Positions 1 to 64,000 of a stretch of DNA of 64,000 bases are shown here, piece by piece. The stretch's first letter is position 1. The number at the start of each line of letters is the position of its first letter. Under the pieces are notes generated by a model. It was not told where the DNA came from. It saw only the letters and a program-made list of their open reading frames with translations, and searched no databases. The stretch comes from an uncultured Candidatus Saccharibacteria bacterium (lineage in GTDB: Bacteria > Patescibacteriota > Saccharimonadia > Saccharimonadales > Saccharimonadaceae), in NCBI GenBank assembly GCA_946538495.1, contig CAMNGP010000001.1:57156-121155 (forward strand), in the 5' to 3' direction. The position numbers and the translations under genes were made by a program.

Positions 1-106
1 CGAGGCTGCCAGCTTCGACGCCGGCAAAGTCGATTAGCGCTATGATGCGATAGAGAGTCCTCCCTTCAATCTTGATAGTTTCATCCGTCAGTTCATACTT
101 CTTCAT
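1..106 (-). CDS. Partial CDS, N-terminus MKKYELTDETIKIEGRTLYRIIALIDFAGVEAGSL; resembles phage/mobile-associated 'MKKYELTDET...LYRI.ALRDF' beta-helix-like proteins
   Basis: Reverse-strand translation from ATG at 104-106, preceded by AAGGGGGG SD; runs off the window edge. Confidence 0.6.
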   Translation of the reverse strand, partial: MKKYELTDETIKIEGRTLYRIIALIDFAGVEAGSL

Positions 107-232
107 TTTCCCCCCTTCGGAACAACCTTTTAAGATACTGGTCACTTTTTAGTGACTACAGCTTATTATTTTAACATTCTTTTAGCCTAGTGTCAATCTA
201 ACAGGTGATCAGAAATGTAGTATAATCTGATT

Positions 233-2248
233 ATGGATTTAGCACAGCCGGTAGGGGAATTAAAGGGAATCGGGCCAAAAACAACTGAAATACTAAAAAA
301 GTACGGGATTCGCACTGTGCGAGATTTCTTTTACAATTTGCCCAGAGATTACGAGAATTTTTCCGCCCCGATTTCGATTGCCGATATGCGCCCCGGGAAA
401 GTGGTTATTAGAGGAAAAATCGATAGAATCTCTACTCGCAGGGCCAAAAGACGCAATTTGTCGATAACTGAGGGAGTCATTTGTGATGGCACTGGCTCCG
501 TAAAAGTAGTATGGTTTAACCAAAGTTACAGAGCAAAACAGTTCGACCCAGCACGAGAATACTACTTTATGGGCTCGTTTGAGCTCAAAAATGGCCGCTA
601 CAGCTTGATTTCGCCTTCGGCGGCCTTGGTATCCGATATAGACCCGTCCGTGGGTTTAAACCCCATTTATGTGGCTCATGGAGCCCTTAAATCAAATGAT
701 TTTAAGAGGTTAATTAATAATTCGCGCGACAGATTTGCCCAGATACCCGACCTTTTGCCCACCGTAGAGCCGGGGAAGCGCAAAGACGCACTTTTTAATG
801 TGCATTTCCCGAGTTCAATTGAGTCGGTGCAAAAATCAAGGGAATACCTGGCCTACGAAGAGTTGTTTGAGTTAATTTTGGCTGCCAAATTAAACCGCCA
901 AGAAAACGAGAAGCTCAAGGCTTTGCCTCTTAAATTTAAACTCGATTCTATTCAAGATTTTCTAAAAGTGCTGCCTTTTGCTTTGACAGGGGCTCAAAAA
1001 AGGGCTGCTTGGGATATTTTTCAAGATTTAGAGAAAGATACACCGATGAATCGGCTCTTGCAGGGCGATGTTGGTTCCGGCAAAACTATGGTTGCCGCTC
1101 TTAGCGCCTATCAAGCGATTATTGACGGGGCACAGGTGGCCTTGCTGGCACCAACTGCTATCTTAGCCACTCAGCACTATGAGGGGCTGCACAAGTTATT
1201 AACACAATTTGGGATAAAAGTAATTTTGCTAACGGGCGCTACGAAACATAAAGTAGAGTTAAAAAAAGATATCGCAGACGGAAGGATCAACTTTGTAATT
1301 GGCACACACGCACTGCTGACAGATGATACAGAATTTAAAAACCTCGGACTCGTAATAATAGATGAGCAACATCGCTTTGGAGTAGAACAGAGACAAAAGC
1401 TCGCCCTCAAATCTCCGCGTGGTCTGGCTCCGCATCTTTTAGCAATGACGGCTACTCCTATTCCGCGCTCCTTGCAGTTGACGATTTTTGGCGACTTGGA
1501 TGTTTCTATCTTGAACGAATTACCTAAAGGCAGACGACCAATTACTACTCACATTCTGCAGGGTATAGAGGTAAAAAGTCGGCTTTATCCTCAGATACAA
1601 GAAACAATTAAAAATGGACAGCAAGTTTACTGGGTTTGCAAGGCAATCGATGATGACGCGCGCAGCGAAACTACCTCTGTCAAATCGCGTGCAGCAAAAC
1701 TCAAAACACTCTTTCCTAAGATGAATATTGAATTTTTGCACGGCAGAATGAAACCTGGCGAAAAAGATGAGATTATGGCGCGATTTTCAAGGGGCGAAAT
1801 ACAAATCCTGGTTTCTACAACGGTTATTGAGGTGGGAGTAGATGTGCCTAACGCAACTTTGATGATAATTGAGAACGCTGAAAGCTACGGCTTGGCGCAG
1901 CTGCATCAGCTGCGTGGGCGGGTTGGTAGGGGCAATAAGGCCTCGGCATGCTATTTACTGACCTCTGACGACATGCAACCATCACGAAGGCTGCGCGAGC
2001 TAGAGAAGTCCACCGACGGGTTCCATCTGGCGGAGGTGGATTTAAAATTACGCGGTCCGGGCGAAATTTATGGTGCATTGCAACATGGCGCCTTGGACCT
2101 ACGTATCGCAACCCTATCTGATACAAAGCTAATTCATCGTGCCCAGAATGACGTATCTAACTTTTTGCAGGCCCCTGAAAACATGCTAAAATATAAGGAG
2201 TTAATGCAAGGAATTACTAAATATCAACAGATCACTACTTTAAATTAA
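233..2248 (+). CDS. recG: ATP-dependent DNA helicase RecG
   Basis: QGDVGSGKTMVA, DEQHRFG, MTATPIPRSL, QLRGRVGRG motifs; wedge domain N-terminus. Confidence 0.97.
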   Translation: MDLAQPVGELKGIGPKTTEILKKYGIRTVRDFFYNLPRDYENFSAPISIADMRPGKVVIRGKIDRISTRRAKRRNLSITEGVICDGTGSVKVVWFNQSYRAKQFDPAREYYFMGSFELKNGRYSLISPSAALVSDIDPSVGLNPIYVAHGALKSNDFKRLINNSRDRFAQIPDLLPTVEPGKRKDALFNVHFPSSIESVQKSREYLAYEELFELILAAKLNRQENEKLKALPLKFKLDSIQDFLKVLPFALTGAQKRAAWDIFQDLEKDTPMNRLLQGDVGSGKTMVAALSAYQAIIDGAQVALLAPTAILATQHYEGLHKLLTQFGIKVILLTGATKHKVELKKDIADGRINFVIGTHALLTDDTEFKNLGLVIIDEQHRFGVEQRQKLALKSPRGLAPHLLAMTATPIPRSLQLTIFGDLDVSILNELPKGRRPITTHILQGIEVKSRLYPQIQETIKNGQQVYWVCKAIDDDARSETTSVKSRAAKLKTLFPKMNIEFLHGRMKPGEKDEIMARFSRGEIQILVSTTVIEVGVDVPNATLMIIENAESYGLAQLHQLRGRVGRGNKASACYLLTSDDMQPSRRLRELEKSTDGFHLAEVDLKLRGPGEIYGALQHGALDLRIATLSDTKLIHRAQNDVSNFLQAPENMLKYKELMQGITKYQQITTLN

Positions 2249-2255
2249 GGATTAT

Positions 2256-2804
2256 ATGAAAAAGAATGGTTTTGTCAAAATTTCTTCTGGGATGTTTAAG
2301 GGCATAAAGGTGCTCACCCCTGGCGATAGCACTCATCCGATGGGCGAGAGAGAAAGGATTGCTCTTTTTAACCTAGTAGGGAATGACTGGCGGGAAAAAA
2401 AGGTACTGGACGCCTATGCTGGCGGTGGAACCTTAGGGATTGAGGCGATGTCTAGGGGTGCGCTTTGGACAGTTTTTGTCGAAAAATCCGCCAAAGCTAT
2501 TGATTTGATTAGAGATAATTTAGACCACATAGACGCCGTCGATACCTCTGAACGCGTGAGTAATGCCCAGGTCACGAGATGCGACGTGCGAGATTTTGAG
2601 CCTATTTTCCAATTAGATTTGATAATAGTAGATCCTCCTTACGACAAGTTTGAAACAGAAGGAGCCGAGCACCTGGTGCAATTTTTATCCGACGACGGGC
2701 TATTTGTGCTTTCCCATCCGAATGAGGCGCCAGAAATAAAGGGATTAAAGCTAATTAAAACTCGAAAATATGCCAGGGCGCATCTTTCCGTTTATGCAAA
2801 ATAA
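2256..2804 (+). CDS. rsmD: 16S rRNA (guanine966-N2)-methyltransferase RsmD family
   Basis: DAYAGGGTLGIEAMSRGA and VDPPYDK motifs. Confidence 0.92.
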   Translation: MKKNGFVKISSGMFKGIKVLTPGDSTHPMGERERIALFNLVGNDWREKKVLDAYAGGGTLGIEAMSRGALWTVFVEKSAKAIDLIRDNLDHIDAVDTSERVSNAQVTRCDVRDFEPIFQLDLIIVDPPYDKFETEGAEHLVQFLSDDGLFVLSHPNEAPEIKGLKLIKTRKYARAHLSVYAK

Positions 2805-2857
2805 TGTTGCATTTTTAGCAAAAGTGTGATATAATTAGATGCATAAGGAGTTTTATT

Positions 2858-3346
2858 ATGTATTATCAAGATGAAACTGATCGCAAGGAACGCCGCAAAA
2901 TCATTACAGTAGCTACTATTGCTGTACTGCTAATTATGATTTTGATTATCGCTATCGTTGTGGTCGCAACAAAGAAATCCGCACGCGTTAGCACTTCATC
3001 GAATGGTAACGAATCCGTGCAAATTAGTAACGTAGACGACAAGAGTCAAAGCACTTCTAACGAAGCAAAGAACTCTTCCGATAAGTCTAGCACTAAGGAA
3101 TCTGATAGCAAAGATAAGGCTAGCGACACCAACAAGTCTAGTTCAAGTTCGTCTAGCTCCAGCTCTTCTAGCTCAAGTAGGTCAAACACTTCTAGCTCTG
3201 CTAGTGGCTCAAGCAGTTCTGCAAGTTCTCAATCAGATTCGCCAATCCCAAGCACTGGCCCAGAAGAAGCTTTGCCTATCGCTTTAATTGCTGGCGCTTT
3301 GGTAGCATATCTCTCTTCGAGGAAGTTAGCTAAATCAGAAGCTTAA
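2858..3346 (+). CDS. Ser-rich surface protein, N-terminal TM, C-terminal IPSTG-TM-basic tail (sortase-like signal)
   Basis: Low-complexity Ser linker, IPSTGPEE followed by hydrophobic segment and SRKLAKSEA. Confidence 0.6.
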   Translation: MYYQDETDRKERRKIITVATIAVLLIMILIIAIVVVATKKSARVSTSSNGNESVQISNVDDKSQSTSNEAKNSSDKSSTKESDSKDKASDTNKSSSSSSSSSSSSSSRSNTSSSASGSSSSASSQSDSPIPSTGPEEALPIALIAGALVAYLSSRKLAKSEA

Positions 3347-3354
3347 GTAAAAGC

Positions 3355-3383
3355 AAAAAACGAGTCGCTTTGGCTCGTTTTTT
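3355..3383 (+). terminator. Intrinsic terminator
   Basis: AAAAAACGAG...CTCGTTTTTT hairpin with T-run. Confidence 0.8.
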
Positions 3384-3401
3384 GTGGTATAATTATCCTA
3401 G

Positions 3402-3486
3402 GCCCGGGTGGTGGAACTGGTAGACACGCATGCCTTAGGAGCATGTGCCTCACGGCTTGCAGGTTCGATTCCTGTCTCGGGCACCA
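3402..3486 (+). tRNA. tRNA-Leu (anticodon TAG), CCA encoded
   Basis: GCCCGGG acceptor / CTCGGGCACCA, variable arm, GGTTCGATTCC T-arm, anticodon loop CTTAGGA. Confidence 0.93.
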
Positions 3487-3582
3487 TTATAGCAAAAAAC
3501 TCAGGATCTTCGCGCGATAGCGCATTTTTTATGTATAATATTAATAAATAAATGGAGAAACAAAGAAAAGAGGGAGTAATCC

Positions 3583-4137
3583 ATGAAAATTGAGTATTTT
3601 GGGCATGCATGTTTTCGGCTGGACGATGAGCTGGTAATTGATCCATACAAAGATGGGTCTGTGCCGGGACTTCCGCCACTGCGCATTAAAGCAGCCAAAA
3701 CTATTTGTTCACATGAACACGCCGATCATAGTGGTAGAGAATGCGTGGAACCAACAAATAATACATGTGGTTTTGATATCCGAGAGGTGCCGAGTTTTCA
3801 TGATGACGCCGGTGGAACCTTGCGTGGGCCAAATACGATTTTTGTAATTACAAAGGGCGACGAAAAACTGGTACACCTAGGAGATTTGGGGCATTTTCCA
3901 AATGACACCCAACTAGACGCGATTTTGGATGCTGATTACTTGTTGATTCCTGTAGGTGGATATTACACGATCGATGCGGAAATGGCGGCAAAAATTTGCG
4001 AAGCTTGTCGGCCAAGATGTATTATTCCGATGCATTATCGGACGGCTAATTCTGGCTATACCGAAATTGAAACCGTTGATAAATTCTTAGAATTAGCAAA
4101 GGAAAAAGGATTTCTTGACATCGTAAAAGTGATGTAA
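3583..4137 (+). CDS. MBL-fold metal-dependent hydrolase (UPF0173/UlaG-like)
   Basis: GHACFRLD, SHEHADHSG, HLGDLGH, PMHYRT motifs. Confidence 0.88.
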   Translation: MKIEYFGHACFRLDDELVIDPYKDGSVPGLPPLRIKAAKTICSHEHADHSGRECVEPTNNTCGFDIREVPSFHDDAGGTLRGPNTIFVITKGDEKLVHLGDLGHFPNDTQLDAILDADYLLIPVGGYYTIDAEMAAKICEACRPRCIIPMHYRTANSGYTEIETVDKFLELAKEKGFLDIVKVM

Positions 4138-4141
4138 AAAA

Positions 4142-4852
4142 TCATTTTTTGACTTTATCGGTAATCGTGACACCGCCAAAACCGCCAGCCGCGTCGATAT
4201 AAATAGTGTATTTACCTTTTTCGGAGGCGGATTTGCGGTCATCGGAAATACCGCCAAAAATGAAGCCAGATTTGAGTTTGACTTTGACATCTTCTGGGAC
4301 TTTGATATCAATCCCACCAAAGAGGGCAAAAGCCTTAATTACGGTGTCTTTTTCAAATTTGGCATTTCGAAGATCTAGATTAACGCCACCAAAGATAGCG
4401 GAGACGTTAGAACCGGTAAAGACTTCGTCTTTATAAACGCGGTCACTACCAGAAAAGGCGGCAAATTGAGAATCCATAGTTTTGCCATCTTTTGTAGCTT
4501 CGGCGACTTTCTTCGCGACTTCCTGGTCGTTTTTGCTATGAAAAATGCTTTTAATGATAATGGAGAGGCCGGCCGCAACAAGAAAGACTGCAAGAATCAC
4601 TTTCCAAGCTACATCGTAGGAAAAGACATCTTGAGCAGCCAAAAGCAAAATAACACCTACAGCAATAAAACCGAGGCTCATGATTTTGTCTTTATCAGTA
4701 ATGAGACTAACGACGCTCGGAATGATAATGAATAGAGTCCACCAGCCATCAAAGAAGATGTCGAGATTAAATAATCCGAGGGCATTGCCGCCAAAAATAA
4801 TGCCTAGGGCGATAATGGCGATACCCCAAATAATTGGTTTAATTTGTTTCAT
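4142..4852 (-). CDS. LiaF/DUF5668-like membrane protein
   Basis: N-terminal TM block; C-terminal FGGINxDLRNAKF..KxFALFGGIDIKVPEDVKVK typical of cell-wall-active LiaF C-domain. Confidence 0.75.
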   Translation of the reverse strand: MKQIKPIIWGIAIIALGIIFGGNALGLFNLDIFFDGWWTLFIIIPSVVSLITDKDKIMSLGFIAVGVILLLAAQDVFSYDVAWKVILAVFLVAAGLSIIIKSIFHSKNDQEVAKKVAEATKDGKTMDSQFAAFSGSDRVYKDEVFTGSNVSAIFGGVNLDLRNAKFEKDTVIKAFALFGGIDIKVPEDVKVKLKSGFIFGGISDDRKSASEKGKYTIYIDAAGGFGGVTITDKVKK

Positions 4853-4886
4853 ATTAAGTACTCCTTTAGAATGAATTATAACACAG

Positions 4887-6668
4887 TTATTTTTTATTAG
4901 CTAAGAGGCGTGGGCGGATGATGAAGATAAAGATCCCGATTGATAGAGCAGCAACGATTTCGCAAATCATCTCGGCATGCGAAACGGCTATTTCGGTTTG
5001 CTGAGTATATGTATTAGCGCCGCTATTAGGAACAACAATATCTTCTTCGTCTTCTGGAATTAAATCTTTTAGGTTCTTCATCATACTTTCGGGGATGTGG
5101 CCGATAACAAGGGCTTCGGCATTTTTGACTAGACTATAAGTATAATAAAGTGAATAATCTTCGCCGAAAGTTTCTTGAGTGTACTTGGCGTCTGCAATGA
5201 TAAGTGGCGCCAAAGCTTTAACTAGAAGTGGTAAGTTAGTTTTAATAACTTCAAATTCTTCTTTAGAAACGGTGGGTGAGCCACTAGGTAAATCTTTGTA
5301 ATCGTCATATACTCCCATATATCCAGTTAAAAAGGTTAGCAATTCATTGACGTCGTTGCTCGTAGCGGTGCCCTTGAGTACTTTAACAAGATCCTTATAT
5401 GGTGGGAAATCGTCGAGTGAGCTACCATAGTTTTTTCCCAAATCAGTGAATGCATTTAAAGCTATCATGCCAACTAAGCCGTCAGTACTTGTAATAAAAT
5501 CAGTAAGTTCGGATTGTTTGTCGAGATGTCTCAATTGATAAATTTTCATAAGTTCAGATAGCGGAGGTTTTACTTCTGAGTCGAAGTATTCGCGAGTAAG
5601 GCCGTTTTCGTTGACGAATTTAAGCCATGAATCCATGTAGTCTCGACCGTTCATGGTGCTAACCTCTTCGACGAGTTTTTGGTTATCGGCGAGGATATTA
5701 TATACTCTCGTACTGTCGGTGAGATCAGAAATATTAACCATAGAAGTAATTATTTCAAGGTCGGCGGGATGGATCTCTTCGTAAGTGCCAGTATTATAGA
5801 ATCCCCACAGTTCTGGAAAAACATAGCCAAGTAACAAATCGTTACCATCTTTGACGTCGTGGATGTTGGTGTAGCCAGTTGCTACAGTGCTGGCTCTTGG
5901 TGCGCCAAAGGTATAAACATAAAAATCGTCTGGTGCTATTTTGTAATTGGCAAGGTTTTTGTTGATGGTTTTTGCAAACAAGTCAATTACGGCGCCACCA
6001 CGCGAATAACCAACTACCCAAACTTTGCAATTTGCAAGATTACGGCTCGACATATATTGGCTAAATCTATCTACGATAAAGCCAGCAGATTCGGAGAATC
6101 CGGCATGGTCGCCAGTCGTGCCGACATTGAAATTAGAAAGCCATTCAGTCATGTAATTATAGTTGCGTGGTGCGACCACTACTAATTCTTGACCACTAGC
6201 TAATGTTTTTCGCGCAATAGTAGTGCCCATGGAGTGGCCGTCGTCTTCCGAAGAAAGATCCCAACTTTGATAGTCAGAAAAACCGAGTTGATTTAGAAGG
6301 TCATAGAGTTTGGGATTAGGCTTAGATGGGTCGTATGGATAGCCGTCGTTTTGATTTTCGTAGCCAGCGAGTGCAAGAGCGTATGACATGGCGCGAAGCT
6401 TAGGGTGGTCACCAGGGGAAGGCTCTTCGAAATAAAAGTCACTGTAATTGATAGTACCAGTAGCGTCAAGCGCATCATAGACACTTTCCCATGGATTGTT
6501 TTCATCCTCGATAAAAGCATAGTATGGGTAAGTAACCGTGATTTCATCTGAGCTTGTCGTAAAAGCTTTGACCATAAATGAGCCAGATGAGCTTACGACG
6601 ATAATTCCAGCAACTAAAATATAAGTTATAGTTTTTAATCTTGATTTAAAAAAATTAGTAACTCGCAC
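4887..6668 (-). CDS. Secreted lipase-like alpha/beta hydrolase with C-terminal anchor (VPNSG-TM-basic)
   Basis: GYSRGGA (GxSxG) motif; signal peptide; DIVVPNSGAN...TM...RPRLLANKK. Confidence 0.7.
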   Translation of the reverse strand: MRVTNFFKSRLKTITYILVAGIIVVSSSGSFMVKAFTTSSDEITVTYPYYAFIEDENNPWESVYDALDATGTINYSDFYFEEPSPGDHPKLRAMSYALALAGYENQNDGYPYDPSKPNPKLYDLLNQLGFSDYQSWDLSSEDDGHSMGTTIARKTLASGQELVVVAPRNYNYMTEWLSNFNVGTTGDHAGFSESAGFIVDRFSQYMSSRNLANCKVWVVGYSRGGAVIDLFAKTINKNLANYKIAPDDFYVYTFGAPRASTVATGYTNIHDVKDGNDLLLGYVFPELWGFYNTGTYEEIHPADLEIITSMVNISDLTDSTRVYNILADNQKLVEEVSTMNGRDYMDSWLKFVNENGLTREYFDSEVKPPLSELMKIYQLRHLDKQSELTDFITSTDGLVGMIALNAFTDLGKNYGSSLDDFPPYKDLVKVLKGTATSNDVNELLTFLTGYMGVYDDYKDLPSGSPTVSKEEFEVIKTNLPLLVKALAPLIIADAKYTQETFGEDYSLYYTYSLVKNAEALVIGHIPESMMKNLKDLIPEDEEDIVVPNSGANTYTQQTEIAVSHAEMICEIVAALSIGIFIFIIRPRLLANKK

Positions 6669-6742
6669 CTCTACTCCTTTATGCTTTTATTATAGCATAA
6701 GTAAGTTGAGCGTGCGAGTTAATAATATTATTGTTTTAACTA

Positions 6743-7048
6743 TTAAAGGCTATTGTCTTGTTCGTTATTTGACTTTTCGGACGGAGTTTTTGACTGGTTA
6801 TCTTCGTCGCTTGGTTTATCGGGCGGAGTGCCACCTTGAGCGCCGCCAGGAATCTCGGGCGGAGTACCGCTTGGCATCTGCATTGATTGTCCACTGTTAT
6901 TATCTCCGGCGAGTTTGATGTATGCGAAAAAGGCACCAGTCGAGATAATTGCGCCAATCAGGACACCAATTGTAAAAATAATAAGTTTTTCTTTTACTGT
7001 ATCTTTCTTTTTATTGTCTTCACTTTTCATGATTATTGCTCCTTTCAA
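6743..7048 (-). CDS. Small single-TM protein with Pro/Gly-rich tail
   Basis: ORF with TM segment and SGTPPEIPGGAQGGTPPDKPSDE tail; SD upstream. Confidence 0.5.
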   Translation of the reverse strand: MKGAIIMKSEDNKKKDTVKEKLIIFTIGVLIGAIISTGAFFAYIKLAGDNNSGQSMQMPSGTPPEIPGGAQGGTPPDKPSDEDNQSKTPSEKSNNEQDNSL

Positions 7049-7172
7049 TTGTTATGTAGGACTATTATCTTTGCTAATTCTGAAAAGGGCCTTAAAAATA
7101 AGCTAAGACCTTTTTCAGTTTCATTTGAGTTTGAGAAAGCAAAATTATATTATAATTAAACAAGGAAAAAAT

Positions 7173-7841
7173 ATGAGAATACTATATGTTGAAGACGCGA
7201 CTTTTCTAGCGGAAGCCGTGAAACATAATTTGGAAAAGCAGGGGATTACGGTGGATTTGGTAAGTGACGGCGAAGCAGGGTTAGAAAATGCAATGAGCGA
7301 TATTTATGATTGTGTGGTGCTCGATATTATGTTGCCGAAATTGTCGGGAACAGATATTTTAAAACGAATGCGCGAAAAAAATGTGCAGACACCGGTGATT
7401 ATGTTGTCAGCTTTGTCGGAGGTTGAAACAAAGATTAGTCACTTGGATCATGGAGCGGATGATTATTTGGCTAAGCCTTTTAAGACCGCTGAGCTGGTGG
7501 CTAGAATTAAGGCTTTGGTACGTCGTCCAAAAATCATTGACAATAAGGACGTGACTTACGGTGATTTAGTATTGGATAAAACTAATGCAACCCTGAACGG
7601 CCAACAATTGACGGCGAAGGAAATTGAGATTATCAGTGAATTAATTAAAACTCCAGATGTATTAGTGAGTAAAGAATATTTGCTAGCGAAAGTTTGGGGA
7701 GAAGATGGACTGGGTGAGGATAATTATGTAGAATCATATATGTCACGGATACGAAAGTTACTTAAAAAGATTCATAGCAAAACTAGAATTGTAACCATTC
7801 GCGGTCTTGGATATAAACTAACGAGCAAAGAAAATGTTTAA
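7173..7841 (+). CDS. OmpR/PhoB-family response regulator
   Basis: MRILYVEDA..D(V)VLDIMLP..K receiver plus winged helix ending RGLGYKL; start corrected to 7173 after AAGGA. Confidence 0.93.
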   Translation: MRILYVEDATFLAEAVKHNLEKQGITVDLVSDGEAGLENAMSDIYDCVVLDIMLPKLSGTDILKRMREKNVQTPVIMLSALSEVETKISHLDHGADDYLAKPFKTAELVARIKALVRRPKIIDNKDVTYGDLVLDKTNATLNGQQLTAKEIEIISELIKTPDVLVSKEYLLAKVWGEDGLGEDNYVESYMSRIRKLLKKIHSKTRIVTIRGLGYKLTSKENV

Positions 7842-8787
7842 GATATTACGTAACCGTATCATTATTATTACTATGACAATAACGACTGTGGTTTTGATTT
7901 TGTCTGGTGTTTTGATTATGCTATTTTCATCTGCGATGCGTCCAGAGCCGAGACCGATGCTAGAAATAAATATATCAAATTCAATGATTTACGACGATCA
8001 GGATCTAAAAGAGTTCATTCATAATGATAGAAAAGAAGGTAGTCAACGTTTATTAATTACACTATTATGCGTTGGTGCCATCATTGAAGTGGCGGTGTTT
8101 CTGATTATTTACTATACTTCGCAGAGAATAATTGAACCAGTTGAAGAATCTTATGATAAGCAAAAGATTTTTATTGCAAATGCGTCGCATGAGTTAAAGA
8201 CGCCACTCGCGGTTATTCAGGCTAATATGGAGGCGCTTGAAGTCGATAAAAGTAATGAGAAATGGAAGGATAATATTGAAACCGAGATTAATCATGCTAA
8301 TAAACTGGTGCTTGATTTATTACAGCTTGCAAAAATGGACGCGGGGAGTGTTGACGCGACTAAGCCTGAAGAAGTTGATTTGAAGCAGGAAATCGAGAAA
8401 CGGATAGAAATATTTAAGCCAAAGTTTGCTGGGAAGATTAGTTTCAAGAGTTCTTCTAAAGAGAAGGTTGCGCTTTTGCCTAGACAAGATATTTTGCAGG
8501 TTTTGGATATTTTGATGGATAATGCGACAAAGTATGGTGATAAAAAAATATCGATTGATTTAAGTGATGGGAAGATTGTGGTTTCAAATGACGGTGTAGG
8601 AGTTTTGAAAGATGATTTGGAAAAAGTGTTTGATAGATTTTACCAAACAGACAAGACTAAGGATGGTTCTGGGCTTGGGCTTGCGATTGCAAAGGCAATT
8701 TGTGAACGAAATGGTTGGGGAATTAAATGTGAAAGCGATAAGCGATTAACTAAGTTTATTGTGACTATCCATAGTCGCAATAAATAA
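7834..8787 (+). CDS. Sensor histidine kinase
   Basis: NASHELKTPLAVIQ H-box, DNATKYG N-box, DGSGLGLAIAK G-box. Confidence 0.94.
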   Translation: MFKILRNRIIIITMTITTVVLILSGVLIMLFSSAMRPEPRPMLEINISNSMIYDDQDLKEFIHNDRKEGSQRLLITLLCVGAIIEVAVFLIIYYTSQRIIEPVEESYDKQKIFIANASHELKTPLAVIQANMEALEVDKSNEKWKDNIETEINHANKLVLDLLQLAKMDAGSVDATKPEEVDLKQEIEKRIEIFKPKFAGKISFKSSSKEKVALLPRQDILQVLDILMDNATKYGDKKISIDLSDGKIVVSNDGVGVLKDDLEKVFDRFYQTDKTKDGSGLGLAIAKAICERNGWGIKCESDKRLTKFIVTIHSRNK

Positions 8788-8794
8788 AAGACAT

Positions 8795-9280
8795 CTACAA
8801 GCTGTCGGTCCATTCTTTGATATCGGCGTCGGTGGCGTCTTGGGAGAAGCGGTGGCCGGGTTGCCAGTTGCCAGTAGTGGTTTTGGAATGTAGATTCGTG
8901 TCACTACTACCTAGGCCGGAGGAGTGAGAAGTGCAGAAGGGGATGACGGTTTTGTCGGTGAAATCGGTTTGCTTGACGAAAGAATCGACTGGCCAGGCGG
9001 AGAGACCCCACCAAATTGGGTAGCCGATGAAGACGGTGTCGTAGGAGTCCCAATTGGGAACGGTTGTGGTTTTGAGGGCAACGTCTTGGAGAGACGCGTC
9101 GTCGTGTTCTTTAGAAACGCGTGAGTCGGAAGCGGTCCAGTCGAGGTCATCTTCGGTGTAAGGTTCGGCTGGTTCGATTTCGAAGATATCGGCGTTTAAG
9201 TTTGCCGCGATTCTAGTTGCGACGCTCCTAGTGTGGTTTTGAGCCGAGAAGTAGATGACGAGTGTTTTGTTGTTTTCCAT
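8795..9280 (-). CDS. Flavodoxin family protein
   Basis: KTLVIYFSAQNHT FMN loop; GYPIWWG; start at 9280 supported by TATAAT-N6-ATG. Confidence 0.88.
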   Translation of the reverse strand: MENNKTLVIYFSAQNHTRSVATRIAANLNADIFEIEPAEPYTEDDLDWTASDSRVSKEHDDASLQDVALKTTTVPNWDSYDTVFIGYPIWWGLSAWPVDSFVKQTDFTDKTVIPFCTSHSSGLGSSDTNLHSKTTTGNWQPGHRFSQDATDADIKEWTDSL

Positions 9281-9348
9281 GTAATCATTATATAACAAAT
9301 TGGGTTGTTTCGTGGTGATATAATGGTGGTAAATAAAGAAAGGATTTT

Positions 9349-9603
9349 ATGGAACAAGCTATTTGTCAAAGTTGTGCGATGCCGTTAACGTCGGATGATA
9401 TGTTTGGTACGAATGCGGATGGTAGCGTAAATAAAGATTACTGTAAGTGGTGCTATGATAAGGGTGAGTTTTTGGATAAGTGTACGATGGAGGAATATGT
9501 TGAGAAATGCTCGCAGTTCGGTGAGCAGGCGGGGATGACGAATGAACAGATGCGAGAGTATTGTACGAAAGTGTTTCCGACGCTGAAGAGATGGAAGAAG
9601 TGA
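9349..9603 (+). CDS. Putative zinc-ribbon domain protein
   Basis: CQSCAMPL...DYCKWCYDKGEF. Confidence 0.8.
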   Translation: MEQAICQSCAMPLTSDDMFGTNADGSVNKDYCKWCYDKGEFLDKCTMEEYVEKCSQFGEQAGMTNEQMREYCTKVFPTLKRWKK

Positions 9604-9639
9604 GATGCTGGGGGTAAAAGTTTAAAGTTTTTGCGCTAA

Positions 9640-9966
9640 ATGGAATCTGGGATGAGCTTTCGGGAAGATGTTTATGTAGCGGTGAGAAAAATTAAACCAG
9701 GTCATGTGGCGACTTATGGCGAGATTGCTCTAATGGTAGGGCGGCCGGGCGCAGCGCGAGCGGTGGGGAATGCTTTGCATGTGAATCCGTACGAATGGGG
9801 TTCCTCGAGTGTGCCGAGGGAGCTTTGGGTGCCGTGTCATCGGGTGGTAGCTGCTGATGGGGCGCTAGCGGCTGGATTTGGGTTCGGCGGATGCGAAGAA
9901 CAAAGGATTAGGTTGACGGCTGAAGGGATGGAGATAGTGGAGAATAAGGTGGTGATGGATATCTGA
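9640..9966 (+). CDS. MGMT-family methyltransferase/ATL-like protein
   Basis: PGHVATYGEIA..VGRPGAARAVGNAL..N....VPCHRVV. Confidence 0.85.
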   Translation: MESGMSFREDVYVAVRKIKPGHVATYGEIALMVGRPGAARAVGNALHVNPYEWGSSSVPRELWVPCHRVVAADGALAAGFGFGGCEEQRIRLTAEGMEIVENKVVMDI

Positions 9967-10045
9967 ATTGTCTATATTGCCCATGGGGATGCCATAACGC
10001 AGGTTGATTATCGATGGTTTAATATAATAGAAAAAAGAGATTATT

Positions 10046-10951
10046 ATGAGTATACCAAGTTTTCAAAGTTTTCTGTTACCGGTTTTGGAGATTTTTTCTG
10101 ATGGAAAGATGTATTCTGTTGATGAATGCTGTCGTATAATCAAGGACAAAATGAGTATTAGTGATGAGGGTGCCCAAGAGCTACTTCCAAGTGGAACTGA
10201 TACGAGGCTGCGTAATAGGGTCTATTGGTCATTAATATACTTTAACCACGCTCTCTTGTTAGAAAAACCGATTAAGATGCATTATAGAATAACTGATAGG
10301 GGAGAAGAATTGCTTGAGTCACGTCCTAGCGAGATTACGCGGAAAATGTTGAAAGAAAAATACCCTGAGTTTGCGAAGTTTTCTTCTTCGAAGAAGGAAA
10401 AAGGAGAGGATTCTGTTGATGATGGCAACCTTACTCCTGAAGAAGAACTTGATAAAGCTTTTCGGGAAATGAACGATGGCCTCGCTGATGAACTCTTGAA
10501 TAACCTATTACAAGTTGATCCTTACAGATTTGAGTATATTGTGATGGAGCTTTTAAGGAAAATGGGGTATGGAGGGATTTCAGATGAGGCCGTCAGCGTA
10601 ACGAAGAAATCCGGAGATGGCGGTATAGACGGAATAATTAATCAGGATAATCTTGGTTTGGAGAAAATCTATGTCCAGGCTAAACGATGGGCAAATAATG
10701 TCGGAAGTGTGGAAATTAGGGATTTTATAGGTTCGTTGTCAACAAATAAGTCGAGTAAAGGTTTTTTTATAACTACTTCTTCTTTTAGTGATGGGGCGTT
10801 CGAGTGCGCGAAAAGTGCCGATAAGATGGTCGTCCTTATTGATGGCGATACACTATCTAGATTAATGGTTGAATTTGGGGTAGGCGTTCAGACGGTGCAT
10901 AGTTACGATATTAAGAAGATCGATGGTGATTTTTTCGAAGTTAATAAATAA
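10046..10951 (+). CDS. Mrr-type restriction endonuclease
   Basis: Mrr_N-like N-terminus; SGDGGIDGII...VQAKRW catalytic motif. Confidence 0.88.
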   Translation: MSIPSFQSFLLPVLEIFSDGKMYSVDECCRIIKDKMSISDEGAQELLPSGTDTRLRNRVYWSLIYFNHALLLEKPIKMHYRITDRGEELLESRPSEITRKMLKEKYPEFAKFSSSKKEKGEDSVDDGNLTPEEELDKAFREMNDGLADELLNNLLQVDPYRFEYIVMELLRKMGYGGISDEAVSVTKKSGDGGIDGIINQDNLGLEKIYVQAKRWANNVGSVEIRDFIGSLSTNKSSKGFFITTSSFSDGAFECAKSADKMVVLIDGDTLSRLMVEFGVGVQTVHSYDIKKIDGDFFEVNK

Positions 10952-11009
10952 AGTAGTTTAGCTTTTAATGCAAAGATGGTTTGGTGTAATTTTTTGTGTT
11001 GACTTATTT

Positions 11010-11035
11010 ATACAACAAGAGTATACTTGTTGTAT
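11010..11035. promoter_or_regulatory. Perfect 10-bp inverted repeat overlapping the -10 of the XRE gene promoter (probable operator)
   Basis: ATACAACAAG-AGTATA-CTTGTTGTAT; promoter TTGACT (10999-11004)-N17-TATACT (11022-11027). Confidence 0.75.
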
Positions 11036-11057
11036 ATTAATAACAACAAGGAGCATT

Positions 11058-11429
11058 ATGAAATTCCATGAATTATTCAAGAAAAAAAGAATGGAAGTTG
11101 GAACGGTGCGTGAGTTCGCTAGGCAGTCTGGTTTTGATTTAGCATATATATCTAGATTGGAGAATGGTGTGACTTTGCCGCCAAAAGATAGCAAAAAACT
11201 TGCGAAGCTGGCTAAGGCTTTGAGGCTTCGTGATGATTCTGATGAATGGCAAGAGTTTATGGACCTCGCCGCTGTCGCGAAGAACGAATTACCCGAAGAC
11301 TTGCAAGATAATGAACGAATTGCTTCTGTTTTACCAGCGTTTTATCGAACATTGAGGAATAAGGAGCTAGACGAGACGGAGGTAAAGAAACTCTTAGACA
11401 TGATTAAGAATTCTGGAAAGGAGGATTAA
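11058..11429 (+). CDS. XRE-family HTH transcriptional regulator
   Basis: VREFARQSGFDLAYISRLENGVTLPP; SD AAGGAG, ATG at 11058. Confidence 0.88.
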   Translation: MKFHELFKKKRMEVGTVREFARQSGFDLAYISRLENGVTLPPKDSKKLAKLAKALRLRDDSDEWQEFMDLAAVAKNELPEDLQDNERIASVLPAFYRTLRNKELDETEVKKLLDMIKNSGKED

Positions 11430-11434
11430 TCGAT

Positions 11435-12058
11435 ATGGTTTATTTAGGTGAGGGTGGGAGAGTTCCTTACTTAAATAAGAATAATATAGTAAGGAATGTG
11501 GAGGATACGCTGGAGGAATGTTGGAATGGGGCATTTCCAGTCGACGTGGAAGCTATTTGTGATGATTTAGGAATTGGGATTCTGCCGATTATTGATTTAT
11601 CAAAGACATTTCGAGTGGATGCTTTTATTTCAGCGGATTTTAGAACAATCTATGTTGATAGTCGTGAGTTTGAGAGAGATAGTCACAGATATAGGTTTAG
11701 TGTAGCGCATGAACTTGGGCACTTTGTTTTACATCGTAAGTATTGCCCCCATGTCACTAAAAGTTTAGATGAATGGTTCCGGTTTTTCCGTCGATTTACT
11801 AATGATTATGCAGAATTTCAGGCCAATTATTTTGCTGGAAACTTATTAGTGCCAGAAGCGGAATTAGTACGAGTACTTAACGATGGATTTGATGGAAGTT
11901 TTGTAAGAAATTATTGGAATGCTAGTCCTAGCGAGCTGGGGAGAATATTGATGAAAGTCCGTAGACACTTCAGAGTTTCCGACGATGTGATTGCGAGAAG
12001 AATGAGAGATGCTTTTCCGGGCGTAGATGAAATTGACAATAATAAAAAGTGGAGGTAA
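11435..12058 (+). CDS. ImmA/IrrE-family metallopeptidase
   Basis: VAHELGHFVLH motif, EFQANYFAGNLLVPE. Confidence 0.9.
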   Translation: MVYLGEGGRVPYLNKNNIVRNVEDTLEECWNGAFPVDVEAICDDLGIGILPIIDLSKTFRVDAFISADFRTIYVDSREFERDSHRYRFSVAHELGHFVLHRKYCPHVTKSLDEWFRFFRRFTNDYAEFQANYFAGNLLVPEAELVRVLNDGFDGSFVRNYWNASPSELGRILMKVRRHFRVSDDVIARRMRDAFPGVDEIDNNKKWR

Positions 12059-12060
12059 AA

Positions 12061-12357
12061 ATGACAACAAAAACAAGCAGAGCAAAGACTAAGGCTAAGT
12101 TGCAGTTGGTTTGGGAACGAGGAAAAAGATGTGCGATTTGTGGGAAAAAGATTAAAAGTTTAGATGATCTCACAATTGATCACATTGTGCCATTGGCGGA
12201 AGGCGGCAAGAATGTAATAGAAAACTATCAGCTCGCCCACAAAGCGTGTAATGAGGCAAAGGGCAGTTTGTTGCCGGATGAACATGAAAAATTGCTGAAA
12301 TATAACAGACGACGTATATTATGGATGAGGATACGAAGGGGTATTGTGGTGTGGTAA
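12061..12357 (+). CDS. HNH endonuclease
   Basis: CAICGKKI..LTIDHIVPLAEGGKN..ENYQLAHKACN. Confidence 0.9.
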   Translation: MTTKTSRAKTKAKLQLVWERGKRCAICGKKIKSLDDLTIDHIVPLAEGGKNVIENYQLAHKACNEAKGSLLPDEHEKLLKYNRRRILWMRIRRGIVVW

Positions 12358-12411
12358 TGATTCAATCATGGAGCGTAGTAAGTAATTTGTAAAGTATGGT
12401 ATAATTAAGGG

Positions 12412-12555
12412 GCAATACATCAACATTAACAGTTTGGCAATACGCTAACCTTAGTTTCTATAAAAGGGAAAGTGGGACCCTCATCGGCCCAATTTTGGCC
12501 CCTTTATGGAAGCTAATGTTGGTGTATTGCAAACCGTATGGGGGTTCCATTTTTT
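12412..12555 (+). ncRNA. Candidate structured leader RNA (copy 1): long stem with apical loop pairing to downstream 14-nt segment + U-run
   Basis: 17-bp stem 12412-12428/12514-12530; inner 18-bp helix 12451-12468/12499-12516; 14-bp helix 12471-12484/12538-12551; TTTTTT; promoter TGGTATAAT at 12400-12405. Confidence 0.65.
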
Positions 12556-12611
12556 GTGGTAAATGAATTGGGCCCTAGTAGTTGTCGTATTGCAGAAAGA
12601 AGTTTTCTGCA

Positions 12612-13274
12612 ATGCCCCAAAAGAATCAAAAAGTTGTAGAAAACTCTTCTTCACGGAAGAGTTTTTCTGTTAAGAAAGGTATTAAGTCGCGAGACCGCGT
12701 GCGGAATCGGGGCGAGGTTTTTACGGAGCTTCGGGAAATCAATAATATTCTGGACCTGACGGCGGATGCGCATCGGAATTATAAAGATCAGAGAATCTTG
12801 GAGCCGGCTTGCGGGAATGGAAACTTCTTGGTGGTGATACTGGAGAGGCGGCTTGCAGATATTAAAAAGGCAATTAAGAAAAAGAACCAAGATGATACGG
12901 AATTTGCAATACTAACGGCACTATCTACCATGTATGGCGTGGATATTATGCCGGATAATATCAAAGAGTGTCATGAACGGCTCAAATCAATAATTGAGAA
13001 GTTTTATAAAGAAAGAGTACCGACGAAAAATCGTAGGCCGGAGTTTTTTGATGCCGTGAAGGAGATATTGCGTACGAATATTCAGCTTGGTGACATGCTG
13101 AATGGTAAAGAGAAGATTTGTTTTGTGGAATATACGGTGCCGCGCGATTATTATTTCGTGCGGAATGAATATAGATTGGTGGATTTGGAATTAGGGATTT
13201 TGTCGTCGAAGAAACGAATAAAACCAACGCATTATTTAAAAATAGGAGGAGAAAATGCCAACGAATGTAAGTAA
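12612..13274 (+). CDS. MTase-fold protein (SAM-binding motif, no NPPY seen), upstream partner of the Eco57I-like MTase
   Basis: RILEPACGNGNFLVVILERRL; GVDIMPDNI; start placed at ATG 12612 rather than 12582. Confidence 0.7.
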   Translation: MPQKNQKVVENSSSRKSFSVKKGIKSRDRVRNRGEVFTELREINNILDLTADAHRNYKDQRILEPACGNGNFLVVILERRLADIKKAIKKKNQDDTEFAILTALSTMYGVDIMPDNIKECHERLKSIIEKFYKERVPTKNRRPEFFDAVKEILRTNIQLGDMLNGKEKICFVEYTVPRDYYFVRNEYRLVDLELGILSSKKRIKPTHYLKIGGENANECK

Positions 13275-14805
13275 AAACTTACTAAATCTTTCGCACTATT
13301 ATAAGGATAGGCGAAATCCGGATATTTTGGATTGCATTGCTAATCTTAGTTCGGATGAAGTATTTACGCCACCGGAGCTAGCGGATAAGGTACTGGACTT
13401 ACTACCAGAGGAAGTGTGGAGCAATCCGAATCTAAAATGGCTGGATCCAGCTTGCAAGACGGGTGTGTTTTTAAGACAGATTGCGATTCGTCTGATGGTG
13501 GGGCTGAAGGATGCGATTCCGGATGAAGCGGAGAGACGTGAGCATATTTTTAAGAAAATGTTGTATGGGATGCCGATTACAAGACTTACGGCATTAATGA
13601 GCCGGCGAAGCGTGTATTACGCGAAGAATGCGATGAGCGACAAGTCGGTAGTGAAGTTCAATGACAATGAAGGGAATATCATCTTTGTGCCGATGGAACA
13701 TCATTTTAAGATGGGGAAATGTACGTTTTGTGGACTATCACAAAACGAGAAGGTGCTCGGTAGTCGTGATGGAATGGGGGAGTTAGAAAACCATGCATAT
13801 CAATTTATCCATTTAAAAGAGGAGACATTAAAAACTATGAAATTTGATGTGATTGTGGGGAATCCACCATATCAACTTGGGGATGGTGGGGGTGTTGGTT
13901 CTTCCGCTATGCCCATATATCATTTGTTTATACAACAGGCAAAACGACTAAATGCTAGGTATATAGCATTTATTGTGCCTTCTCGTTGGTTTGCTGGAGG
14001 GAAGGGGCTAGATAGCTTCCGGGATGAGATGCTGAATGACAAGCATATTAAGAAGATAGTTGATTACCCAAATGCTAATGATTGTTTCCCTGGGGTTGAG
14101 ATAAAAGGTGGTGTCAATTATTTTATTTGGGATAGAGACTACAGTGGAGATTGTGAGATTACGAATGTTTATGGAGAAGATTTTTCATCTCTCGCAAAAA
14201 GAAAACTTAATGAATGGGATATTCTAATTAGATGGAATGATGGAACGTCGATTTTGAGAAAAGTCCAAAAAATGGGAGAAGAAACTTTAGATAAAAAAGT
14301 TTCTTCAAGGAGGCCTTTTGGTTTTGGCAGTAATTATTCGAAGTATGATCAGATTAATAACCCAGATAAGGTTAAACTGTACATGATGAATAAAAAAACT
14401 GGATATATTCCGAGGACTTTGGTTCAGCAATCGACGAATTTAATAGATGCAGATAAGGTTTTATTAGCAAAGGCAGGTAGCGTGAACGGCGTTTATCCGA
14501 ACAATATAATCGGAACAGTCTTTGTTGCTGACAAGCCTAGCGTTTGCACAGAAACGTTTCTAGTTGTTGGCCCTTTTCGATCTAATGCAGATGCTGAGTA
14601 TTTTGTAGATTATATGAAAACGAAATTTGTGAGGTTTATGATAATGCTACGGACTCCTACGCAGAATATGAGTAAAGCTTGTTTTTCGTTTGTACCGGAT
14701 TTACCAATGGACCATAAATGGACGGATGAGGAACTGTACAAAAGATACGATTTGTCAGAAGACGAAATTAGCTTTATCGAAAAAATGATTAAGGAGATGG
14801 AATAA
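13255..14805 (+). CDS. Eco57I-like N6-adenine DNA methyltransferase
   Basis: LDPACKTGVFLRQIA motif I; FDVIVGNPPYQLGDGG motif IV. Confidence 0.88.
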   Translation: MPTNVSKNLLNLSHYYKDRRNPDILDCIANLSSDEVFTPPELADKVLDLLPEEVWSNPNLKWLDPACKTGVFLRQIAIRLMVGLKDAIPDEAERREHIFKKMLYGMPITRLTALMSRRSVYYAKNAMSDKSVVKFNDNEGNIIFVPMEHHFKMGKCTFCGLSQNEKVLGSRDGMGELENHAYQFIHLKEETLKTMKFDVIVGNPPYQLGDGGGVGSSAMPIYHLFIQQAKRLNARYIAFIVPSRWFAGGKGLDSFRDEMLNDKHIKKIVDYPNANDCFPGVEIKGGVNYFIWDRDYSGDCEITNVYGEDFSSLAKRKLNEWDILIRWNDGTSILRKVQKMGEETLDKKVSSRRPFGFGSNYSKYDQINNPDKVKLYMMNKKTGYIPRTLVQQSTNLIDADKVLLAKAGSVNGVYPNNIIGTVFVADKPSVCTETFLVVGPFRSNADAEYFVDYMKTKFVRFMIMLRTPTQNMSKACFSFVPDLPMDHKWTDEELYKRYDLSEDEISFIEKMIKEME

Positions 14806-15371
14806 TGGCATTAGTAAATAGAGATAGGGAGAAAGACCTGAATGACTACGAAAAAATAGCCGACGTAATAATAAGCCATTCTGAAATAGATAAAATAATG
14901 TCTGAATTATTAGCTGCATTTATTGGTGACGATATTGAGTTGTCTTATGCTATCAACGATAGCGCAAAACTAAGCTTTGAACAGAAACGGATTCTCTTGA
15001 CGGAAATAATAAAAAGATATAAAGATAGCAATTGGAAGAAAGAGTTGCTGTTCTTTTTAAAAACAATTCAGAATCTTGAACAATTTCGAAATAAAATTGC
15101 ACACGGTAATACATTGAGAGAGATATTAAGAAAAAAGACTTTGAATGAGATACCGTATTTACGCAATAATTCAATCTTCCAAAAAGAGTGGCCACAGGAT
15201 ATAGATATTGACGTTTTATACAGTAATTATAATGAAGTGTTAAGTACGAATAATCCGTATGTGAAAAAAGAATACTTAATAAAAGGCCAAACTGATGACT
15301 TGTATTTTTTGATAGATAGATTGGAACAAATACCACCAAGCGAAATAATAGAGGAGATTAAAAATGAGTGA
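14805..15371 (+). CDS. HEPN-like protein in RM operon
   Basis: All-helical sequence with LEQFRNKIAHGN (RxxxxH-type) motif; start overlaps upstream stop. Confidence 0.5.
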   Translation: MALVNRDREKDLNDYEKIADVIISHSEIDKIMSELLAAFIGDDIELSYAINDSAKLSFEQKRILLTEIIKRYKDSNWKKELLFFLKTIQNLEQFRNKIAHGNTLREILRKKTLNEIPYLRNNSIFQKEWPQDIDIDVLYSNYNEVLSTNNPYVKKEYLIKGQTDDLYFLIDRLEQIPPSEIIEEIKNE

Positions 15372-17853
15372 CATTTTGAATTATCAAGCCAAGCCGAGGC
15401 AGATTTATGCCTATACGGCGAATGGACAAATTGGGATTAAGGTGGGGGATACGACGAAGGATGATGTAAATATTCGAATTCAACAAGGGCTAGTGAATAC
15501 GCCGAACCCGCAATATCATATTGAATTTGTGGATTATGCGGTTACCGTTGATGGGCATTTGTTTCGCGATTATGATGTACATCATGCGCTAGAAGATTTA
15601 GGTGTAAAGCGATTGAAGAATCAAGATGGTTCGAGTACAGAATGGTTCGAGACGGATGTTGCGACGGTTAGGCAAGCATTCCTGACAGTGAAACATGGTC
15701 GGATGGTTCAGAAAGCTCGGACGAAAGATTATGCACCCCGTGACGAGCAGAAGAAATTTATCCGTGAGACGGAATCGTATTTTAGAACTTATGATGCGAA
15801 TCCGAAGAACGATAAGGCGCCACATTATTTATGGAATGCGAAAATGCGTTTTGGGAAAACTTTTACGGCGTATGAACTCGCTAAGAAAATGAATTGGAAG
15901 CGGATTTTGGTGCTAACTTATAAACCAGCGACGGCGAAACAGTGGCGTGATGATTTGGAAGAGCATATTGATTTTGAAGGTTGGCAATTCATTAAGGGCG
16001 GTGATTATGATTGGAATAAGATTGACCAGTCGCAACCGATTGTGTGGTTTGCAAGCTATCAAGATATCTTGGGAAGAGATAAAGGCAAGACGGTAAAAGA
16101 AAAGTTTATCAAGATGTATGAGCAATCGTGGGATGCGATGTTCGTGGATGAATACCATTTCGGAGCGTGGCGTGATGCGGCGAAAGAACTGGGGCAAGCA
16201 AAAGATGACAACGAGACGGTGATGCCAGAAGAGGGCGATGAGGAGGGTGAAATTGAGGCGACGATGCCGCTTGACGTGAAACACTATGTGTATCTGTCGG
16301 GAACGCCATTCCGGGCGATTGCGGATGGGGAATTTGCGGAGGATCAGATTTCGAACTGGACTTATGCAGATGAGCAGAGAAAGAAAGAGGAATATGCGGG
16401 GCGTAAAGATAACCCTTATGCGGAGTTACCGCAAATTGTGATGATGACATATAAGATGCCAGAGAAGTTGCGCGAAGTGGCGATGCAGGGAGAATTTAAT
16501 GAATTTGATCTCAATACCTTCTTTGCGGCGAAGAAAAATGAGCAGGGCGAATATGTATTTGACCGCGAAAATGATGTGCAAGCGTTTTTGTCGATTTTAC
16601 ATGGAGCTAATCTGGAACAAAATGTTGAGGATGGGTTTGCAGCAAAGAGGCCACCAATTCCGTATGAAGATGCAAGACTTTTATCTGTGCTCAATCATAC
16701 CTTTTGGTTACTACCAAATGTTCCGAGTTGTAAGGCGATGAAAAGGTTGTTAGAGCGAAACAACTTCTTTAGGCAGTATAAGATTGTTTGTGCAGCAGGA
16801 AATGAAGCTGGGATGGGCGAGGCGGCACTTGTGCCAGTGATGGAGGCGATAACTGATGATCCATTTTCGACAAAAACGATTACACTGTCATGTCAAAAAT
16901 TAACGACTGGCGTAACAGTAAGACCTTGGACTGGCGTGTTTTTCCTGCGTAATATTACGGCGCCGGAAACATATTTTCAGGCGGGATTTCGAGCACAGTC
17001 ACCATGGTCTTATACGAACGAGGCAGGTGAAAAGGAAATCTTTAAGGAAACTTGCTATGTGTTTGATTTTGCGCCGACGAGAGCGATTAAGCTAATATCG
17101 GATTATGTTTCTGGGTTGGGGGTAGGTGATAAGAGAAAACCAGAAGAGCAAATTCAAGAGTTTTTGCACTTTTTGCCAATACTAAGTTATGACGGATATG
17201 TAATGCAATCGCTTGACGCGAAGTCGGTGCTGGATATTTCGACATTTGGGATTGGTTCGACGATGCTCGCGAGACGATGGCAATCGGCGAGATTGGTGGA
17301 TGTTTCGAATGTGGTATTGGAAAAGGTACTCAATAATGCCGAGCTGATGGCGGCGCTAGAAAAGATTGAGGACTTCCGGAATCTGAGGCAAGATATGACA
17401 AAGGTGATTGCGAGAGAGAAGGCGATTAATCAGACGAAGAAGGAAGGAAAGGAATTAACGCCGCGGGAGAAGAAAGAAAAGAAAGAGAATGATGGATTTA
17501 AGAAAAAGTTGCGAGAAAAACTATTGAAGTTTCTCACGCGAGTGCCAGTATTTATGTATCTGACTGAATATCGTGAGGAAACTCTGAAAGATGTGATTAC
17601 GCAGCTTGAGCCGGAGTTATTTACTAGAGTGACTGGGATTACAGTGCGAGATTTTGAACTGATGTGCGAAATTGGCGTATTTAATAAGGGGCACGTGAAT
17701 GAAGCGGTATATCAATTTAGGAGATTTGAGGATTCATCACTTAATTATGTTGGTGGTCATGATGAAGTGGGCGATATGATGGCGCTAATTGGTGGGTTTG
17801 ATGCGGTGGTGACTAGGGAGGAAGCGGATGAAATAATTGAGGGAGTAGTGTAA
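15364..17853 (+). CDS. GIY-YIG/T5orf172-like nuclease fused to SF2 DEAD/DEAH helicase (restriction subunit)
   Basis: IYAYTANGQIGIKVGDT...RI...EWF; NAKMRFGKTFTAYELAKK Walker A; VDEYHFGAW; YLSGTPFRA. Confidence 0.8.
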   Translation: MSDILNYQAKPRQIYAYTANGQIGIKVGDTTKDDVNIRIQQGLVNTPNPQYHIEFVDYAVTVDGHLFRDYDVHHALEDLGVKRLKNQDGSSTEWFETDVATVRQAFLTVKHGRMVQKARTKDYAPRDEQKKFIRETESYFRTYDANPKNDKAPHYLWNAKMRFGKTFTAYELAKKMNWKRILVLTYKPATAKQWRDDLEEHIDFEGWQFIKGGDYDWNKIDQSQPIVWFASYQDILGRDKGKTVKEKFIKMYEQSWDAMFVDEYHFGAWRDAAKELGQAKDDNETVMPEEGDEEGEIEATMPLDVKHYVYLSGTPFRAIADGEFAEDQISNWTYADEQRKKEEYAGRKDNPYAELPQIVMMTYKMPEKLREVAMQGEFNEFDLNTFFAAKKNEQGEYVFDRENDVQAFLSILHGANLEQNVEDGFAAKRPPIPYEDARLLSVLNHTFWLLPNVPSCKAMKRLLERNNFFRQYKIVCAAGNEAGMGEAALVPVMEAITDDPFSTKTITLSCQKLTTGVTVRPWTGVFFLRNITAPETYFQAGFRAQSPWSYTNEAGEKEIFKETCYVFDFAPTRAIKLISDYVSGLGVGDKRKPEEQIQEFLHFLPILSYDGYVMQSLDAKSVLDISTFGIGSTMLARRWQSARLVDVSNVVLEKVLNNAELMAALEKIEDFRNLRQDMTKVIAREKAINQTKKEGKELTPREKKEKKENDGFKKKLREKLLKFLTRVPVFMYLTEYREETLKDVITQLEPELFTRVTGITVRDFELMCEIGVFNKGHVNEAVYQFRRFEDSSLNYVGGHDEVGDMMALIGGFDAVVTREEADEIIEGVV

Positions 17854-18320
17854 TGATAATGACAAATGTGGAACTGGGAGATTCTGTTCAGAAGATAGGT
17901 TTTCCTTCTGGGATTGTTGATGAATTAAAGAAAATCGGGATTAGTACAGTTGGGGATTTAGTTAGCAAAGATACGGATGGGCTATTTGATGATAATTTTA
18001 CCCTCAAGAATTATTTGAGTAGATTCTTTATAATAAATGCAGGTGGCGGTGAAAAGGAAAACAAAAAAGAAGAAGAAACGATTAGGTTTGATGGGTTTAC
18101 GTTCCAAAAGGATTTACAGCAGTTTATAAAAGAACATTATGCTAAACAAATAGAAATTCGATATAAAACGCATCGGGCTAAAAGCGATAAGAGATGGCGG
18201 CGGGTTGAAGTAGCTGGGCAAAATGAGGATCTTTTATTTACCAATGATGTTCGTTCGTCTGGTAAACGCGTCGCTTATGTGAAAGAAAAAATTGTAGAGT
18301 TCCGCGAAGTGAATGATTAA
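17853..18320 (+). CDS. Hypothetical, HhH/RpoA-CTD-like N-terminus; last ORF of RM operon
   Basis: PSGIVDELKKIGISTVGDLV; start adjacent to upstream stop. Confidence 0.5.
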   Translation: MIMTNVELGDSVQKIGFPSGIVDELKKIGISTVGDLVSKDTDGLFDDNFTLKNYLSRFFIINAGGGEKENKKEEETIRFDGFTFQKDLQQFIKEHYAKQIEIRYKTHRAKSDKRWRRVEVAGQNEDLLFTNDVRSSGKRVAYVKEKIVEFREVND

Positions 18321-18418
18321 AACATTTGATAGTCGTTTATGATGGCGATATGGATAGAATTAACATATACGGAACTAAAAATATTGATGCGAATGAGAGA
18401 AGAGGGCTGTTCTAGAAT

Positions 18419-20143
18419 TTATTGATTAGCCTTGATAAACCTCTTCAAATATTTTCTCAACCCTTTATCGCAGGCGTAGATATAAGTTCCATTTATTCCG
18501 CGAGTGCAGAGAACGGAATAGATATTTAAAATATACTTTTTGAGCGCAGCGTCATCGGTGGCATTTTTGCCACTTTTGTCAAAATATGAATCTCTATCAA
18601 TATAAAGCCGATTGTTTACTTCGTCGTATCGTAAATCTTTACCGATAATCACGCCTGCATAATTCAAGTCAAATCCTTGGATTGTATGAATACAACCAAT
18701 CTCGTTTACTGAATTCGGCGTACTAATCCAGCCATCGTATTTAACATTCCAAATATATTTATGTCCATCAATATCAATATCGTAATTGCCGTGAGATATT
18801 AGAGCGTCTGTTTCGGTCTTGTTTTCGGGCGGATAGATTCCTTTAGTGTTCCATGGCCAAGCGTAGCCAGCGATATTACGACACAAGCCGATTTTCTCGT
18901 CGTCATTTTTCTTCCGAATAGTTTCCGTCATTTCGTAAACATCGTCGAATATTTTTAAGTCGTAATCTTTGAAATCTATTGTCTGGGCTGGCGGCGTATC
19001 GCTGAAAAGTGAGCGAATATAATTGATATATGCTTCGCCACCATTCTTACATCGAATTTGAGTTTCAAGCTCAAAGCTTCTGGCGCCTTTTTCTTTAATT
19101 AACTCAAAATCGCTTGCGTCCACATCGGCGCGTTTGATAGTTTGCATGGCATCATAAAAGAAAATCTGATATTTACTTTTCTTGATAATCCAATCAAGTT
19201 GAGTGCCGGTGGTTTTGTCTAGACCAAGTTTAAGATTATTTTGCTGAATATTGCCAATCTCTGCACCGACATTACGTGGCGCCTTTAAGCGGTGTGCTTC
19301 ATCTACGATTAGTAAGTCAAACTTTTCAGTCGAATTCGCGATTTCACTTGGACTATAAACCATTGCATCGCTAAGTCCATAAGTAGACCGAAAAACATCT
19401 TTCAATATATTACGAAGGTTTGCCATTGATACTACAATGCCGATTTTAAAATCTGGCCAGAGTTGATGAAGCTTTTGTAAGTTTTCAATTAACTGCTCGT
19501 CGTCAGAATCCAAATCATCATCGATGTTTGAAGTTAAAAGCTTCATTAAATATATTCCAAGCACGGTTTTACCAGTTCCAGGCGCGCCATTCACAATGAA
19601 TGAACGTTCGGTTTGCGCATTAATATCACGAACTAAAGAATCGATAATCGACATCGAAATTGCATATTGATCGGCAGTCAAAGACTTAAACGGAGAATAT
19701 TTGAATAGGTTGCTGTTTTCAATTTTTTTGATTTCTTGCGTAGCGAGACCGTAGCGCCTTAGACCTTCCCAAATACCAGAAAATTGTGATTCGTAGTAGT
19801 CCTTTTGGAAATAATTATGCTTTTGGTGTCCAGCGTTGCCGTTTTGAAGGTATTTAAACCTAGTATCTGCGGACATGTGCGAAATTAAAAATGCCTCTAA
19901 ATCTAAAATGACAGATTTATTGAAAGTGTCATCGGAAATCAAGCGAACGCGATTCAACTTGCGCCTCTCCGGATTTTCGTAATGTTGGCTCATGCGCGTG
20001 CTAGCGTCAACGGTTTCACCGATATATACTTCTTCGTCGTTAAACAATAAATAAACTAACGGCCACTCCTTGCCGTATTTAATCGCTGCAACATCTCGGC
20101 CAGTAGTTTCAGTAAATTCTAGTTCGTTTGAGATTTTTGTCAT
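18419..20143 (-). CDS. GIY-YIG nuclease fused to DUF2075/SF1-like helicase domain
   Basis: VYLLFNDEEVYIGET..R; IVNGAPGTGKTVLGIYLMK; LIVDEAHRL. Confidence 0.85.
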   Translation of the reverse strand: MTKISNELEFTETTGRDVAAIKYGKEWPLVYLLFNDEEVYIGETVDASTRMSQHYENPERRKLNRVRLISDDTFNKSVILDLEAFLISHMSADTRFKYLQNGNAGHQKHNYFQKDYYESQFSGIWEGLRRYGLATQEIKKIENSNLFKYSPFKSLTADQYAISMSIIDSLVRDINAQTERSFIVNGAPGTGKTVLGIYLMKLLTSNIDDDLDSDDEQLIENLQKLHQLWPDFKIGIVVSMANLRNILKDVFRSTYGLSDAMVYSPSEIANSTEKFDLLIVDEAHRLKAPRNVGAEIGNIQQNNLKLGLDKTTGTQLDWIIKKSKYQIFFYDAMQTIKRADVDASDFELIKEKGARSFELETQIRCKNGGEAYINYIRSLFSDTPPAQTIDFKDYDLKIFDDVYEMTETIRKKNDDEKIGLCRNIAGYAWPWNTKGIYPPENKTETDALISHGNYDIDIDGHKYIWNVKYDGWISTPNSVNEIGCIHTIQGFDLNYAGVIIGKDLRYDEVNNRLYIDRDSYFDKSGKNATDDAALKKYILNIYSVLCTRGINGTYIYACDKGLRKYLKRFIKANQ

Positions 20144-20144
20144 A

Positions 20145-20459
20145 TCAAAGCTCCGTGTATTTCCTACTGGTACCTTTAGCTTTTTCTATTGGATATTTTT
20201 TGCGAGTTTTCTCGAGTTTATTCAGGATGATTTCTTCTGGATTTACATTTAATTTACTCGCTAGCTGAAAGCAATAATTAAATACATCGGCTAGCTCGTC
20301 GCAGACATTTTCTTTATTATAATTATTATCCCATTGGAAGCATTCGAGTAGTTCGCCAGCTTCGATAGCGATTGATTTTGCCAAATTCTCTGGGCTATGA
20401 AATTGATCCCAGTCGCGTTCTTCGTTAAACTTTTCGATTTCTCGTTGAACCTTTTCCAT
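20145..20459 (-). CDS. MazG-like nucleotide pyrophosphohydrolase (dCTPase/RS21-C6-like)
   Basis: ERDWDQFHSPENLAKSIAIEAGELLECFQW..ELADVFNYC; start 20459 has TATAAT-N6-ATG. Confidence 0.88.
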   Translation of the reverse strand: MEKVQREIEKFNEERDWDQFHSPENLAKSIAIEAGELLECFQWDNNYNKENVCDELADVFNYCFQLASKLNVNPEEIILNKLEKTRKKYPIEKAKGTSRKYTEL

Positions 20460-20526
20460 GGTTTTATTATACCATGTGCGTGACATAGTTTTGGCGGCGT
20501 GGGGTATAATAATATTAAGGAGGAAC

Positions 20527-20976
20527 ATGTTTTTATTTGGATATAGTCATACATGGGGGTATGCATACCCGGGAGATAATGAGATCTGCAGGGTGATGAT
20601 TTTTCCTGGAAAAAACAACAACGTTTTAGTGTGGCGAGGTTACGATGAGAAACTTACTCAATATACTGTTAATAAGGAGGTAATTTGGGAAATTGAGGGT
20701 TTAATCGAACAACAAATGGAACTGACTGATGCTGAAAAGTCGAAAAAAGAATATGTATACGCTCTGGATGTGCCGATGGATTCCTTTGCTTTTATGGACG
20801 GCGAGGGAAGGCTTAGGGTATTTTCTGATGCTATGCTTGGATGCGAAAAAGGAAAAGATGCTGGTGTCGACAAGATAATTGATTTAGTGCTTAAGATTCA
20901 GGAGATTTTGAAGAGAAATGGGGTGGATGTAATAATGCTGGCTGAAAGCGATTTGGATAATTATATGCATTGTTGA
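20527..20976 (+). CDS. Hypothetical protein
   Basis: ORF with AAGGAGG SD. Confidence 0.5.
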   Translation: MFLFGYSHTWGYAYPGDNEICRVMIFPGKNNNVLVWRGYDEKLTQYTVNKEVIWEIEGLIEQQMELTDAEKSKKEYVYALDVPMDSFAFMDGEGRLRVFSDAMLGCEKGKDAGVDKIIDLVLKIQEILKRNGVDVIMLAESDLDNYMHC

Positions 20977-20988
20977 TATAATCGAGCT

Positions 20989-21495
20989 ATGGATAAGTAC
21001 ATAAATCAATCAATCACTGCGCGGAGGGAGGCTTTTGGGGCGAGTTTTGAGATTGATGCGGAGGCGCAGGGGAAGATTGATGCGCTGTTTGCGGAGATTG
21101 AAAAGCTGGGGGCGAAATGTAAAGATGTGGGGGAGTTTGAAACGGAGTTTGCGAACAGTCCGCTGAATCAGCGGTATCTGGATTTATTTACCGAAATTGC
21201 GACGAAGGGGACAGCTAAAAATACCGCAAATGGTGCAGGGTCTGCGGATGATTTGGCGGTAGATGCGAAGAAGGATGCTACCGCAAGTGTGGTAAAAGGT
21301 GCGTCGGCGGGCGTGGCGCAAAGCGCGGCGGAGCAGGCGCTCCAAAAAGCTGTGCCGACGACGCGGGCGGCGGTACATCAGAAGGCTTATGATGTGGCGC
21401 GGAGTGTGCCGGGGCTTGGCGATGCGATTAACATTGCCGAGAAGGCTAGTTATGCGGCGCATCTTGGGAAGCTGTTTAGGAAGAAAAAGAATTAA
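20989..21495 (+). CDS. Hypothetical protein, Ala-rich C-terminal half
   Basis: ORF with TATAAT-N6-ATG start. Confidence 0.55.
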   Translation: MDKYINQSITARREAFGASFEIDAEAQGKIDALFAEIEKLGAKCKDVGEFETEFANSPLNQRYLDLFTEIATKGTAKNTANGAGSADDLAVDAKKDATASVVKGASAGVAQSAAEQALQKAVPTTRAAVHQKAYDVARSVPGLGDAINIAEKASYAAHLGKLFRKKKN

Positions 21496-21501
21496 ACGAA
21501 A

Positions 21502-21924
21502 ATGCAGAAGATTGACAAGATATATTTCGATATCGACGTGGTGATTCGGGCGACAGCGTCGCCGAAGGAAGATGTGATGGCTTTGCTTCGATATTGTCTA
21601 GATAGTTATCCCGGCAAAATATATTGGCTTACCACGCATTGCCGTAGCGGAGTGAATCATACTGATTTTGCGCTGCGGGGAGAGTTTCCGGATGAATTTG
21701 TGGATGAGTTATATGCCAAGGTTTTGCCGACGGAATGGGGAGCGCTGAAAACCGATGCGATCGACATGGATTCGGATTTTGTGTGGTTTGATGATAATTT
21801 ATTTGAAGCGGAAAAGGCCGTGCTGGAGCAAAACTATGTACTAGATGGGTTTTTCAAGATGAATCCGCGTGATCCAGTGATGGCGAAGAAAGCGCTGGAG
21901 TTTTTGAAAAGTTTTAAAGATTAG
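21502..21924 (+). CDS. HAD-like hypothetical protein
   Basis: IYFDIDVVI...WLTTHCRSG...KTDAIDM...FVWFDDN order resembles HAD motifs. Confidence 0.5.
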   Translation: MQKIDKIYFDIDVVIRATASPKEDVMALLRYCLDSYPGKIYWLTTHCRSGVNHTDFALRGEFPDEFVDELYAKVLPTEWGALKTDAIDMDSDFVWFDDNLFEAEKAVLEQNYVLDGFFKMNPRDPVMAKKALEFLKSFKD

Positions 21925-22079
21925 CAGAGTGGAATGAGATTTTAGCGAAAGCAAGATAAGTTGGATAACTTGGATAAAAACAGTTATGCTCGATATTGTG
22001 ATGATTGGGGGGTTGTATTATATATTGGGGCATGCTAGAAAGAGGGTGGGTTGGAGAAGTTTTGTTTGCGAGTAATATA

Positions 22080-22186
22080 GATTCCCCTTCAAGGGAACGG
22101 GCGACAAAATTGAACGCGAGCTAGAGATAAGAGGCTGCGACGTGGTGTGGTGCGCCCGTTCCGTAAAGGGGGGATTTATACGGAAC
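22080..22186. repeat. Intergenic inverted repeat
   Basis: GAACGGGCG/CGCCCGTTC plus flanking ATTCCCC/GGGGGGAT; overlapping GTTCCGTA/TACGGAAC. Confidence 0.55.
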
Positions 22187-22260
22187 AAAAAAATTACTGT
22201 CGTCGTAGACGAGCAGTAAACTAACCAATCCAGGCATGATTCTAGATTCTCATGCCTCCT
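22187..22260 (-). ncRNA. Candidate small RNA with own promoter and intrinsic terminator
   Basis: Minus-strand TTGACT(22296-22291)-N18-TATAAT(22272-22267); hairpin AGGCATGA/TCATGCCT; terminator ACTGCTCGTCTACGACGACAGTAATTTTTTT. Confidence 0.5.
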
Positions 22261-22304
22261 GCTACCATTATAGCAATGGTAGCAGGGTCCAGTCAAGAGT
22301 TCTG

Positions 22305-22379
22305 TTAATTATCATCGCTAAGATCATAGTCTTCGGCGCCGATACCGTAATCCATTTCATAGGCTTCGCGTTCGTCGTC
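22305..22379 (-). pseudogene. Remnant of the C-terminus of the acidic protein encoded at 26253-26588
   Basis: Encodes DDEREAYEMDYGIGAEDYDLSDDN* vs DEDQREAYELGYSIGAEDYDLSDDE*; no start codon. Confidence 0.65.
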
Positions 22380-22420
22380 ACACGAAGGGAAGACTTTAGC
22401 ACAAGTGCTATAATAAACAT

Positions 22421-23083
22421 ATGAACAAAAAACTCACCAACAAAAAACCATTCAAAAAACTATTTCACGAATACTTGAAAGAAAAAATGAAACTAGAGTG
22501 TTGGCAATGGGCGGGATTAATGATGCTCATAACGGTATTTGCAGGATTTTTTGGTTGGGTTTATGAATTTATCTTTTATTTTTTTGACGGCGGGACCGAT
22601 GAATTCTATATGCAAGGCGGGAATTTCCTACCCTGGATCAATATTTATGCAATCGGCGCAGTGTTAATCGTGCTTGGCTGTTGGAAAATAAGACAACACC
22701 CGTGGGCAGTGTTTTTGCTCGCGATAGCAATTTCCGGAATCGTAGAATTTGTCGGCGGCTGGCTGGTGTATACCATAGGGAACGGAACGCGCTATTGGGA
22801 TTATAATACAGAGATTCTAAATTTCGGCAATATTGAAGGGTTTGTGTGTCTAAGATCAGTATTGTTTTTCGGAATATCGGCATTATTTTTAATGTATATG
22901 ATAGTTCCAGCAATCATCTGGCTGTCGCAAAGAATGTCTAAACGCGCGTTTTTAATCCTAGCAATAACGGCATTTACAATTGTAATGACAGACGAAATAT
23001 ACAACCTACTAGCATCAAAATTCTTCAACTGGCCAGACGCAATGGAATTCTACCGTTCGCTAGGATGGAAATATTTAACCTGA
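22421..23083 (+). CDS. Putative ABC transporter permease (ABC_trans_CmpB-like) membrane protein
   Basis: FGWVYEFIFYF, LVYTIGNGTRYWDYN..FNIEGFVCLRSVLFFG. Confidence 0.7.
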   Translation: MNKKLTNKKPFKKLFHEYLKEKMKLECWQWAGLMMLITVFAGFFGWVYEFIFYFFDGGTDEFYMQGGNFLPWINIYAIGAVLIVLGCWKIRQHPWAVFLLAIAISGIVEFVGGWLVYTIGNGTRYWDYNTEILNFGNIEGFVCLRSVLFFGISALFLMYMIVPAIIWLSQRMSKRAFLILAITAFTIVMTDEIYNLLASKFFNWPDAMEFYRSLGWKYLT

Positions 23084-23101
23084 ATAGGTTATAATTTAAA
23101 T

Positions 23102-23347
23102 ATGAATCACGAAATTGTAGTCCACGGCGTATATAAACATTTCAAAGGCGACCTATATATTGTCGAAGATTTAGCCAGGCATTCGGAAACCAATGAAATT
23201 ATGGTAATTTACCGCGCACTTTACGGCAATAATCAACTATATGTTCGCCCACTCGAAATGTTTTTAAGTCCAGTGGACAAAGAAAAGTATCCAGATGTTA
23301 AGCAAAAATATCGATTTGAGCTGCAGGAAATCAAAAGTAAAAGATAG
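23102..23347 (+). CDS. DUF1653 family protein
   Basis: [34 protein letters not shown]...[11 protein letters not shown]. Confidence 0.88.
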
Positions 23348-23380
23348 CTATCAGCCTAATAATTCATATATAATATATAC

Positions 23381-24097
23381 ATGATAGAAAATTACAGCGA
23401 ATTTCGGGAAAAATTGGCTTACTATGCGGACGATAGTTATCGCGAATTTTCCCAAAAAGGCATTCCGACCGAACGGCCGTTTATTGGCGTGAGGATTCCG
23501 CAGATTCGTGAAATCGCAAATAATATTTCGCCTAAATTCTATGACAGTTTTTTAAAGACTGAACCAGTCGCAATCGAAGAAGTTCTAGCGCGCGGGATGG
23601 TGATTTGTCGGCTGCCGTATGAAGAAATATTGACGCCGCAAAAGGCTTTTAATAACAAATCATATTTCGATTCTCAAATCGACATTATCGACAACTGGTG
23701 TACTTGTGACACATTTTGTTCTGGCGTAGCTAAACCGATCAAAAACCACCGCGCCGAATTTCTAGATCAAAAAATCGAAAACCTACTCACCGACCCGCGC
23801 GAATTTGCCGTCCGCACTGGCTTGGTTTTATTAAAATGCGCCTATATGGATTTTGACTACCTAAATCTAATTTTTGACCGCGTCGAAAATCTGCGCAGTC
23901 GAGAAGAATACTATATCAAAATGGCTTCCGCTTGGCTGATCGCGGAATGTTTTACTAAATATCCAGAAGAAACCTTTGCTTATCTAAAAGCCACCAAGCT
24001 CCCCAAATGGACTTTTAATAAAACCATTTCCAAAATCTGCGATTCTTACCGCGTACTAGAAGAAGATAAAGCTCTTTTACGCAAAATGCGAAAATAA
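23381..24097 (+). CDS. DNA alkylation repair protein (AlkD-like HEAT)
   Basis: GVRIPQIREIA; IDNWCTCDTFC; WLIAECFTKYPEETFAYL. Confidence 0.85.
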   Translation: MIENYSEFREKLAYYADDSYREFSQKGIPTERPFIGVRIPQIREIANNISPKFYDSFLKTEPVAIEEVLARGMVICRLPYEEILTPQKAFNNKSYFDSQIDIIDNWCTCDTFCSGVAKPIKNHRAEFLDQKIENLLTDPREFAVRTGLVLLKCAYMDFDYLNLIFDRVENLRSREEYYIKMASAWLIAECFTKYPEETFAYLKATKLPKWTFNKTISKICDSYRVLEEDKALLRKMRK

Positions 24098-24116
24098 GGA
24101 CTATAATAATAAATAT

Positions 24117-25031
24117 ATGACTAGCAAAATCTTAGATTACGCCAAAAATGTAGAAAAACTTGTCAACCCAATGGAAGTTGGCAAAGTGCTATATCTGCAA
24201 ACCAAAATGAAACATCTGCCAATTTGGGCACAGCGCAAAATTGTTACCAAAGCATCGGAAAAAGCGAGTAAAATGCCGTTTGTGGTGGAACCGTATTGTT
24301 CGTTTTTGTTTTACGAGATTCCAGAGCCCGAGAAAATCGTGCGATACCTACCGGCAGGATTTGTACCAGCAAAAACAGCGGTATTCGAAAACGGCCCCGA
24401 AAAATATTATGGCATCGTGACAATGTTTCGAATTCATACGAGCGTTTTCTGGGGTGCGAGAACGGAGTTTTATCTCGTAGCGGAAAACACGGAGACGGGG
24501 CTTTTATCCTGGATCATGTGCGATTATATTAGCGACACGATTTCATACGACGAGAAACACGGGCTAAAATCACCAGATGTTTCAAAAGCAGTCATGACAA
24601 CGACCTGCGAGGGCGATTTTGTGTGCGAAATGATTGACAAAACTACGCAAAAATACGCAAAATGCGAGATGAACCTCACAAACGCAAAAATGAAACCTTT
24701 AAACCAAAGACTATGGATAGAAGGAAACACCTCGATCGCTTATGGGCGAACCTCGGGCGAAGCGGACGGAGATTTATTCTCGTTAACATTTTTCCCAGAA
24801 GAAATGAAGCAAGCGCTTGAAGTTCCACTTAAAGACGTAAGATTAGCGGATGTATACTGCAATGTGGGCCGCGTTGGTGGCATACTAGAGCGAGCGGTAA
24901 GCTTCCCGTTTGCACAACACATGCTAAGCGATAGCCCTGGACAGAGAACGCATTACGGTAGCGAAGCCAAACTGCGTGCGGCCGTAGAAAAAGTGAGCTT
25001 CAAAAAGATTAAGACCTTGGGCGAAAAGTAA
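24117..25031 (+). CDS. Hypothetical protein
   Basis: Long ORF, consistent coding. Confidence 0.6.
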   Translation: MTSKILDYAKNVEKLVNPMEVGKVLYLQTKMKHLPIWAQRKIVTKASEKASKMPFVVEPYCSFLFYEIPEPEKIVRYLPAGFVPAKTAVFENGPEKYYGIVTMFRIHTSVFWGARTEFYLVAENTETGLLSWIMCDYISDTISYDEKHGLKSPDVSKAVMTTTCEGDFVCEMIDKTTQKYAKCEMNLTNAKMKPLNQRLWIEGNTSIAYGRTSGEADGDLFSLTFFPEEMKQALEVPLKDVRLADVYCNVGRVGGILERAVSFPFAQHMLSDSPGQRTHYGSEAKLRAAVEKVSFKKIKTLGEK

Positions 25032-25101
25032 TCAAAAACTTTTGTCGCAGCGAAAGTTATTCTGATTGTTGCAACAAAACTAACATCCTTGGCGTACCCA
25101 G

Positions 25102-26211
25102 CTAATGCCAAGGATTATTTGGATCCGGGTCGGTGGGATCCCAACCACGATTGGGGCTATTTTCATCAATTTTAATAGCCGTAGGCTTAACAACTCCAGC
25201 CGGAAGCGAAGCAGAATCGTATATCTTGACTTTGGTGCCGTAGCCAATGTTGTCATAAACCCATTTAGCGTCACTAGCGGAGAGCCTAACGCAGCCCGCC
25301 GATGCACCATTACCTAGCTTATTATATTCAAGATATTCCAGATTATTCCAAGGTGAACCCTTAGTAAAATATGGCACCGAGTGGAAGAAGAATGGCCCGC
25401 TAATACGCACCGCATAGTGCCCCCAAACATTTCCGACAAGAAAGAGCGATTCGTATCGATCGGACACAGAATAATCTCCTAGTGGAGTTTCAGAGCCGGG
25501 GGCCCCAGTAGAAGCAACAAATACTTTCGCAATATTGGAATAATTGCCGTCCGAACCTAGTGAATAAACAATAACGACATTTTGTTGGCGGTTCACCTCG
25601 ACATAATATGGACTTGAAGATGCAGCACGAACTGCCGTGTAGGTTGGGCGCGGAGGCTCGGTTACTTTAATAGTAACTTCCTTGTTTGAAGTGTTGCCAG
25701 ATTCATCTTTAGCAACAATTTTAATATTATATTCACCGGGTTGCCCCAAATTATAATCACCCTCGATAGCCAGTCCGACTGGTTTTTGGGAATTATCCTC
25801 CGCTTGATAGCGACTTAAAATATCATCCGTAGCGCCAGATTCAAACGAGAGTTCACTTTCGTCGCCCGTAATTATTGGTGCGGTAGTATCGACGACATTA
25901 TAAAAGACCACTACATCTTGTTTTGCTCCGAGCTGATTCGAAAAAGTCACCGTCCATGTTTTTTCGCCTATTTCCGATGTATCTATTAAGACTTCTCCTT
26001 GTTCAAGCACTCCTGAATCAATACTTGAAAATAGCGAAGCAACGTTGACCTCAGAATTAATTTCAAAACTTGGTGCATCAACCAATTGATAATCAATTCG
26101 AGACATTAAAACCAAGGCGGTTGTAGCAGAAATAGTAGTAACCACAAAAACGGCAAGACTCAAAAAGAAGATAACCCTGTTTTTCTTAGTTTTGAATTTT
26201 AAGCCTCGCAT
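25102..26211 (-). CDS. L,D-transpeptidase (YkuD) with Ig-like/DUF5011-type domain
   Basis: SAGCVRLSASDAKWVYDN; GSPWNNLEY; HYR-like VVDTTAPIITGD; TATAAT-N6-ATG. Confidence 0.85.
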   Translation of the reverse strand: MRGLKFKTKKNRVIFFLSLAVFVVTTISATTALVLMSRIDYQLVDAPSFEINSEVNVASLFSSIDSGVLEQGEVLIDTSEIGEKTWTVTFSNQLGAKQDVVVFYNVVDTTAPIITGDESELSFESGATDDILSRYQAEDNSQKPVGLAIEGDYNLGQPGEYNIKIVAKDESGNTSNKEVTIKVTEPPRPTYTAVRAASSSPYYVEVNRQQNVVIVYSLGSDGNYSNIAKVFVASTGAPGSETPLGDYSVSDRYESLFLVGNVWGHYAVRISGPFFFHSVPYFTKGSPWNNLEYLEYNKLGNGASAGCVRLSASDAKWVYDNIGYGTKVKIYDSASLPAGVVKPTAIKIDENSPNRGWDPTDPDPNNPWH

Positions 26212-26252
26212 TACTATATTATATCATCACGAAAAATAGAAACATGTGACAC

Positions 26253-26588
26253 CTACTCGTCGTCACTGAGATCGTAATCTTCGGCACCGATGCTATAGCC
26301 GAGCTCGTAGGCTTCGCGTTGGTCTTCGTCAAGTTCATCTAAATTAACAGAAGAACCAAAACCAGAATGGGGAAGCATGTGGTGTTCTCTATCAAAGCGA
26401 CCGTCGTCTATGCCAAGAGCTTCATAATAGGAAGCATCATGATAACCGTCATCATCACTACTTTCTTCGTCGTCAAAATCATCGCCATAATCATCTTCGT
26501 CATCAGAATCATAGCCATCATCATACAATTCGTCATCTTCTTTATCGAGGCCATAATCCTCGTCATCGTATTCGTCAAAGTCGTCCAT
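26253..26588 (-). CDS. Highly acidic Asp/Glu/Tyr-rich protein
   Basis: MDDFDEYDDEDYGLDKEDDE...; start 26588 supported by TATAAT-N6-ATG. Confidence 0.65.
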   Translation of the reverse strand: MDDFDEYDDEDYGLDKEDDELYDDGYDSDDEDDYGDDFDDEESSDDDGYHDASYYEALGIDDGRFDREHHMLPHSGFGSSVNLDELDEDQREAYELGYSIGAEDYDLSDDE

Positions 26589-26653
26589 GCGTTCATTATA
26601 GCATGCAACCATATATATTATATATACGTGTTATAATCAAAAAAAGGAGGTTT

Positions 26654-26875
26654 ATGGAATTCGTAAGATTAAAGTACGCCAATAACAAACTTATTAATGC
26701 CGATATCAAAGAACACCGTGATGTGATTAATGAGTATATCGAAAAGAAAGGTTATAAATACATCGGTTTCGTGCCAGTGCTTTTTGGGCCCAGTGGTAAA
26801 ATGCTTGAAATTGATTTGATTTTTGAGCCACCAAAAGAAGAAGATAAAACAAAATCTACTAAAAAGAAAAAATAA
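26654..26875 (+). CDS. Hypothetical small protein
   Basis: ORF with AAAAGGAGG SD. Confidence 0.65.
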   Translation: MEFVRLKYANNKLINADIKEHRDVINEYIEKKGYKYIGFVPVLFGPSGKMLEIDLIFEPPKEEDKTKSTKKKK

Positions 26876-26930
26876 CATTTCAAGATTTAAAGCATAGTTC
26901 TTATGTTTTTGTGATATAATCGTTATCAGC

Positions 26931-28517
26931 ATGGGCAAGATTGCGAAATACCTTAATCAGCTTACAGTCGGCAATGTTTTTGATAATCCAGAAATTTTAG
27001 AATCATATTCCACGGATCGCTCGGCCCTTAAAATCAAACCACGTTTTGTAGCGTTTCCGGAATCTACGGAAGATATCCAGAAATTATTAAAGTTCTTTAA
27101 TCAATTAGCCGCTAAAGATATCAAGGTTGCGGTTACCGCTAGAGGCGGTGGCCGAAGTGAGGACGGCTCCTGCCTTACCAACGGAATCGTGATTTCTACG
27201 CAAAAGCTCAACAAGATGCTCGAAATTGACCCTCGCGAGCGCTTGGTGCGCGTTCAGTCCGGTATTACCTTGAAAGAATTAAATACAGCGCTTTCGGTTT
27301 CTGGTTTAACTATTCCAATTGAAGGTCACGACCACGATTCGATTGGCGGTTTGATTTCTAATTGCACTATTGATCGTTGCGCAGGTAAGTATGGCGGTAT
27401 CAAAAACTACGTCGAAAGAATTGAAGTCATTTTGGCGAATGGCGATTGCTTACAAACCGAGCGTTACAAAAAATACGCCCTAGCCAAAAAGGCAGTAGAA
27501 AAAACTACGGAAGGCGAAATCTATCGCAAATTTGCCAAGTTAATTAGCAAAAAAAAGGATTTTTTGGCGGAGCTCAAAAAAGGCACTCACAACTTAGCTG
27601 GCTATCCAAAGATGGTCGACGTGTCGGTGCGCGAATCGGTAGATTTGATGCCGGTTTTCTTTGGGGCGCAGGGTACGTTGGGTATTATTTCCGAGGTTAT
27701 TCTAAAGGCAGTACCACTCACTAAGCATCCATCACGCGTGGTCGCAACTTTCAAAGAGATTGGCGCGGCTGTCGACTTTCTGAATTCAGTCCATGAGATG
27801 AAGCCGCGTGCTTTAGATTTATATGATTTAAAGATTATCATGGAGGCTAAGGAAACTGGTAAAAACTTAGACGGAGTGATTAGACGCCTAGAAGATGGGT
27901 TTGTAGTATTTGCGAGTTTTGATGAAAGGCAAAACAGTTGTCTTAAAAAGATTGCCGCCTTGCAGGCTGAATTGCCGCGCAACAGTAAGTTTATTATCGA
28001 ATCAGACGAAAATAAAGGTACTCTAGACGAGTTTGAAAACTCGCTAATAAACTATCTAAGTTATGTAAAACATGGTGAGAGAGTGCCGATTTTGACTAAT
28101 TTTTACTTGCCTCGTTATAATTTGGAAAGTTTCCTGAAAGACCTGAAAGTTCTAGGCGAGAAGCTGAGCTTGGACTTAGAGCTTTATGGTTCTTACGCCA
28201 CATCTATATATAATTTACGTCCAAAATTTGATTTAGAAGATGACGATTTTAACAAAAAGGCTACTACTTTCTTGAAGGCAGGCGCTTTTGTGATAGACCG
28301 CCAGGGTGGAGAATTAGCTGGTGGTGCACCGGAAGGAAGACTCAAGGCAATCATCACTAATATTAAGTTGCCAGAGGCAGAATTGTCACTTTATAACGAG
28401 ATTAAAGATATTTTTGATCCATCTGGAGTCCTTAATCCAGACGTTAAATTGGGGGCTAACTCTAAATTTACCTTAACTCACTTTAGAGATACCAACCAAC
28501 CAAAAATTATGATATAA
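26931..28517 (+). CDS. FAD-binding oxidase (GlcD-like)
   Basis: VAVTARGGGRSEDGSCLTNGIVIS; PIEGHDHDSIGGLISN. Confidence 0.88.
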   Translation: MGKIAKYLNQLTVGNVFDNPEILESYSTDRSALKIKPRFVAFPESTEDIQKLLKFFNQLAAKDIKVAVTARGGGRSEDGSCLTNGIVISTQKLNKMLEIDPRERLVRVQSGITLKELNTALSVSGLTIPIEGHDHDSIGGLISNCTIDRCAGKYGGIKNYVERIEVILANGDCLQTERYKKYALAKKAVEKTTEGEIYRKFAKLISKKKDFLAELKKGTHNLAGYPKMVDVSVRESVDLMPVFFGAQGTLGIISEVILKAVPLTKHPSRVVATFKEIGAAVDFLNSVHEMKPRALDLYDLKIIMEAKETGKNLDGVIRRLEDGFVVFASFDERQNSCLKKIAALQAELPRNSKFIIESDENKGTLDEFENSLINYLSYVKHGERVPILTNFYLPRYNLESFLKDLKVLGEKLSLDLELYGSYATSIYNLRPKFDLEDDDFNKKATTFLKAGAFVIDRQGGELAGGAPEGRLKAIITNIKLPEAELSLYNEIKDIFDPSGVLNPDVKLGANSKFTLTHFRDTNQPKIMI

Positions 28518-28539
28518 TACTAGCAAATAGGAGTTATTT

Positions 28540-29817
28540 ATGAAAACCAAATCAAAGAAGATTTCTGATTCGCGTGTCGAAATTACCGTGACATTAGATA
28601 GCAAAGATTTAAAGCCGGCAAGAGAAAAGGCGCTCGCTAAGTTGGCTAAAGAAGTTAAAGTCGAAGGCTTCAGAAAGGGCAAAGTCCCTACGGAGGTGGC
28701 TGCCAAATTTATCCCTGAAAACGATCTAAACGCCGAAACAATTGATATCGCTGTACGTTCCACCGTAATTGAAGCGTTCCGCAAAGAATCAAAATCTCCA
28801 TTGGTTTTGCCTAGCGTTAATGTCACTAAGTATGTACCAGGCGAATCAGCGGAATACACCGCCGTGGCAGACATCGTGCCAGAAGTCAAACTGGGCGATT
28901 ACAAAAAACTCAACGTCAAGCACGAAGATGTCAAAATAACCGCCAAAGATGTTAACGGTATTTTAGAAAACTTAGCCAGCTCTTACGCCGAGAAAAAAGT
29001 AGTGCGCCGTGCCGCCAAGCTTACCGATGAGGTAATTATCGACTTTGTCGGAAAAAAGGATGGTGAAGCGTTTAAGGGAGGCTCGGCCAAGGATTATCAC
29101 CTGGTATTAGGTTCAAAATCATTTATCCCAGGATTTGAAGATGGCATTGTCGGCCACGAATCTGGCGATAAGTTTGATTTAAAATTAACTTTCCCTAAAG
29201 ATTATGGTGTAAAGGATTTAGCTGGAGCTAAAGTTGTCTTTGAGGTACTCTTGAAGCAAGTTAACGAAGTCACGAAGGCCAAGATTGATGACGAAATGGC
29301 TAAAAAATGTGGTCCCTTTAAGACTTTGGCCGAACTTAAAGATGATATCAAGAAAAACCTTGAGGCCCAAAGCAAGCACCAAGCTCAAGAAAAGCTCAAA
29401 GATCAGTTGGTGGCTGAATTGGTAAAGGTTTCTAAGGTTCCTGCACCTGAGATTCTGATTGACGATCAAGTTAAAATGATTCGCGACGACATGACCAGAA
29501 ACGCCGCTGCGCAGGGAATGAGTTTCGAGGATTATCTCAAAGCTAACCAAGAGACCGTAGAGAACTGGGAGAAAGAGGCCAGAAAAATCGCCGAGACCCG
29601 TGTTAAGGCTTCGCTAGCTTTGCAAACTTTAGCCGTAGAACAAAAAATTACCGTTTCTGACGATTTAGTTAACGCAAAGATCGCTGAACTTCGCGATGTA
29701 TACAAAAAATCCCCCGAAGCCTTAAAGAGCCTAAAGGATCCAAATGTTAAAATGGATATTAAAAACAGAATGATTATCGAGGCAACATTAGATTATCTCG
29801 TGAAAACCAATTCTTAG
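28540..29817 (+). CDS. tig: Trigger factor
   Basis: VEGFRKGKVP; KDGEAFKGGSAKDYHLVLGSKSFIPGFEDGIVGHESGD. Confidence 0.96.
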   Translation: MKTKSKKISDSRVEITVTLDSKDLKPAREKALAKLAKEVKVEGFRKGKVPTEVAAKFIPENDLNAETIDIAVRSTVIEAFRKESKSPLVLPSVNVTKYVPGESAEYTAVADIVPEVKLGDYKKLNVKHEDVKITAKDVNGILENLASSYAEKKVVRRAAKLTDEVIIDFVGKKDGEAFKGGSAKDYHLVLGSKSFIPGFEDGIVGHESGDKFDLKLTFPKDYGVKDLAGAKVVFEVLLKQVNEVTKAKIDDEMAKKCGPFKTLAELKDDIKKNLEAQSKHQAQEKLKDQLVAELVKVSKVPAPEILIDDQVKMIRDDMTRNAAAQGMSFEDYLKANQETVENWEKEARKIAETRVKASLALQTLAVEQKITVSDDLVNAKIAELRDVYKKSPEALKSLKDPNVKMDIKNRMIIEATLDYLVKTNS

Positions 29818-29823
29818 TCAAAG

Positions 29824-29846
29824 GCCCCTCGTCGCAGGGGCTTTTT
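29824..29846 (+). terminator. Intrinsic terminator of tig
   Basis: GCCCCT/AGGGGC then TTTTT. Confidence 0.8.
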
Positions 29847-29891
29847 GATGTTTTTTTATTGACGTTAGAAGAAATATGGTATAATGATATT

Positions 29892-30032
29892 GCTATATTC
29901 AATCATTCCGTTCTGCGTCAGTGTATCCTAGGCCGATCGTTAGAAATGATGGCACCATAAGGCACCGTCTTTTGCGAACGGTTATAAACTGGCGCAGAAT
30001 GATTGTATATAGCACCTTGTGGTGCCATTTTT
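29892..30032 (+). ncRNA. Candidate structured leader RNA (copy 2), same architecture as 12412-12555
   Basis: 17-bp stem 29892-29908/29997-30013 (one mismatch), extended by CTGCGTCAGT/ACTGGCGCAG; 14-bp helix 29949-29962/30015-30028; TTTTT; TATGGTATAAT promoter. Confidence 0.65.
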
Positions 30033-30088
30033 ATGCATGCCTTTTATAAATGGCACCGCATGATCAGGTGACTAAGATGAGGTAATGC

Positions 30089-31534
30089 ATGAAGAAAAAC
30101 ATAACATTAAGTTTAGAAAACATAACAGACCATTTAACAGGGGCCAAAAAAATTATAATATTGTGTTTTCTAATCTCAACGTTATGTTTTTTTAATTCGG
30201 ACGATTCTTCCGCCCTCACCTACCAACAAGACATCCCAGTCTCATTCACCTTTAATTCTTCAGTCGCACTCTCCCTCTCTTCTGCCGATCTCAATATCTA
30301 CAATCTCTCCCCAGGCACCAGCAGCGACAGCAATATCGTCACAGTGACTGCTACTTCCAACAATTCCACTGGCTATGTTATCACTGCTACCGTAGGCGAT
30401 AATACTCATAGTAATCCATCCTATAGCAATACCAGCCTTAACCACACTAGCAATACTGGCAACACCTTCACTAGTCTAGCCACTACAGCTAGCTTAGCTA
30501 GCCTCACAGCAGACAATACTTGGGGCTATACTATTTCTGAAGATGGTAATACTTGGTCTAACTATTCTGGCCTGCCCATCTACACTGCCGAATCTGGCAA
30601 AACCTTAAAAGAGCTAAACACTAACGGCACCACCTCCTTTCAATTTAAAATCGGTGCCAAAGCTTCTAACACCCAGCCTTCTGGCGAATACAGAAATGTG
30701 ATCAATTTTACACTCACCACTAATGCAGTAGACAGCACCTATTACATGCAAGATGTAGGAACATGGGGAGATTCCATCCCTGCTGGCGCCGAAATCACCG
30801 CCGTAGATAACCGTGATGGTAAATCCTACACCGTAGCTAGACTTGCTGATGGGAACCTTTGGATGACCCAAAACCTAGATCACGACATAGACTCCACCAA
30901 GACTTACACTCCAGCTGATACTGATATTCCAGCCAACTGGACGCCAAGTCTCTCTACCTATGCTGCTAATGATACTACTTGGGAGTTTTCAACCACCACG
31001 CCAGAATCTTACGATCCAGGTACGCTATATTGGAGCGGCACACCAAACGATAATATTCCAGCATCGTCAGGCAATTCTCATTATCACTTAGGCAACTATT
31101 ACAACTGGTCTGCAGCCGTGGCTATGAACAACACTTCATCATATACTACCAATCAGACTCTAATAGACCAATCTATTTGTCCAGCTGGCTGGACTCTGCC
31201 TAGAGTTGGCTACGGTGAGGATACTTTCTACGGACTTTGGAGCGAATATGGATATGACGACAATAGTAGCGCCTTTAGCAGCATTTCTACTTTAACTGGC
31301 TCGCCTGCCTACTTTGCTCCTACCGGCAGTTGGGGCGGCTCGTTTGACACCATCGGCGATGGCGGGCTCTTTTGGTCGCCCGTCGTGGGGGCTAGCAACT
31401 CTTCCTACTACGCCGGCTTCAATATGGACGGCGATGCCTACCCGTCCGACGGCGATACCTTCATCCGCGACTACGGTAACTCTATCCGTTGTGTAGCCCG
31501 CCCCGTTACTTCTACGCTTCAGTGGAGCCCTTAG
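30089..31534 (+). CDS. Fib_succ_major (TIGR02145-like) surface protein
   Basis: Signal peptide; TYTVARLADGNLWMTQNLDHDID; CPAGWTLPR; FWSPVVG; NSIRCVARP. Confidence 0.8.
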   Translation: MKKNITLSLENITDHLTGAKKIIILCFLISTLCFFNSDDSSALTYQQDIPVSFTFNSSVALSLSSADLNIYNLSPGTSSDSNIVTVTATSNNSTGYVITATVGDNTHSNPSYSNTSLNHTSNTGNTFTSLATTASLASLTADNTWGYTISEDGNTWSNYSGLPIYTAESGKTLKELNTNGTTSFQFKIGAKASNTQPSGEYRNVINFTLTTNAVDSTYYMQDVGTWGDSIPAGAEITAVDNRDGKSYTVARLADGNLWMTQNLDHDIDSTKTYTPADTDIPANWTPSLSTYAANDTTWEFSTTTPESYDPGTLYWSGTPNDNIPASSGNSHYHLGNYYNWSAAVAMNNTSSYTTNQTLIDQSICPAGWTLPRVGYGEDTFYGLWSEYGYDDNSSAFSSISTLTGSPAYFAPTGSWGGSFDTIGDGGLFWSPVVGASNSSYYAGFNMDGDAYPSDGDTFIRDYGNSIRCVARPVTSTLQWSP

Positions 31535-31560
31535 TAGCGGCCTAGAGTTATGGTCTGATA

Positions 31561-31656
31561 ATAGCTTAAGGTGTATCACATTATATATAATATATAGTAA
31601 CCACCCTACGCTATATCTAGCGTACTATATCTAGCTCCATATGCCACATCTAGCGA
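31561..31656. repeat. Conserved 3' flank shared (inverted) with 55893-55985
   Basis: CTTAAGGTRTAYCAC..TATATATAATATATAGTARCCACCCTACGCTATATCTAGCG..TRTGCCACATCTAGCG in both. Confidence 0.8.
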
Positions 31657-31796
31657 GTAACAAGACATATCCAGCCAACCCATAATTGTCTAGCTTTTTT
31701 CTAAATTCTATGCTATAATTGCCTAAAGAGTTTCATCTCGTTTTCTATTGCTGTACGGAAAATGAGGCAAATATTAATTAATATAGAGGAATTTTA

Positions 31797-32210
31797 ATGC
31801 CAACTATTAATCAGTTGATTAGGAAGCCTCGTAAAAAGGCTGCCAAAAAATCCAAATCTCCAGCACTTGGTTCTATTATAAATACTCTTAAAACCAAGCG
31901 TTATGAGAAGAATTCACCATTAAAACGTGGTGTTTGTATTAAGGTTACTACCAAAACTCCAAAGAAGCCTAACTCCGCTATGCGTAAGGTTGCCCGTGTG
32001 CGTCTCACTAATGGCCAAGAAGTTTGGGCCTATATTGGTGGAGAAGGTCACAATTTGCAGGAGCACGCCGTGGTACTAGTGCGCGGTGGCCGTGTGCCAG
32101 ATTTGCCTGGTGTACGTTATCACGTCGTACGTGGCACTTTGGATCTTCAGGGTGTTGCTAACCGCAAACAAGGTCGTTCTAAATATGGTGCAAAAAAGGA
32201 GGGTAAGTAA
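31797..32210 (+). CDS. rpsL: 30S ribosomal protein S12
   Basis: [44 protein letters not shown]. Confidence 0.98.
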
Positions 32211-32212
32211 TT

Positions 32213-32689
32213 ATGCCACGCAAAACTACTAAATCCCTAACTCGTAAGGTCAGTCCGGATCGTAAATATCAATCGATGCTCGTGCAAAGATTGATTAACA
32301 AGTCGATGCTGGATGGCAAAAAGCAAGCCGCCGAGCGTGCTGTATATGCCGCTATCGAAGGCGCTGCCAAAAAACTTAATTCAGAAAATCCAGTTGAGGT
32401 TTTGGAAAAAGCTATCGCCAATATTTCGCCAGATTTCGAAGTAAAATCTCGTCGTGTAGGTGGTGCTAACTATCAAATTCCATTTCCAATTGCTGGGCAT
32501 CGCCAATTGCATTTTGCTTTTTCTTGGCTCGTACAATCCGCTCGTGCACGCAGCGGCATGCCATACGCCAAACGCCTAGAAGCTGAAATTGTAGACGCCT
32601 ACAACGAAACTGGCGCCGCCTTCAAGAAGAAAGAAGACTGCCATCGCATGGCCGAGGCCAACCGCGCATTTGCGCATTTTGCACGCTAG
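32213..32689 (+). CDS. rpsG: 30S ribosomal protein S7
   Basis: VEVKSRRVGGANYQIP; HRMAEANRAFAHFAR. Confidence 0.97.
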   Translation: MPRKTTKSLTRKVSPDRKYQSMLVQRLINKSMLDGKKQAAERAVYAAIEGAAKKLNSENPVEVLEKAIANISPDFEVKSRRVGGANYQIPFPIAGHRQLHFAFSWLVQSARARSGMPYAKRLEAEIVDAYNETGAAFKKKEDCHRMAEANRAFAHFAR

Positions 32690-32695
32690 ATTAAC

Positions 32696-32765
32696 AAAAA
32701 AGCTCCTTTTTGGACAGGCTCAAGGGCGCTCGCCCAAGCTTACAGTCCTTAAGGGAGTCTTTTTT
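32696..32765. repeat. Palindromic element (core family member), also terminator-like
   Basis: AAAAAAG.CTCC..TTGGAC/GTCCTTAAGGGAGTCTTTTTT; core GGGCGCTCGCCCAAGCTTACAGTCCTTAAGG. Confidence 0.7.
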
Positions 32766-32824
32766 ATTGTTGTTTTCGAACAAATTGTGCTATAATTATT
32801 CATAAGTAGAATCAGGAGGTAATA

Positions 32825-33829
32825 ATGATAAAGGTAGCAATTAACGGCTTCGGGCGAATTGGTCGTTGTGCGCTAAAAATACTATTAGAACGGCATGATG
32901 TGCAAGTAGCAGCGATTAACGGCACCACGGACGCCGCCACGATGGCTTACCTTTTGAAGCATGATTCATCCTATGGTATTTATGATAAAAGAGTTTCTTA
33001 TGATAAAAAATCACTTATAATCAACACGCGCGAGATTCCTGTTTTTTCCGAACGTGAGCCTGTAAAATTGCCATGGAAAAAGTTGGGGATAGATGTAGTG
33101 ATTGAAGCTACCGGCGCTTTCACTAAACCCGAGGACGCTCGTGCCCATATTGAGGCCGGCGCAAAGAAGGTCGTAATTTCTGCACCAGCGAAAGGAGACG
33201 GCGCCAAAACAGTTGTGCTTGGGGTAAATGAAAATGTCGTAACGCCCGACGACAACATCATCTCTGCTGCCTCTTGCACCACTAATTGCATCGCCCCAAT
33301 TATGAAGATAATCGAAGATGAATTCGGTGTCGAGAAGGCCATGATGTCTACCGTTCATTCTTATACGTCCTCCCAAAAATTATTAGACGCTTCAGCTAAA
33401 GATTTACGCGAAGGTCGCAGCGCAGCAGAAAATATCATCCCTACCACTACTGGAGCATCTAAAGCTACCGCGCTTACGATTCCGTCCTTAAAGGACAAAT
33501 TTACTGGTCTATCTGTACGAGTGCCTACTCCAGTGGTATCGCTAGCGGATATTACTGCCGTATTAAAACGTAACACCACCAAAGAAGAGCTGGTCAAGCT
33601 ATTTACCAAGGCCTCCAAGGAACCATACTATGAGGGCATCGTTGGTGTGACAAATGAGGAATTAGTTTCGTCCGACTTTATTGGCGACCCACGCTCCTGC
33701 ATCGTAGATTTACCACTAATCGACGTGGTGGGTGGCAATATGATTAAGATTGTAGCTTGGTATGATAATGAATGGGGGTATTCTAATCGTTTAGTAGAAT
33801 TAGCGGTGGATTTTGGAAAGGACAAGTAA
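32825..33829 (+). CDS. gap: Glyceraldehyde-3-phosphate dehydrogenase
   Basis: INGFGRIGR; SAASCTTNCIAP; WYDNEWGYSNR. Confidence 0.97.
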   Translation: MIKVAINGFGRIGRCALKILLERHDVQVAAINGTTDAATMAYLLKHDSSYGIYDKRVSYDKKSLIINTREIPVFSEREPVKLPWKKLGIDVVIEATGAFTKPEDARAHIEAGAKKVVISAPAKGDGAKTVVLGVNENVVTPDDNIISAASCTTNCIAPIMKIIEDEFGVEKAMMSTVHSYTSSQKLLDASAKDLREGRSAAENIIPTTTGASKATALTIPSLKDKFTGLSVRVPTPVVSLADITAVLKRNTTKEELVKLFTKASKEPYYEGIVGVTNEELVSSDFIGDPRSCIVDLPLIDVVGGNMIKIVAWYDNEWGYSNRLVELAVDFGKDK

Positions 33830-34278
33830 TGAATATCTATCTAGGCGCAGACTATAAAGGTTTAGAAAGAAAAAATTCTTTGCTGAGCTTCTTGGTTGAA
33901 CACGGCTATCAAACTATAGACAAAGGGGCCTTTGAATACCATGAGGGTGACGATTTTAACGACCCAGCCATTGCAGTTGCGCTGGAAGTCCGCAAAGACC
34001 CAGAAGCATTTGGTATCCTGATTTGCGATTCTGCGCACGGCGTGACGATTCAGGCAAACCGATTTAAAGGTATTCGAGCGGCACATTGCGAAACTCCAGA
34101 GTCGGCGATTTTGGCACGCGAGCATGATAATGCCAATGTTCTTTGTCTATCCGCTCATTCGATGAATGATCAAACAATCCAAGAGATTGCCTCTACATTT
34201 ATTAATACAAATTTTGTAGAATTAGAGCGTCGCGTTAGACGCATAAAGCGATTAGATGAAAGGGAGGACTATGATTAG
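33829..34278 (+). CDS. rpiB: RpiB/LacA/LacB family sugar-phosphate isomerase
   Basis: GADYKGLERK; ILICDSAHGVTIQANRFKGIRAA; EHDNANVLCLSA. Confidence 0.88.
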   Translation: MNIYLGADYKGLERKNSLLSFLVEHGYQTIDKGAFEYHEGDDFNDPAIAVALEVRKDPEAFGILICDSAHGVTIQANRFKGIRAAHCETPESAILAREHDNANVLCLSAHSMNDQTIQEIASTFINTNFVELERRVRRIKRLDEREDYD

Positions 34279-34927
34279 AACCGTATCGATCGTACCGGCG
34301 ATCTTGACCGACAATAAGCAAGATTACCGAGCTCAGGTAGAAAGGATTAACTATTTTACCAGAAGAGTACAGATAGATATTACGGATGGTGTTTTTGCGC
34401 CCTATCCCACACTCGATATTACCAATGTATGGTGGCCTAAAAACTGGGCGGCAGACTTACATTTAATGGCGACAAATCCTTCTACGTATTTAGACACGAT
34501 TCTCAAGCTTCATCCTTCTTTATGTATTCTGCATGCCGAGGCAAATGAAGATTTATTGCCAATATTTGAGAGCTTAAAGCAAGCTGATATTAAGACTGGT
34601 GTAGCATTATTACCCTCGACATACCCTGGCGATGTTAAACAATACATAGATACCGCGGACCACGTGATGGTATTTGCTGGCCAGCTAGGCGTGCAAGGCT
34701 CTCCTGCCGATTTAATGCAGATGGAAAAAATCGCCATTATTCGTGGCATGAAGCCTGATGTAGAGATTGGTTGGGACGGTGGCGCAAATATTACCAATGT
34801 TCGTGCGTTAGCCCATGCCGATTTGGATGTAATTAACGTTGGCTCGGCAATTTCGCAAGCTAATAATCCAGCTGAGGTATTCCAAAGTTTAGTTGCTGAA
34901 ATTGATAAAAACGGGGTAGTTTTATAA
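34271..34927 (+). CDS. Ribulose-phosphate 3-epimerase-like TIM barrel
   Basis: IVPAILT; VQIDITDGVF; DLHLMATNP; VEIGWDGGANITN. Confidence 0.75.
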   Translation: MIRTVSIVPAILTDNKQDYRAQVERINYFTRRVQIDITDGVFAPYPTLDITNVWWPKNWAADLHLMATNPSTYLDTILKLHPSLCILHAEANEDLLPIFESLKQADIKTGVALLPSTYPGDVKQYIDTADHVMVFAGQLGVQGSPADLMQMEKIAIIRGMKPDVEIGWDGGANITNVRALAHADLDVINVGSAISQANNPAEVFQSLVAEIDKNGVVL

Positions 34928-34954
34928 TAACTGGTGGGCAGAAAAGGAGAAATA

Positions 34955-35671
34955 ATGATTAAAGCCGAAGAAGAATTATTAAAAAAACTATCAATTGCAG
35001 ATTTGGAACGTGCAAACGCCTACGCGAAAGATTTGGGTAGTGGTCTGCAAATTATACGTTCTTTTCCTCAAGGTGTAACAATTTTTGGTTCGGCACGCTT
35101 GCCGCAGGATAGTAGATATTGCAAGATGGCTTATGACCTAGGTGCGCTTTTGGCAAAAAACGGCCACGCCGTAATAACGGGCGGAGGCCCAGGTATCATG
35201 GAGGCGGCTTCGCAGGGTGCATATGAAATTGGCGGTAGGACGATTGGTCTAAACATTACATTGGCGCACGAACAATTTCCTAATCCTTATCTGACAGATT
35301 GTTTGACCTTTGAGTATTTCTTTGCGCGCAAAGTAGCATTAGCAATGGCAGCCAAAGTGTTTGTCTTTTTTCCGGGTGGTTTTGGCACAATGGATGAGAT
35401 ATCTGAGATTTTATGCTTAATGCAAGAAAAGAAAATGCCCAAAATGCCAGTATTCTTGATTGGCGAAGATTATTGGAAGGGTTTTGACAAGATAATCGGC
35501 AAAATGCTAGCCCTTAAGATGATTAGCGCTGGAGACACTAAGATATTCGAGATTACCGATGATATCGAAAAGGTTGTAAAGGCCGCCAATAAGATTGGCC
35601 ATCCGAAGATTTCGGAAAACTATTACGACGGCTTTAGAGAAGCTTCTGCGCTAGGCCAAGCCGAGAATTAG
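34955..35671 (+). CDS. LOG family (TIGR00730-like) Rossmann protein
   Basis: VITGGGPGIMEAASQGAYEIGG; FFPGGFGTMDEISEIL. Confidence 0.9.
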   Translation: MIKAEEELLKKLSIADLERANAYAKDLGSGLQIIRSFPQGVTIFGSARLPQDSRYCKMAYDLGALLAKNGHAVITGGGPGIMEAASQGAYEIGGRTIGLNITLAHEQFPNPYLTDCLTFEYFFARKVALAMAAKVFVFFPGGFGTMDEISEILCLMQEKKMPKMPVFLIGEDYWKGFDKIIGKMLALKMISAGDTKIFEITDDIEKVVKAANKIGHPKISENYYDGFREASALGQAEN

Positions 35672-36917
35672 TATCAGCGATTCGAATTAATTCATTATAC
35701 TTTGCGATTCTTTCTGAGCGGGAAAGGGAACCGGTTTTGATTTGACCAGTACCAAGCCCAACGGCCAGGTGGGAAATCGACACGTCTTCAGTTTCGCCGG
35801 AGCGATGCGACATTACCGTGCGATAGCCAGCTTTTTTTGCCATCATTACGGCATCGATAGTTTCAGACAAAGTGCCGATTTGGTTTGGCTTAATCAGGAT
35901 AGCGTTTGCTGCGCCCTCTTCAATGCCTTTGGCGAGTAGCTTCGTATTGGTTACAAAGAGATCGTCTCCGACTAATTGTATGCGGTCGCCCAAGCGCTTA
36001 GTCATGATTTGCCAATTAGACCAATCGTTTTCGGCCAAACCATCTTCGATAGAAACTACGGGATAATTATCGGCCATCCAAGTATACCAATTAATCATAT
36101 CGTCTGCGCTACGCCAATAACCATTGGTCTTGAGTACATAGCGACCATCTTCATAGAATTCGCTTGCGGCAATGTCTAGAGCAATAGCGATATCTTCGCC
36201 AAACTTATAGCCAGCTTTTTCGACGGCAAGCCTAATGCATTCTAGCGGCTCATTATTACCATCTCTAACTTTTGGCGCATAGCCGCCTTCGTCACCAACA
36301 GTGGTGGGATACATACGAGAGGCTAGTACCTTCTTGAGGGCATGGAAAACTTCGGCGCCATAGCGTATAGCGTCAGCAATGTTGCCAGCTCCCCGTGGCA
36401 CAATCATATATTCTTGAAAATCAGTTGCCCAGGAGGCATGCTCGCCACCGTTCATTACGTTCATCATCGGCATTGGGATAGACATTTCGTCCGTAGTGCC
36501 AGCTAGCTCGGCAACGTAACGATAGAATGGCAATCTTCTTGATCTGGCATTGGCCTTTGCATTGGCAAGCGAGACAGCCAGAGTAGCGTTCGCGCCTAGA
36601 TTTGATTTATTTTCGGTGCCATCTAGATCTAAAATCATTTGGTCTACAGTAAATGGATCCGCATTGTTGTCGAGCAAAACATCACGAATTTTTGAATTAA
36701 CATTCCAAACAGCTTTTAAGACTCCTTTGCCCTGATAATACTTCTCATCTCCATCACGCAATTCAAGCGCTTCGCCAGAACCAGTGGAGGCGCCTGAAGG
36801 CACAATCGCCCTACCAAAACTGCCATCATTTAAGTATACCTCTGCTTCTACCGTGGGATTACCCCTAGAGTCTAAAACTTGCCTTGCTTTAATATTTTTG
36901 ATTGAAAGATTATCCAT
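35634..36917 (-). CDS. eno: Enolase
   Basis: ARQVLDSRGNPTVEAEV; PMPMMNVMNGGEHA; LIKPNQIGTLSET; SHRSGETED. Confidence 0.98.
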   Translation of the reverse strand: MDNLSIKNIKARQVLDSRGNPTVEAEVYLNDGSFGRAIVPSGASTGSGEALELRDGDEKYYQGKGVLKAVWNVNSKIRDVLLDNNADPFTVDQMILDLDGTENKSNLGANATLAVSLANAKANARSRRLPFYRYVAELAGTTDEMSIPMPMMNVMNGGEHASWATDFQEYMIVPRGAGNIADAIRYGAEVFHALKKVLASRMYPTTVGDEGGYAPKVRDGNNEPLECIRLAVEKAGYKFGEDIAIALDIAASEFYEDGRYVLKTNGYWRSADDMINWYTWMADNYPVVSIEDGLAENDWSNWQIMTKRLGDRIQLVGDDLFVTNTKLLAKGIEEGAANAILIKPNQIGTLSETIDAVMMAKKAGYRTVMSHRSGETEDVSISHLAVGLGTGQIKTGSLSRSERIAKYNELIRIADTNSRLGLAQKLL

Positions 36918-36983
36918 ATAATTATTATAGCAAATTTTATAGTACTTATGTTATAATGGTTCTAAGAAAAAAAAGGAGTGTTT

Positions 36984-38414
36984 ATGGACCAAAATACTAA
37001 GGGGACACCCAGTCCTCTTAACCAGGCCCCTAAAGCGGTGGGGCAAACCAATCGGCCAGCACAAACGGTTCCTGTTTCGGTTTCTACGCCGAAAACAGCA
37101 CCAGTCGCAAGGCCTGTGAAACAAACAGTTGCACCAGCAGCGCAGCCAGTACGGCAAGCGCCCGCGCCAGCTGCAAGGCCAATTGGGCAAACTGCAACGC
37201 CAGTCGCAGAGCCTGTAGCGCCCGAAGCGCGTCCGATGGAGCAAGCACCAGCAGCAGATGGAGCACCAAAGAGCAGCAAAAAGAAAACTGGCTTAATAAT
37301 TGCCGGTGTGGTGGCTTTATTCTTAGCGATAGGTTGTGGCGTAGCGGCAACACTACTGCTTTTGAACCCAGGTGGTGATCCGGTAGCCGCTGCAGTACAA
37401 AGGTTGATGAGCGGTGAAAGCGGTAGCAAATTAGCGGTGAATGGCACTATTAATAGCACATTTGGTGACGACTCATCGTCAATGATATCCGATTTAAATA
37501 TAACTCTTGACGGCAAGGCCGATTTAATGGCTAAGATTAGCTCCGCAAATATTGGTATCAGCGCAAGACTAACTGGCAACGACGAAGCATTATCAATTAA
37601 TGCTGAAGAAATTTCAACTGGAGATGGCGATTTATTTATTAAATTAGACAATCTCAGTGAAGCGATTGAAAACTATGGCAACGGTTTGAATAGCTCAGAA
37701 CCTACAACTCAAATAATTGAAGATTGCGACCTAGAAAACGCAGAAGATTGTATGGTTGACGTGACTACCCTGGACAGTGGTTCAGCAGTAGATATTTCTC
37801 AATATGCCGTCTTGTTTGAATTGTTTGAGAACAAGTGGTTTAGAATTTCTGCTGACGACCTGACGAGCGATGATCTCGACATGGATACTGATACCGCTCA
37901 GTGTTTAAATACCTTATACGAGGATATCAAGAATAGCGCCAATAGTCTATCTGGCGTATACAAGGATTATCCGTTCATTACATCTTCAACCGAAAACATC
38001 ACTATCGCAAAAAGGCAGAACCCGATTTATCGCGTAATCATCGATGGGGAAAATTTGGCAAACTATCTAAAAGTTGCAAATGACTTACCTGCTATGGATA
38101 GTTTCCGTGCTTGTGCTGGTGCGCAAAACGCGGAGATTGACACCGAAGAAATCAAAAATACGATAGCAGAAATGCCAGAGCTTTATGTCGAAGTCGATAA
38201 TAATCGTAATTTCACAAGGTTATACACAGAATTTACGATCGACGGCTTAGACGCTGATATAACGTTAGACTTGAATTTCTCCTATCCGGAATCCGTCAAT
38301 GTGAGCGAGCCAACTGAATACGAAAATTTCTCAGATTTCATGCAAAAATTGTCCACGGCTTTCAGCGGATCAGGTGAGAACCAGCTTGAAAGCAATGTCA
38401 TAATAGGAGATTAA
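36984..38414 (+). CDS. Membrane-anchored hypothetical with Pro/Ala-rich N-terminus
   Basis: PVRQAPAPAARPIGQ repeats, TM, extracellular domain. Confidence 0.6.
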   Translation: MDQNTKGTPSPLNQAPKAVGQTNRPAQTVPVSVSTPKTAPVARPVKQTVAPAAQPVRQAPAPAARPIGQTATPVAEPVAPEARPMEQAPAADGAPKSSKKKTGLIIAGVVALFLAIGCGVAATLLLLNPGGDPVAAAVQRLMSGESGSKLAVNGTINSTFGDDSSSMISDLNITLDGKADLMAKISSANIGISARLTGNDEALSINAEEISTGDGDLFIKLDNLSEAIENYGNGLNSSEPTTQIIEDCDLENAEDCMVDVTTLDSGSAVDISQYAVLFELFENKWFRISADDLTSDDLDMDTDTAQCLNTLYEDIKNSANSLSGVYKDYPFITSSTENITIAKRQNPIYRVIIDGENLANYLKVANDLPAMDSFRACAGAQNAEIDTEEIKNTIAEMPELYVEVDNNRNFTRLYTEFTIDGLDADITLDLNFSYPESVNVSEPTEYENFSDFMQKLSTAFSGSGENQLESNVIIGD

Positions 38415-38450
38415 TTTGACATTTTAGCTTAAGTGTGATATAATTAGTAC

Positions 38451-39824
38451 ATGGATGAAGCTTTAAAACAAAAACTAAATAAACTCCCGGTGGCTCCGGG
38501 GGTTTATTTTCATAAAAATGCATCAGGGGAGATAATCTATGTTGGCAAGGCGGCAGTATTAAAAAATCGCGTGCGCCAATATTTTCAAAAATCACAAAAG
38601 GACGTTAAAACCGAGGCGTTGGTGCGAGAAATCGCTGACACCGATTGGATTATAGTTGAGACCGAAATGGATGCTTTGTTTTTGGAGTCTGAGATGATAA
38701 AGCGGTATATGCCTAAATGGAACATTCTACTACGTGATGATAAGACTGTGTCATACGTAAGAATTACAATGAATGAAGAGGTGCCGTATATCTCTTTCAC
38801 GCGAAATCCGATAGATGACAAAGCGACTTATATTGGACCATTTTATGGCAAGTCATCAGTAGAAAAAGCCGTTAGAATTTTGCGACGAATTTTCCCATAT
38901 TACGTCAAACCGTATTCTGGACGAAAGACCCTAGACACTGATCTAGGCTTAACTCCTGGCATCGAAGTAGGTAAATCCACTCCAAAAGATTATAAGAGAA
39001 ATCTTAAAAAATTAATCAGATATATTGAGGGTGACCGAGAAAAGTTGCTACGCGATTTGGAAAAAACCATGCAAAACGAAGCAAAAAAAGGTAATTTTGA
39101 ACTTGCAGCGGAGGCGCGTGACCAATTGTTTGGCTTAAAAGAGCTCAAAAAGAAAATTGTGTTCTCGGATAAAGAATTCCTTGACATTTCGTCAGATCAA
39201 GCTCTTAAACAGTTGCAGGACTTGCTGAAACTAAAGGACCCGCCACGCCGGATTGAGGGTTATGACATTTCTCATCAATCGGGAGAAAACACCGTGGGAA
39301 GCATGGTAGTGTTTATCAATGGAACTGCCGCGCGTGATCAATATCGCAAATTTAAGATTCGCACCAGCACAAACGATGACTTAAAAAGTATGAAAGAAAT
39401 GATTTCTAGGCGACTAAAACATAAGGAATGGGATTTTCCGGATGTGATTATTCTGGATGGTGGCGCCACACAAGTAAATGCTATATTGCCGATAGTGGAG
39501 CCATATGGCATACCGGTGATTGGTCGCGACAAATCGGGCGATCATACGCGAAATGCAAGGATACAATTAATAATTCCGAGATACTCTGATTCAAATGAAC
39601 TCGAGACTGCACCCTCTCGGGACGGGTCGCTCGCGCCCTCATCCTCGGCCGTAGCCTCCGGAAGCCCTCGAGTGATGCAGTCTTCGAGTCCTTCAAATTG
39701 GGAAAAACTAGAGTTGTCGTCTAATTCTCATATTGCGCGCCTGGTGGCACGCATTGACGAAGAGGCACATCGCTTCGCTATTACTTACCATTCTTTACTC
39801 AAAAGAAAGAGTATGCTAAAATAG
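38451..39824 (+). CDS. uvrC: UvrC-like excinuclease subunit, short (no HhH tail), with in-frame palindromic insertion
   Basis: GIY-YIG N-term ([15 protein letters not shown]), UVR motif, [39 protein letters not shown]17-TATAAT-N6-ATG. Confidence 0.92.
   Translation: [457 protein letters not shown]
39591..39700. repeat. Palindromic element inside uvrC ORF
   Basis: GAACTCGA-GACTGCA / TGCAGTCTTCGAGTCC arms; GC-rich core with GGGTCGCTCGCGCCC. Confidence 0.65.
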
Positions 39825-39841
39825 TTTTTAGGAGTTATTTT

Positions 39842-40069
39842 ATGGACATAGGAAAAATTCTAGAAATTGCAGTATTTGTTTCAGCCGCTCTTACTATTAT
39901 CTTAATTCTTTTGCAACAGCGCGGCGCTTCACTTGGCTCAGGCTCTGGCAGCTCAAGCGAGCTCTACACTACTAGGCGTGGTCTTGAGAAATCGTTATTC
40001 GTAACTACTATCGTAATGGCGGTAATTTTTGTTTCATCAATCATGGGGCTATTATTAATTCCGGTATAA
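39842..40069 (+). CDS. secG: Preprotein translocase SecG
   Basis: ILILLQQRGASLGSGSGSSSELYTTRRGLEK. Confidence 0.9.
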   Translation: MDIGKILEIAVFVSAALTIILILLQQRGASLGSGSGSSSELYTTRRGLEKSLFVTTIVMAVIFVSSIMGLLLIPV

Positions 40070-40070
40070 T

Positions 40071-41804
40071 ATGGCAAATTCAATCAAAAAGCGTGGGCAA
40101 AAGTTTTTAAGGAAGTTTTCGCGAGCTTCTATTAAAGCTGGTGAAGAGGGAAAAGAGCACATCAAGGAAAACTTGATTAAGCGAATTTCACATGTTGAGA
40201 ATATCAGATTATTAGTACTTGAATGGGTGCTCCTGGTGGGAGCCTTAATTATGTTGGCACTGGCTCAGGCGTTCTGGTTTGGCGATTCTTACGCCAAAAA
40301 CGAATTTGTCGCTGGCGGCACATATACGGAAGCCACACTGGGCGAGGTAAATTCATTAAACCCGCTTTTTGCAACCACTAGCAGCGAAAAGGTTTTAAGT
40401 AGGTTAATGTTTGGCACCATTTCGGCAATTGATTTGTCGGGACATCCTGGAATTGGTTTGGCGAAATCAATTCGTGCCGATGACAATGGCAAAACTTGGA
40501 TCGTTAGACTTAGAGATAATTTGAAGTGGTCAGATGGTGAACCAATCACTAATGATGATGTAATTTTTACAACAGAGCTGATTAAAGATCCTGCGGTTAC
40601 TACGATTTATGATTCGAATCTTTCCAGAGTAAAAGTTTCAGAAAACGAAAATGGTGAAATTATTTTTAGCTTACCGTCGGCCTATGCCGATTTTATTTCG
40701 GCTTTAAATTTCCCAATAGTCCCTAAACATATTTTGGGCGATGCAGACCGCAAAACTCTAGTAGAAAATGATTTTTCAATTACACCTGTAACTTCTGGAG
40801 CTTTTTCTTATAACGCTGCGCAATCGTCGGCTGGCGATGATAAAACATATTTTCTTTCAGCAAACTTGGATTATTATAAGGGTGGGCCTTTACTTAACAG
40901 TTTTGCCGTACATACTTATGCCGCCAAGGAAGATATTGTTCGTGCTGTTAATTCTGGAGCGGTTACCGCTACGGCAGAATTATCGGGCGCTGACTCCGCC
41001 AAAGTCACCGCTGGGCAATTCATACAAAAAAATTCTAGCCTAAGTTCTGGAGCATTTATTTTCTTTAATCTCAAAAGTGAAAAGGTCAAAAGTCTGGAAC
41101 TCAGGAGTGCTATCAGACAGGGAATTGACCTAGAAAAAATTCGCGCCGCAGCACCAGATACTCAAGCGTTGAATTACCCTTTGATTAATTCACAAATTGA
41201 GATTTCGAATTATCCGAACTTGCCAGGGCGCGACGCAGAGGCGAGCAAGGCCAAAATTGCAGAGCTGGTGGCAGGTGAGCCCATCCATGTTGATATAGCT
41301 ACGGTCAATTCAGGATACCTGCCAAACGTAGCCGAGGTCATTAAATCCGAATTAGAGTCTCTCGGTATCGATGCGACTGTTTTTACCTACGAAGAGGATC
41401 AAGATTTTATTACTAATGTAATCTCTAGACGTAATTATGATATCTTGGTGTACGAAATTGAGCTCGGCGCCGACCCTGATCTTTTACCATACTATCATTC
41501 GTCGCAGGCCTCGACTGGCGGGCTTAACCTATCGAATTATCGTGATGCTTTAGTTGACGATTTACTACTTGGTGCAAGAGACACACTGGACGAAGAGCTT
41601 CGCGTCAAGAAATATGAGAGTTTTCTAGAAAAATGGGTAACAGATATCCCGGCGATTGGCCTCTATCAGCCCAATTTAACCTATTTTTACAACAAAAACG
41701 TCCGAACCTTTAGCAATGACGTAAGGTTAGTAACAGCACTCGATCGTTTCTCTGATGTCACAAGTTGGGCGGTAAATAAAAGCACAAAAAATAAAACCCC
41801 GTAA
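40071..41804 (+). CDS. ABC transporter substrate-binding protein (SBP_bac_5-like), N-terminal TM
   Basis: LNPLFATTSSEK; LRDNLKWSDGEPITNDDVIFT; ALRDAL-type C-terminus. Confidence 0.88.
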   Translation: MANSIKKRGQKFLRKFSRASIKAGEEGKEHIKENLIKRISHVENIRLLVLEWVLLVGALIMLALAQAFWFGDSYAKNEFVAGGTYTEATLGEVNSLNPLFATTSSEKVLSRLMFGTISAIDLSGHPGIGLAKSIRADDNGKTWIVRLRDNLKWSDGEPITNDDVIFTTELIKDPAVTTIYDSNLSRVKVSENENGEIIFSLPSAYADFISALNFPIVPKHILGDADRKTLVENDFSITPVTSGAFSYNAAQSSAGDDKTYFLSANLDYYKGGPLLNSFAVHTYAAKEDIVRAVNSGAVTATAELSGADSAKVTAGQFIQKNSSLSSGAFIFFNLKSEKVKSLELRSAIRQGIDLEKIRAAAPDTQALNYPLINSQIEISNYPNLPGRDAEASKAKIAELVAGEPIHVDIATVNSGYLPNVAEVIKSELESLGIDATVFTYEEDQDFITNVISRRNYDILVYEIELGADPDLLPYYHSSQASTGGLNLSNYRDALVDDLLLGARDTLDEELRVKKYESFLEKWVTDIPAIGLYQPNLTYFYNKNVRTFSNDVRLVTALDRFSDVTSWAVNKSTKNKTP

Positions 41805-41833
41805 TCAGCTTTTTATGATATAATAATAAATAT

Positions 41834-41924
41834 GCGCGCGTGGTGGAATTGGTAGACACGCTACCTTGAGGTGGTAGTGGCCACATTCACGGCTGTGCTG
41901 GTTCAAGTCCAGTCGCGCGCACCA
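41834..41924 (+). tRNA. tRNA-Leu (anticodon GAG), CCA encoded
   Basis: GCGCGCG/CGCGCGCACCA acceptor, long variable arm, GGTTCAAGTCC. Confidence 0.93.
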
Positions 41925-41945
41925 TGTAGAACAAAAAGGAGGTAG

Positions 41946-42938
41946 ATGAAAAAATTTGTTATACGCACCCTAGCAGTTAGCTTATTGGCTATACTTGGCT
42001 TGGGGTTTTTTGTTGGTAATACTTATGCAGATGAAGAGGAAAAGCCCGTAGCTGGCACTAGTATTCGCTTGTCGCCGGCCAATATAGTTTTGTCGTTATC
42101 CTCGAATGCTAATATTACTGGGTCTTTTGAAATCAAAAATGAAGGCGATTCCGATATTAATGTAGAAGTCTATGCCGCGCCTTATTCTTATGCCTACTCC
42201 GAAGATGAAGACCAATACAAGTTGGGTTTCAATACTGAGAACAATTACACACAGATTACTAGGTGGGTAAAGTTTAAAACTAGTTCTGGAGAATACGCCG
42301 AAAAGATTAGGGTCAAGATTGAAGCCGAAAAAGCTTACACCGTAGATTACAGTATTACAACGCCTGCAAGCATTCCGAACGGCGGGCAGTACACAGTATT
42401 CTTTGCCCATGCTTTGGCTGATTCTACGTCTGGTAGTGGCATCAAGACCGAAGCTAGTCCGGGCATTGTGGTTTATGGGCGTTCAACCGAAGGAGAAACC
42501 ATAGTATCGGCCGAACTAAAAGGTTTGGAGGTTGGGCGTGGCATCACTGAAGGTAACACCACGCGAAATAATATCTACGGCTTAGCCAAAGCAAAAAACA
42601 ATGGTAATGTAGACTTTAACTTAGTCGGTTCATTAAAAGTTGAGCCAATCATCGGCTTTTCATCTTACGAAACTCCAAATTCTGGTGCGAGAGTATCAGT
42701 GATTCCAGAAGTTGAGTTATCGGTATTTGATGAATGGAAAGAAACCCCAGATTTTGGCATTTATAAGGCTACCTGGACGGCAACAGCTGGTGGAGAAACG
42801 CAAACTTCGGAACGCATTTTCTTCCTGTTTCCGCCTTTCGCATTAATAATCTTAATTTTCCTATTGACATTTTTAACCATATGGATTATAATGCGAGTAA
42901 GGAGACGTAAAGAACGTCGTTCTAGATTGGCTGTCTAG
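41946..42938 (+). CDS. Secreted/membrane-anchored beta-sandwich protein (DUF916-like)
   Basis: Signal peptide, RLSPANIVLSLSSNANITGSFEIKNEG, C-terminal TM + RRRKERRSR. Confidence 0.55.
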   Translation: MKKFVIRTLAVSLLAILGLGFFVGNTYADEEEKPVAGTSIRLSPANIVLSLSSNANITGSFEIKNEGDSDINVEVYAAPYSYAYSEDEDQYKLGFNTENNYTQITRWVKFKTSSGEYAEKIRVKIEAEKAYTVDYSITTPASIPNGGQYTVFFAHALADSTSGSGIKTEASPGIVVYGRSTEGETIVSAELKGLEVGRGITEGNTTRNNIYGLAKAKNNGNVDFNLVGSLKVEPIIGFSSYETPNSGARVSVIPEVELSVFDEWKETPDFGIYKATWTATAGGETQTSERIFFLFPPFALIILIFLLTFLTIWIIMRVRRRKERRSRLAV

Positions 42939-42991
42939 ATCGATTTACGGAACCAAAACAAACATTAAACATAAAAAAGAGAGTGTAGAGT

Positions 42992-43903
42992 ATGAAAAAG
43001 ACACCAAAGAAAGTTCTTGGTACTTTAGGCTTGCTGGTGGTTGCTGCGACCACAGTTTTTGCGGCTTTTTTGCCGTTGCCAAGTGCCTCAGCGGCAGATA
43101 CTAGTGTGGTAGACACTATTACTGTCCGCGTTATCGGCAATACGCCGAGCGTAAACATCACTGACCCTGGCAGTGATGAAGCTATTGCGCATGCGCAACA
43201 ACGTATAAGTTATAATTATGAGAATGTCGACAAGGTAACAGCCGTATTGGAGTATACTGATCGAGACGGTAATCCTCATCGGGATGTGTTGGGAGAATAT
43301 CCTATTACTGAGGATTATGGTACTGGTGTGCTCGATTTAAATATGTCTAGCTACGATTATGGTGACTATGTACTAAAGTTAATTGGAGAAGGCATAAATG
43401 GGCTCGAATACGAAGACGCAATCACACTATATTATTACCCTGTAACCACCGAGATAGAGTACAACGAAGAAACCAATGACACATTTGCTATTTTGGACTA
43501 TGATTTGACTGACGAAGATATCGATACATTGGTGCTAGAGATTTATGACGAGAATGGGAACTTAATGTCGCCACTTTCACCGATTAGAGTAAAGCGTGGC
43601 ACTACTAGAGTTGAATTGCCGCTTGAAGAATATAACACACCAGAAGGAAAATATACGATAAGGACAACGGCATATGATGCAAGCGGTACCGCATTATATA
43701 AGCCATTTGATATGATTTTGAATTATACGATTCACGTACCAAGCCCAGATGTACCAAATACTGGCGCAATGACATTTGGAAATCTAAACATTTCAAAAAC
43801 TGATTATCTGATAACTGGATTAATAATCTTTTCAATTGTGGGTGTAGGAGGTATTTATTATATCACTCACAATAATAGTAAGCGTTCACGCAAAAAACGT
43901 TAA
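42992..43903 (+). CDS. Surface protein with VPNTG-TM-basic tail
   Basis: Signal peptide; SPDVPNTGAM...TM...KRSRKKR. Confidence 0.6.
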   Translation: MKKTPKKVLGTLGLLVVAATTVFAAFLPLPSASAADTSVVDTITVRVIGNTPSVNITDPGSDEAIAHAQQRISYNYENVDKVTAVLEYTDRDGNPHRDVLGEYPITEDYGTGVLDLNMSSYDYGDYVLKLIGEGINGLEYEDAITLYYYPVTTEIEYNEETNDTFAILDYDLTDEDIDTLVLEIYDENGNLMSPLSPIRVKRGTTRVELPLEEYNTPEGKYTIRTTAYDASGTALYKPFDMILNYTIHVPSPDVPNTGAMTFGNLNISKTDYLITGLIIFSIVGVGGIYYITHNNSKRSRKKR

Positions 43904-43924
43904 TTATTAGAAATCATACTCTAT

Positions 43925-43963
43925 AAAAAATTGGGCACGCCTACTGCGAGGGTGCCCAATTTT
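43925..43963. terminator. Intrinsic terminator
   Basis: AAAAAATTGGGCAC...GTGCCCAATTTT. Confidence 0.75.
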
Positions 43964-44007
43964 AGCTCGGGTTTTTTAGAAAAAACCTCTAAGCAAAAAA
44001 CCAACAT

Positions 44008-44046
44008 AAAAAACGAGCTGAGAATGAAACCCAACTCGTTTTTTTT
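44008..44046. terminator. Intrinsic terminator (convergent region before tsf)
   Basis: AAAAAACGAG...CTCGTTTTTTTT. Confidence 0.7.
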
Positions 44047-44051
44047 GATTA

Positions 44052-44648
44052 TTATTCCGTGACCCCTAATTCTATTCTCTTAAACTGCCTCACGGTAATG
44101 TTTTCGCCGGTCTTAGCGATCGATTCTTTGATAAACTGTTCCACGGTCTTAGTGTCATCTAAGATATATGGTTGATTCATCAACACCTTGTCCGAGAAGG
44201 CTTTTTTCATTTGGCCTTCGAGGATTTTGTCTTTCATGTTTTCTGGACCTTTAAAGCTAGCTTCTAGCTCTTTGATTTTGGCTTTTCTAACTTCTTTCGG
44301 GATGTCTTCCTCAGAAACATAAAGTGGGTTCATAGAGGCAACTTGCATCGCGATTTGATGGGCCAAAGTCTTGAATTCGTCGGTTTTGGCAACAAAGCTG
44401 GTTTCACAGTTAACTTCGACAATAGCGCCAAGGCGGCCATCGTGAATATAAGATTCTACACGACCTTCGCGGGTTTCGCGATCGCCACGTTTTTCGGCCT
44501 TAGTAAGACCTTTTTTGCGCATTGCTTCAAGAGCCTTATCGAAATCACCCTTTGCTTCAACCAGGGCCTGTTTGGCGTCTGTTAGGCCAGCGCCGGATAA
44601 TTCTTTGAGTTTTTTGATTTGTTCAATTGTTACTTTTGGGTCTGCCAT
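44052..44648 (-). CDS. tsf: Elongation factor Ts
   Basis: LKELSGAGLTDAKQAL; EVNCETSFVAKTDEF. Confidence 0.97.
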   Translation of the reverse strand: MADPKVTIEQIKKLKELSGAGLTDAKQALVEAKGDFDKALEAMRKKGLTKAEKRGDRETREGRVESYIHDGRLGAIVEVNCETSFVAKTDEFKTLAHQIAMQVASMNPLYVSEEDIPKEVRKAKIKELEASFKGPENMKDKILEGQMKKAFSDKVLMNQPYILDDTKTVEQFIKESIAKTGENITVRQFKRIELGVTE

Positions 44649-44660
44649 TTTGCCTCCTAA

Positions 44661-45347
44661 TTATTTTTTACCTTCTTTAATAGCCTCGGTAATATAGCCG
44701 AGTACGAGTTTTGTAGCCTTGATTGAATCGTCGTTCATTGGAATAACGTAGTCAATTGGAGTTGGGTCTACATTAGTATCGACAAACGCAAAAACTGGGA
44801 TATTTAGGCCCTTAGCTTCTTTGATTGCGTTCTTTTCTTCGTTGGCGTCTACCACGATGATAGCAGCTGGCTGATCGGTCATGTCTTTGATGCCACCATA
44901 GCGTTCGTTCAAGACGTCAATTTCTTCTTGGAATCTTTGGACTTCAAGCTTAGAATAGCGATTTTCAAGTTCACCTGATGCCATGCGGCGCTCCAAATCT
45001 TTTAATTTTTTGATTTGGCGATTAACGGTTTCGACATTAGTGAGAGTACCGCCAACCCAACGTACGGTGACGTACGGCATTTCGACCGATTCGGCAGCTT
45101 CCTTGACGGCGTCTTTCATCTGTTTTTTGGTGCCGATGAATAATACCTTCTTGCCGCTTTTGACAATTTCGGTGATCTTTGGCAAAGCCTTTTCTAGACC
45201 GTCAACGGTTTTTTCTAGATTGATAATATGGGCATCTTGACGCTTGCTGTGGATGTACGGCGCCATCTTTGGATGCCAGCGGCTAGTTTTATGCCCAAAA
45301 TGAGCACCACTCTCTAGCAGAGCCTTCATATCGACATTTACAGTCAT
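44661..45347 (-). CDS. rpsB: 30S ribosomal protein S2
   Basis: LLESGAHFGHKTSRWHPKMAPYI; RWVGGTLTN; PVFAFVDTNVDP. Confidence 0.98.
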   Translation of the reverse strand: MTVNVDMKALLESGAHFGHKTSRWHPKMAPYIHSKRQDAHIINLEKTVDGLEKALPKITEIVKSGKKVLFIGTKKQMKDAVKEAAESVEMPYVTVRWVGGTLTNVETVNRQIKKLKDLERRMASGELENRYSKLEVQRFQEEIDVLNERYGGIKDMTDQPAAIIVVDANEEKNAIKEAKGLNIPVFAFVDTNVDPTPIDYVIPMNDDSIKATKLVLGYITEAIKEGKK

Positions 45348-45532
45348 ATATGATTTCCTTTCGCTTTGTTTCTGGGAACTTGCACGCTTATAGCGCCAGG
45401 AAACCTCCCAAAAACTGTTTCATTAAAATTGATAATAGTTCCATTATAGCACATAAGCTTGAAAAAATCAAGTTAATAAGGTATAATTTAGGAATAATTA
45501 TTGGTGGGTTGCACTTTAAAAGGAGGATCACT

Positions 45533-46207
45533 ATGTACGGAGTAAACCGTCAACTCAGTGTGTTTACTATCCCTGGCAATACTACGCTCAATGTCGACTG
45601 CACGTTCGATCAGTTCAGCCGGATGCTCGACAAGATGGATAGGAGGCTGTACCTGTACGGCTCGATCATGACGGCCGACGACGAGGAATTCAATATGGTA
45701 GGTTCCTCGATGGCGTCTGACTTGGTCGAGAAGATTATGGAGTACAACCGCGCTGACCGCGATAGCGGTCTGGAGCCGGAAGAGCGCAAGCCCATCCGCC
45801 TCTACATCAATTCGCCTGGTGGCGTGATAACTGAGGGCTTTCAGCTGATTGATGCGATTGAAGCCAGCAAGACTCCGGTCTACACCATCAACACGGGTGG
45901 GTGGAGCTCTATGTCGTTTTTGATCGGCATTACTGGTAAGAAGCGCTACTCGCTGAGGCACTCCACGTTCCTGCTTCACGACGGTTCATCCTTCGTGGGC
46001 GGTTCTACCAGCAAGGTGAAAGATCGTGTGATGTTTGACGCCCGTTTTGAGGCGGAAGTCATCAAGTCGCATGTGCTTGACCACAGCTGCATGTCCGAGG
46101 AGGAATACGACAACATTAGCCGCAACGAATTCTATATGTTGCCGGAGGATGCCTTGAGATATAACTTCATCGATGAGATCGTCGACGATCTTGATGCGAT
46201 CCTCTAG
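45533..46207 (+). CDS. ClpP-family serine protease
   Basis: LYINSPGGVITEG; GWSSMSFLI catalytic Ser; FLLHDGSS; AGGAGG SD, ATG at 45533. Confidence 0.88.
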   Translation: MYGVNRQLSVFTIPGNTTLNVDCTFDQFSRMLDKMDRRLYLYGSIMTADDEEFNMVGSSMASDLVEKIMEYNRADRDSGLEPEERKPIRLYINSPGGVITEGFQLIDAIEASKTPVYTINTGGWSSMSFLIGITGKKRYSLRHSTFLLHDGSSFVGGSTSKVKDRVMFDARFEAEVIKSHVLDHSCMSEEEYDNISRNEFYMLPEDALRYNFIDEIVDDLDAIL

Positions 46208-46226
46208 CCCAGAAGGGGGGCTGGGA

Positions 46227-46254
46227 GAAGCGAGCCAATCGGCTCGCTTTTTCC
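46227..46254 (+). terminator. Intrinsic terminator
   Basis: AAGCGAGCC-AAT-CGGCTCGCTTTTT. Confidence 0.8.
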
Positions 46255-46281
46255 TTTACATTTTTTAAATAATCTGATATA

Positions 46282-46638
46282 ATGGCGGGAATTATGAGTA
46301 AAAAAGAATTACATCCTAAAGATTATCGCTATGTTGTCTTTTCTGACGAAGCAGCTGGTTTTTCTTTCTTAACGAAATCTACCGCTACTAGCGATGAAAC
46401 CATCAAATGGGAAGATGGCAACGAATACCCATTAGTCAAGGTTCAGATTTCTTCTGCAAGCCACCCATTCTTCACTGGCGAAGAGAAGATTATCGATACC
46501 GAGGGTCGCGTAGACCGCTTTAAGGCTCGCGCCGAAAAGGCTAAGAAGCTTAAAGAGGCTCTCGAAAATAAGGCCAAAAAAGCCGCTAAGGAGGCTGAGA
46601 AAAAGGCTAAAGCCAAAGACAGTAAAGTTGAGGCTTAA
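46282..46638 (+). CDS. rpmE: 50S ribosomal protein L31 type B
   Basis: [39 protein letters not shown]. Confidence 0.9.
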
Positions 46639-46640
46639 GA

Positions 46641-46665
46641 AAAACCCGCAAATAGCGGGTTTTTT
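46641..46665 (+). terminator. Intrinsic terminator
   Basis: AAAACCCGC/GCGGGTTTTTT. Confidence 0.8.
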
Positions 46666-46706
46666 GGTTGGTATGCTATAATTTAATTATTAAATAAGGA
46701 GTGAAT

Positions 46707-47252
46707 ATGTTTGACACCAAAGAAGATCGCAAAAAGATGGAAGGTATCATCGAGCGATTCAAGAATGAAATGAAGAAGGTGCGCACTGGCCGCGCTCATC
46801 CAGACATGCTAGCTGGCATCAAGGTAGAGGTATATGGCCAAATGATGCCACTAAACCAGGTTTCAAATATTACCGCCTCCGATGCGACTTTGCTTGTCAT
46901 TACTCCTTTTGACCCAACCAATATCCAATCAATCGTGGCGGCAATTCGTAATGACCAATCATTGGGTCTAAATCCAGCCGACGACGGTCGCGTAATTAGG
47001 GTGCCAATTCCCGCATTAACGGAAGAGCGTCGTAAAGAAATTGTCAAAACTGCCTCGGCAAAAGTCGAAGAAGCCAAGGTTGCGCTCAGAAATGTACGCG
47101 AGGATGCGCGCAAGGCTGTAAAAGTCGCTGCCGAAATGGGCGAAGACGTCAAAAAACGCGCCGAAAAAGAAATCGATGAGATCACTAAGGAGTTTAGCGA
47201 CAAAATCGATGCAGAGTTCAAAAATAAGTCCGATGAAATAATGAAATTATGA
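46707..47252 (+). CDS. frr: Ribosome recycling factor
   Basis: VRTGRAHPDMLAGIKVEVYG; LNPADDGRVIRVPIPALTEERRKE. Confidence 0.97.
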   Translation: MFDTKEDRKKMEGIIERFKNEMKKVRTGRAHPDMLAGIKVEVYGQMMPLNQVSNITASDATLLVITPFDPTNIQSIVAAIRNDQSLGLNPADDGRVIRVPIPALTEERRKEIVKTASAKVEEAKVALRNVREDARKAVKVAAEMGEDVKKRAEKEIDEITKEFSDKIDAEFKNKSDEIMKL

Positions 47253-47923
47253 GCGAATTAAGACATTTAGGAATTATTGCAGACGGCAACAGAAGATGGG
47301 CTAAAGCCAAGGGCTTACCCACAATTGAAGGCCACAAAAAAGGGCTCGACGCGATTGAAGCCTTAATTGGCGCCGCAATTAAAGCCAAAATACCGTATAT
47401 CTCTTTTTACGTATTTAGCACCGAAAACTGGGGGCGTAGCGAGACGGAAGTTTCGTATATCATGAAACTAATTGAGACTCGGATAATTAAATACGCTGAG
47501 AAACTTGCCAAAAATAATGCAAAAATGCTGATATTGGGGTCAAGAGACAGAATCTCGCCAAAGCTAGCCAGCCTGATTGAAAAGGCCGAAAAGATTACCG
47601 AGGATTGCGATGGCATTACGGTTGGGTTTTGTTTTAACTATGGGGGTGAGCAAGAGATTGCCGATGCCGCAAACATCGCCATGGAAGCCGACGGCAAGAT
47701 TACTCCCGAAACTATCCGCAAGCACTTGTATAAGCCTGAAATCCCTGATGTCGATATGGTAGTAAGGACTTCTGGCGAAGAAAGAATATCTGGTTTTATG
47801 CTTTGGCGAGCCGCCTACGCTGAGTTCATGTTTATCAAAAAGTATTTTCCAGAAATGGGCGCCGAAGATATCCAGGATATTTTGCAGGAGTTCGAAAGTC
47901 GCAACCGTAGATTCGGAAAATAA
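47249..47923 (+). CDS. uppS: Isoprenyl (undecaprenyl) diphosphate synthase
   Basis: GIIADGNRRWAK; FYVFSTENWGR; VVRTSGEERISGFMLWRAAYAE. Confidence 0.95.
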   Translation: MSELRHLGIIADGNRRWAKAKGLPTIEGHKKGLDAIEALIGAAIKAKIPYISFYVFSTENWGRSETEVSYIMKLIETRIIKYAEKLAKNNAKMLILGSRDRISPKLASLIEKAEKITEDCDGITVGFCFNYGGEQEIADAANIAMEADGKITPETIRKHLYKPEIPDVDMVVRTSGEERISGFMLWRAAYAEFMFIKKYFPEMGAEDIQDILQEFESRNRRFGK

Positions 47924-47938
47924 TGTTATAATATGTTT

Positions 47939-49255
47939 ATGGATATATTTTTAGGTGTTATTGTTGGTCTATTAGTTTTAATGTTTTTGGTAACTGCCCA
48001 CGAATTTGGTCATTTTTTGGCGGCCAGACGCAATGGCGTGAATGTACTAGAATTTGGAATTGGCTTTCCACCCAGAGCAATCGCTTGGATTAAGGACCCT
48101 AAAACTGGCAAATGGCGCAGATTGCCAAAAAAAGAATGGAAAAAAGACGGCATGGCTAAGGTCGTCTATTCTAACGGGGAAAAATCTGAGCTTACTCAAG
48201 ATGGAATGATTTTTAGCTTAAACTGGCTGCCGATTGGTGGTTTTTGCCAGATGGACGGGGAATCGGCAGCAGATAAACGTAAAGGGACTTTTGGCGCGGC
48301 AAATTTTTGGTCTAAGACTAAGATTCTTTTTGCTGGCGTAACGATGAACTGGCTAGTGGCTTTTATTATCTTTACGATTCTTGCCTGGACTGGCATGCCA
48401 AAATTCCTCGATAATCAATTCTCCTTGCCAAATGATACCCGCATCAACAAGGAACCCGTGCAAGTGATAAATGTTGCCGAAGGGTCACCAGCTTCTGAAG
48501 CAGGTTTTAAGAATGATGATTTAATTGTGGCCGTAAACGGTGAAAAGATTGCCTACGCTGATGACATTATTAGCTACAACGAGGCGCACGCTGGCGAAGA
48601 AGTTACTTATACCATTAAAAGATTGGAAACAGTTTGCATGAATCAGCCAGATTGCTACCAAGAACCTTGTCCATGCTTGGAGGAGGGTGAGGAATGGACA
48701 GAAAGAGAGATTACGGCGAAGCTAAATCCGTCTGAAAGCGAATATTTACTTGGTGTATCGATGGCCTCGTCGCAAGCGCTATCATATTCCACTTGGTCGG
48801 CACCAATCGTAGGGGCAGGAATCACATTGCAGCTCACTGGGGAAACGTTTAAGGGCGTAGGAGTTATGTTATGGAATTTGATTTCTGGAATTGGCTCGCA
48901 GTTTAGCCCAGATGCCAGCGTGCGCGAAAGCGGACAAGAATCAATTTCAGCCGTAGGCGATTCGGTTTCTGGCCCGGTAGGGATAATCGGAGTTTTATTC
49001 CCAGCCTTTACATCGGCGGGGCCGGCCAACCTGGCGTTTCTAGCAGCATTAATTTCAGTCTCCTTGGCATGTATGAATGTTTTACCAATTCCAGCTTTGG
49101 ATGGCGGGAGGTGGCTGTTGATTGCAATCTATAAGATTCGCAAAAAAGAGCTCACTAAAGAAGTAGAAGAAAAAATCGTCTCGCGTGCCTTTATGGTGCT
49201 TTTGGCCATGATTTTTATCGTAACTATTCTAGACATCATTAGGATTGCAAACTAA
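47939..49255 (+). CDS. rseP: Site-2 protease RseP-like
   Basis: AHEFGHFLAARR; PDZ domain; NVLPIPALDGGR. Confidence 0.93.
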   Translation: MDIFLGVIVGLLVLMFLVTAHEFGHFLAARRNGVNVLEFGIGFPPRAIAWIKDPKTGKWRRLPKKEWKKDGMAKVVYSNGEKSELTQDGMIFSLNWLPIGGFCQMDGESAADKRKGTFGAANFWSKTKILFAGVTMNWLVAFIIFTILAWTGMPKFLDNQFSLPNDTRINKEPVQVINVAEGSPASEAGFKNDDLIVAVNGEKIAYADDIISYNEAHAGEEVTYTIKRLETVCMNQPDCYQEPCPCLEEGEEWTEREITAKLNPSESEYLLGVSMASSQALSYSTWSAPIVGAGITLQLTGETFKGVGVMLWNLISGIGSQFSPDASVRESGQESISAVGDSVSGPVGIIGVLFPAFTSAGPANLAFLAALISVSLACMNVLPIPALDGGRWLLIAIYKIRKKELTKEVEEKIVSRAFMVLLAMIFIVTILDIIRIAN

Positions 49256-50055
49256 TGAAAGAGAAGAAAGCGCCTAACATTTCTCCGAAAAAACAGGGGT
49301 GGCGCCATAGTTTTAAGTTGTTCCTAAAAGTATTATTTCTTTTGTGTGGAGTCGCCGCCGTTGTACTCGGCTCGCAATTATTGGTGGGCATGCTGCTAGT
49401 ATTAACACTCGGCGCAGACAAGCTATCTAGTCCTGTTGGGACAGCAATATATTCGGCTTTGTCGTATGTGCTTGCAATGATTCTTATAATTTCTCTCCCG
49501 AATCTGCTAGCAAAACGCGGAAAGCTTGGCGTAAAAAAGATGAGTCGAGAAGACTTGGGACTAAAGGACCTTCCGACCTGGACGGATTTGGGGCTCGCTC
49601 CAGTAGGATTTATCGTTTATTTAATCCTAGCAGCAGGTATTATATGGATTTTTAGCCTGTTTCCATGGTTTGATGCAGAGCAAGCACAAGATGTGGGCTT
49701 TAGCTTTTTGATTTCTGGTTTTGATAGGGTAGTAGCGTTTCTTACGCTTGTAGTGATTGCGCCAATTGCCGAAGAGATAATCTTTCGCGGTTGGCTTTAT
49801 GCAAAGATAAAGTATGCTTTGCTGAGCCGATTATCGTCCAAAATCGCAACAGCTATTGCTATTTTTCTGGTGTCAGTTTTGTTTGGCATTATGCATATGC
49901 AGTGGAACGTAGGAGTAAATGTGTTTGCGATGTCAATCGTATTATGCTTATTAAGAGAGATCACTGGCACGACATATGCCGGAATTCTGATGCATATGGT
50001 TAAAAATGGTTTGGCGTTTTATCTCTTGTATGTGGTAGGGGTAGGGGTAGGCTAA
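49255..50055 (+). CDS. CPBP-family intramembrane metalloprotease
   Basis: APIAEEIIFRGWLY; FGIMHMQWN; TGTTYAGILMHMVKNG. Confidence 0.88.
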   Translation: MKEKKAPNISPKKQGWRHSFKLFLKVLFLLCGVAAVVLGSQLLVGMLLVLTLGADKLSSPVGTAIYSALSYVLAMILIISLPNLLAKRGKLGVKKMSREDLGLKDLPTWTDLGLAPVGFIVYLILAAGIIWIFSLFPWFDAEQAQDVGFSFLISGFDRVVAFLTLVVIAPIAEEIIFRGWLYAKIKYALLSRLSSKIATAIAIFLVSVLFGIMHMQWNVGVNVFAMSIVLCLLREITGTTYAGILMHMVKNGLAFYLLYVVGVGVG

Positions 50056-50178
50056 ACCCTTTATTCTGAGTATTGAACATTGAATTAGATTTGAAGTCCA
50101 AAAATGTATATTCCTGACGCTTGCCAGCGTATGACATTTTTGGACTTTAAGTCATACGAAGAATAAAGGGTTTAGCCT
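50049..50178. repeat. Nested long inverted repeat between CPBP gene and proS
   Basis: AGGCTAAACCCTTTATTCT/AGAATAAAGGGTTTAGCCT (19 bp perfect), AAGTCCAAAAATGT/ACATTTTTGGACTT (14 bp perfect), core ACGCTTGCCAGCGT. Confidence 0.85.
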
Positions 50179-50198
50179 ATTTGTGCTATAATCATCGT

Positions 50199-51413
50199 AT
50201 GAGATTATCGAAAACTTTTGTCAAAACATTACGAGAGGCCCCAAAAGACGAAACTGCTCGCAACGGGCAATTATTAGTGAGGGCTGGTTTTATTAACAAG
50301 GAAATGGCCGGAGTATATGATTATCTGCCGCTCGGACTTCGTGTAATTGAGAACATCAAGAATATCGTTAGAGAAGAAATGAACAATATTGGCTGCGAAG
50401 AATTACTACTGACGGCCTTGCAGAACCCTGAACCTTGGGAAAAAACTGGCAGATTTAGCGATAAAGAAGTAGACGTGTGGTTTAAGACTGAACTCGCAAG
50501 TGGCGGAATGTTGGGCCTAGCGCCTACCCACGAGGAGCCAATTACCACATTGATGAAAACCTATATTTCAAGCTACAAAGATTTGCCGGTTTATGTTTAT
50601 CAATTCCAAACCAAATTCCGAAATGAGCTAAGGGCAAAATCTGGCATCTTGAGAGGTCGCGAGTTCCTGATGAAAGATCTTTACAGTTTTCATACAACAG
50701 AAAAGGACCTTGATGATTTCTACAAAAAGGTTGAGCGAGCTTACATGAATGTGTTTGAGCGACTCGGACTAGGCGAAGACACAATTGAAACTTTTGCATC
50801 GGGTGGTATGTTTTCTAAGTATTCACACGAATTCCAGACTTTACTACCCGTAGGCGAAGACACGGTTTATTATAATGCAGATAAAACCATTGCCGTCAAT
50901 AAAGAGGTTATGAACGATGAAACTCTAAAGGATTTGAATCTTAAAAGAGAAGAATTAACTGAGGGCCCCGCAGCCGAAGTTGGCAACATCTTTAAGCTTA
51001 AATTGAAATATTCGGAGCCATTAGGGCTAAAATATATTGATAAGAACAATGAGCAAAAAACAGTCTGTATGGGTTGCTACGGAATTGGAATTTCTCGCTT
51101 AATGGGTGTAGTTGCCGAAAAGTTTGCCGACGACAAAGGTCTAGTATGGCCAGAATCGATTGCGCCATTTAAATACTATTTGGTTGGCATCGGCGAAAAG
51201 GGAATGGAGCAGGCCGAAGAATACTACAAGGCGCATCAGGACGAAGTCTTGTTTGATGATCGCGACATTAGACCAGGCGAAAAATTCGCAGATGCAGAAC
51301 TAATGGGCATACCTTATCGGGTCGTGATTTCCGACAAGACTTTAGCTACTGGGTCGGCAGAAATTACCAATCGCCAAACTGGTGAAACTAAGTTAATAAA
51401 AGTACTTGACTAG
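50199..51413 (+). CDS. proS: Prolyl-tRNA synthetase, short form lacking the INS editing domain
   Basis: GVYDYLPLGLRV; LAPTHEEPIT; KFRNELRAKSGILRGREFLMKDLYSFH; GCYGIGISRLM. Confidence 0.94.
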   Translation: MRLSKTFVKTLREAPKDETARNGQLLVRAGFINKEMAGVYDYLPLGLRVIENIKNIVREEMNNIGCEELLLTALQNPEPWEKTGRFSDKEVDVWFKTELASGGMLGLAPTHEEPITTLMKTYISSYKDLPVYVYQFQTKFRNELRAKSGILRGREFLMKDLYSFHTTEKDLDDFYKKVERAYMNVFERLGLGEDTIETFASGGMFSKYSHEFQTLLPVGEDTVYYNADKTIAVNKEVMNDETLKDLNLKREELTEGPAAEVGNIFKLKLKYSEPLGLKYIDKNNEQKTVCMGCYGIGISRLMGVVAEKFADDKGLVWPESIAPFKYYLVGIGEKGMEQAEEYYKAHQDEVLFDDRDIRPGEKFADAELMGIPYRVVISDKTLATGSAEITNRQTGETKLIKVLD

Positions 51414-51462
51414 TCAGTAGTTTTTAGGTACACTGTTCTAAGACTTAAGTGGGGATATAATT

Positions 51463-51909
51463 ATGATTAAAAAAAATATCAGTTTGACTGCCGAAGGCAA
51501 AAAAGAATTAGAAAACGAATTAAATGAATTGATTAAGGGTCGCCCAGCGATTGCCGAAAAAATTGCGACCGCCAGGGCTTTTGGTGACTTATCAGAAAAC
51601 GAAGAGTATAGCTCTGCACGTAACGAACAAAAAATGGCCGAGAGTCGAATTTTAGAAATCCAGGACATTCTAAAGAACGCAAAAGTAATCCGCGGTGGCA
51701 AAAGAGACAAGGCTGTTTTAGGGGCAACCGTGGCGCTTGATATGGGTGGACGTAAAATGGAATATACCCTCGTGGGACCCACCGAGGCAAATCCACTCGA
51801 AGGGAAGATTTCTAATGAATCGCCAATCGGGAAGGCAGTTTTTGGGCGCAAAGCTGGCGACACATTCGAGTTTAATGGCAAAAAAGTCAAGATTATAGAC
51901 ATAAAATAG
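51463..51909 (+). CDS. greA: Transcription elongation factor GreA
   Basis: LTAEGKKELENEL; ARAFGDLSENEEYSSARNEQ; ISNESPIGKAVFGRKAGD. Confidence 0.96.
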   Translation: MIKKNISLTAEGKKELENELNELIKGRPAIAEKIATARAFGDLSENEEYSSARNEQKMAESRILEIQDILKNAKVIRGGKRDKAVLGATVALDMGGRKMEYTLVGPTEANPLEGKISNESPIGKAVFGRKAGDTFEFNGKKVKIIDIK

Positions 51910-51966
51910 TTAATCTGTTCGCGGTTCGCTTCGCGCCAATAAGAATTTTATGTTATAATATAAGAC

Positions 51967-53424
51967 ATGTTACTTGAAGACTATAGAAACGAAAGATTAA
52001 AGAAACTAAAAGAAATTGAAGAGCGCGGCATCGATCCGTACCCTGCAAAATCGCACCGCAATTGCAAAATTGTTGAGGTGATAGATCATTTCGACGAAAA
52101 ACAAGGCCAAGAGGTTTGCGTTGTTGGCAGAATTACCGCTATTAGATCGTTTGGTAAGTTAGTGTTTATTAAGCTACGTGATTATACTGGCGAGGTGCAG
52201 ATATTCATGAAGAGCACTGCCGACAAAACGCCAGAAGGCCTGTTTGGCGCAAAAGAGATTAAGCTGCTAGACATTGGTGACTTTATTGAGGCGACCGGCA
52301 AGATTGATAAGACTCAAACTGGCGAGATTTCAGTTTTTGCCAATTATGTTAGATTGCTAACAAAATCACTGCGTCCTTTGCCAGAAAAATTCACCAACAA
52401 GGAAGAACGCTATCGCCGACGCTACGTAGATATGAATGTGAATCCGGAAGTGCGCGAACGCCTAGTGCGTAGATCAAAATTTTGGCAGGCCACACGCGAT
52501 TTTATGAACAAGCATGGTTTCATTGAGATAAATATTCCGGTCTTAGAGCACACTACCGGTGGCGCCGATGCTGAGCCATTCGTAACCCATATGAATGCCC
52601 TTGATGAAGATTTTTATCTAAGAATTTCGCACGAGTTGCCTCTCAAGCGCTTACTGGGTGGTGGATTCGAAAAAGTCTACGATATTGGACCAAGATTTCG
52701 CAATGAGGGCGTAGACGATGAGCATTTGCCAGAACATATTGCTTTTGAGTCTTACGCCGCATACGAAAACTACGAAGATGGCATGAAATTATACGAAGAA
52801 ATGATTAAATACGTCGCCAAAGAGACTTGGGGCACGCTAAAGTTTAATGTAAATGGGTTTAATATTGACTTAGACTGTGAGTGGCCACGTATCAAATATG
52901 CAGACCTACTGAAAGAAAAATTTGATGTTGATGTGTTTAACCCCGATCGTGAACAGTTAGTAAAAATCCTAAAGGATAACGGGGTAGAAACTAATTATGA
53001 CGCTCCAGACGCCAGGTTAATTGATAACGTTTGGAAGTTAATTCGCAAAAATTCAGCTGGGCCATACTGGCTAATTGAGGAGCCTTTAAGCTTATCGCCT
53101 CTAGCAAAAAAATCTGCAACTAACCCTCTCGTGACAGAGCGCTTCCATCCAATTATTGCTGGCACTGAAATGGGGAATGGTTACTCCGAGCTAAATAATC
53201 CGATTGATCAAATGGAACGCTTCGAAGAACAACAAGCCGCGCGTGACGCTGGTGACGACGAAGCACAGATGATGGATGTAGATTTTGTCGAAATGCTAGA
53301 ATACGGTATGCCTCCGGCTTGCGGCTGGGGTAATTCAGAGCGTAATTTCTGGCTGCTTGAGGGCGTGCCAGGACGTGAGGCGGTGCCGTTTCCGACTATG
53401 CGCAAGATCGAAGAGTCTGAGTAA
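51967..53424 (+). CDS. lysS: Lysyl-tRNA synthetase class II
   Basis: GRITAIRSFGKLVFIKLRD; RRRYVDMNVNPEVRE; GFEKVYDIGPRFRNEG; truncated motif 3 region still recognisable. Confidence 0.94.
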   Translation: MLLEDYRNERLKKLKEIEERGIDPYPAKSHRNCKIVEVIDHFDEKQGQEVCVVGRITAIRSFGKLVFIKLRDYTGEVQIFMKSTADKTPEGLFGAKEIKLLDIGDFIEATGKIDKTQTGEISVFANYVRLLTKSLRPLPEKFTNKEERYRRRYVDMNVNPEVRERLVRRSKFWQATRDFMNKHGFIEINIPVLEHTTGGADAEPFVTHMNALDEDFYLRISHELPLKRLLGGGFEKVYDIGPRFRNEGVDDEHLPEHIAFESYAAYENYEDGMKLYEEMIKYVAKETWGTLKFNVNGFNIDLDCEWPRIKYADLLKEKFDVDVFNPDREQLVKILKDNGVETNYDAPDARLIDNVWKLIRKNSAGPYWLIEEPLSLSPLAKKSATNPLVTERFHPIIAGTEMGNGYSELNNPIDQMERFEEQQAARDAGDDEAQMMDVDFVEMLEYGMPPACGWGNSERNFWLLEGVPGREAVPFPTMRKIEESE

Positions 53425-53529
53425 GAGTTTTAGATATTTACTTTCAGGACACGCTGGGACGCGTCCCAAGGGGCGTTCAAGGCCGCTCGGCCAAGCTTAT
53501 GGTCCTGAAGGCAAATATCCTAAAACTCT
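53424..53529. repeat. Palindromic element (core family member) between convergent lysS and DUF167 genes
   Basis: AGAGTTTTAG.ATATTTACTTTCAGGAC/GTCCTGAAGGCAAATATCCTAAAACTCT; core TCAAGGCCGCTCGGCCAAGCTTATGGTCCTGAAGG. Confidence 0.8.
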
Positions 53530-53735
53530 ATAATTTTACTTTTTGATTTAGCACCACGAATAATTTTAATGGAAGTTTTTGGGACTTTGTAATATTTTGA
53601 GAGTAGCTTGATTAATGCATCATTGGCCTTACCGTCGTGGGCTTTGGCGCGAAGATAAATAGTTAATTCGCCTTCGTTTGTTTCGATAATTTTCTCTTGG
53701 CTGCTGCCTGGTTTTACCGTAATTGCGTATCTCAT
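53520..53735 (-). CDS. DUF167 (YggU-like) protein
   Basis: [57 protein letters not shown]. Confidence 0.88.
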
Positions 53736-53741
53736 GACTAT

Positions 53742-53751
53742 ATTATATAAT
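53742..53751. promoter_or_regulatory. Palindromic bidirectional -10 element ATTATATAAT
   Basis: Minus TATAAT (53747-53742) and plus TATAAT (53746-53751), each exactly 6 nt from an ATG. Confidence 0.7.
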
Positions 53752-53757
53752 AATAGA

Positions 53758-55857
53758 ATGGCAAAGTTCAAATTAGTGTCAAAATACCAGCCAACTGGCG
53801 ATCAGCCCGCTGCGATTAAACAGCTCGTAGAAGGCATTAATAGTGGCGTACATGAACAAACTTTGCTAGGCGTGACTGGGTCTGGCAAGACTTTTACCAT
53901 GGCTAACATCATTGAACAAACCCAGCGTCCGACCTTGATTCTGGCTCATAATAAAACTTTGGCCGCCCAATTATACTCTGAATTCCGCGACTTCTTTCCT
54001 GAAAATGAGGTGCATTATTTTGTATCGTATTTTGATTATTACCAGCCTGAAGCATATATTGCCTCCACGGATACTTATATCGAAAAGGATTCGGCAATTA
54101 ATGATGAGATTGACAGATTACGACATGGCGCAACCGAGGCCTTGCTCACAAGACGCGACGTCATTGTAGTATCATCCGTATCATGTATCTATGGCATTGG
54201 TTCACCTGCGCATTACGAAGAAATGTCACTACCGATGTGGCGAACAAAATCTGGCTGGATAACTGGACAGGAGCAGACTGAGCCCAGCGTGCCCTTCGGG
54301 CACGCTCCGGGCCGCTCTGGCCAAGTCCTTACGTCCCTTAGGTCAACTGGGGCTCAGTCTGCTCCTGCCCGAGTTACGCAATTGGATTTTATTCGTCGCC
54401 TTGTCGGAATGCAATATCATCGCAATGATTTGGCGTTTGAGCGAGGTAATTTTCGCGTGATGGGCGATACGATAGACCTTTATCCAGCCAATGGGGAATA
54501 TGCATATCGGTTTGAGTTCGGATTTGATACCTTAGAAGAAGTAAAAATCGTAGATCCGTTAACCTTTGCCGTGAGAGAAAGGCCAGATCACATACATATC
54601 TTTCCTAATACTCACTATGCTACGCCAATGGATCAACTAGAAAAAGCCCTGACAACGATTCGGGCAGAATTTGATGATAGATTGAAGTATTTCGAGAAGC
54701 ACCAAAAGTATCTAGAGGCACAAAGATTATCTCAACGCACCAAATATGATTTGGAAATGTTGAAAGAAACTGGCTTTGTAAAGGGTATTGAAAACTATTC
54801 CAGGCATCTAGACGGGCGAAAACCCGGCGAGCCACCGTCAACTCTACTAGATTTCTTTCCAAAGGATTTCTTGTTGATTGTTGATGAGTCTCACATGACT
54901 TTACCGCAAGTACGCGGTATGTATAATGGCGACCATGCGCGCAAGGTAGCACTGGTAGACTATGGTTTTCGCTTGCCGTCTGCTTTAGACAACCGCCCAC
55001 TTACTTATGGTGAGTTCCAGAAGCATATAAACCAGGCAGTTTACGTATCAGCTACGCCAGGAGAGTATGAACTTGAAGTTTCACCAAAACCAGCCGAACA
55101 AGTGATTCGTCCAACCGGACTTTTGGATCCCGAAATTGAGGTACGTTCGTCGGATGGACAAATTGATGATTTGATGGAGGAGATCGATAAGCGCATCGCA
55201 AAGGGCCAAAGAACGTTAATTACAACCCTCACCAAGCGTATGGCTGAAGATTTAACGGACCATTTGAAGGAACGCGGAGTTAAAACTGCTTATATCCACT
55301 CGGATATCGACACCCTGGAGCGTGGCGATATTTTGCGAGATTTACGCGCTGGCGTATACGATGTGCTGGTTGGGATTAACCTGTTGCGCGAGGGGTTGGA
55401 TTTGCCAGAGGTATCACTAGTGGCGATTTTGGATGCAGATAAAGAAGGGTTTTTACGCTCTGAGTCGGCCTTAATTCAAACGATCGGACGGGCGGCGCGT
55501 CACGAAGAAGGCAAAGTAATAATGTATGCAGATTATATTACCGAGAGTATGGAAAAAGCCATCAGCGAGACCAACCGAAGGCGCGAGATTCAAAAAGCAT
55601 ATAACGCCGAGCATGGCATTACGCCCCATTCAGTTAAGAAGGAAATTTCGGCAGGACTACGTGCAATTATTCCAGAAAAAGAGAAGGAAAATAAGCTGGA
55701 TATTAAGCGGATTCCAAAAGATGAACTACCGGCACTAATTAAACAGCTCTCTTCCGAGATGCAACTAGCGGCAGCCAATCTTGAGTTTGAACGCGCGGCG
55801 GCGTTACGTGACGAAGTAGAGAGAATCAAAGATTTTATGAATGGTGGCAAAAGGTAA
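53758..55857 (+). CDS. uvrB: Excinuclease ABC subunit UvrB, with in-frame palindromic insertion
   Basis: [84 protein letters not shown]. Confidence 0.97.
54268..54367. repeat. Palindromic element inside uvrB ORF
   Basis: CAGGAGCAGACTGAGCCC/GGGCTCAGTCTGCTCCTG (18 bp perfect); inner AGCGTGCC-CTTCG-GGCACGCT; core GGGCCGCTCTGGCCAAG. Confidence 0.85.
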
Positions 55858-55892
55858 TTATTGCCGAGTTTTGTTCGGGAATTGTTCGGTTG

Positions 55893-55985
55893 TACGCTAG
55901 ATGTGGCACATAACGCTAGATATAGCGTAGGGTGGCTACTATATATTATATATAGCGTGGTATACCTTAAGTTACTGTTAAGCTA
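55893..55985. repeat. Conserved 3' flank of second Fib_succ_major gene, inverted copy of 31561-31656
   Basis: Reverse complement aligns with 31561-31656. Confidence 0.8.
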
Positions 55986-56018
55986 TAACACTAGGTCACC
56001 GCCAGAGCTACCACCTGA

Positions 56019-57422
56019 CTACCACTGAAGTGTAGAAGTAACGGGGCGAGCAACACAACGAACAGAATGACCATATTCACGGTCGTCGAAGGCGGTAGGA
56101 TTAGCAAGGTTGTCCATATTAAAAGCGGCGCTGAATGATGTGGCCTCGTCTTCTATGACGGAGGATTCTGCGACGGGAGACCAGAAATAACCACTCGAGC
56201 CAAACACCGAGAAGGAACCACTCCAATCGCCAGTAGGGGCAAAATAGGCAGGCGAGCCAGTAATGGCGGAAATATCACTGAATTCATGACTATTATTATC
56301 GTATCCATATTCTCTCCATAATGAAAAGAAAGTATCTTCGCCGATGCCCGCCCGTGGTAAAGTCCAGCCAGATGGGCAGATAGATTGGTCTACTAAGGCT
56401 GTAGTAGTATACGCCGAGGAGCTATTCATTGCCACCGCTGCTGTCCAGTTATAGTAATTACCTAAATGATAGTGTGAATTGCCGGATGATACTGGGGTAG
56501 AATCATTCGCAATGCCACTCCAATATAAAGTACCTGGGTCATAAGACTCTGGAGCAGCAATAGAGCCATTCCAGGTGGTGGTTGTATATGTAGAAGTACT
56601 CGGAGTCCAATTGGCTGAAATATCGGTATCTTGCGGAGTGTAGGTTCTAGTAGAATCTATATCATGATCTAGATTTTGGGTCATCCAAAGGTTCCCATCA
56701 GCAAGTCTAGCTACGGTATATGTTTTGTCGTCCCTACTGTCTATGGCGGTAATTTCAGAACCGGCGGTAACGGAGCCTCCCCAAGTAGCAACGTCTTGCA
56801 TGTAATAAGTTGGATCAGGAGCAGCATTACTAGTTACCGTAAAATTAATCACATTATTATATTCACCAGAAGGTTGGGTATTAGAAGCTTTAGCACCGAT
56901 TTTAAATTGGAAGGAGGTAGTACCATTAGTATTAGATTCTTTTAAGGTCTTACCAGCTTCTGCTGTGTAGATTGGTAAACCTGAATAGTTAGCCCAAGTA
57001 TTACCATTATCAGAAATAGTATAGCCCCAAGTATTATCATTAGTTATATCAGCTAGGCTTGCATTAGTAGCTAGACTAGTAAAGGTACTACCAGTATTAC
57101 TTTTATGGTTTAGACTAGTATTACTAAAGGAAGGATTAGAATGGGTATTATCTCCTACCGTAGCAGTAACTACATAGCCAGTACTATTGTTGGAGGTAGC
57201 GGATACCGTGATAATGTTACTATCTGCTACAGTACCAGGAACTAGATTATTTATCCTAAGATCGGCAGAGGAGAGTGTAAGAATAATAGAAGAGTTAAAG
57301 GTAAATGAGACTGGGATGTCTTGTTGGTAGGTGAGGGCGGAGGTGGAGGGAACATTTGCCGCCGCAGACAACAAAAACAATCCTATTGCCGTGAATTTTA
57401 AAAATGTTTTCTTTTTATACAT
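56019..57422 (-). CDS. Fib_succ_major (TIGR02145-like) surface protein, paralogue of 30089-31534
   Basis: Near-identical blocks LTYQQDIPVSFTFNSS, TYTVARLADGNLWMTQNLDHDIDST, SVRCVARPVTSTLQW. Confidence 0.8.
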   Translation of the reverse strand: MYKKKTFLKFTAIGLFLLSAAANVPSTSALTYQQDIPVSFTFNSSIILTLSSADLRINNLVPGTVADSNIITVSATSNNSTGYVVTATVGDNTHSNPSFSNTSLNHKSNTGSTFTSLATNASLADITNDNTWGYTISDNGNTWANYSGLPIYTAEAGKTLKESNTNGTTSFQFKIGAKASNTQPSGEYNNVINFTVTSNAAPDPTYYMQDVATWGGSVTAGSEITAIDSRDDKTYTVARLADGNLWMTQNLDHDIDSTRTYTPQDTDISANWTPSTSTYTTTTWNGSIAAPESYDPGTLYWSGIANDSTPVSSGNSHYHLGNYYNWTAAVAMNSSSAYTTTALVDQSICPSGWTLPRAGIGEDTFFSLWREYGYDNNSHEFSDISAITGSPAYFAPTGDWSGSFSVFGSSGYFWSPVAESSVIEDEATSFSAAFNMDNLANPTAFDDREYGHSVRCVARPVTSTLQW

Positions 57423-57509
57423 GTATTTCCTTTATGTTTATATTTTACCGCCCTTAGCCCCACGTAGTCAAGAGTTTATTTTTATATCTTTTCATGTTAT
57501 ATTATTATC

Positions 57510-58442
57510 ATGAATGCGGTGGGCATTGCTGAAATAGAATACATCAAAAAACGCATTAGATTGTGCGATTATCTATGTGTTGCCCAGCTTTTTTTGCAAG
57601 ATAATTTTTTATTAGAACGTCCACTTGAATTTAACGACATCAAACCAAGACTGCTTGGGCATTGGGGGACTTGCTACGGCATTAACGTGGTATACGCAAA
57701 TCTTAAAAATGCATTCGGTAAAGATTCTAATTTCAGTTTCATTCTAGGGCCAGGACATGGTTTTCCGGCGCTTAATGCGAACCTTTGGCTTGACGGTGAT
57801 TTAGAGAAGATCGACAAAAAGGCGACGCGTGATTATGCTGGATTAAAATATCTTTGCAGGTCTTTTTCTTGGCCTGATGGATTCCCAAGCCATGCCAGCC
57901 CGATAACTCCCGGAGTAATCACCGAGGGCGGTGAGCTGGGTTACGCCCTAGCAAATGCCTACGGGATGAGCTTGGGGCATCCAGAAAAGACTATTGCCGT
58001 GTTGATTGGTGACGGGGAACTAGAGACCGCAACCGCCATCGATTCGTTAAACTTGCACAACTTGTTGACTGGTTCGAACAACGGAAAGGTTTTACCTTTC
58101 CTACATCTAAATGGATATAAGATTTCGGCGCCGTCAATTTATGCTCGTAAATCGCAAAGAGAATTAAATGAGTTAATTCGTGGTTTTGGTTTTGCGTCAA
58201 TTTGGCTAGATGATAACAATCCAGAGGAATTCCAGGAAGCGCTAAATACCAACGAGAAAGCCCCCTTCTATATTCTAAAAACCGAAAAAGGCTTTGGCGG
58301 CCCCAATCGTCACCAAGACGCGCACCAAATTCCGCTCAAGAATGCTAGGACCGACATCAACGAGCTGGCTGTATTGGAAGAGTGGCTAAAATCCTATAAA
58401 ATTGACAAATTATTCAGCCGCGAGGAAGGAGTACTGATATGA
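57510..58442 (+). CDS. Phosphoketolase, N-terminal part (split)
   Basis: LCVAQLFLQDNFLLERPLEFNDIKPRLLGHWGTCYGIN; GPGHGFPALNANLWL; LIGDGELETA. Confidence 0.9.
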   Translation: MNAVGIAEIEYIKKRIRLCDYLCVAQLFLQDNFLLERPLEFNDIKPRLLGHWGTCYGINVVYANLKNAFGKDSNFSFILGPGHGFPALNANLWLDGDLEKIDKKATRDYAGLKYLCRSFSWPDGFPSHASPITPGVITEGGELGYALANAYGMSLGHPEKTIAVLIGDGELETATAIDSLNLHNLLTGSNNGKVLPFLHLNGYKISAPSIYARKSQRELNELIRGFGFASIWLDDNNPEEFQEALNTNEKAPFYILKTEKGFGGPNRHQDAHQIPLKNARTDINELAVLEEWLKSYKIDKLFSREEGVLI

Positions 58443-59587
58443 CTGAACAATACTCGTCCGCCAAAAAAATTGGCGAACTCCTAACAGCAGAATTCGAAAA
58501 GGATCCGCATTTTTATTTCTTCTCGCCGGACGAAACAACCTCAAATAAATTTGATCAGATTTTTGATGTAGAGAAGCGCGCGTGGGGCACTTTACCACAG
58601 AAAACCTGGGATTTGCCAGAATCAGAGAATGGGCGCATCGTAGAAATGCTTTCGGAGAATGTATTGTTTAGTACAATGACTGGCCACCTTGCAAATGGCG
58701 AGCGGGCCATGATGGGGAGCTATGAAGCGTTCTTTCCAATTATCACATCCCAACTGCTTCAACAGATGAAATTCATAAAACAATCAAAGGCCGTATCTTG
58801 GCGTCAGCCGTTGCCGGCCGTAAATCTATTGTCTACTTCTACATGCTGGCGACAAGACCATAATGGTTTTACACATCAATCACCGGCTTTGATTTCGCAG
58901 CTTTTGACCGTGCCATCTAACTTGGCGAACTGTTTCTTTCCATTCGATGATGTAGATGCAGAATCTATGTATAATTATATGATTAATTCAACGAATGTTG
59001 TGAATCTTACAACATTTGATAAAAATGAACGGCCGAGATATTTTGACTTTGAGCAAGCCAGCAGAATTCGTGAAGACGGCGGAGCGCTAATTCTTGATTC
59101 TTATTCAAGTGAGAGCCCAGATTTTGTAATGGTTGCATGCGGTGACATCGTCGGTCACGAAACGATTGAAGCGATTAAAATTTTGAATAAGGATTTGCCG
59201 GAAATAAGGCTGAGATTCGTATATATCAATACGCTTTCTTATCGTGGTATAGGCACTACAGAGAACAAGTTAACTCGCGAGAAGTTCAATGAAATATTCA
59301 CTAGCAACAAGCCTATCTTGGCAAATTTTCATGGTTATCCTGAGACTCTAGAAAACATTCTAGAGAATTACACTGCACGAAGTCGCTTAAGAGTGCATGG
59401 CTTTAACGAAGAAGGCTCTACCACTACGCCATTTGAAATGCTTCGCAAAAACATGGCATCGCGTTACGACCTAGCAATCGATATTGCAATGGTTGCCAAG
59501 CGCAATGATTTAGCAACAAAATATGAGGATATTCTAGCGCAGAATCATTCGCATGCTACCCAATTTGGCGTAGATTTGATAAAATAG
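58439..59587 (+). CDS. Phosphoketolase, C-terminal part (split)
   Basis: FFSPDETTSNKFDQIF; MGSYEAFFPI; TCWRQDHNGFTHQSPALIS; 4-nt ATGA overlap with upstream ORF. Confidence 0.9.
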   Translation: MTEQYSSAKKIGELLTAEFEKDPHFYFFSPDETTSNKFDQIFDVEKRAWGTLPQKTWDLPESENGRIVEMLSENVLFSTMTGHLANGERAMMGSYEAFFPIITSQLLQQMKFIKQSKAVSWRQPLPAVNLLSTSTCWRQDHNGFTHQSPALISQLLTVPSNLANCFFPFDDVDAESMYNYMINSTNVVNLTTFDKNERPRYFDFEQASRIREDGGALILDSYSSESPDFVMVACGDIVGHETIEAIKILNKDLPEIRLRFVYINTLSYRGIGTTENKLTREKFNEIFTSNKPILANFHGYPETLENILENYTARSRLRVHGFNEEGSTTTPFEMLRKNMASRYDLAIDIAMVAKRNDLATKYEDILAQNHSHATQFGVDLIK

Positions 59588-59594
59588 TTGCGTT

Positions 59595-60275
59595 ATGGAA
59601 TTATTTATTTTAATTATTACATTATTAATTTTGGCAGAAACGAGTTTTTTAACTGTCAAAAAGTACCAGCCCACTAGAAATGGGGCAAGAAAAATCTATG
59701 TAGACACATCGGTGTTAATCGACGGTCGTATACTAAATATTGCCAGGACTGGTTTTATTGACGGTGATTTGATTGTGCTAAAGAGCGTACTTCGCGAGTT
59801 GCAACTTCTGGCCGACGGTAAAGATTCGGAAAAGCGCACCCGAGCCAGAATGGGGCTAAGCAATGTTGCGGAGCTAGAGAGAGTGGTTGAGATTAACACA
59901 GAAATATTTGATGACGGAGAAGGTAATAAAAAAGTTGATGAACAATTATTGAAGCTGGCGAAGGCCAACAATGGCGCGATTCTTACGCTTGATTATAATT
60001 TAATAAAAGTTGCTGAGGCTGAAAAAACAAAAGTGTTAAATATTAATGATTTAGCCTTGGCGGTGCGAACAGAGTTTTTGCCTGGTGAAAAGATTGAGCT
60101 TAAGATTACTGAAAAAGGCTCTAACCGTGGACAAGGGATTGGTTATTTGCCAAATGGTACAATGGTAGTGGTTGAAAAAGCGGCAAACAAAATTGGCAAG
60201 ACCATCATCGTAGAGTTCGTGAGATTTCACGAAACTTCAGCTGGTAAAATGATCTTTGCCAAAATTGCGCGCTAA
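59595..60275 (+). CDS. PIN/TRAM-domain protein (YacL-like)
   Basis: IYVDTSVLIDGRILNIARTGFIDG; AILTLDYNLIKVAE; C-terminal TRAM-like GQGIGYLPNGTMVVVE. Confidence 0.9.
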   Translation: MELFILIITLLILAETSFLTVKKYQPTRNGARKIYVDTSVLIDGRILNIARTGFIDGDLIVLKSVLRELQLLADGKDSEKRTRARMGLSNVAELERVVEINTEIFDDGEGNKKVDEQLLKLAKANNGAILTLDYNLIKVAEAEKTKVLNINDLALAVRTEFLPGEKIELKITEKGSNRGQGIGYLPNGTMVVVEKAANKIGKTIIVEFVRFHETSAGKMIFAKIAR

Positions 60276-62986
60276 TCTTTTTTGTCTTTATCCGTATCTG
60301 TGCCTGGGGCAGGCGCTACTGGCGTTAAGGTTAGTTCGCTAGTGGCGGTGTAGCCAGCATCATCAGAGATCATAAGTTTGACGGATGTTTCGGTGCCCTT
60401 TAGCGTATAACCATTAATGCTGCCATCTCCGCCTAAGGAAATACCGCTTTGTTCTACGCCATTGATATACAGGGTGTAGCCCTTGATACCGTAGGTGCCA
60501 CGACGAATTGTCGCAATAATTTTGTTGCCGCTAACGGATAAGGATAGTTTTGGCGGATCGTAGTCGCAGGTATCTTTGGTGTCGCGGTTGTATGGCTCTG
60601 GAACGTTGTAGACTTCGTTGCCCGTCATCGGATCGGTAACTTTAGTAACTTCAATCTCAATCTTGAACGATTCGTCGGTACAGTCAGAAGCTAGCAGATG
60701 ATTGTATCTGTTAAAAGTGAGGGTTTCCTTAGAGATGCCAGAGTTTTTAGAAGCATTAAACCAGCTCGGCCAAATGTCCGAGCGACCATTAACCGTAAGG
60801 GTTTGGATGCCAGCAGGGCGGGCAGGCTGATCGCCAGAATGCCAACGGCCATCGGGTTCGTAAACTTCTTTATGAACGCGTTCCATATAGTGGCCAACAG
60901 TATAACGTACGATATCGTTGGAGTTTGACGCGAGGCCAGAACCATCGTGATTGCCATTCCAAACAAACGTAGATAAGGCAGTAGAGAAGCTCTCGATCAA
61001 TGAGTCCTTTGTGACTGCAGAGTTAGCCGTGGTAGTGGTACCGGTTTTGGTACCAGTCCAAACGCCAGGCACCACGAAGCCATCGTTATTAAACCAACGA
61101 GCAGAACGATCACTTAGGATACTTGAAATCATGTAAGCAACTTGGTCGTCTACGACGCGTTCACCTTCAGAATCCTCCCAACTTTCAATAGTTTCACCAG
61201 AAGAATTCTTGACTTCTAGAATGTAAGAGAGGTCTTTATAGGTGCCGCCACGGGCAATTGAGGCATAGGCATTGGCATGTTCTACCATACGCACATTACA
61301 TCCAGAGCCAATTGCAATAGATAGGCCATAACCTTCTCGTCCCTCACAATAAGTTTTGTCACCTAGTGCGTGTGCAACTTCTAGGGAATTATCTATACCA
61401 TTAATATATAGAGCCTTAACCGCAGCAATATTGAGGGAGTGACCGAGCGAGAAGCGGATGGTTACGTTTCCGTAGAATGTATTTGTCGCGTTAGTCATTG
61501 TGCAGCCACGGGATGCACCAGCACAATAGATTCTATCGATATTTTCGTCTTTCAGGATTGAGCCTGGACCGTAGTTTATGCCTTCGCGCTGCATAAAGAG
61601 CGGGGCATAGTCAAGAATCGGCTTAATCGAAGAACCTGGCTCGATTAATGAATCAGTAGTAACATTCAATTCGCCATATTCTGAATTAAAGAAATCTACC
61701 GAGCCAACCATAGCTACAACTTGCGAGGTTTCGACATCTACTGATACCAATGCGATGTTGTCGCTTCTGTTTTTGTAGGTATGGCTAACACCGACTGCCA
61801 CAGCGTCTTCAGCAATCTTTTGAGCGCGGTAATCGAGCGTGGTTTTAATAGTCCAACCACCAGCACGCAAGGTTTGGATGCCGTATTTTTCTTCGAGCTG
61901 AGAACGTACTTCTAGGACAAAATGTGGCGCTAACATATCTGCGTACTGATTAGCTTCTGGTCTAATGGTGTCAAGAATTGCTACCTCCTTAGCCTCCTTA
62001 GCTTCGTCTGCACTAATATAGCCCATTGAAACCATATCATCTAACACCTTGTGCTGACGTTCGATCAACATTTCGTTACCATATATATTATATGGATTCA
62101 AGACGCCTGGGTTATTTGGAATAGCAGCAAGCAGTGCAGCTTCAGCTAGAGTTAGATCTTTGGCTGATTTGCCAAAATAGGTTTGAGCGGCAGACTCTAC
62201 ACCATTACGACGACCGCCATAAGGCGATTGGTTGAGATACATGGTGAGAATTTGATCTTTTGAATACATGCGCTCAAGCTCAATCGCTAGAATTAGCTCT
62301 TTCACCTTACGCGTTAAACCACCACGGTTTTCGCTTTGAGCTTCGTCAGAGAAATAAACTTGTTTAATCAGCTGCTGAGTGAGGGTAGAACCACCCTGGA
62401 CGCCTTTACCAGTCAAGGTTGAAAGCGTAGCACGAATTAATGCACCGAAGTCTACACCCATGTGGTTATAGAAATTCTTGTCCTCAATAGCAATAGTAGC
62501 CTGGCGCATATAATCTGAGATTTCGTCGTCTTTTACCACTAGGCGATAATCCTCTGTGCCGGTATCCTTCCATAGTACGACGCCGTTACGGTCTAGGTAG
62601 GTATTAACGGTTTCGGAGATAGTCATTTCGTCGAGGCGAATTTCGTCAAGATCCTTTTTGTAATATAGGAAGAGGCCGCCAATAAATATTATTAAAATCA
62701 AAGTACATGCGGCGATGAATTTAAGAATAGCTTTTTGGCCACGCCAAGAAAACCACCACTTAAACACACGCTTAGGGTGCAAACGCGCGAAAAAGCGCTT
62801 AACTGGCTCTTTTGGCAGTTTTGCTAATTCTTCCGCACGTTTTCTTGAGTTGGCTTCCTTTCGTTCACGATGATTGTAGGCCAAACTCGAATACAAATTC
62901 ATATTCTTTTTAGATGATTTTTGGGACTTTTTTGCCGCTTTCTTAGATTTTGACGGCAAAATCACCACACTCTTTTTCTTTGCCAT
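60272..62986 (-). CDS. Class A penicillin-binding protein (transglycosylase/transpeptidase)
   Basis: AIEDKNFYNHMGVDF; GGSTLTQQLIKQ; EPGSSIKPI; KTGTTTT. Confidence 0.95.
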   Translation of the reverse strand: MAKKKSVVILPSKSKKAAKKSQKSSKKNMNLYSSLAYNHRERKEANSRKRAEELAKLPKEPVKRFFARLHPKRVFKWWFSWRGQKAILKFIAACTLILIIFIGGLFLYYKKDLDEIRLDEMTISETVNTYLDRNGVVLWKDTGTEDYRLVVKDDEISDYMRQATIAIEDKNFYNHMGVDFGALIRATLSTLTGKGVQGGSTLTQQLIKQVYFSDEAQSENRGGLTRKVKELILAIELERMYSKDQILTMYLNQSPYGGRRNGVESAAQTYFGKSAKDLTLAEAALLAAIPNNPGVLNPYNIYGNEMLIERQHKVLDDMVSMGYISADEAKEAKEVAILDTIRPEANQYADMLAPHFVLEVRSQLEEKYGIQTLRAGGWTIKTTLDYRAQKIAEDAVAVGVSHTYKNRSDNIALVSVDVETSQVVAMVGSVDFFNSEYGELNVTTDSLIEPGSSIKPILDYAPLFMQREGINYGPGSILKDENIDRIYCAGASRGCTMTNATNTFYGNVTIRFSLGHSLNIAAVKALYINGIDNSLEVAHALGDKTYCEGREGYGLSIAIGSGCNVRMVEHANAYASIARGGTYKDLSYILEVKNSSGETIESWEDSEGERVVDDQVAYMISSILSDRSARWFNNDGFVVPGVWTGTKTGTTTTANSAVTKDSLIESFSTALSTFVWNGNHDGSGLASNSNDIVRYTVGHYMERVHKEVYEPDGRWHSGDQPARPAGIQTLTVNGRSDIWPSWFNASKNSGISKETLTFNRYNHLLASDCTDESFKIEIEVTKVTDPMTGNEVYNVPEPYNRDTKDTCDYDPPKLSLSVSGNKIIATIRRGTYGIKGYTLYINGVEQSGISLGGDGSINGYTLKGTETSVKLMISDDAGYTATSELTLTPVAPAPGTDTDKDKKD

Positions 62987-63070
62987 ATATTTATTATAGC
63001 ATTAATGTTTTAGAAATGGATAATTTTGTATTATTTTGTGGTTTTGTTTGTGTGTTACAATAATATACAT

Positions 63071-64000
63071 ATGAGACGTTTTAAGTTTAAGTCTGTTGTG
63101 CAGCTAGCAAATATTAAACTATCGGTAAAATCGGCCGCGATTGTACTAGCTAGTTCAACTTTAATTTCGGCTTTGCTTGGATTATTTAGGGATCGCTTAC
63201 TAAATTCGTATTATCTTGGCACTTATCCTACTGGCATAGACGCCTACACGGCTGCTTTTACTATTCCGGATTTTATGTTTTTTATTTTGACTTCGGGCGC
63301 ATTAGCAGTTTCATTTATTCCGGTCTTTAATCAAAGGCTAATTTCTGGTAACAAAAAATCTGCTTGGGAGTTATCGTCAAGTTTACTGAATCTACTAGCT
63401 ATCCTGACGCTAATTACTAGCGTATTGATTATGATTTTTGCCGATCCTTTGATTCGCTATATCGTTAGCCCTGGCCTTGATGAGTCTGGCATGATTTTAG
63501 CAATTAATATGACTCGTGTGATTGCAATCAATCCGTTTTTGTTTTCGATTGCAACGGTCTTAACTTCTATACAGCAGGCCGTTGGCCGCTTTATCTTTTA
63601 TTCTTTTGCTCCAGCAATCTATAATGTTGGCATCATCATCGGCATTACGTGCTTTACGGACGGGATCAATATCTTTGGCTTACAGATTTTTGAAGGTGGT
63701 ATTATGGGGGTGGCGCTTGGCGTAATCCTAGGCGCCGTAATGCAATTAATTGTTTCTTTAATCGGATTGTTTGGCCTTGGCATGGATTATGAGTTTAAGA
63801 TTTATTGGCGAAATCAAGGATTCCGTTCAATCTTGAAACTTTTACCAGCAAGGTCCTTGGACCAGGGAATCGATTACATTAACGGTATCGTTAACACTAA
63901 CCTCTCCTCACGGATGGGGGCGGGAGCAGTACGTTCTTTTAATCAGGCTTCGTCTCTACATCAAATGCCAGTCAATCTAATCGGTGTTGCTATTTCTACG
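63071..64000 (+). CDS. murJ: MurJ-like lipid II flippase (partial, runs off window)
   Basis: Own translation MRRFKFKSVVQLANIKLSVKSAAIVLASSTLISALLGLFRDRLLNSYYLG..ALAVSFIPVF; absent from supplied ORF track because truncated. Confidence 0.88.
   Translation, partial: MRRFKFKSVVQLANIKLSVKSAAIVLASSTLISALLGLFRDRLLNSYYLGTYPTGIDAYTAAFTIPDFMFFILTSGALAVSFIPVFNQRLISGNKKSAWELSSSLLNLLAILTLITSVLIMIFADPLIRYIVSPGLDESGMILAINMTRVIAINPFLFSIATVLTSIQQAVGRFIFYSFAPAIYNVGIIIGITCFTDGINIFGLQIFEGGIMGVALGVILGAVMQLIVSLIGLFGLGMDYEFKIYWRNQGFRSILKLLPARSLDQGIDYINGIVNTNLSSRMGAGAVRSFNQASSLHQMPVNLIGVAIST

Follow-up and report, generated by a model that had tools for sequence, protein, structure and literature searches.

A structured leader RNA upstream of a Saccharibacteria restriction–modification operon belongs to a larger family of pseudoknotted leaders

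What is encoded in the ∼200 nt that separate a promoter-like box from the first gene of a restriction–modification (RM) operon, and is it peculiar to that operon? The Saccharibacteria, mostly uncultured and host-bound, have small genomes. We analyzed a 64,000-nt stretch of one of them (hereafter the window), in which an initial annotation had placed a pseudoknotted, attenuator- or riboswitch-like leader ahead of the operon. The operon lies on the forward strand and begins with a DNA methyltransferase fragment (MmeI/type II MTase-like; 12612–13274). The remaining genes (13255–18320, + strand) encode an Eco57I-type MTase, a protein of 188 aa, a ResIII/T5orf172 protein and a protein of 155 aa.

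The leader of the restriction–modification operon

The RM-operon leader is a genuine folded RNA: nt 12412–12557 fold at –77.3 kcal/mol, whereas dinucleotide-shuffled sequences average –50.1 ± 4.2 (z = –6.4; 0 of 200 shuffles). All of its elements lie on the + strand. A TATAAT at 12400–12405, reported as the –10 box, is indeed present and forms part of an extended –10 element, TGGTATAAT (12397–12405); transcription is predicted to start at about 12411–12413. The outer stem pairs 12412–12428 with 12514–12530 over 17 bp with one G-U, exactly as described. The inner stem (12451–12468 with 12499–12516) was also recovered, although it shares 12514–12516 with the outer one: their last and first pairs compete, and the total is ∼32 pairs rather than 35. 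From the apical loop, strand P1 (12471–12484) pairs with strand T (12538–12551), and this pseudoknot helix, too, has the reported 14 nt and three G-U pairs and runs into a U run (12550–12555). It can grow to about 18 pairs through a one-base bulge and A:U pairs that extend into the U run.

The leader also contains two copies of GCAATAC on its 5′ side and two of GTATTGC on its 3′ side, which creates competing alternative pairings. Copy A1 (at 12412) belongs to the 5′ arm of the outer stem. Copy A2, in the 5′ bulge, corresponds to the annotated motif GCAATACG, which is present but at 12437–12444, one base from where it had been placed. Copy B1 (12524–12530) is included in the 3′ arm of the outer stem, and copy B2 (12587–12593) falls in CGTATTGC, found at 12586–12593 as claimed. 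A2 could substitute for A1 as the partner of 12524–12530, or else pair with 12587–12593; both A2 and B2 are invariant in five homologues. B2 lies within the 5′ strand of a start-region hairpin (12588–12614) with AGAAAGAAG in its stem and loop. This hairpin, seen in the five-homologue consensus fold and kept in 5/5 homologues, has the ATG (12612–12614) at its 3′ foot and is an extra feature of the RM version of the leader.

The five homologues come from the window's genome (G000) and from a DNA search of 150 relatives, which found the leader in four further genomes of the genus, at identities of 98% (G003), 93% (G081), 72% (G045) and 70% (G074). G000 and G003 have unrelated upstream DNA, with similarity starting at the –10 box. 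By our reading of the translations, the leader is followed by Eco57I-type RM genes in G000, G003 and G074 and by type III Mod-like methyltransferase genes in G081 and G045; thus, the leader persists while the RM module changes. TATAAT is invariant across the five homologues, its placement is the same in the multicopy family described below, and the U run was found in 5/5. Because RNAalifold blends the pseudoknot with the nested fold for these five leaders, named structures were counted instead. Four of the 14 P1:T pairs are altered on both sides in the five-genome alignment, and 98.0% of cells are paired, versus 39–49% when the strands are slid. The outer stem is paired in 98.8% of cells, but 13 of its 17 pairs are invariant, so it provides little covariation by itself. 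The inner stem of G074 and G045 is quite different in sequence, with complementarity again intact. Such compensatory changes among homologues bear out the proposal of an RNA-level feature.

A second leader and a multicopy family

The initial annotation had suggested that a second element in the window, at 29892–30032, shares this structure. We place that leader at 29890–30032 (+ strand). It is preceded by TATAAT (29880–29885) and comprises an outer stem (5′ arm, 29891–29922; 3′ arm, 29988–30014) with compensatory changes in relatives, P1 ATGGCACCATAAGG (29949–29962), and T CCTTGTGGTGCCAT plus U5 (30015–30032). The gene downstream (30089–31534, + strand) encodes a secreted surface protein with a FISUMP domain (TIGR02145). 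The RM leader has the same layout: the stem, with its outer and inner parts, has a –10 box at its foot, P1 occupies its loop, T follows just 3′ of it, and a U run comes next. A downstream copy of P1, termed P2 (30048–30057, + strand), can also pair with T and, here as in many relatives, with part of the U run. P2 is strong in G084, G044 and some G023 copies and missing from G012 and G059; P2 as a universal feature was rejected, family statistics showing it to be lineage-specific.

A structural scan of 510 kb of the window's genome, a total in which the window is in part counted with overlap, yielded only these two leaders with the arrangement described. Two other strong matches were ordinary nested hairpins, and the remainder were weak. 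Long nested hairpins with GGGACC...GTGTCCC arms and U-run ends occur at L012:3842–3950 and near L013:11806 (minus strand). The inner part of the L012 hairpin is richly structured, and this locus may represent a further structured RNA.

With the second leader as query, many genomes showed partial matches, frequently more than one or two apiece. Counts of a P1/T sequence pattern were highest in G063 (30), G055 (26), G023 (16) and G084 (15), with a few copies scored on both strands. Read backwards, as a control, the pattern gave near zero, and outside the genus almost nothing. Across 85,462 species genomes it picked out 119 stretches, nearly all in Candidatus Saccharibacteria records, many of which come from goat, sheep and dairy-cattle gut. 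One leader (L181) is on contig CANRDN010000043.1, which was assigned to an uncultured Bacilli bacterium but is probably Saccharibacteria DNA placed in the wrong bin. Neither a DNA search of phages and plasmids nor a pattern search of viral contigs found a leader.

A covariance model trained on the five RM leaders alone matched multicopy members in G063, G055, G009, G012, G015, G051 and G061 (E = 1e-7 to 4e-3). This links the RM and multicopy groups without recourse to the P1/T pattern, and confirms a structure in common with the second leader's family. The RM leader is therefore an outlying branch of a large leader family. The RNA-level element first put forward for the RM operon stands, but not as one specific to RM, for the large branch precedes surface-protein genes. 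Because literature searches returned no description of the leader but had most subscription journals and preprints outside their scope, they are weak evidence of novelty; the multicopy leaders apparently form an undescribed, genus-restricted RNA family. The genomes are mostly metagenome-assembled, with many leader copies at contig ends, and true copy numbers are probably higher than those counted. In G012, G023, G063 and G084, the distance of many copies to a contig end is 100–300 bases, which is what near-identical repeats at the starts of the following genes would produce.

Most downstream proteins begin, in our reading, with a signal-peptide or membrane-anchor sequence. FISUMP (TIGR02145) was matched by 18 of the 21 that were scanned, some just below the curated cut-off; two matched Listeria–Bacteroides repeats and one had no match. 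A perfect TATAAT lies just 5′ of the stem in 58 of 116 elements (71 in a wider stretch), and TG occurs one base 5′ of the –10 box in 77. The distance from U run to start codon has a median of 69 nt. In this gap, perfect –10 boxes were not in excess over shuffles, and 5-of-6 matches showed a modest or weak excess at most. With no clear promoter in the gap, the most economical interpretation is that transcription crosses the U run to reach the gene.

Architecture and covariation across the family

We paired 5′ regions with the regions between P1 and T among 131 non-redundant elements. Each region's own partner was the best one in 123 cases, and mean duplex energy was –46.2 kcal/mol with own partners versus –20.2 with foreign ones. 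Hence, stem sequence is free to vary while complementarity is retained. These data bear on the idea of a small, MITE-like mobile repeat that has spread 5′ of genes, to which multiple copies and inverted repeats lend some appeal. The arms, however, vary between copies yet stay self-complementary, orientation and distance to the start codon are kept, and the phage, plasmid and viral collections gave no match. We consider this explanation exceedingly improbable.

Architecture was examined in 116 elements folded with P1 held open. The outer helix has 25 bp (interquartile range, 23–27) and the inner helix ∼15 bp. The 5′ side alone carries a bulge, of 16 nt; P1 is flanked by linkers of 5 and 6 nt, and T starts about 1 nt past the outer helix. 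The bulge is U-rich (85/105, versus about 31 expected from the remaining 5′ side) and forms a mini-hairpin in roughly half the cases (mean –2.5 kcal/mol, versus –1.4 for shuffled sequences). In surface-protein leaders such as L083, L125 and L152, this hinge bulge is a U-rich segment, often a mini-hairpin whose loop is U-rich, and has no 3′ bulge opposite. The segment might take part in a three-way junction or reach the A-rich start of P1. Conserved sequence in the surface-protein branch is confined to P1, T and the U-rich hinge. Since no conserved aptamer-like sequence core was found in this large branch, the label 'riboswitch' is unproven.

Pairing between P1 and T was tallied at six positions in 60 elements, the count being limited to positions that the search pattern leaves unconstrained. 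There were 281 Watson–Crick and 43 G-U combinations, versus 15 A-C and 21 others. The excess of G-U over A-C indicates that the pairing belongs to the sense RNA. When T was shuffled among copies of the same genome, the observed pairing mean was reached in 0 of 2000 trials. G084, for example, carries P1/T variants GTAAGG/CCTTGC, GTTAGG/CCTAGC and ACTTGG/CCAGGT. P1:T pairing is selected in cis.

Might the unit instead be a stand-alone small RNA gene of about 140–165 nt, acting in trans, for example on other leaders of the family? A promoter-like box of its own and an end resembling a terminator favor this view, and copies within a genome mostly share P1/T sequences, which would make trans pairing possible. 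Yet P1 and T match better in cis than between copies of the same genome, and a gene starts a median of 69 nt past the U run, across a gap with no clear promoter. This makes a free-standing RNA improbable.

Possible modes of action

With moderate confidence, we favor reading the leader as a transcription attenuator whose terminator-like helix takes one strand from the apical loop. Transcription of this cis-acting RNA would begin at the base of the stem, ahead of the operon. As it emerges, the nascent RNA would fold into the long two-part stem, holding P1 in the apical loop; T, on leaving the polymerase, would then pair with P1 to give a helix of 13–18 bp abutting the U run. P1:T would thus serve as the terminator, its 5′ half supplied by the loop of an upstream domain. 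Premature termination would be the outcome unless it were prevented, either by the fold upstream or by another pairing that claims T. Read-through would follow if the upstream domain misfolded or were bound, or if T were captured by another partner.

T could pair in three ways: with P1, within a local hairpin or, in some lineages, with P2. For the RM leaders, the local hairpin of T is worth only –2 to –3 kcal/mol, compared with –25 to –31 for P1:T. Hence, if the U run terminates transcription there, P1:T must be the helix. These leaders are therefore not classical intrinsic terminators, in which a short-loop GC hairpin directly precedes the U run. In the surface-protein leaders the local hairpin is stronger (mean –7.2 kcal/mol, versus –26.4 for P1:T), so P1:T could be an antiterminator there: the T hairpin plus U5 would terminate, and capture of T by P1 would allow read-through. 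Nearly all surface-protein leaders tested have this hairpin (GCACC/GGUGC), and it and P1:T are mutually exclusive. But the local hairpin of the RM leaders is weak, it is P1:T itself that abuts the U run, and CA separates the local hairpin from U5. Overall, we regard an antiterminator role as unlikely.

Attenuation by P1:T faces a difficulty of its own, in that intrinsic terminators usually have a longer U run than U5. Nearly all copies have U5 after T, but most of them were picked by a TTTTT-containing pattern; of the loci fetched without demanding TTTTT, most also keep it, while G027 and G031 supply exceptions. P1:T is kept and the U run absent in G027 and in one G051 copy. Geometry matters as well. 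A fully rigid stem would hold P1 off T, so a bend at the bulge or partial opening would be needed. Together, P1:T and the inner helix span about 28 bp, similar to the outer helix with its roughly 25 bp, which suggests that folding back at the bulge could bring P1 to T. In the RM branch, the A and B repeats and the start-codon hairpin suggest a second, translational step, in which GCAATAC/GTATTGC segments would open the hairpin or leave it closed.

The leaders resemble attenuators and terminator-type riboswitch leaders in having a promoter-proximal structured leader, strand competition and a U run before the gene. They differ in two respects: a long-range pseudoknot provides the terminator-like helix, and the upstream stem of the large branch shows no sequence conservation. 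The pseudoknot aptamers of preQ1 and ZTP riboswitches feed an expression platform (reviewed in PMC11625349), and the ZTP riboswitch works with strand displacement (PMC10085676). A pseudoknot coupled to expression control would be common to these systems and ours, but our leaders have much longer stems, surface-protein and RM genes downstream, and no Rfam match. Indeed, a search of Rfam 15 at the gathering score, covering the window and 20 homologous loci, returned tRNAs and no leader match, in keeping with the annotation's failure to name a motif; below threshold, leader matches were weak and implausible.

The T-box core UGGNACC sits in the antiterminator, and P1 often reads UGGNACC, ahead of a terminator-like partner. 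We nonetheless rejected a T-box leader. The motif is broken in homologues (UGGGGUCC in G074 and CGGGGUCC in G045) and in the P1 variants UGGCAUC and UGGCGCC (many copies) and UGGGGUC; there was no Rfam T-box match, and no aminoacyl-tRNA genes were found. Type III toxin–antitoxin RNA was rejected as well, there being no tandem short-repeat array and the downstream genes being RM or surface-protein genes.

Tentatively, these leaders may represent a new RNA family in which the pseudoknot is itself the terminator, built on a sequence-free scaffold that presents one strand in its loop. It would set premature termination for dozens of surface-protein genes of a host-bound bacterium and would also have been recruited to RM operons, in which case surface proteins and defence could be adjusted jointly by a single signal. 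Occurring up to about 30 times per genome, nearly always before surface proteins, the leaders are candidates for governing the choice of displayed surface molecules. A pseudoknot terminator with drifting stem arms would be nearly invisible to sequence searches and may exist elsewhere.

Directly 5′ of the RM leader (10968–12358) lie a CapH-like HTH gene (10968–11429), a CapP-like (ImmA/IrrE) protease gene and then an HNH gene. CapH and CapP, a protein repressor and a protease, act on DNA and control immune operons. The presence of such a pair beside this RM operon suggests a DNA-level control step too, and the DNA-damage switch described for immune operons may operate here as well; the leader differs in being RNA. 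Could the repeats then be operators for the CapH-like protein, with the RNA fold incidental? Besides the adjoining genes, the four occurrences of GCAATAC/GTATTGC in the leader would fit this idea. We judge it very unlikely, given the covariation, G-U pairs included, and the position of the multicopy relatives before surface-protein genes. Moreover, the G003 homologue has unrelated sequence 5′ of the –10 box. Operator control would be at best an extra layer.
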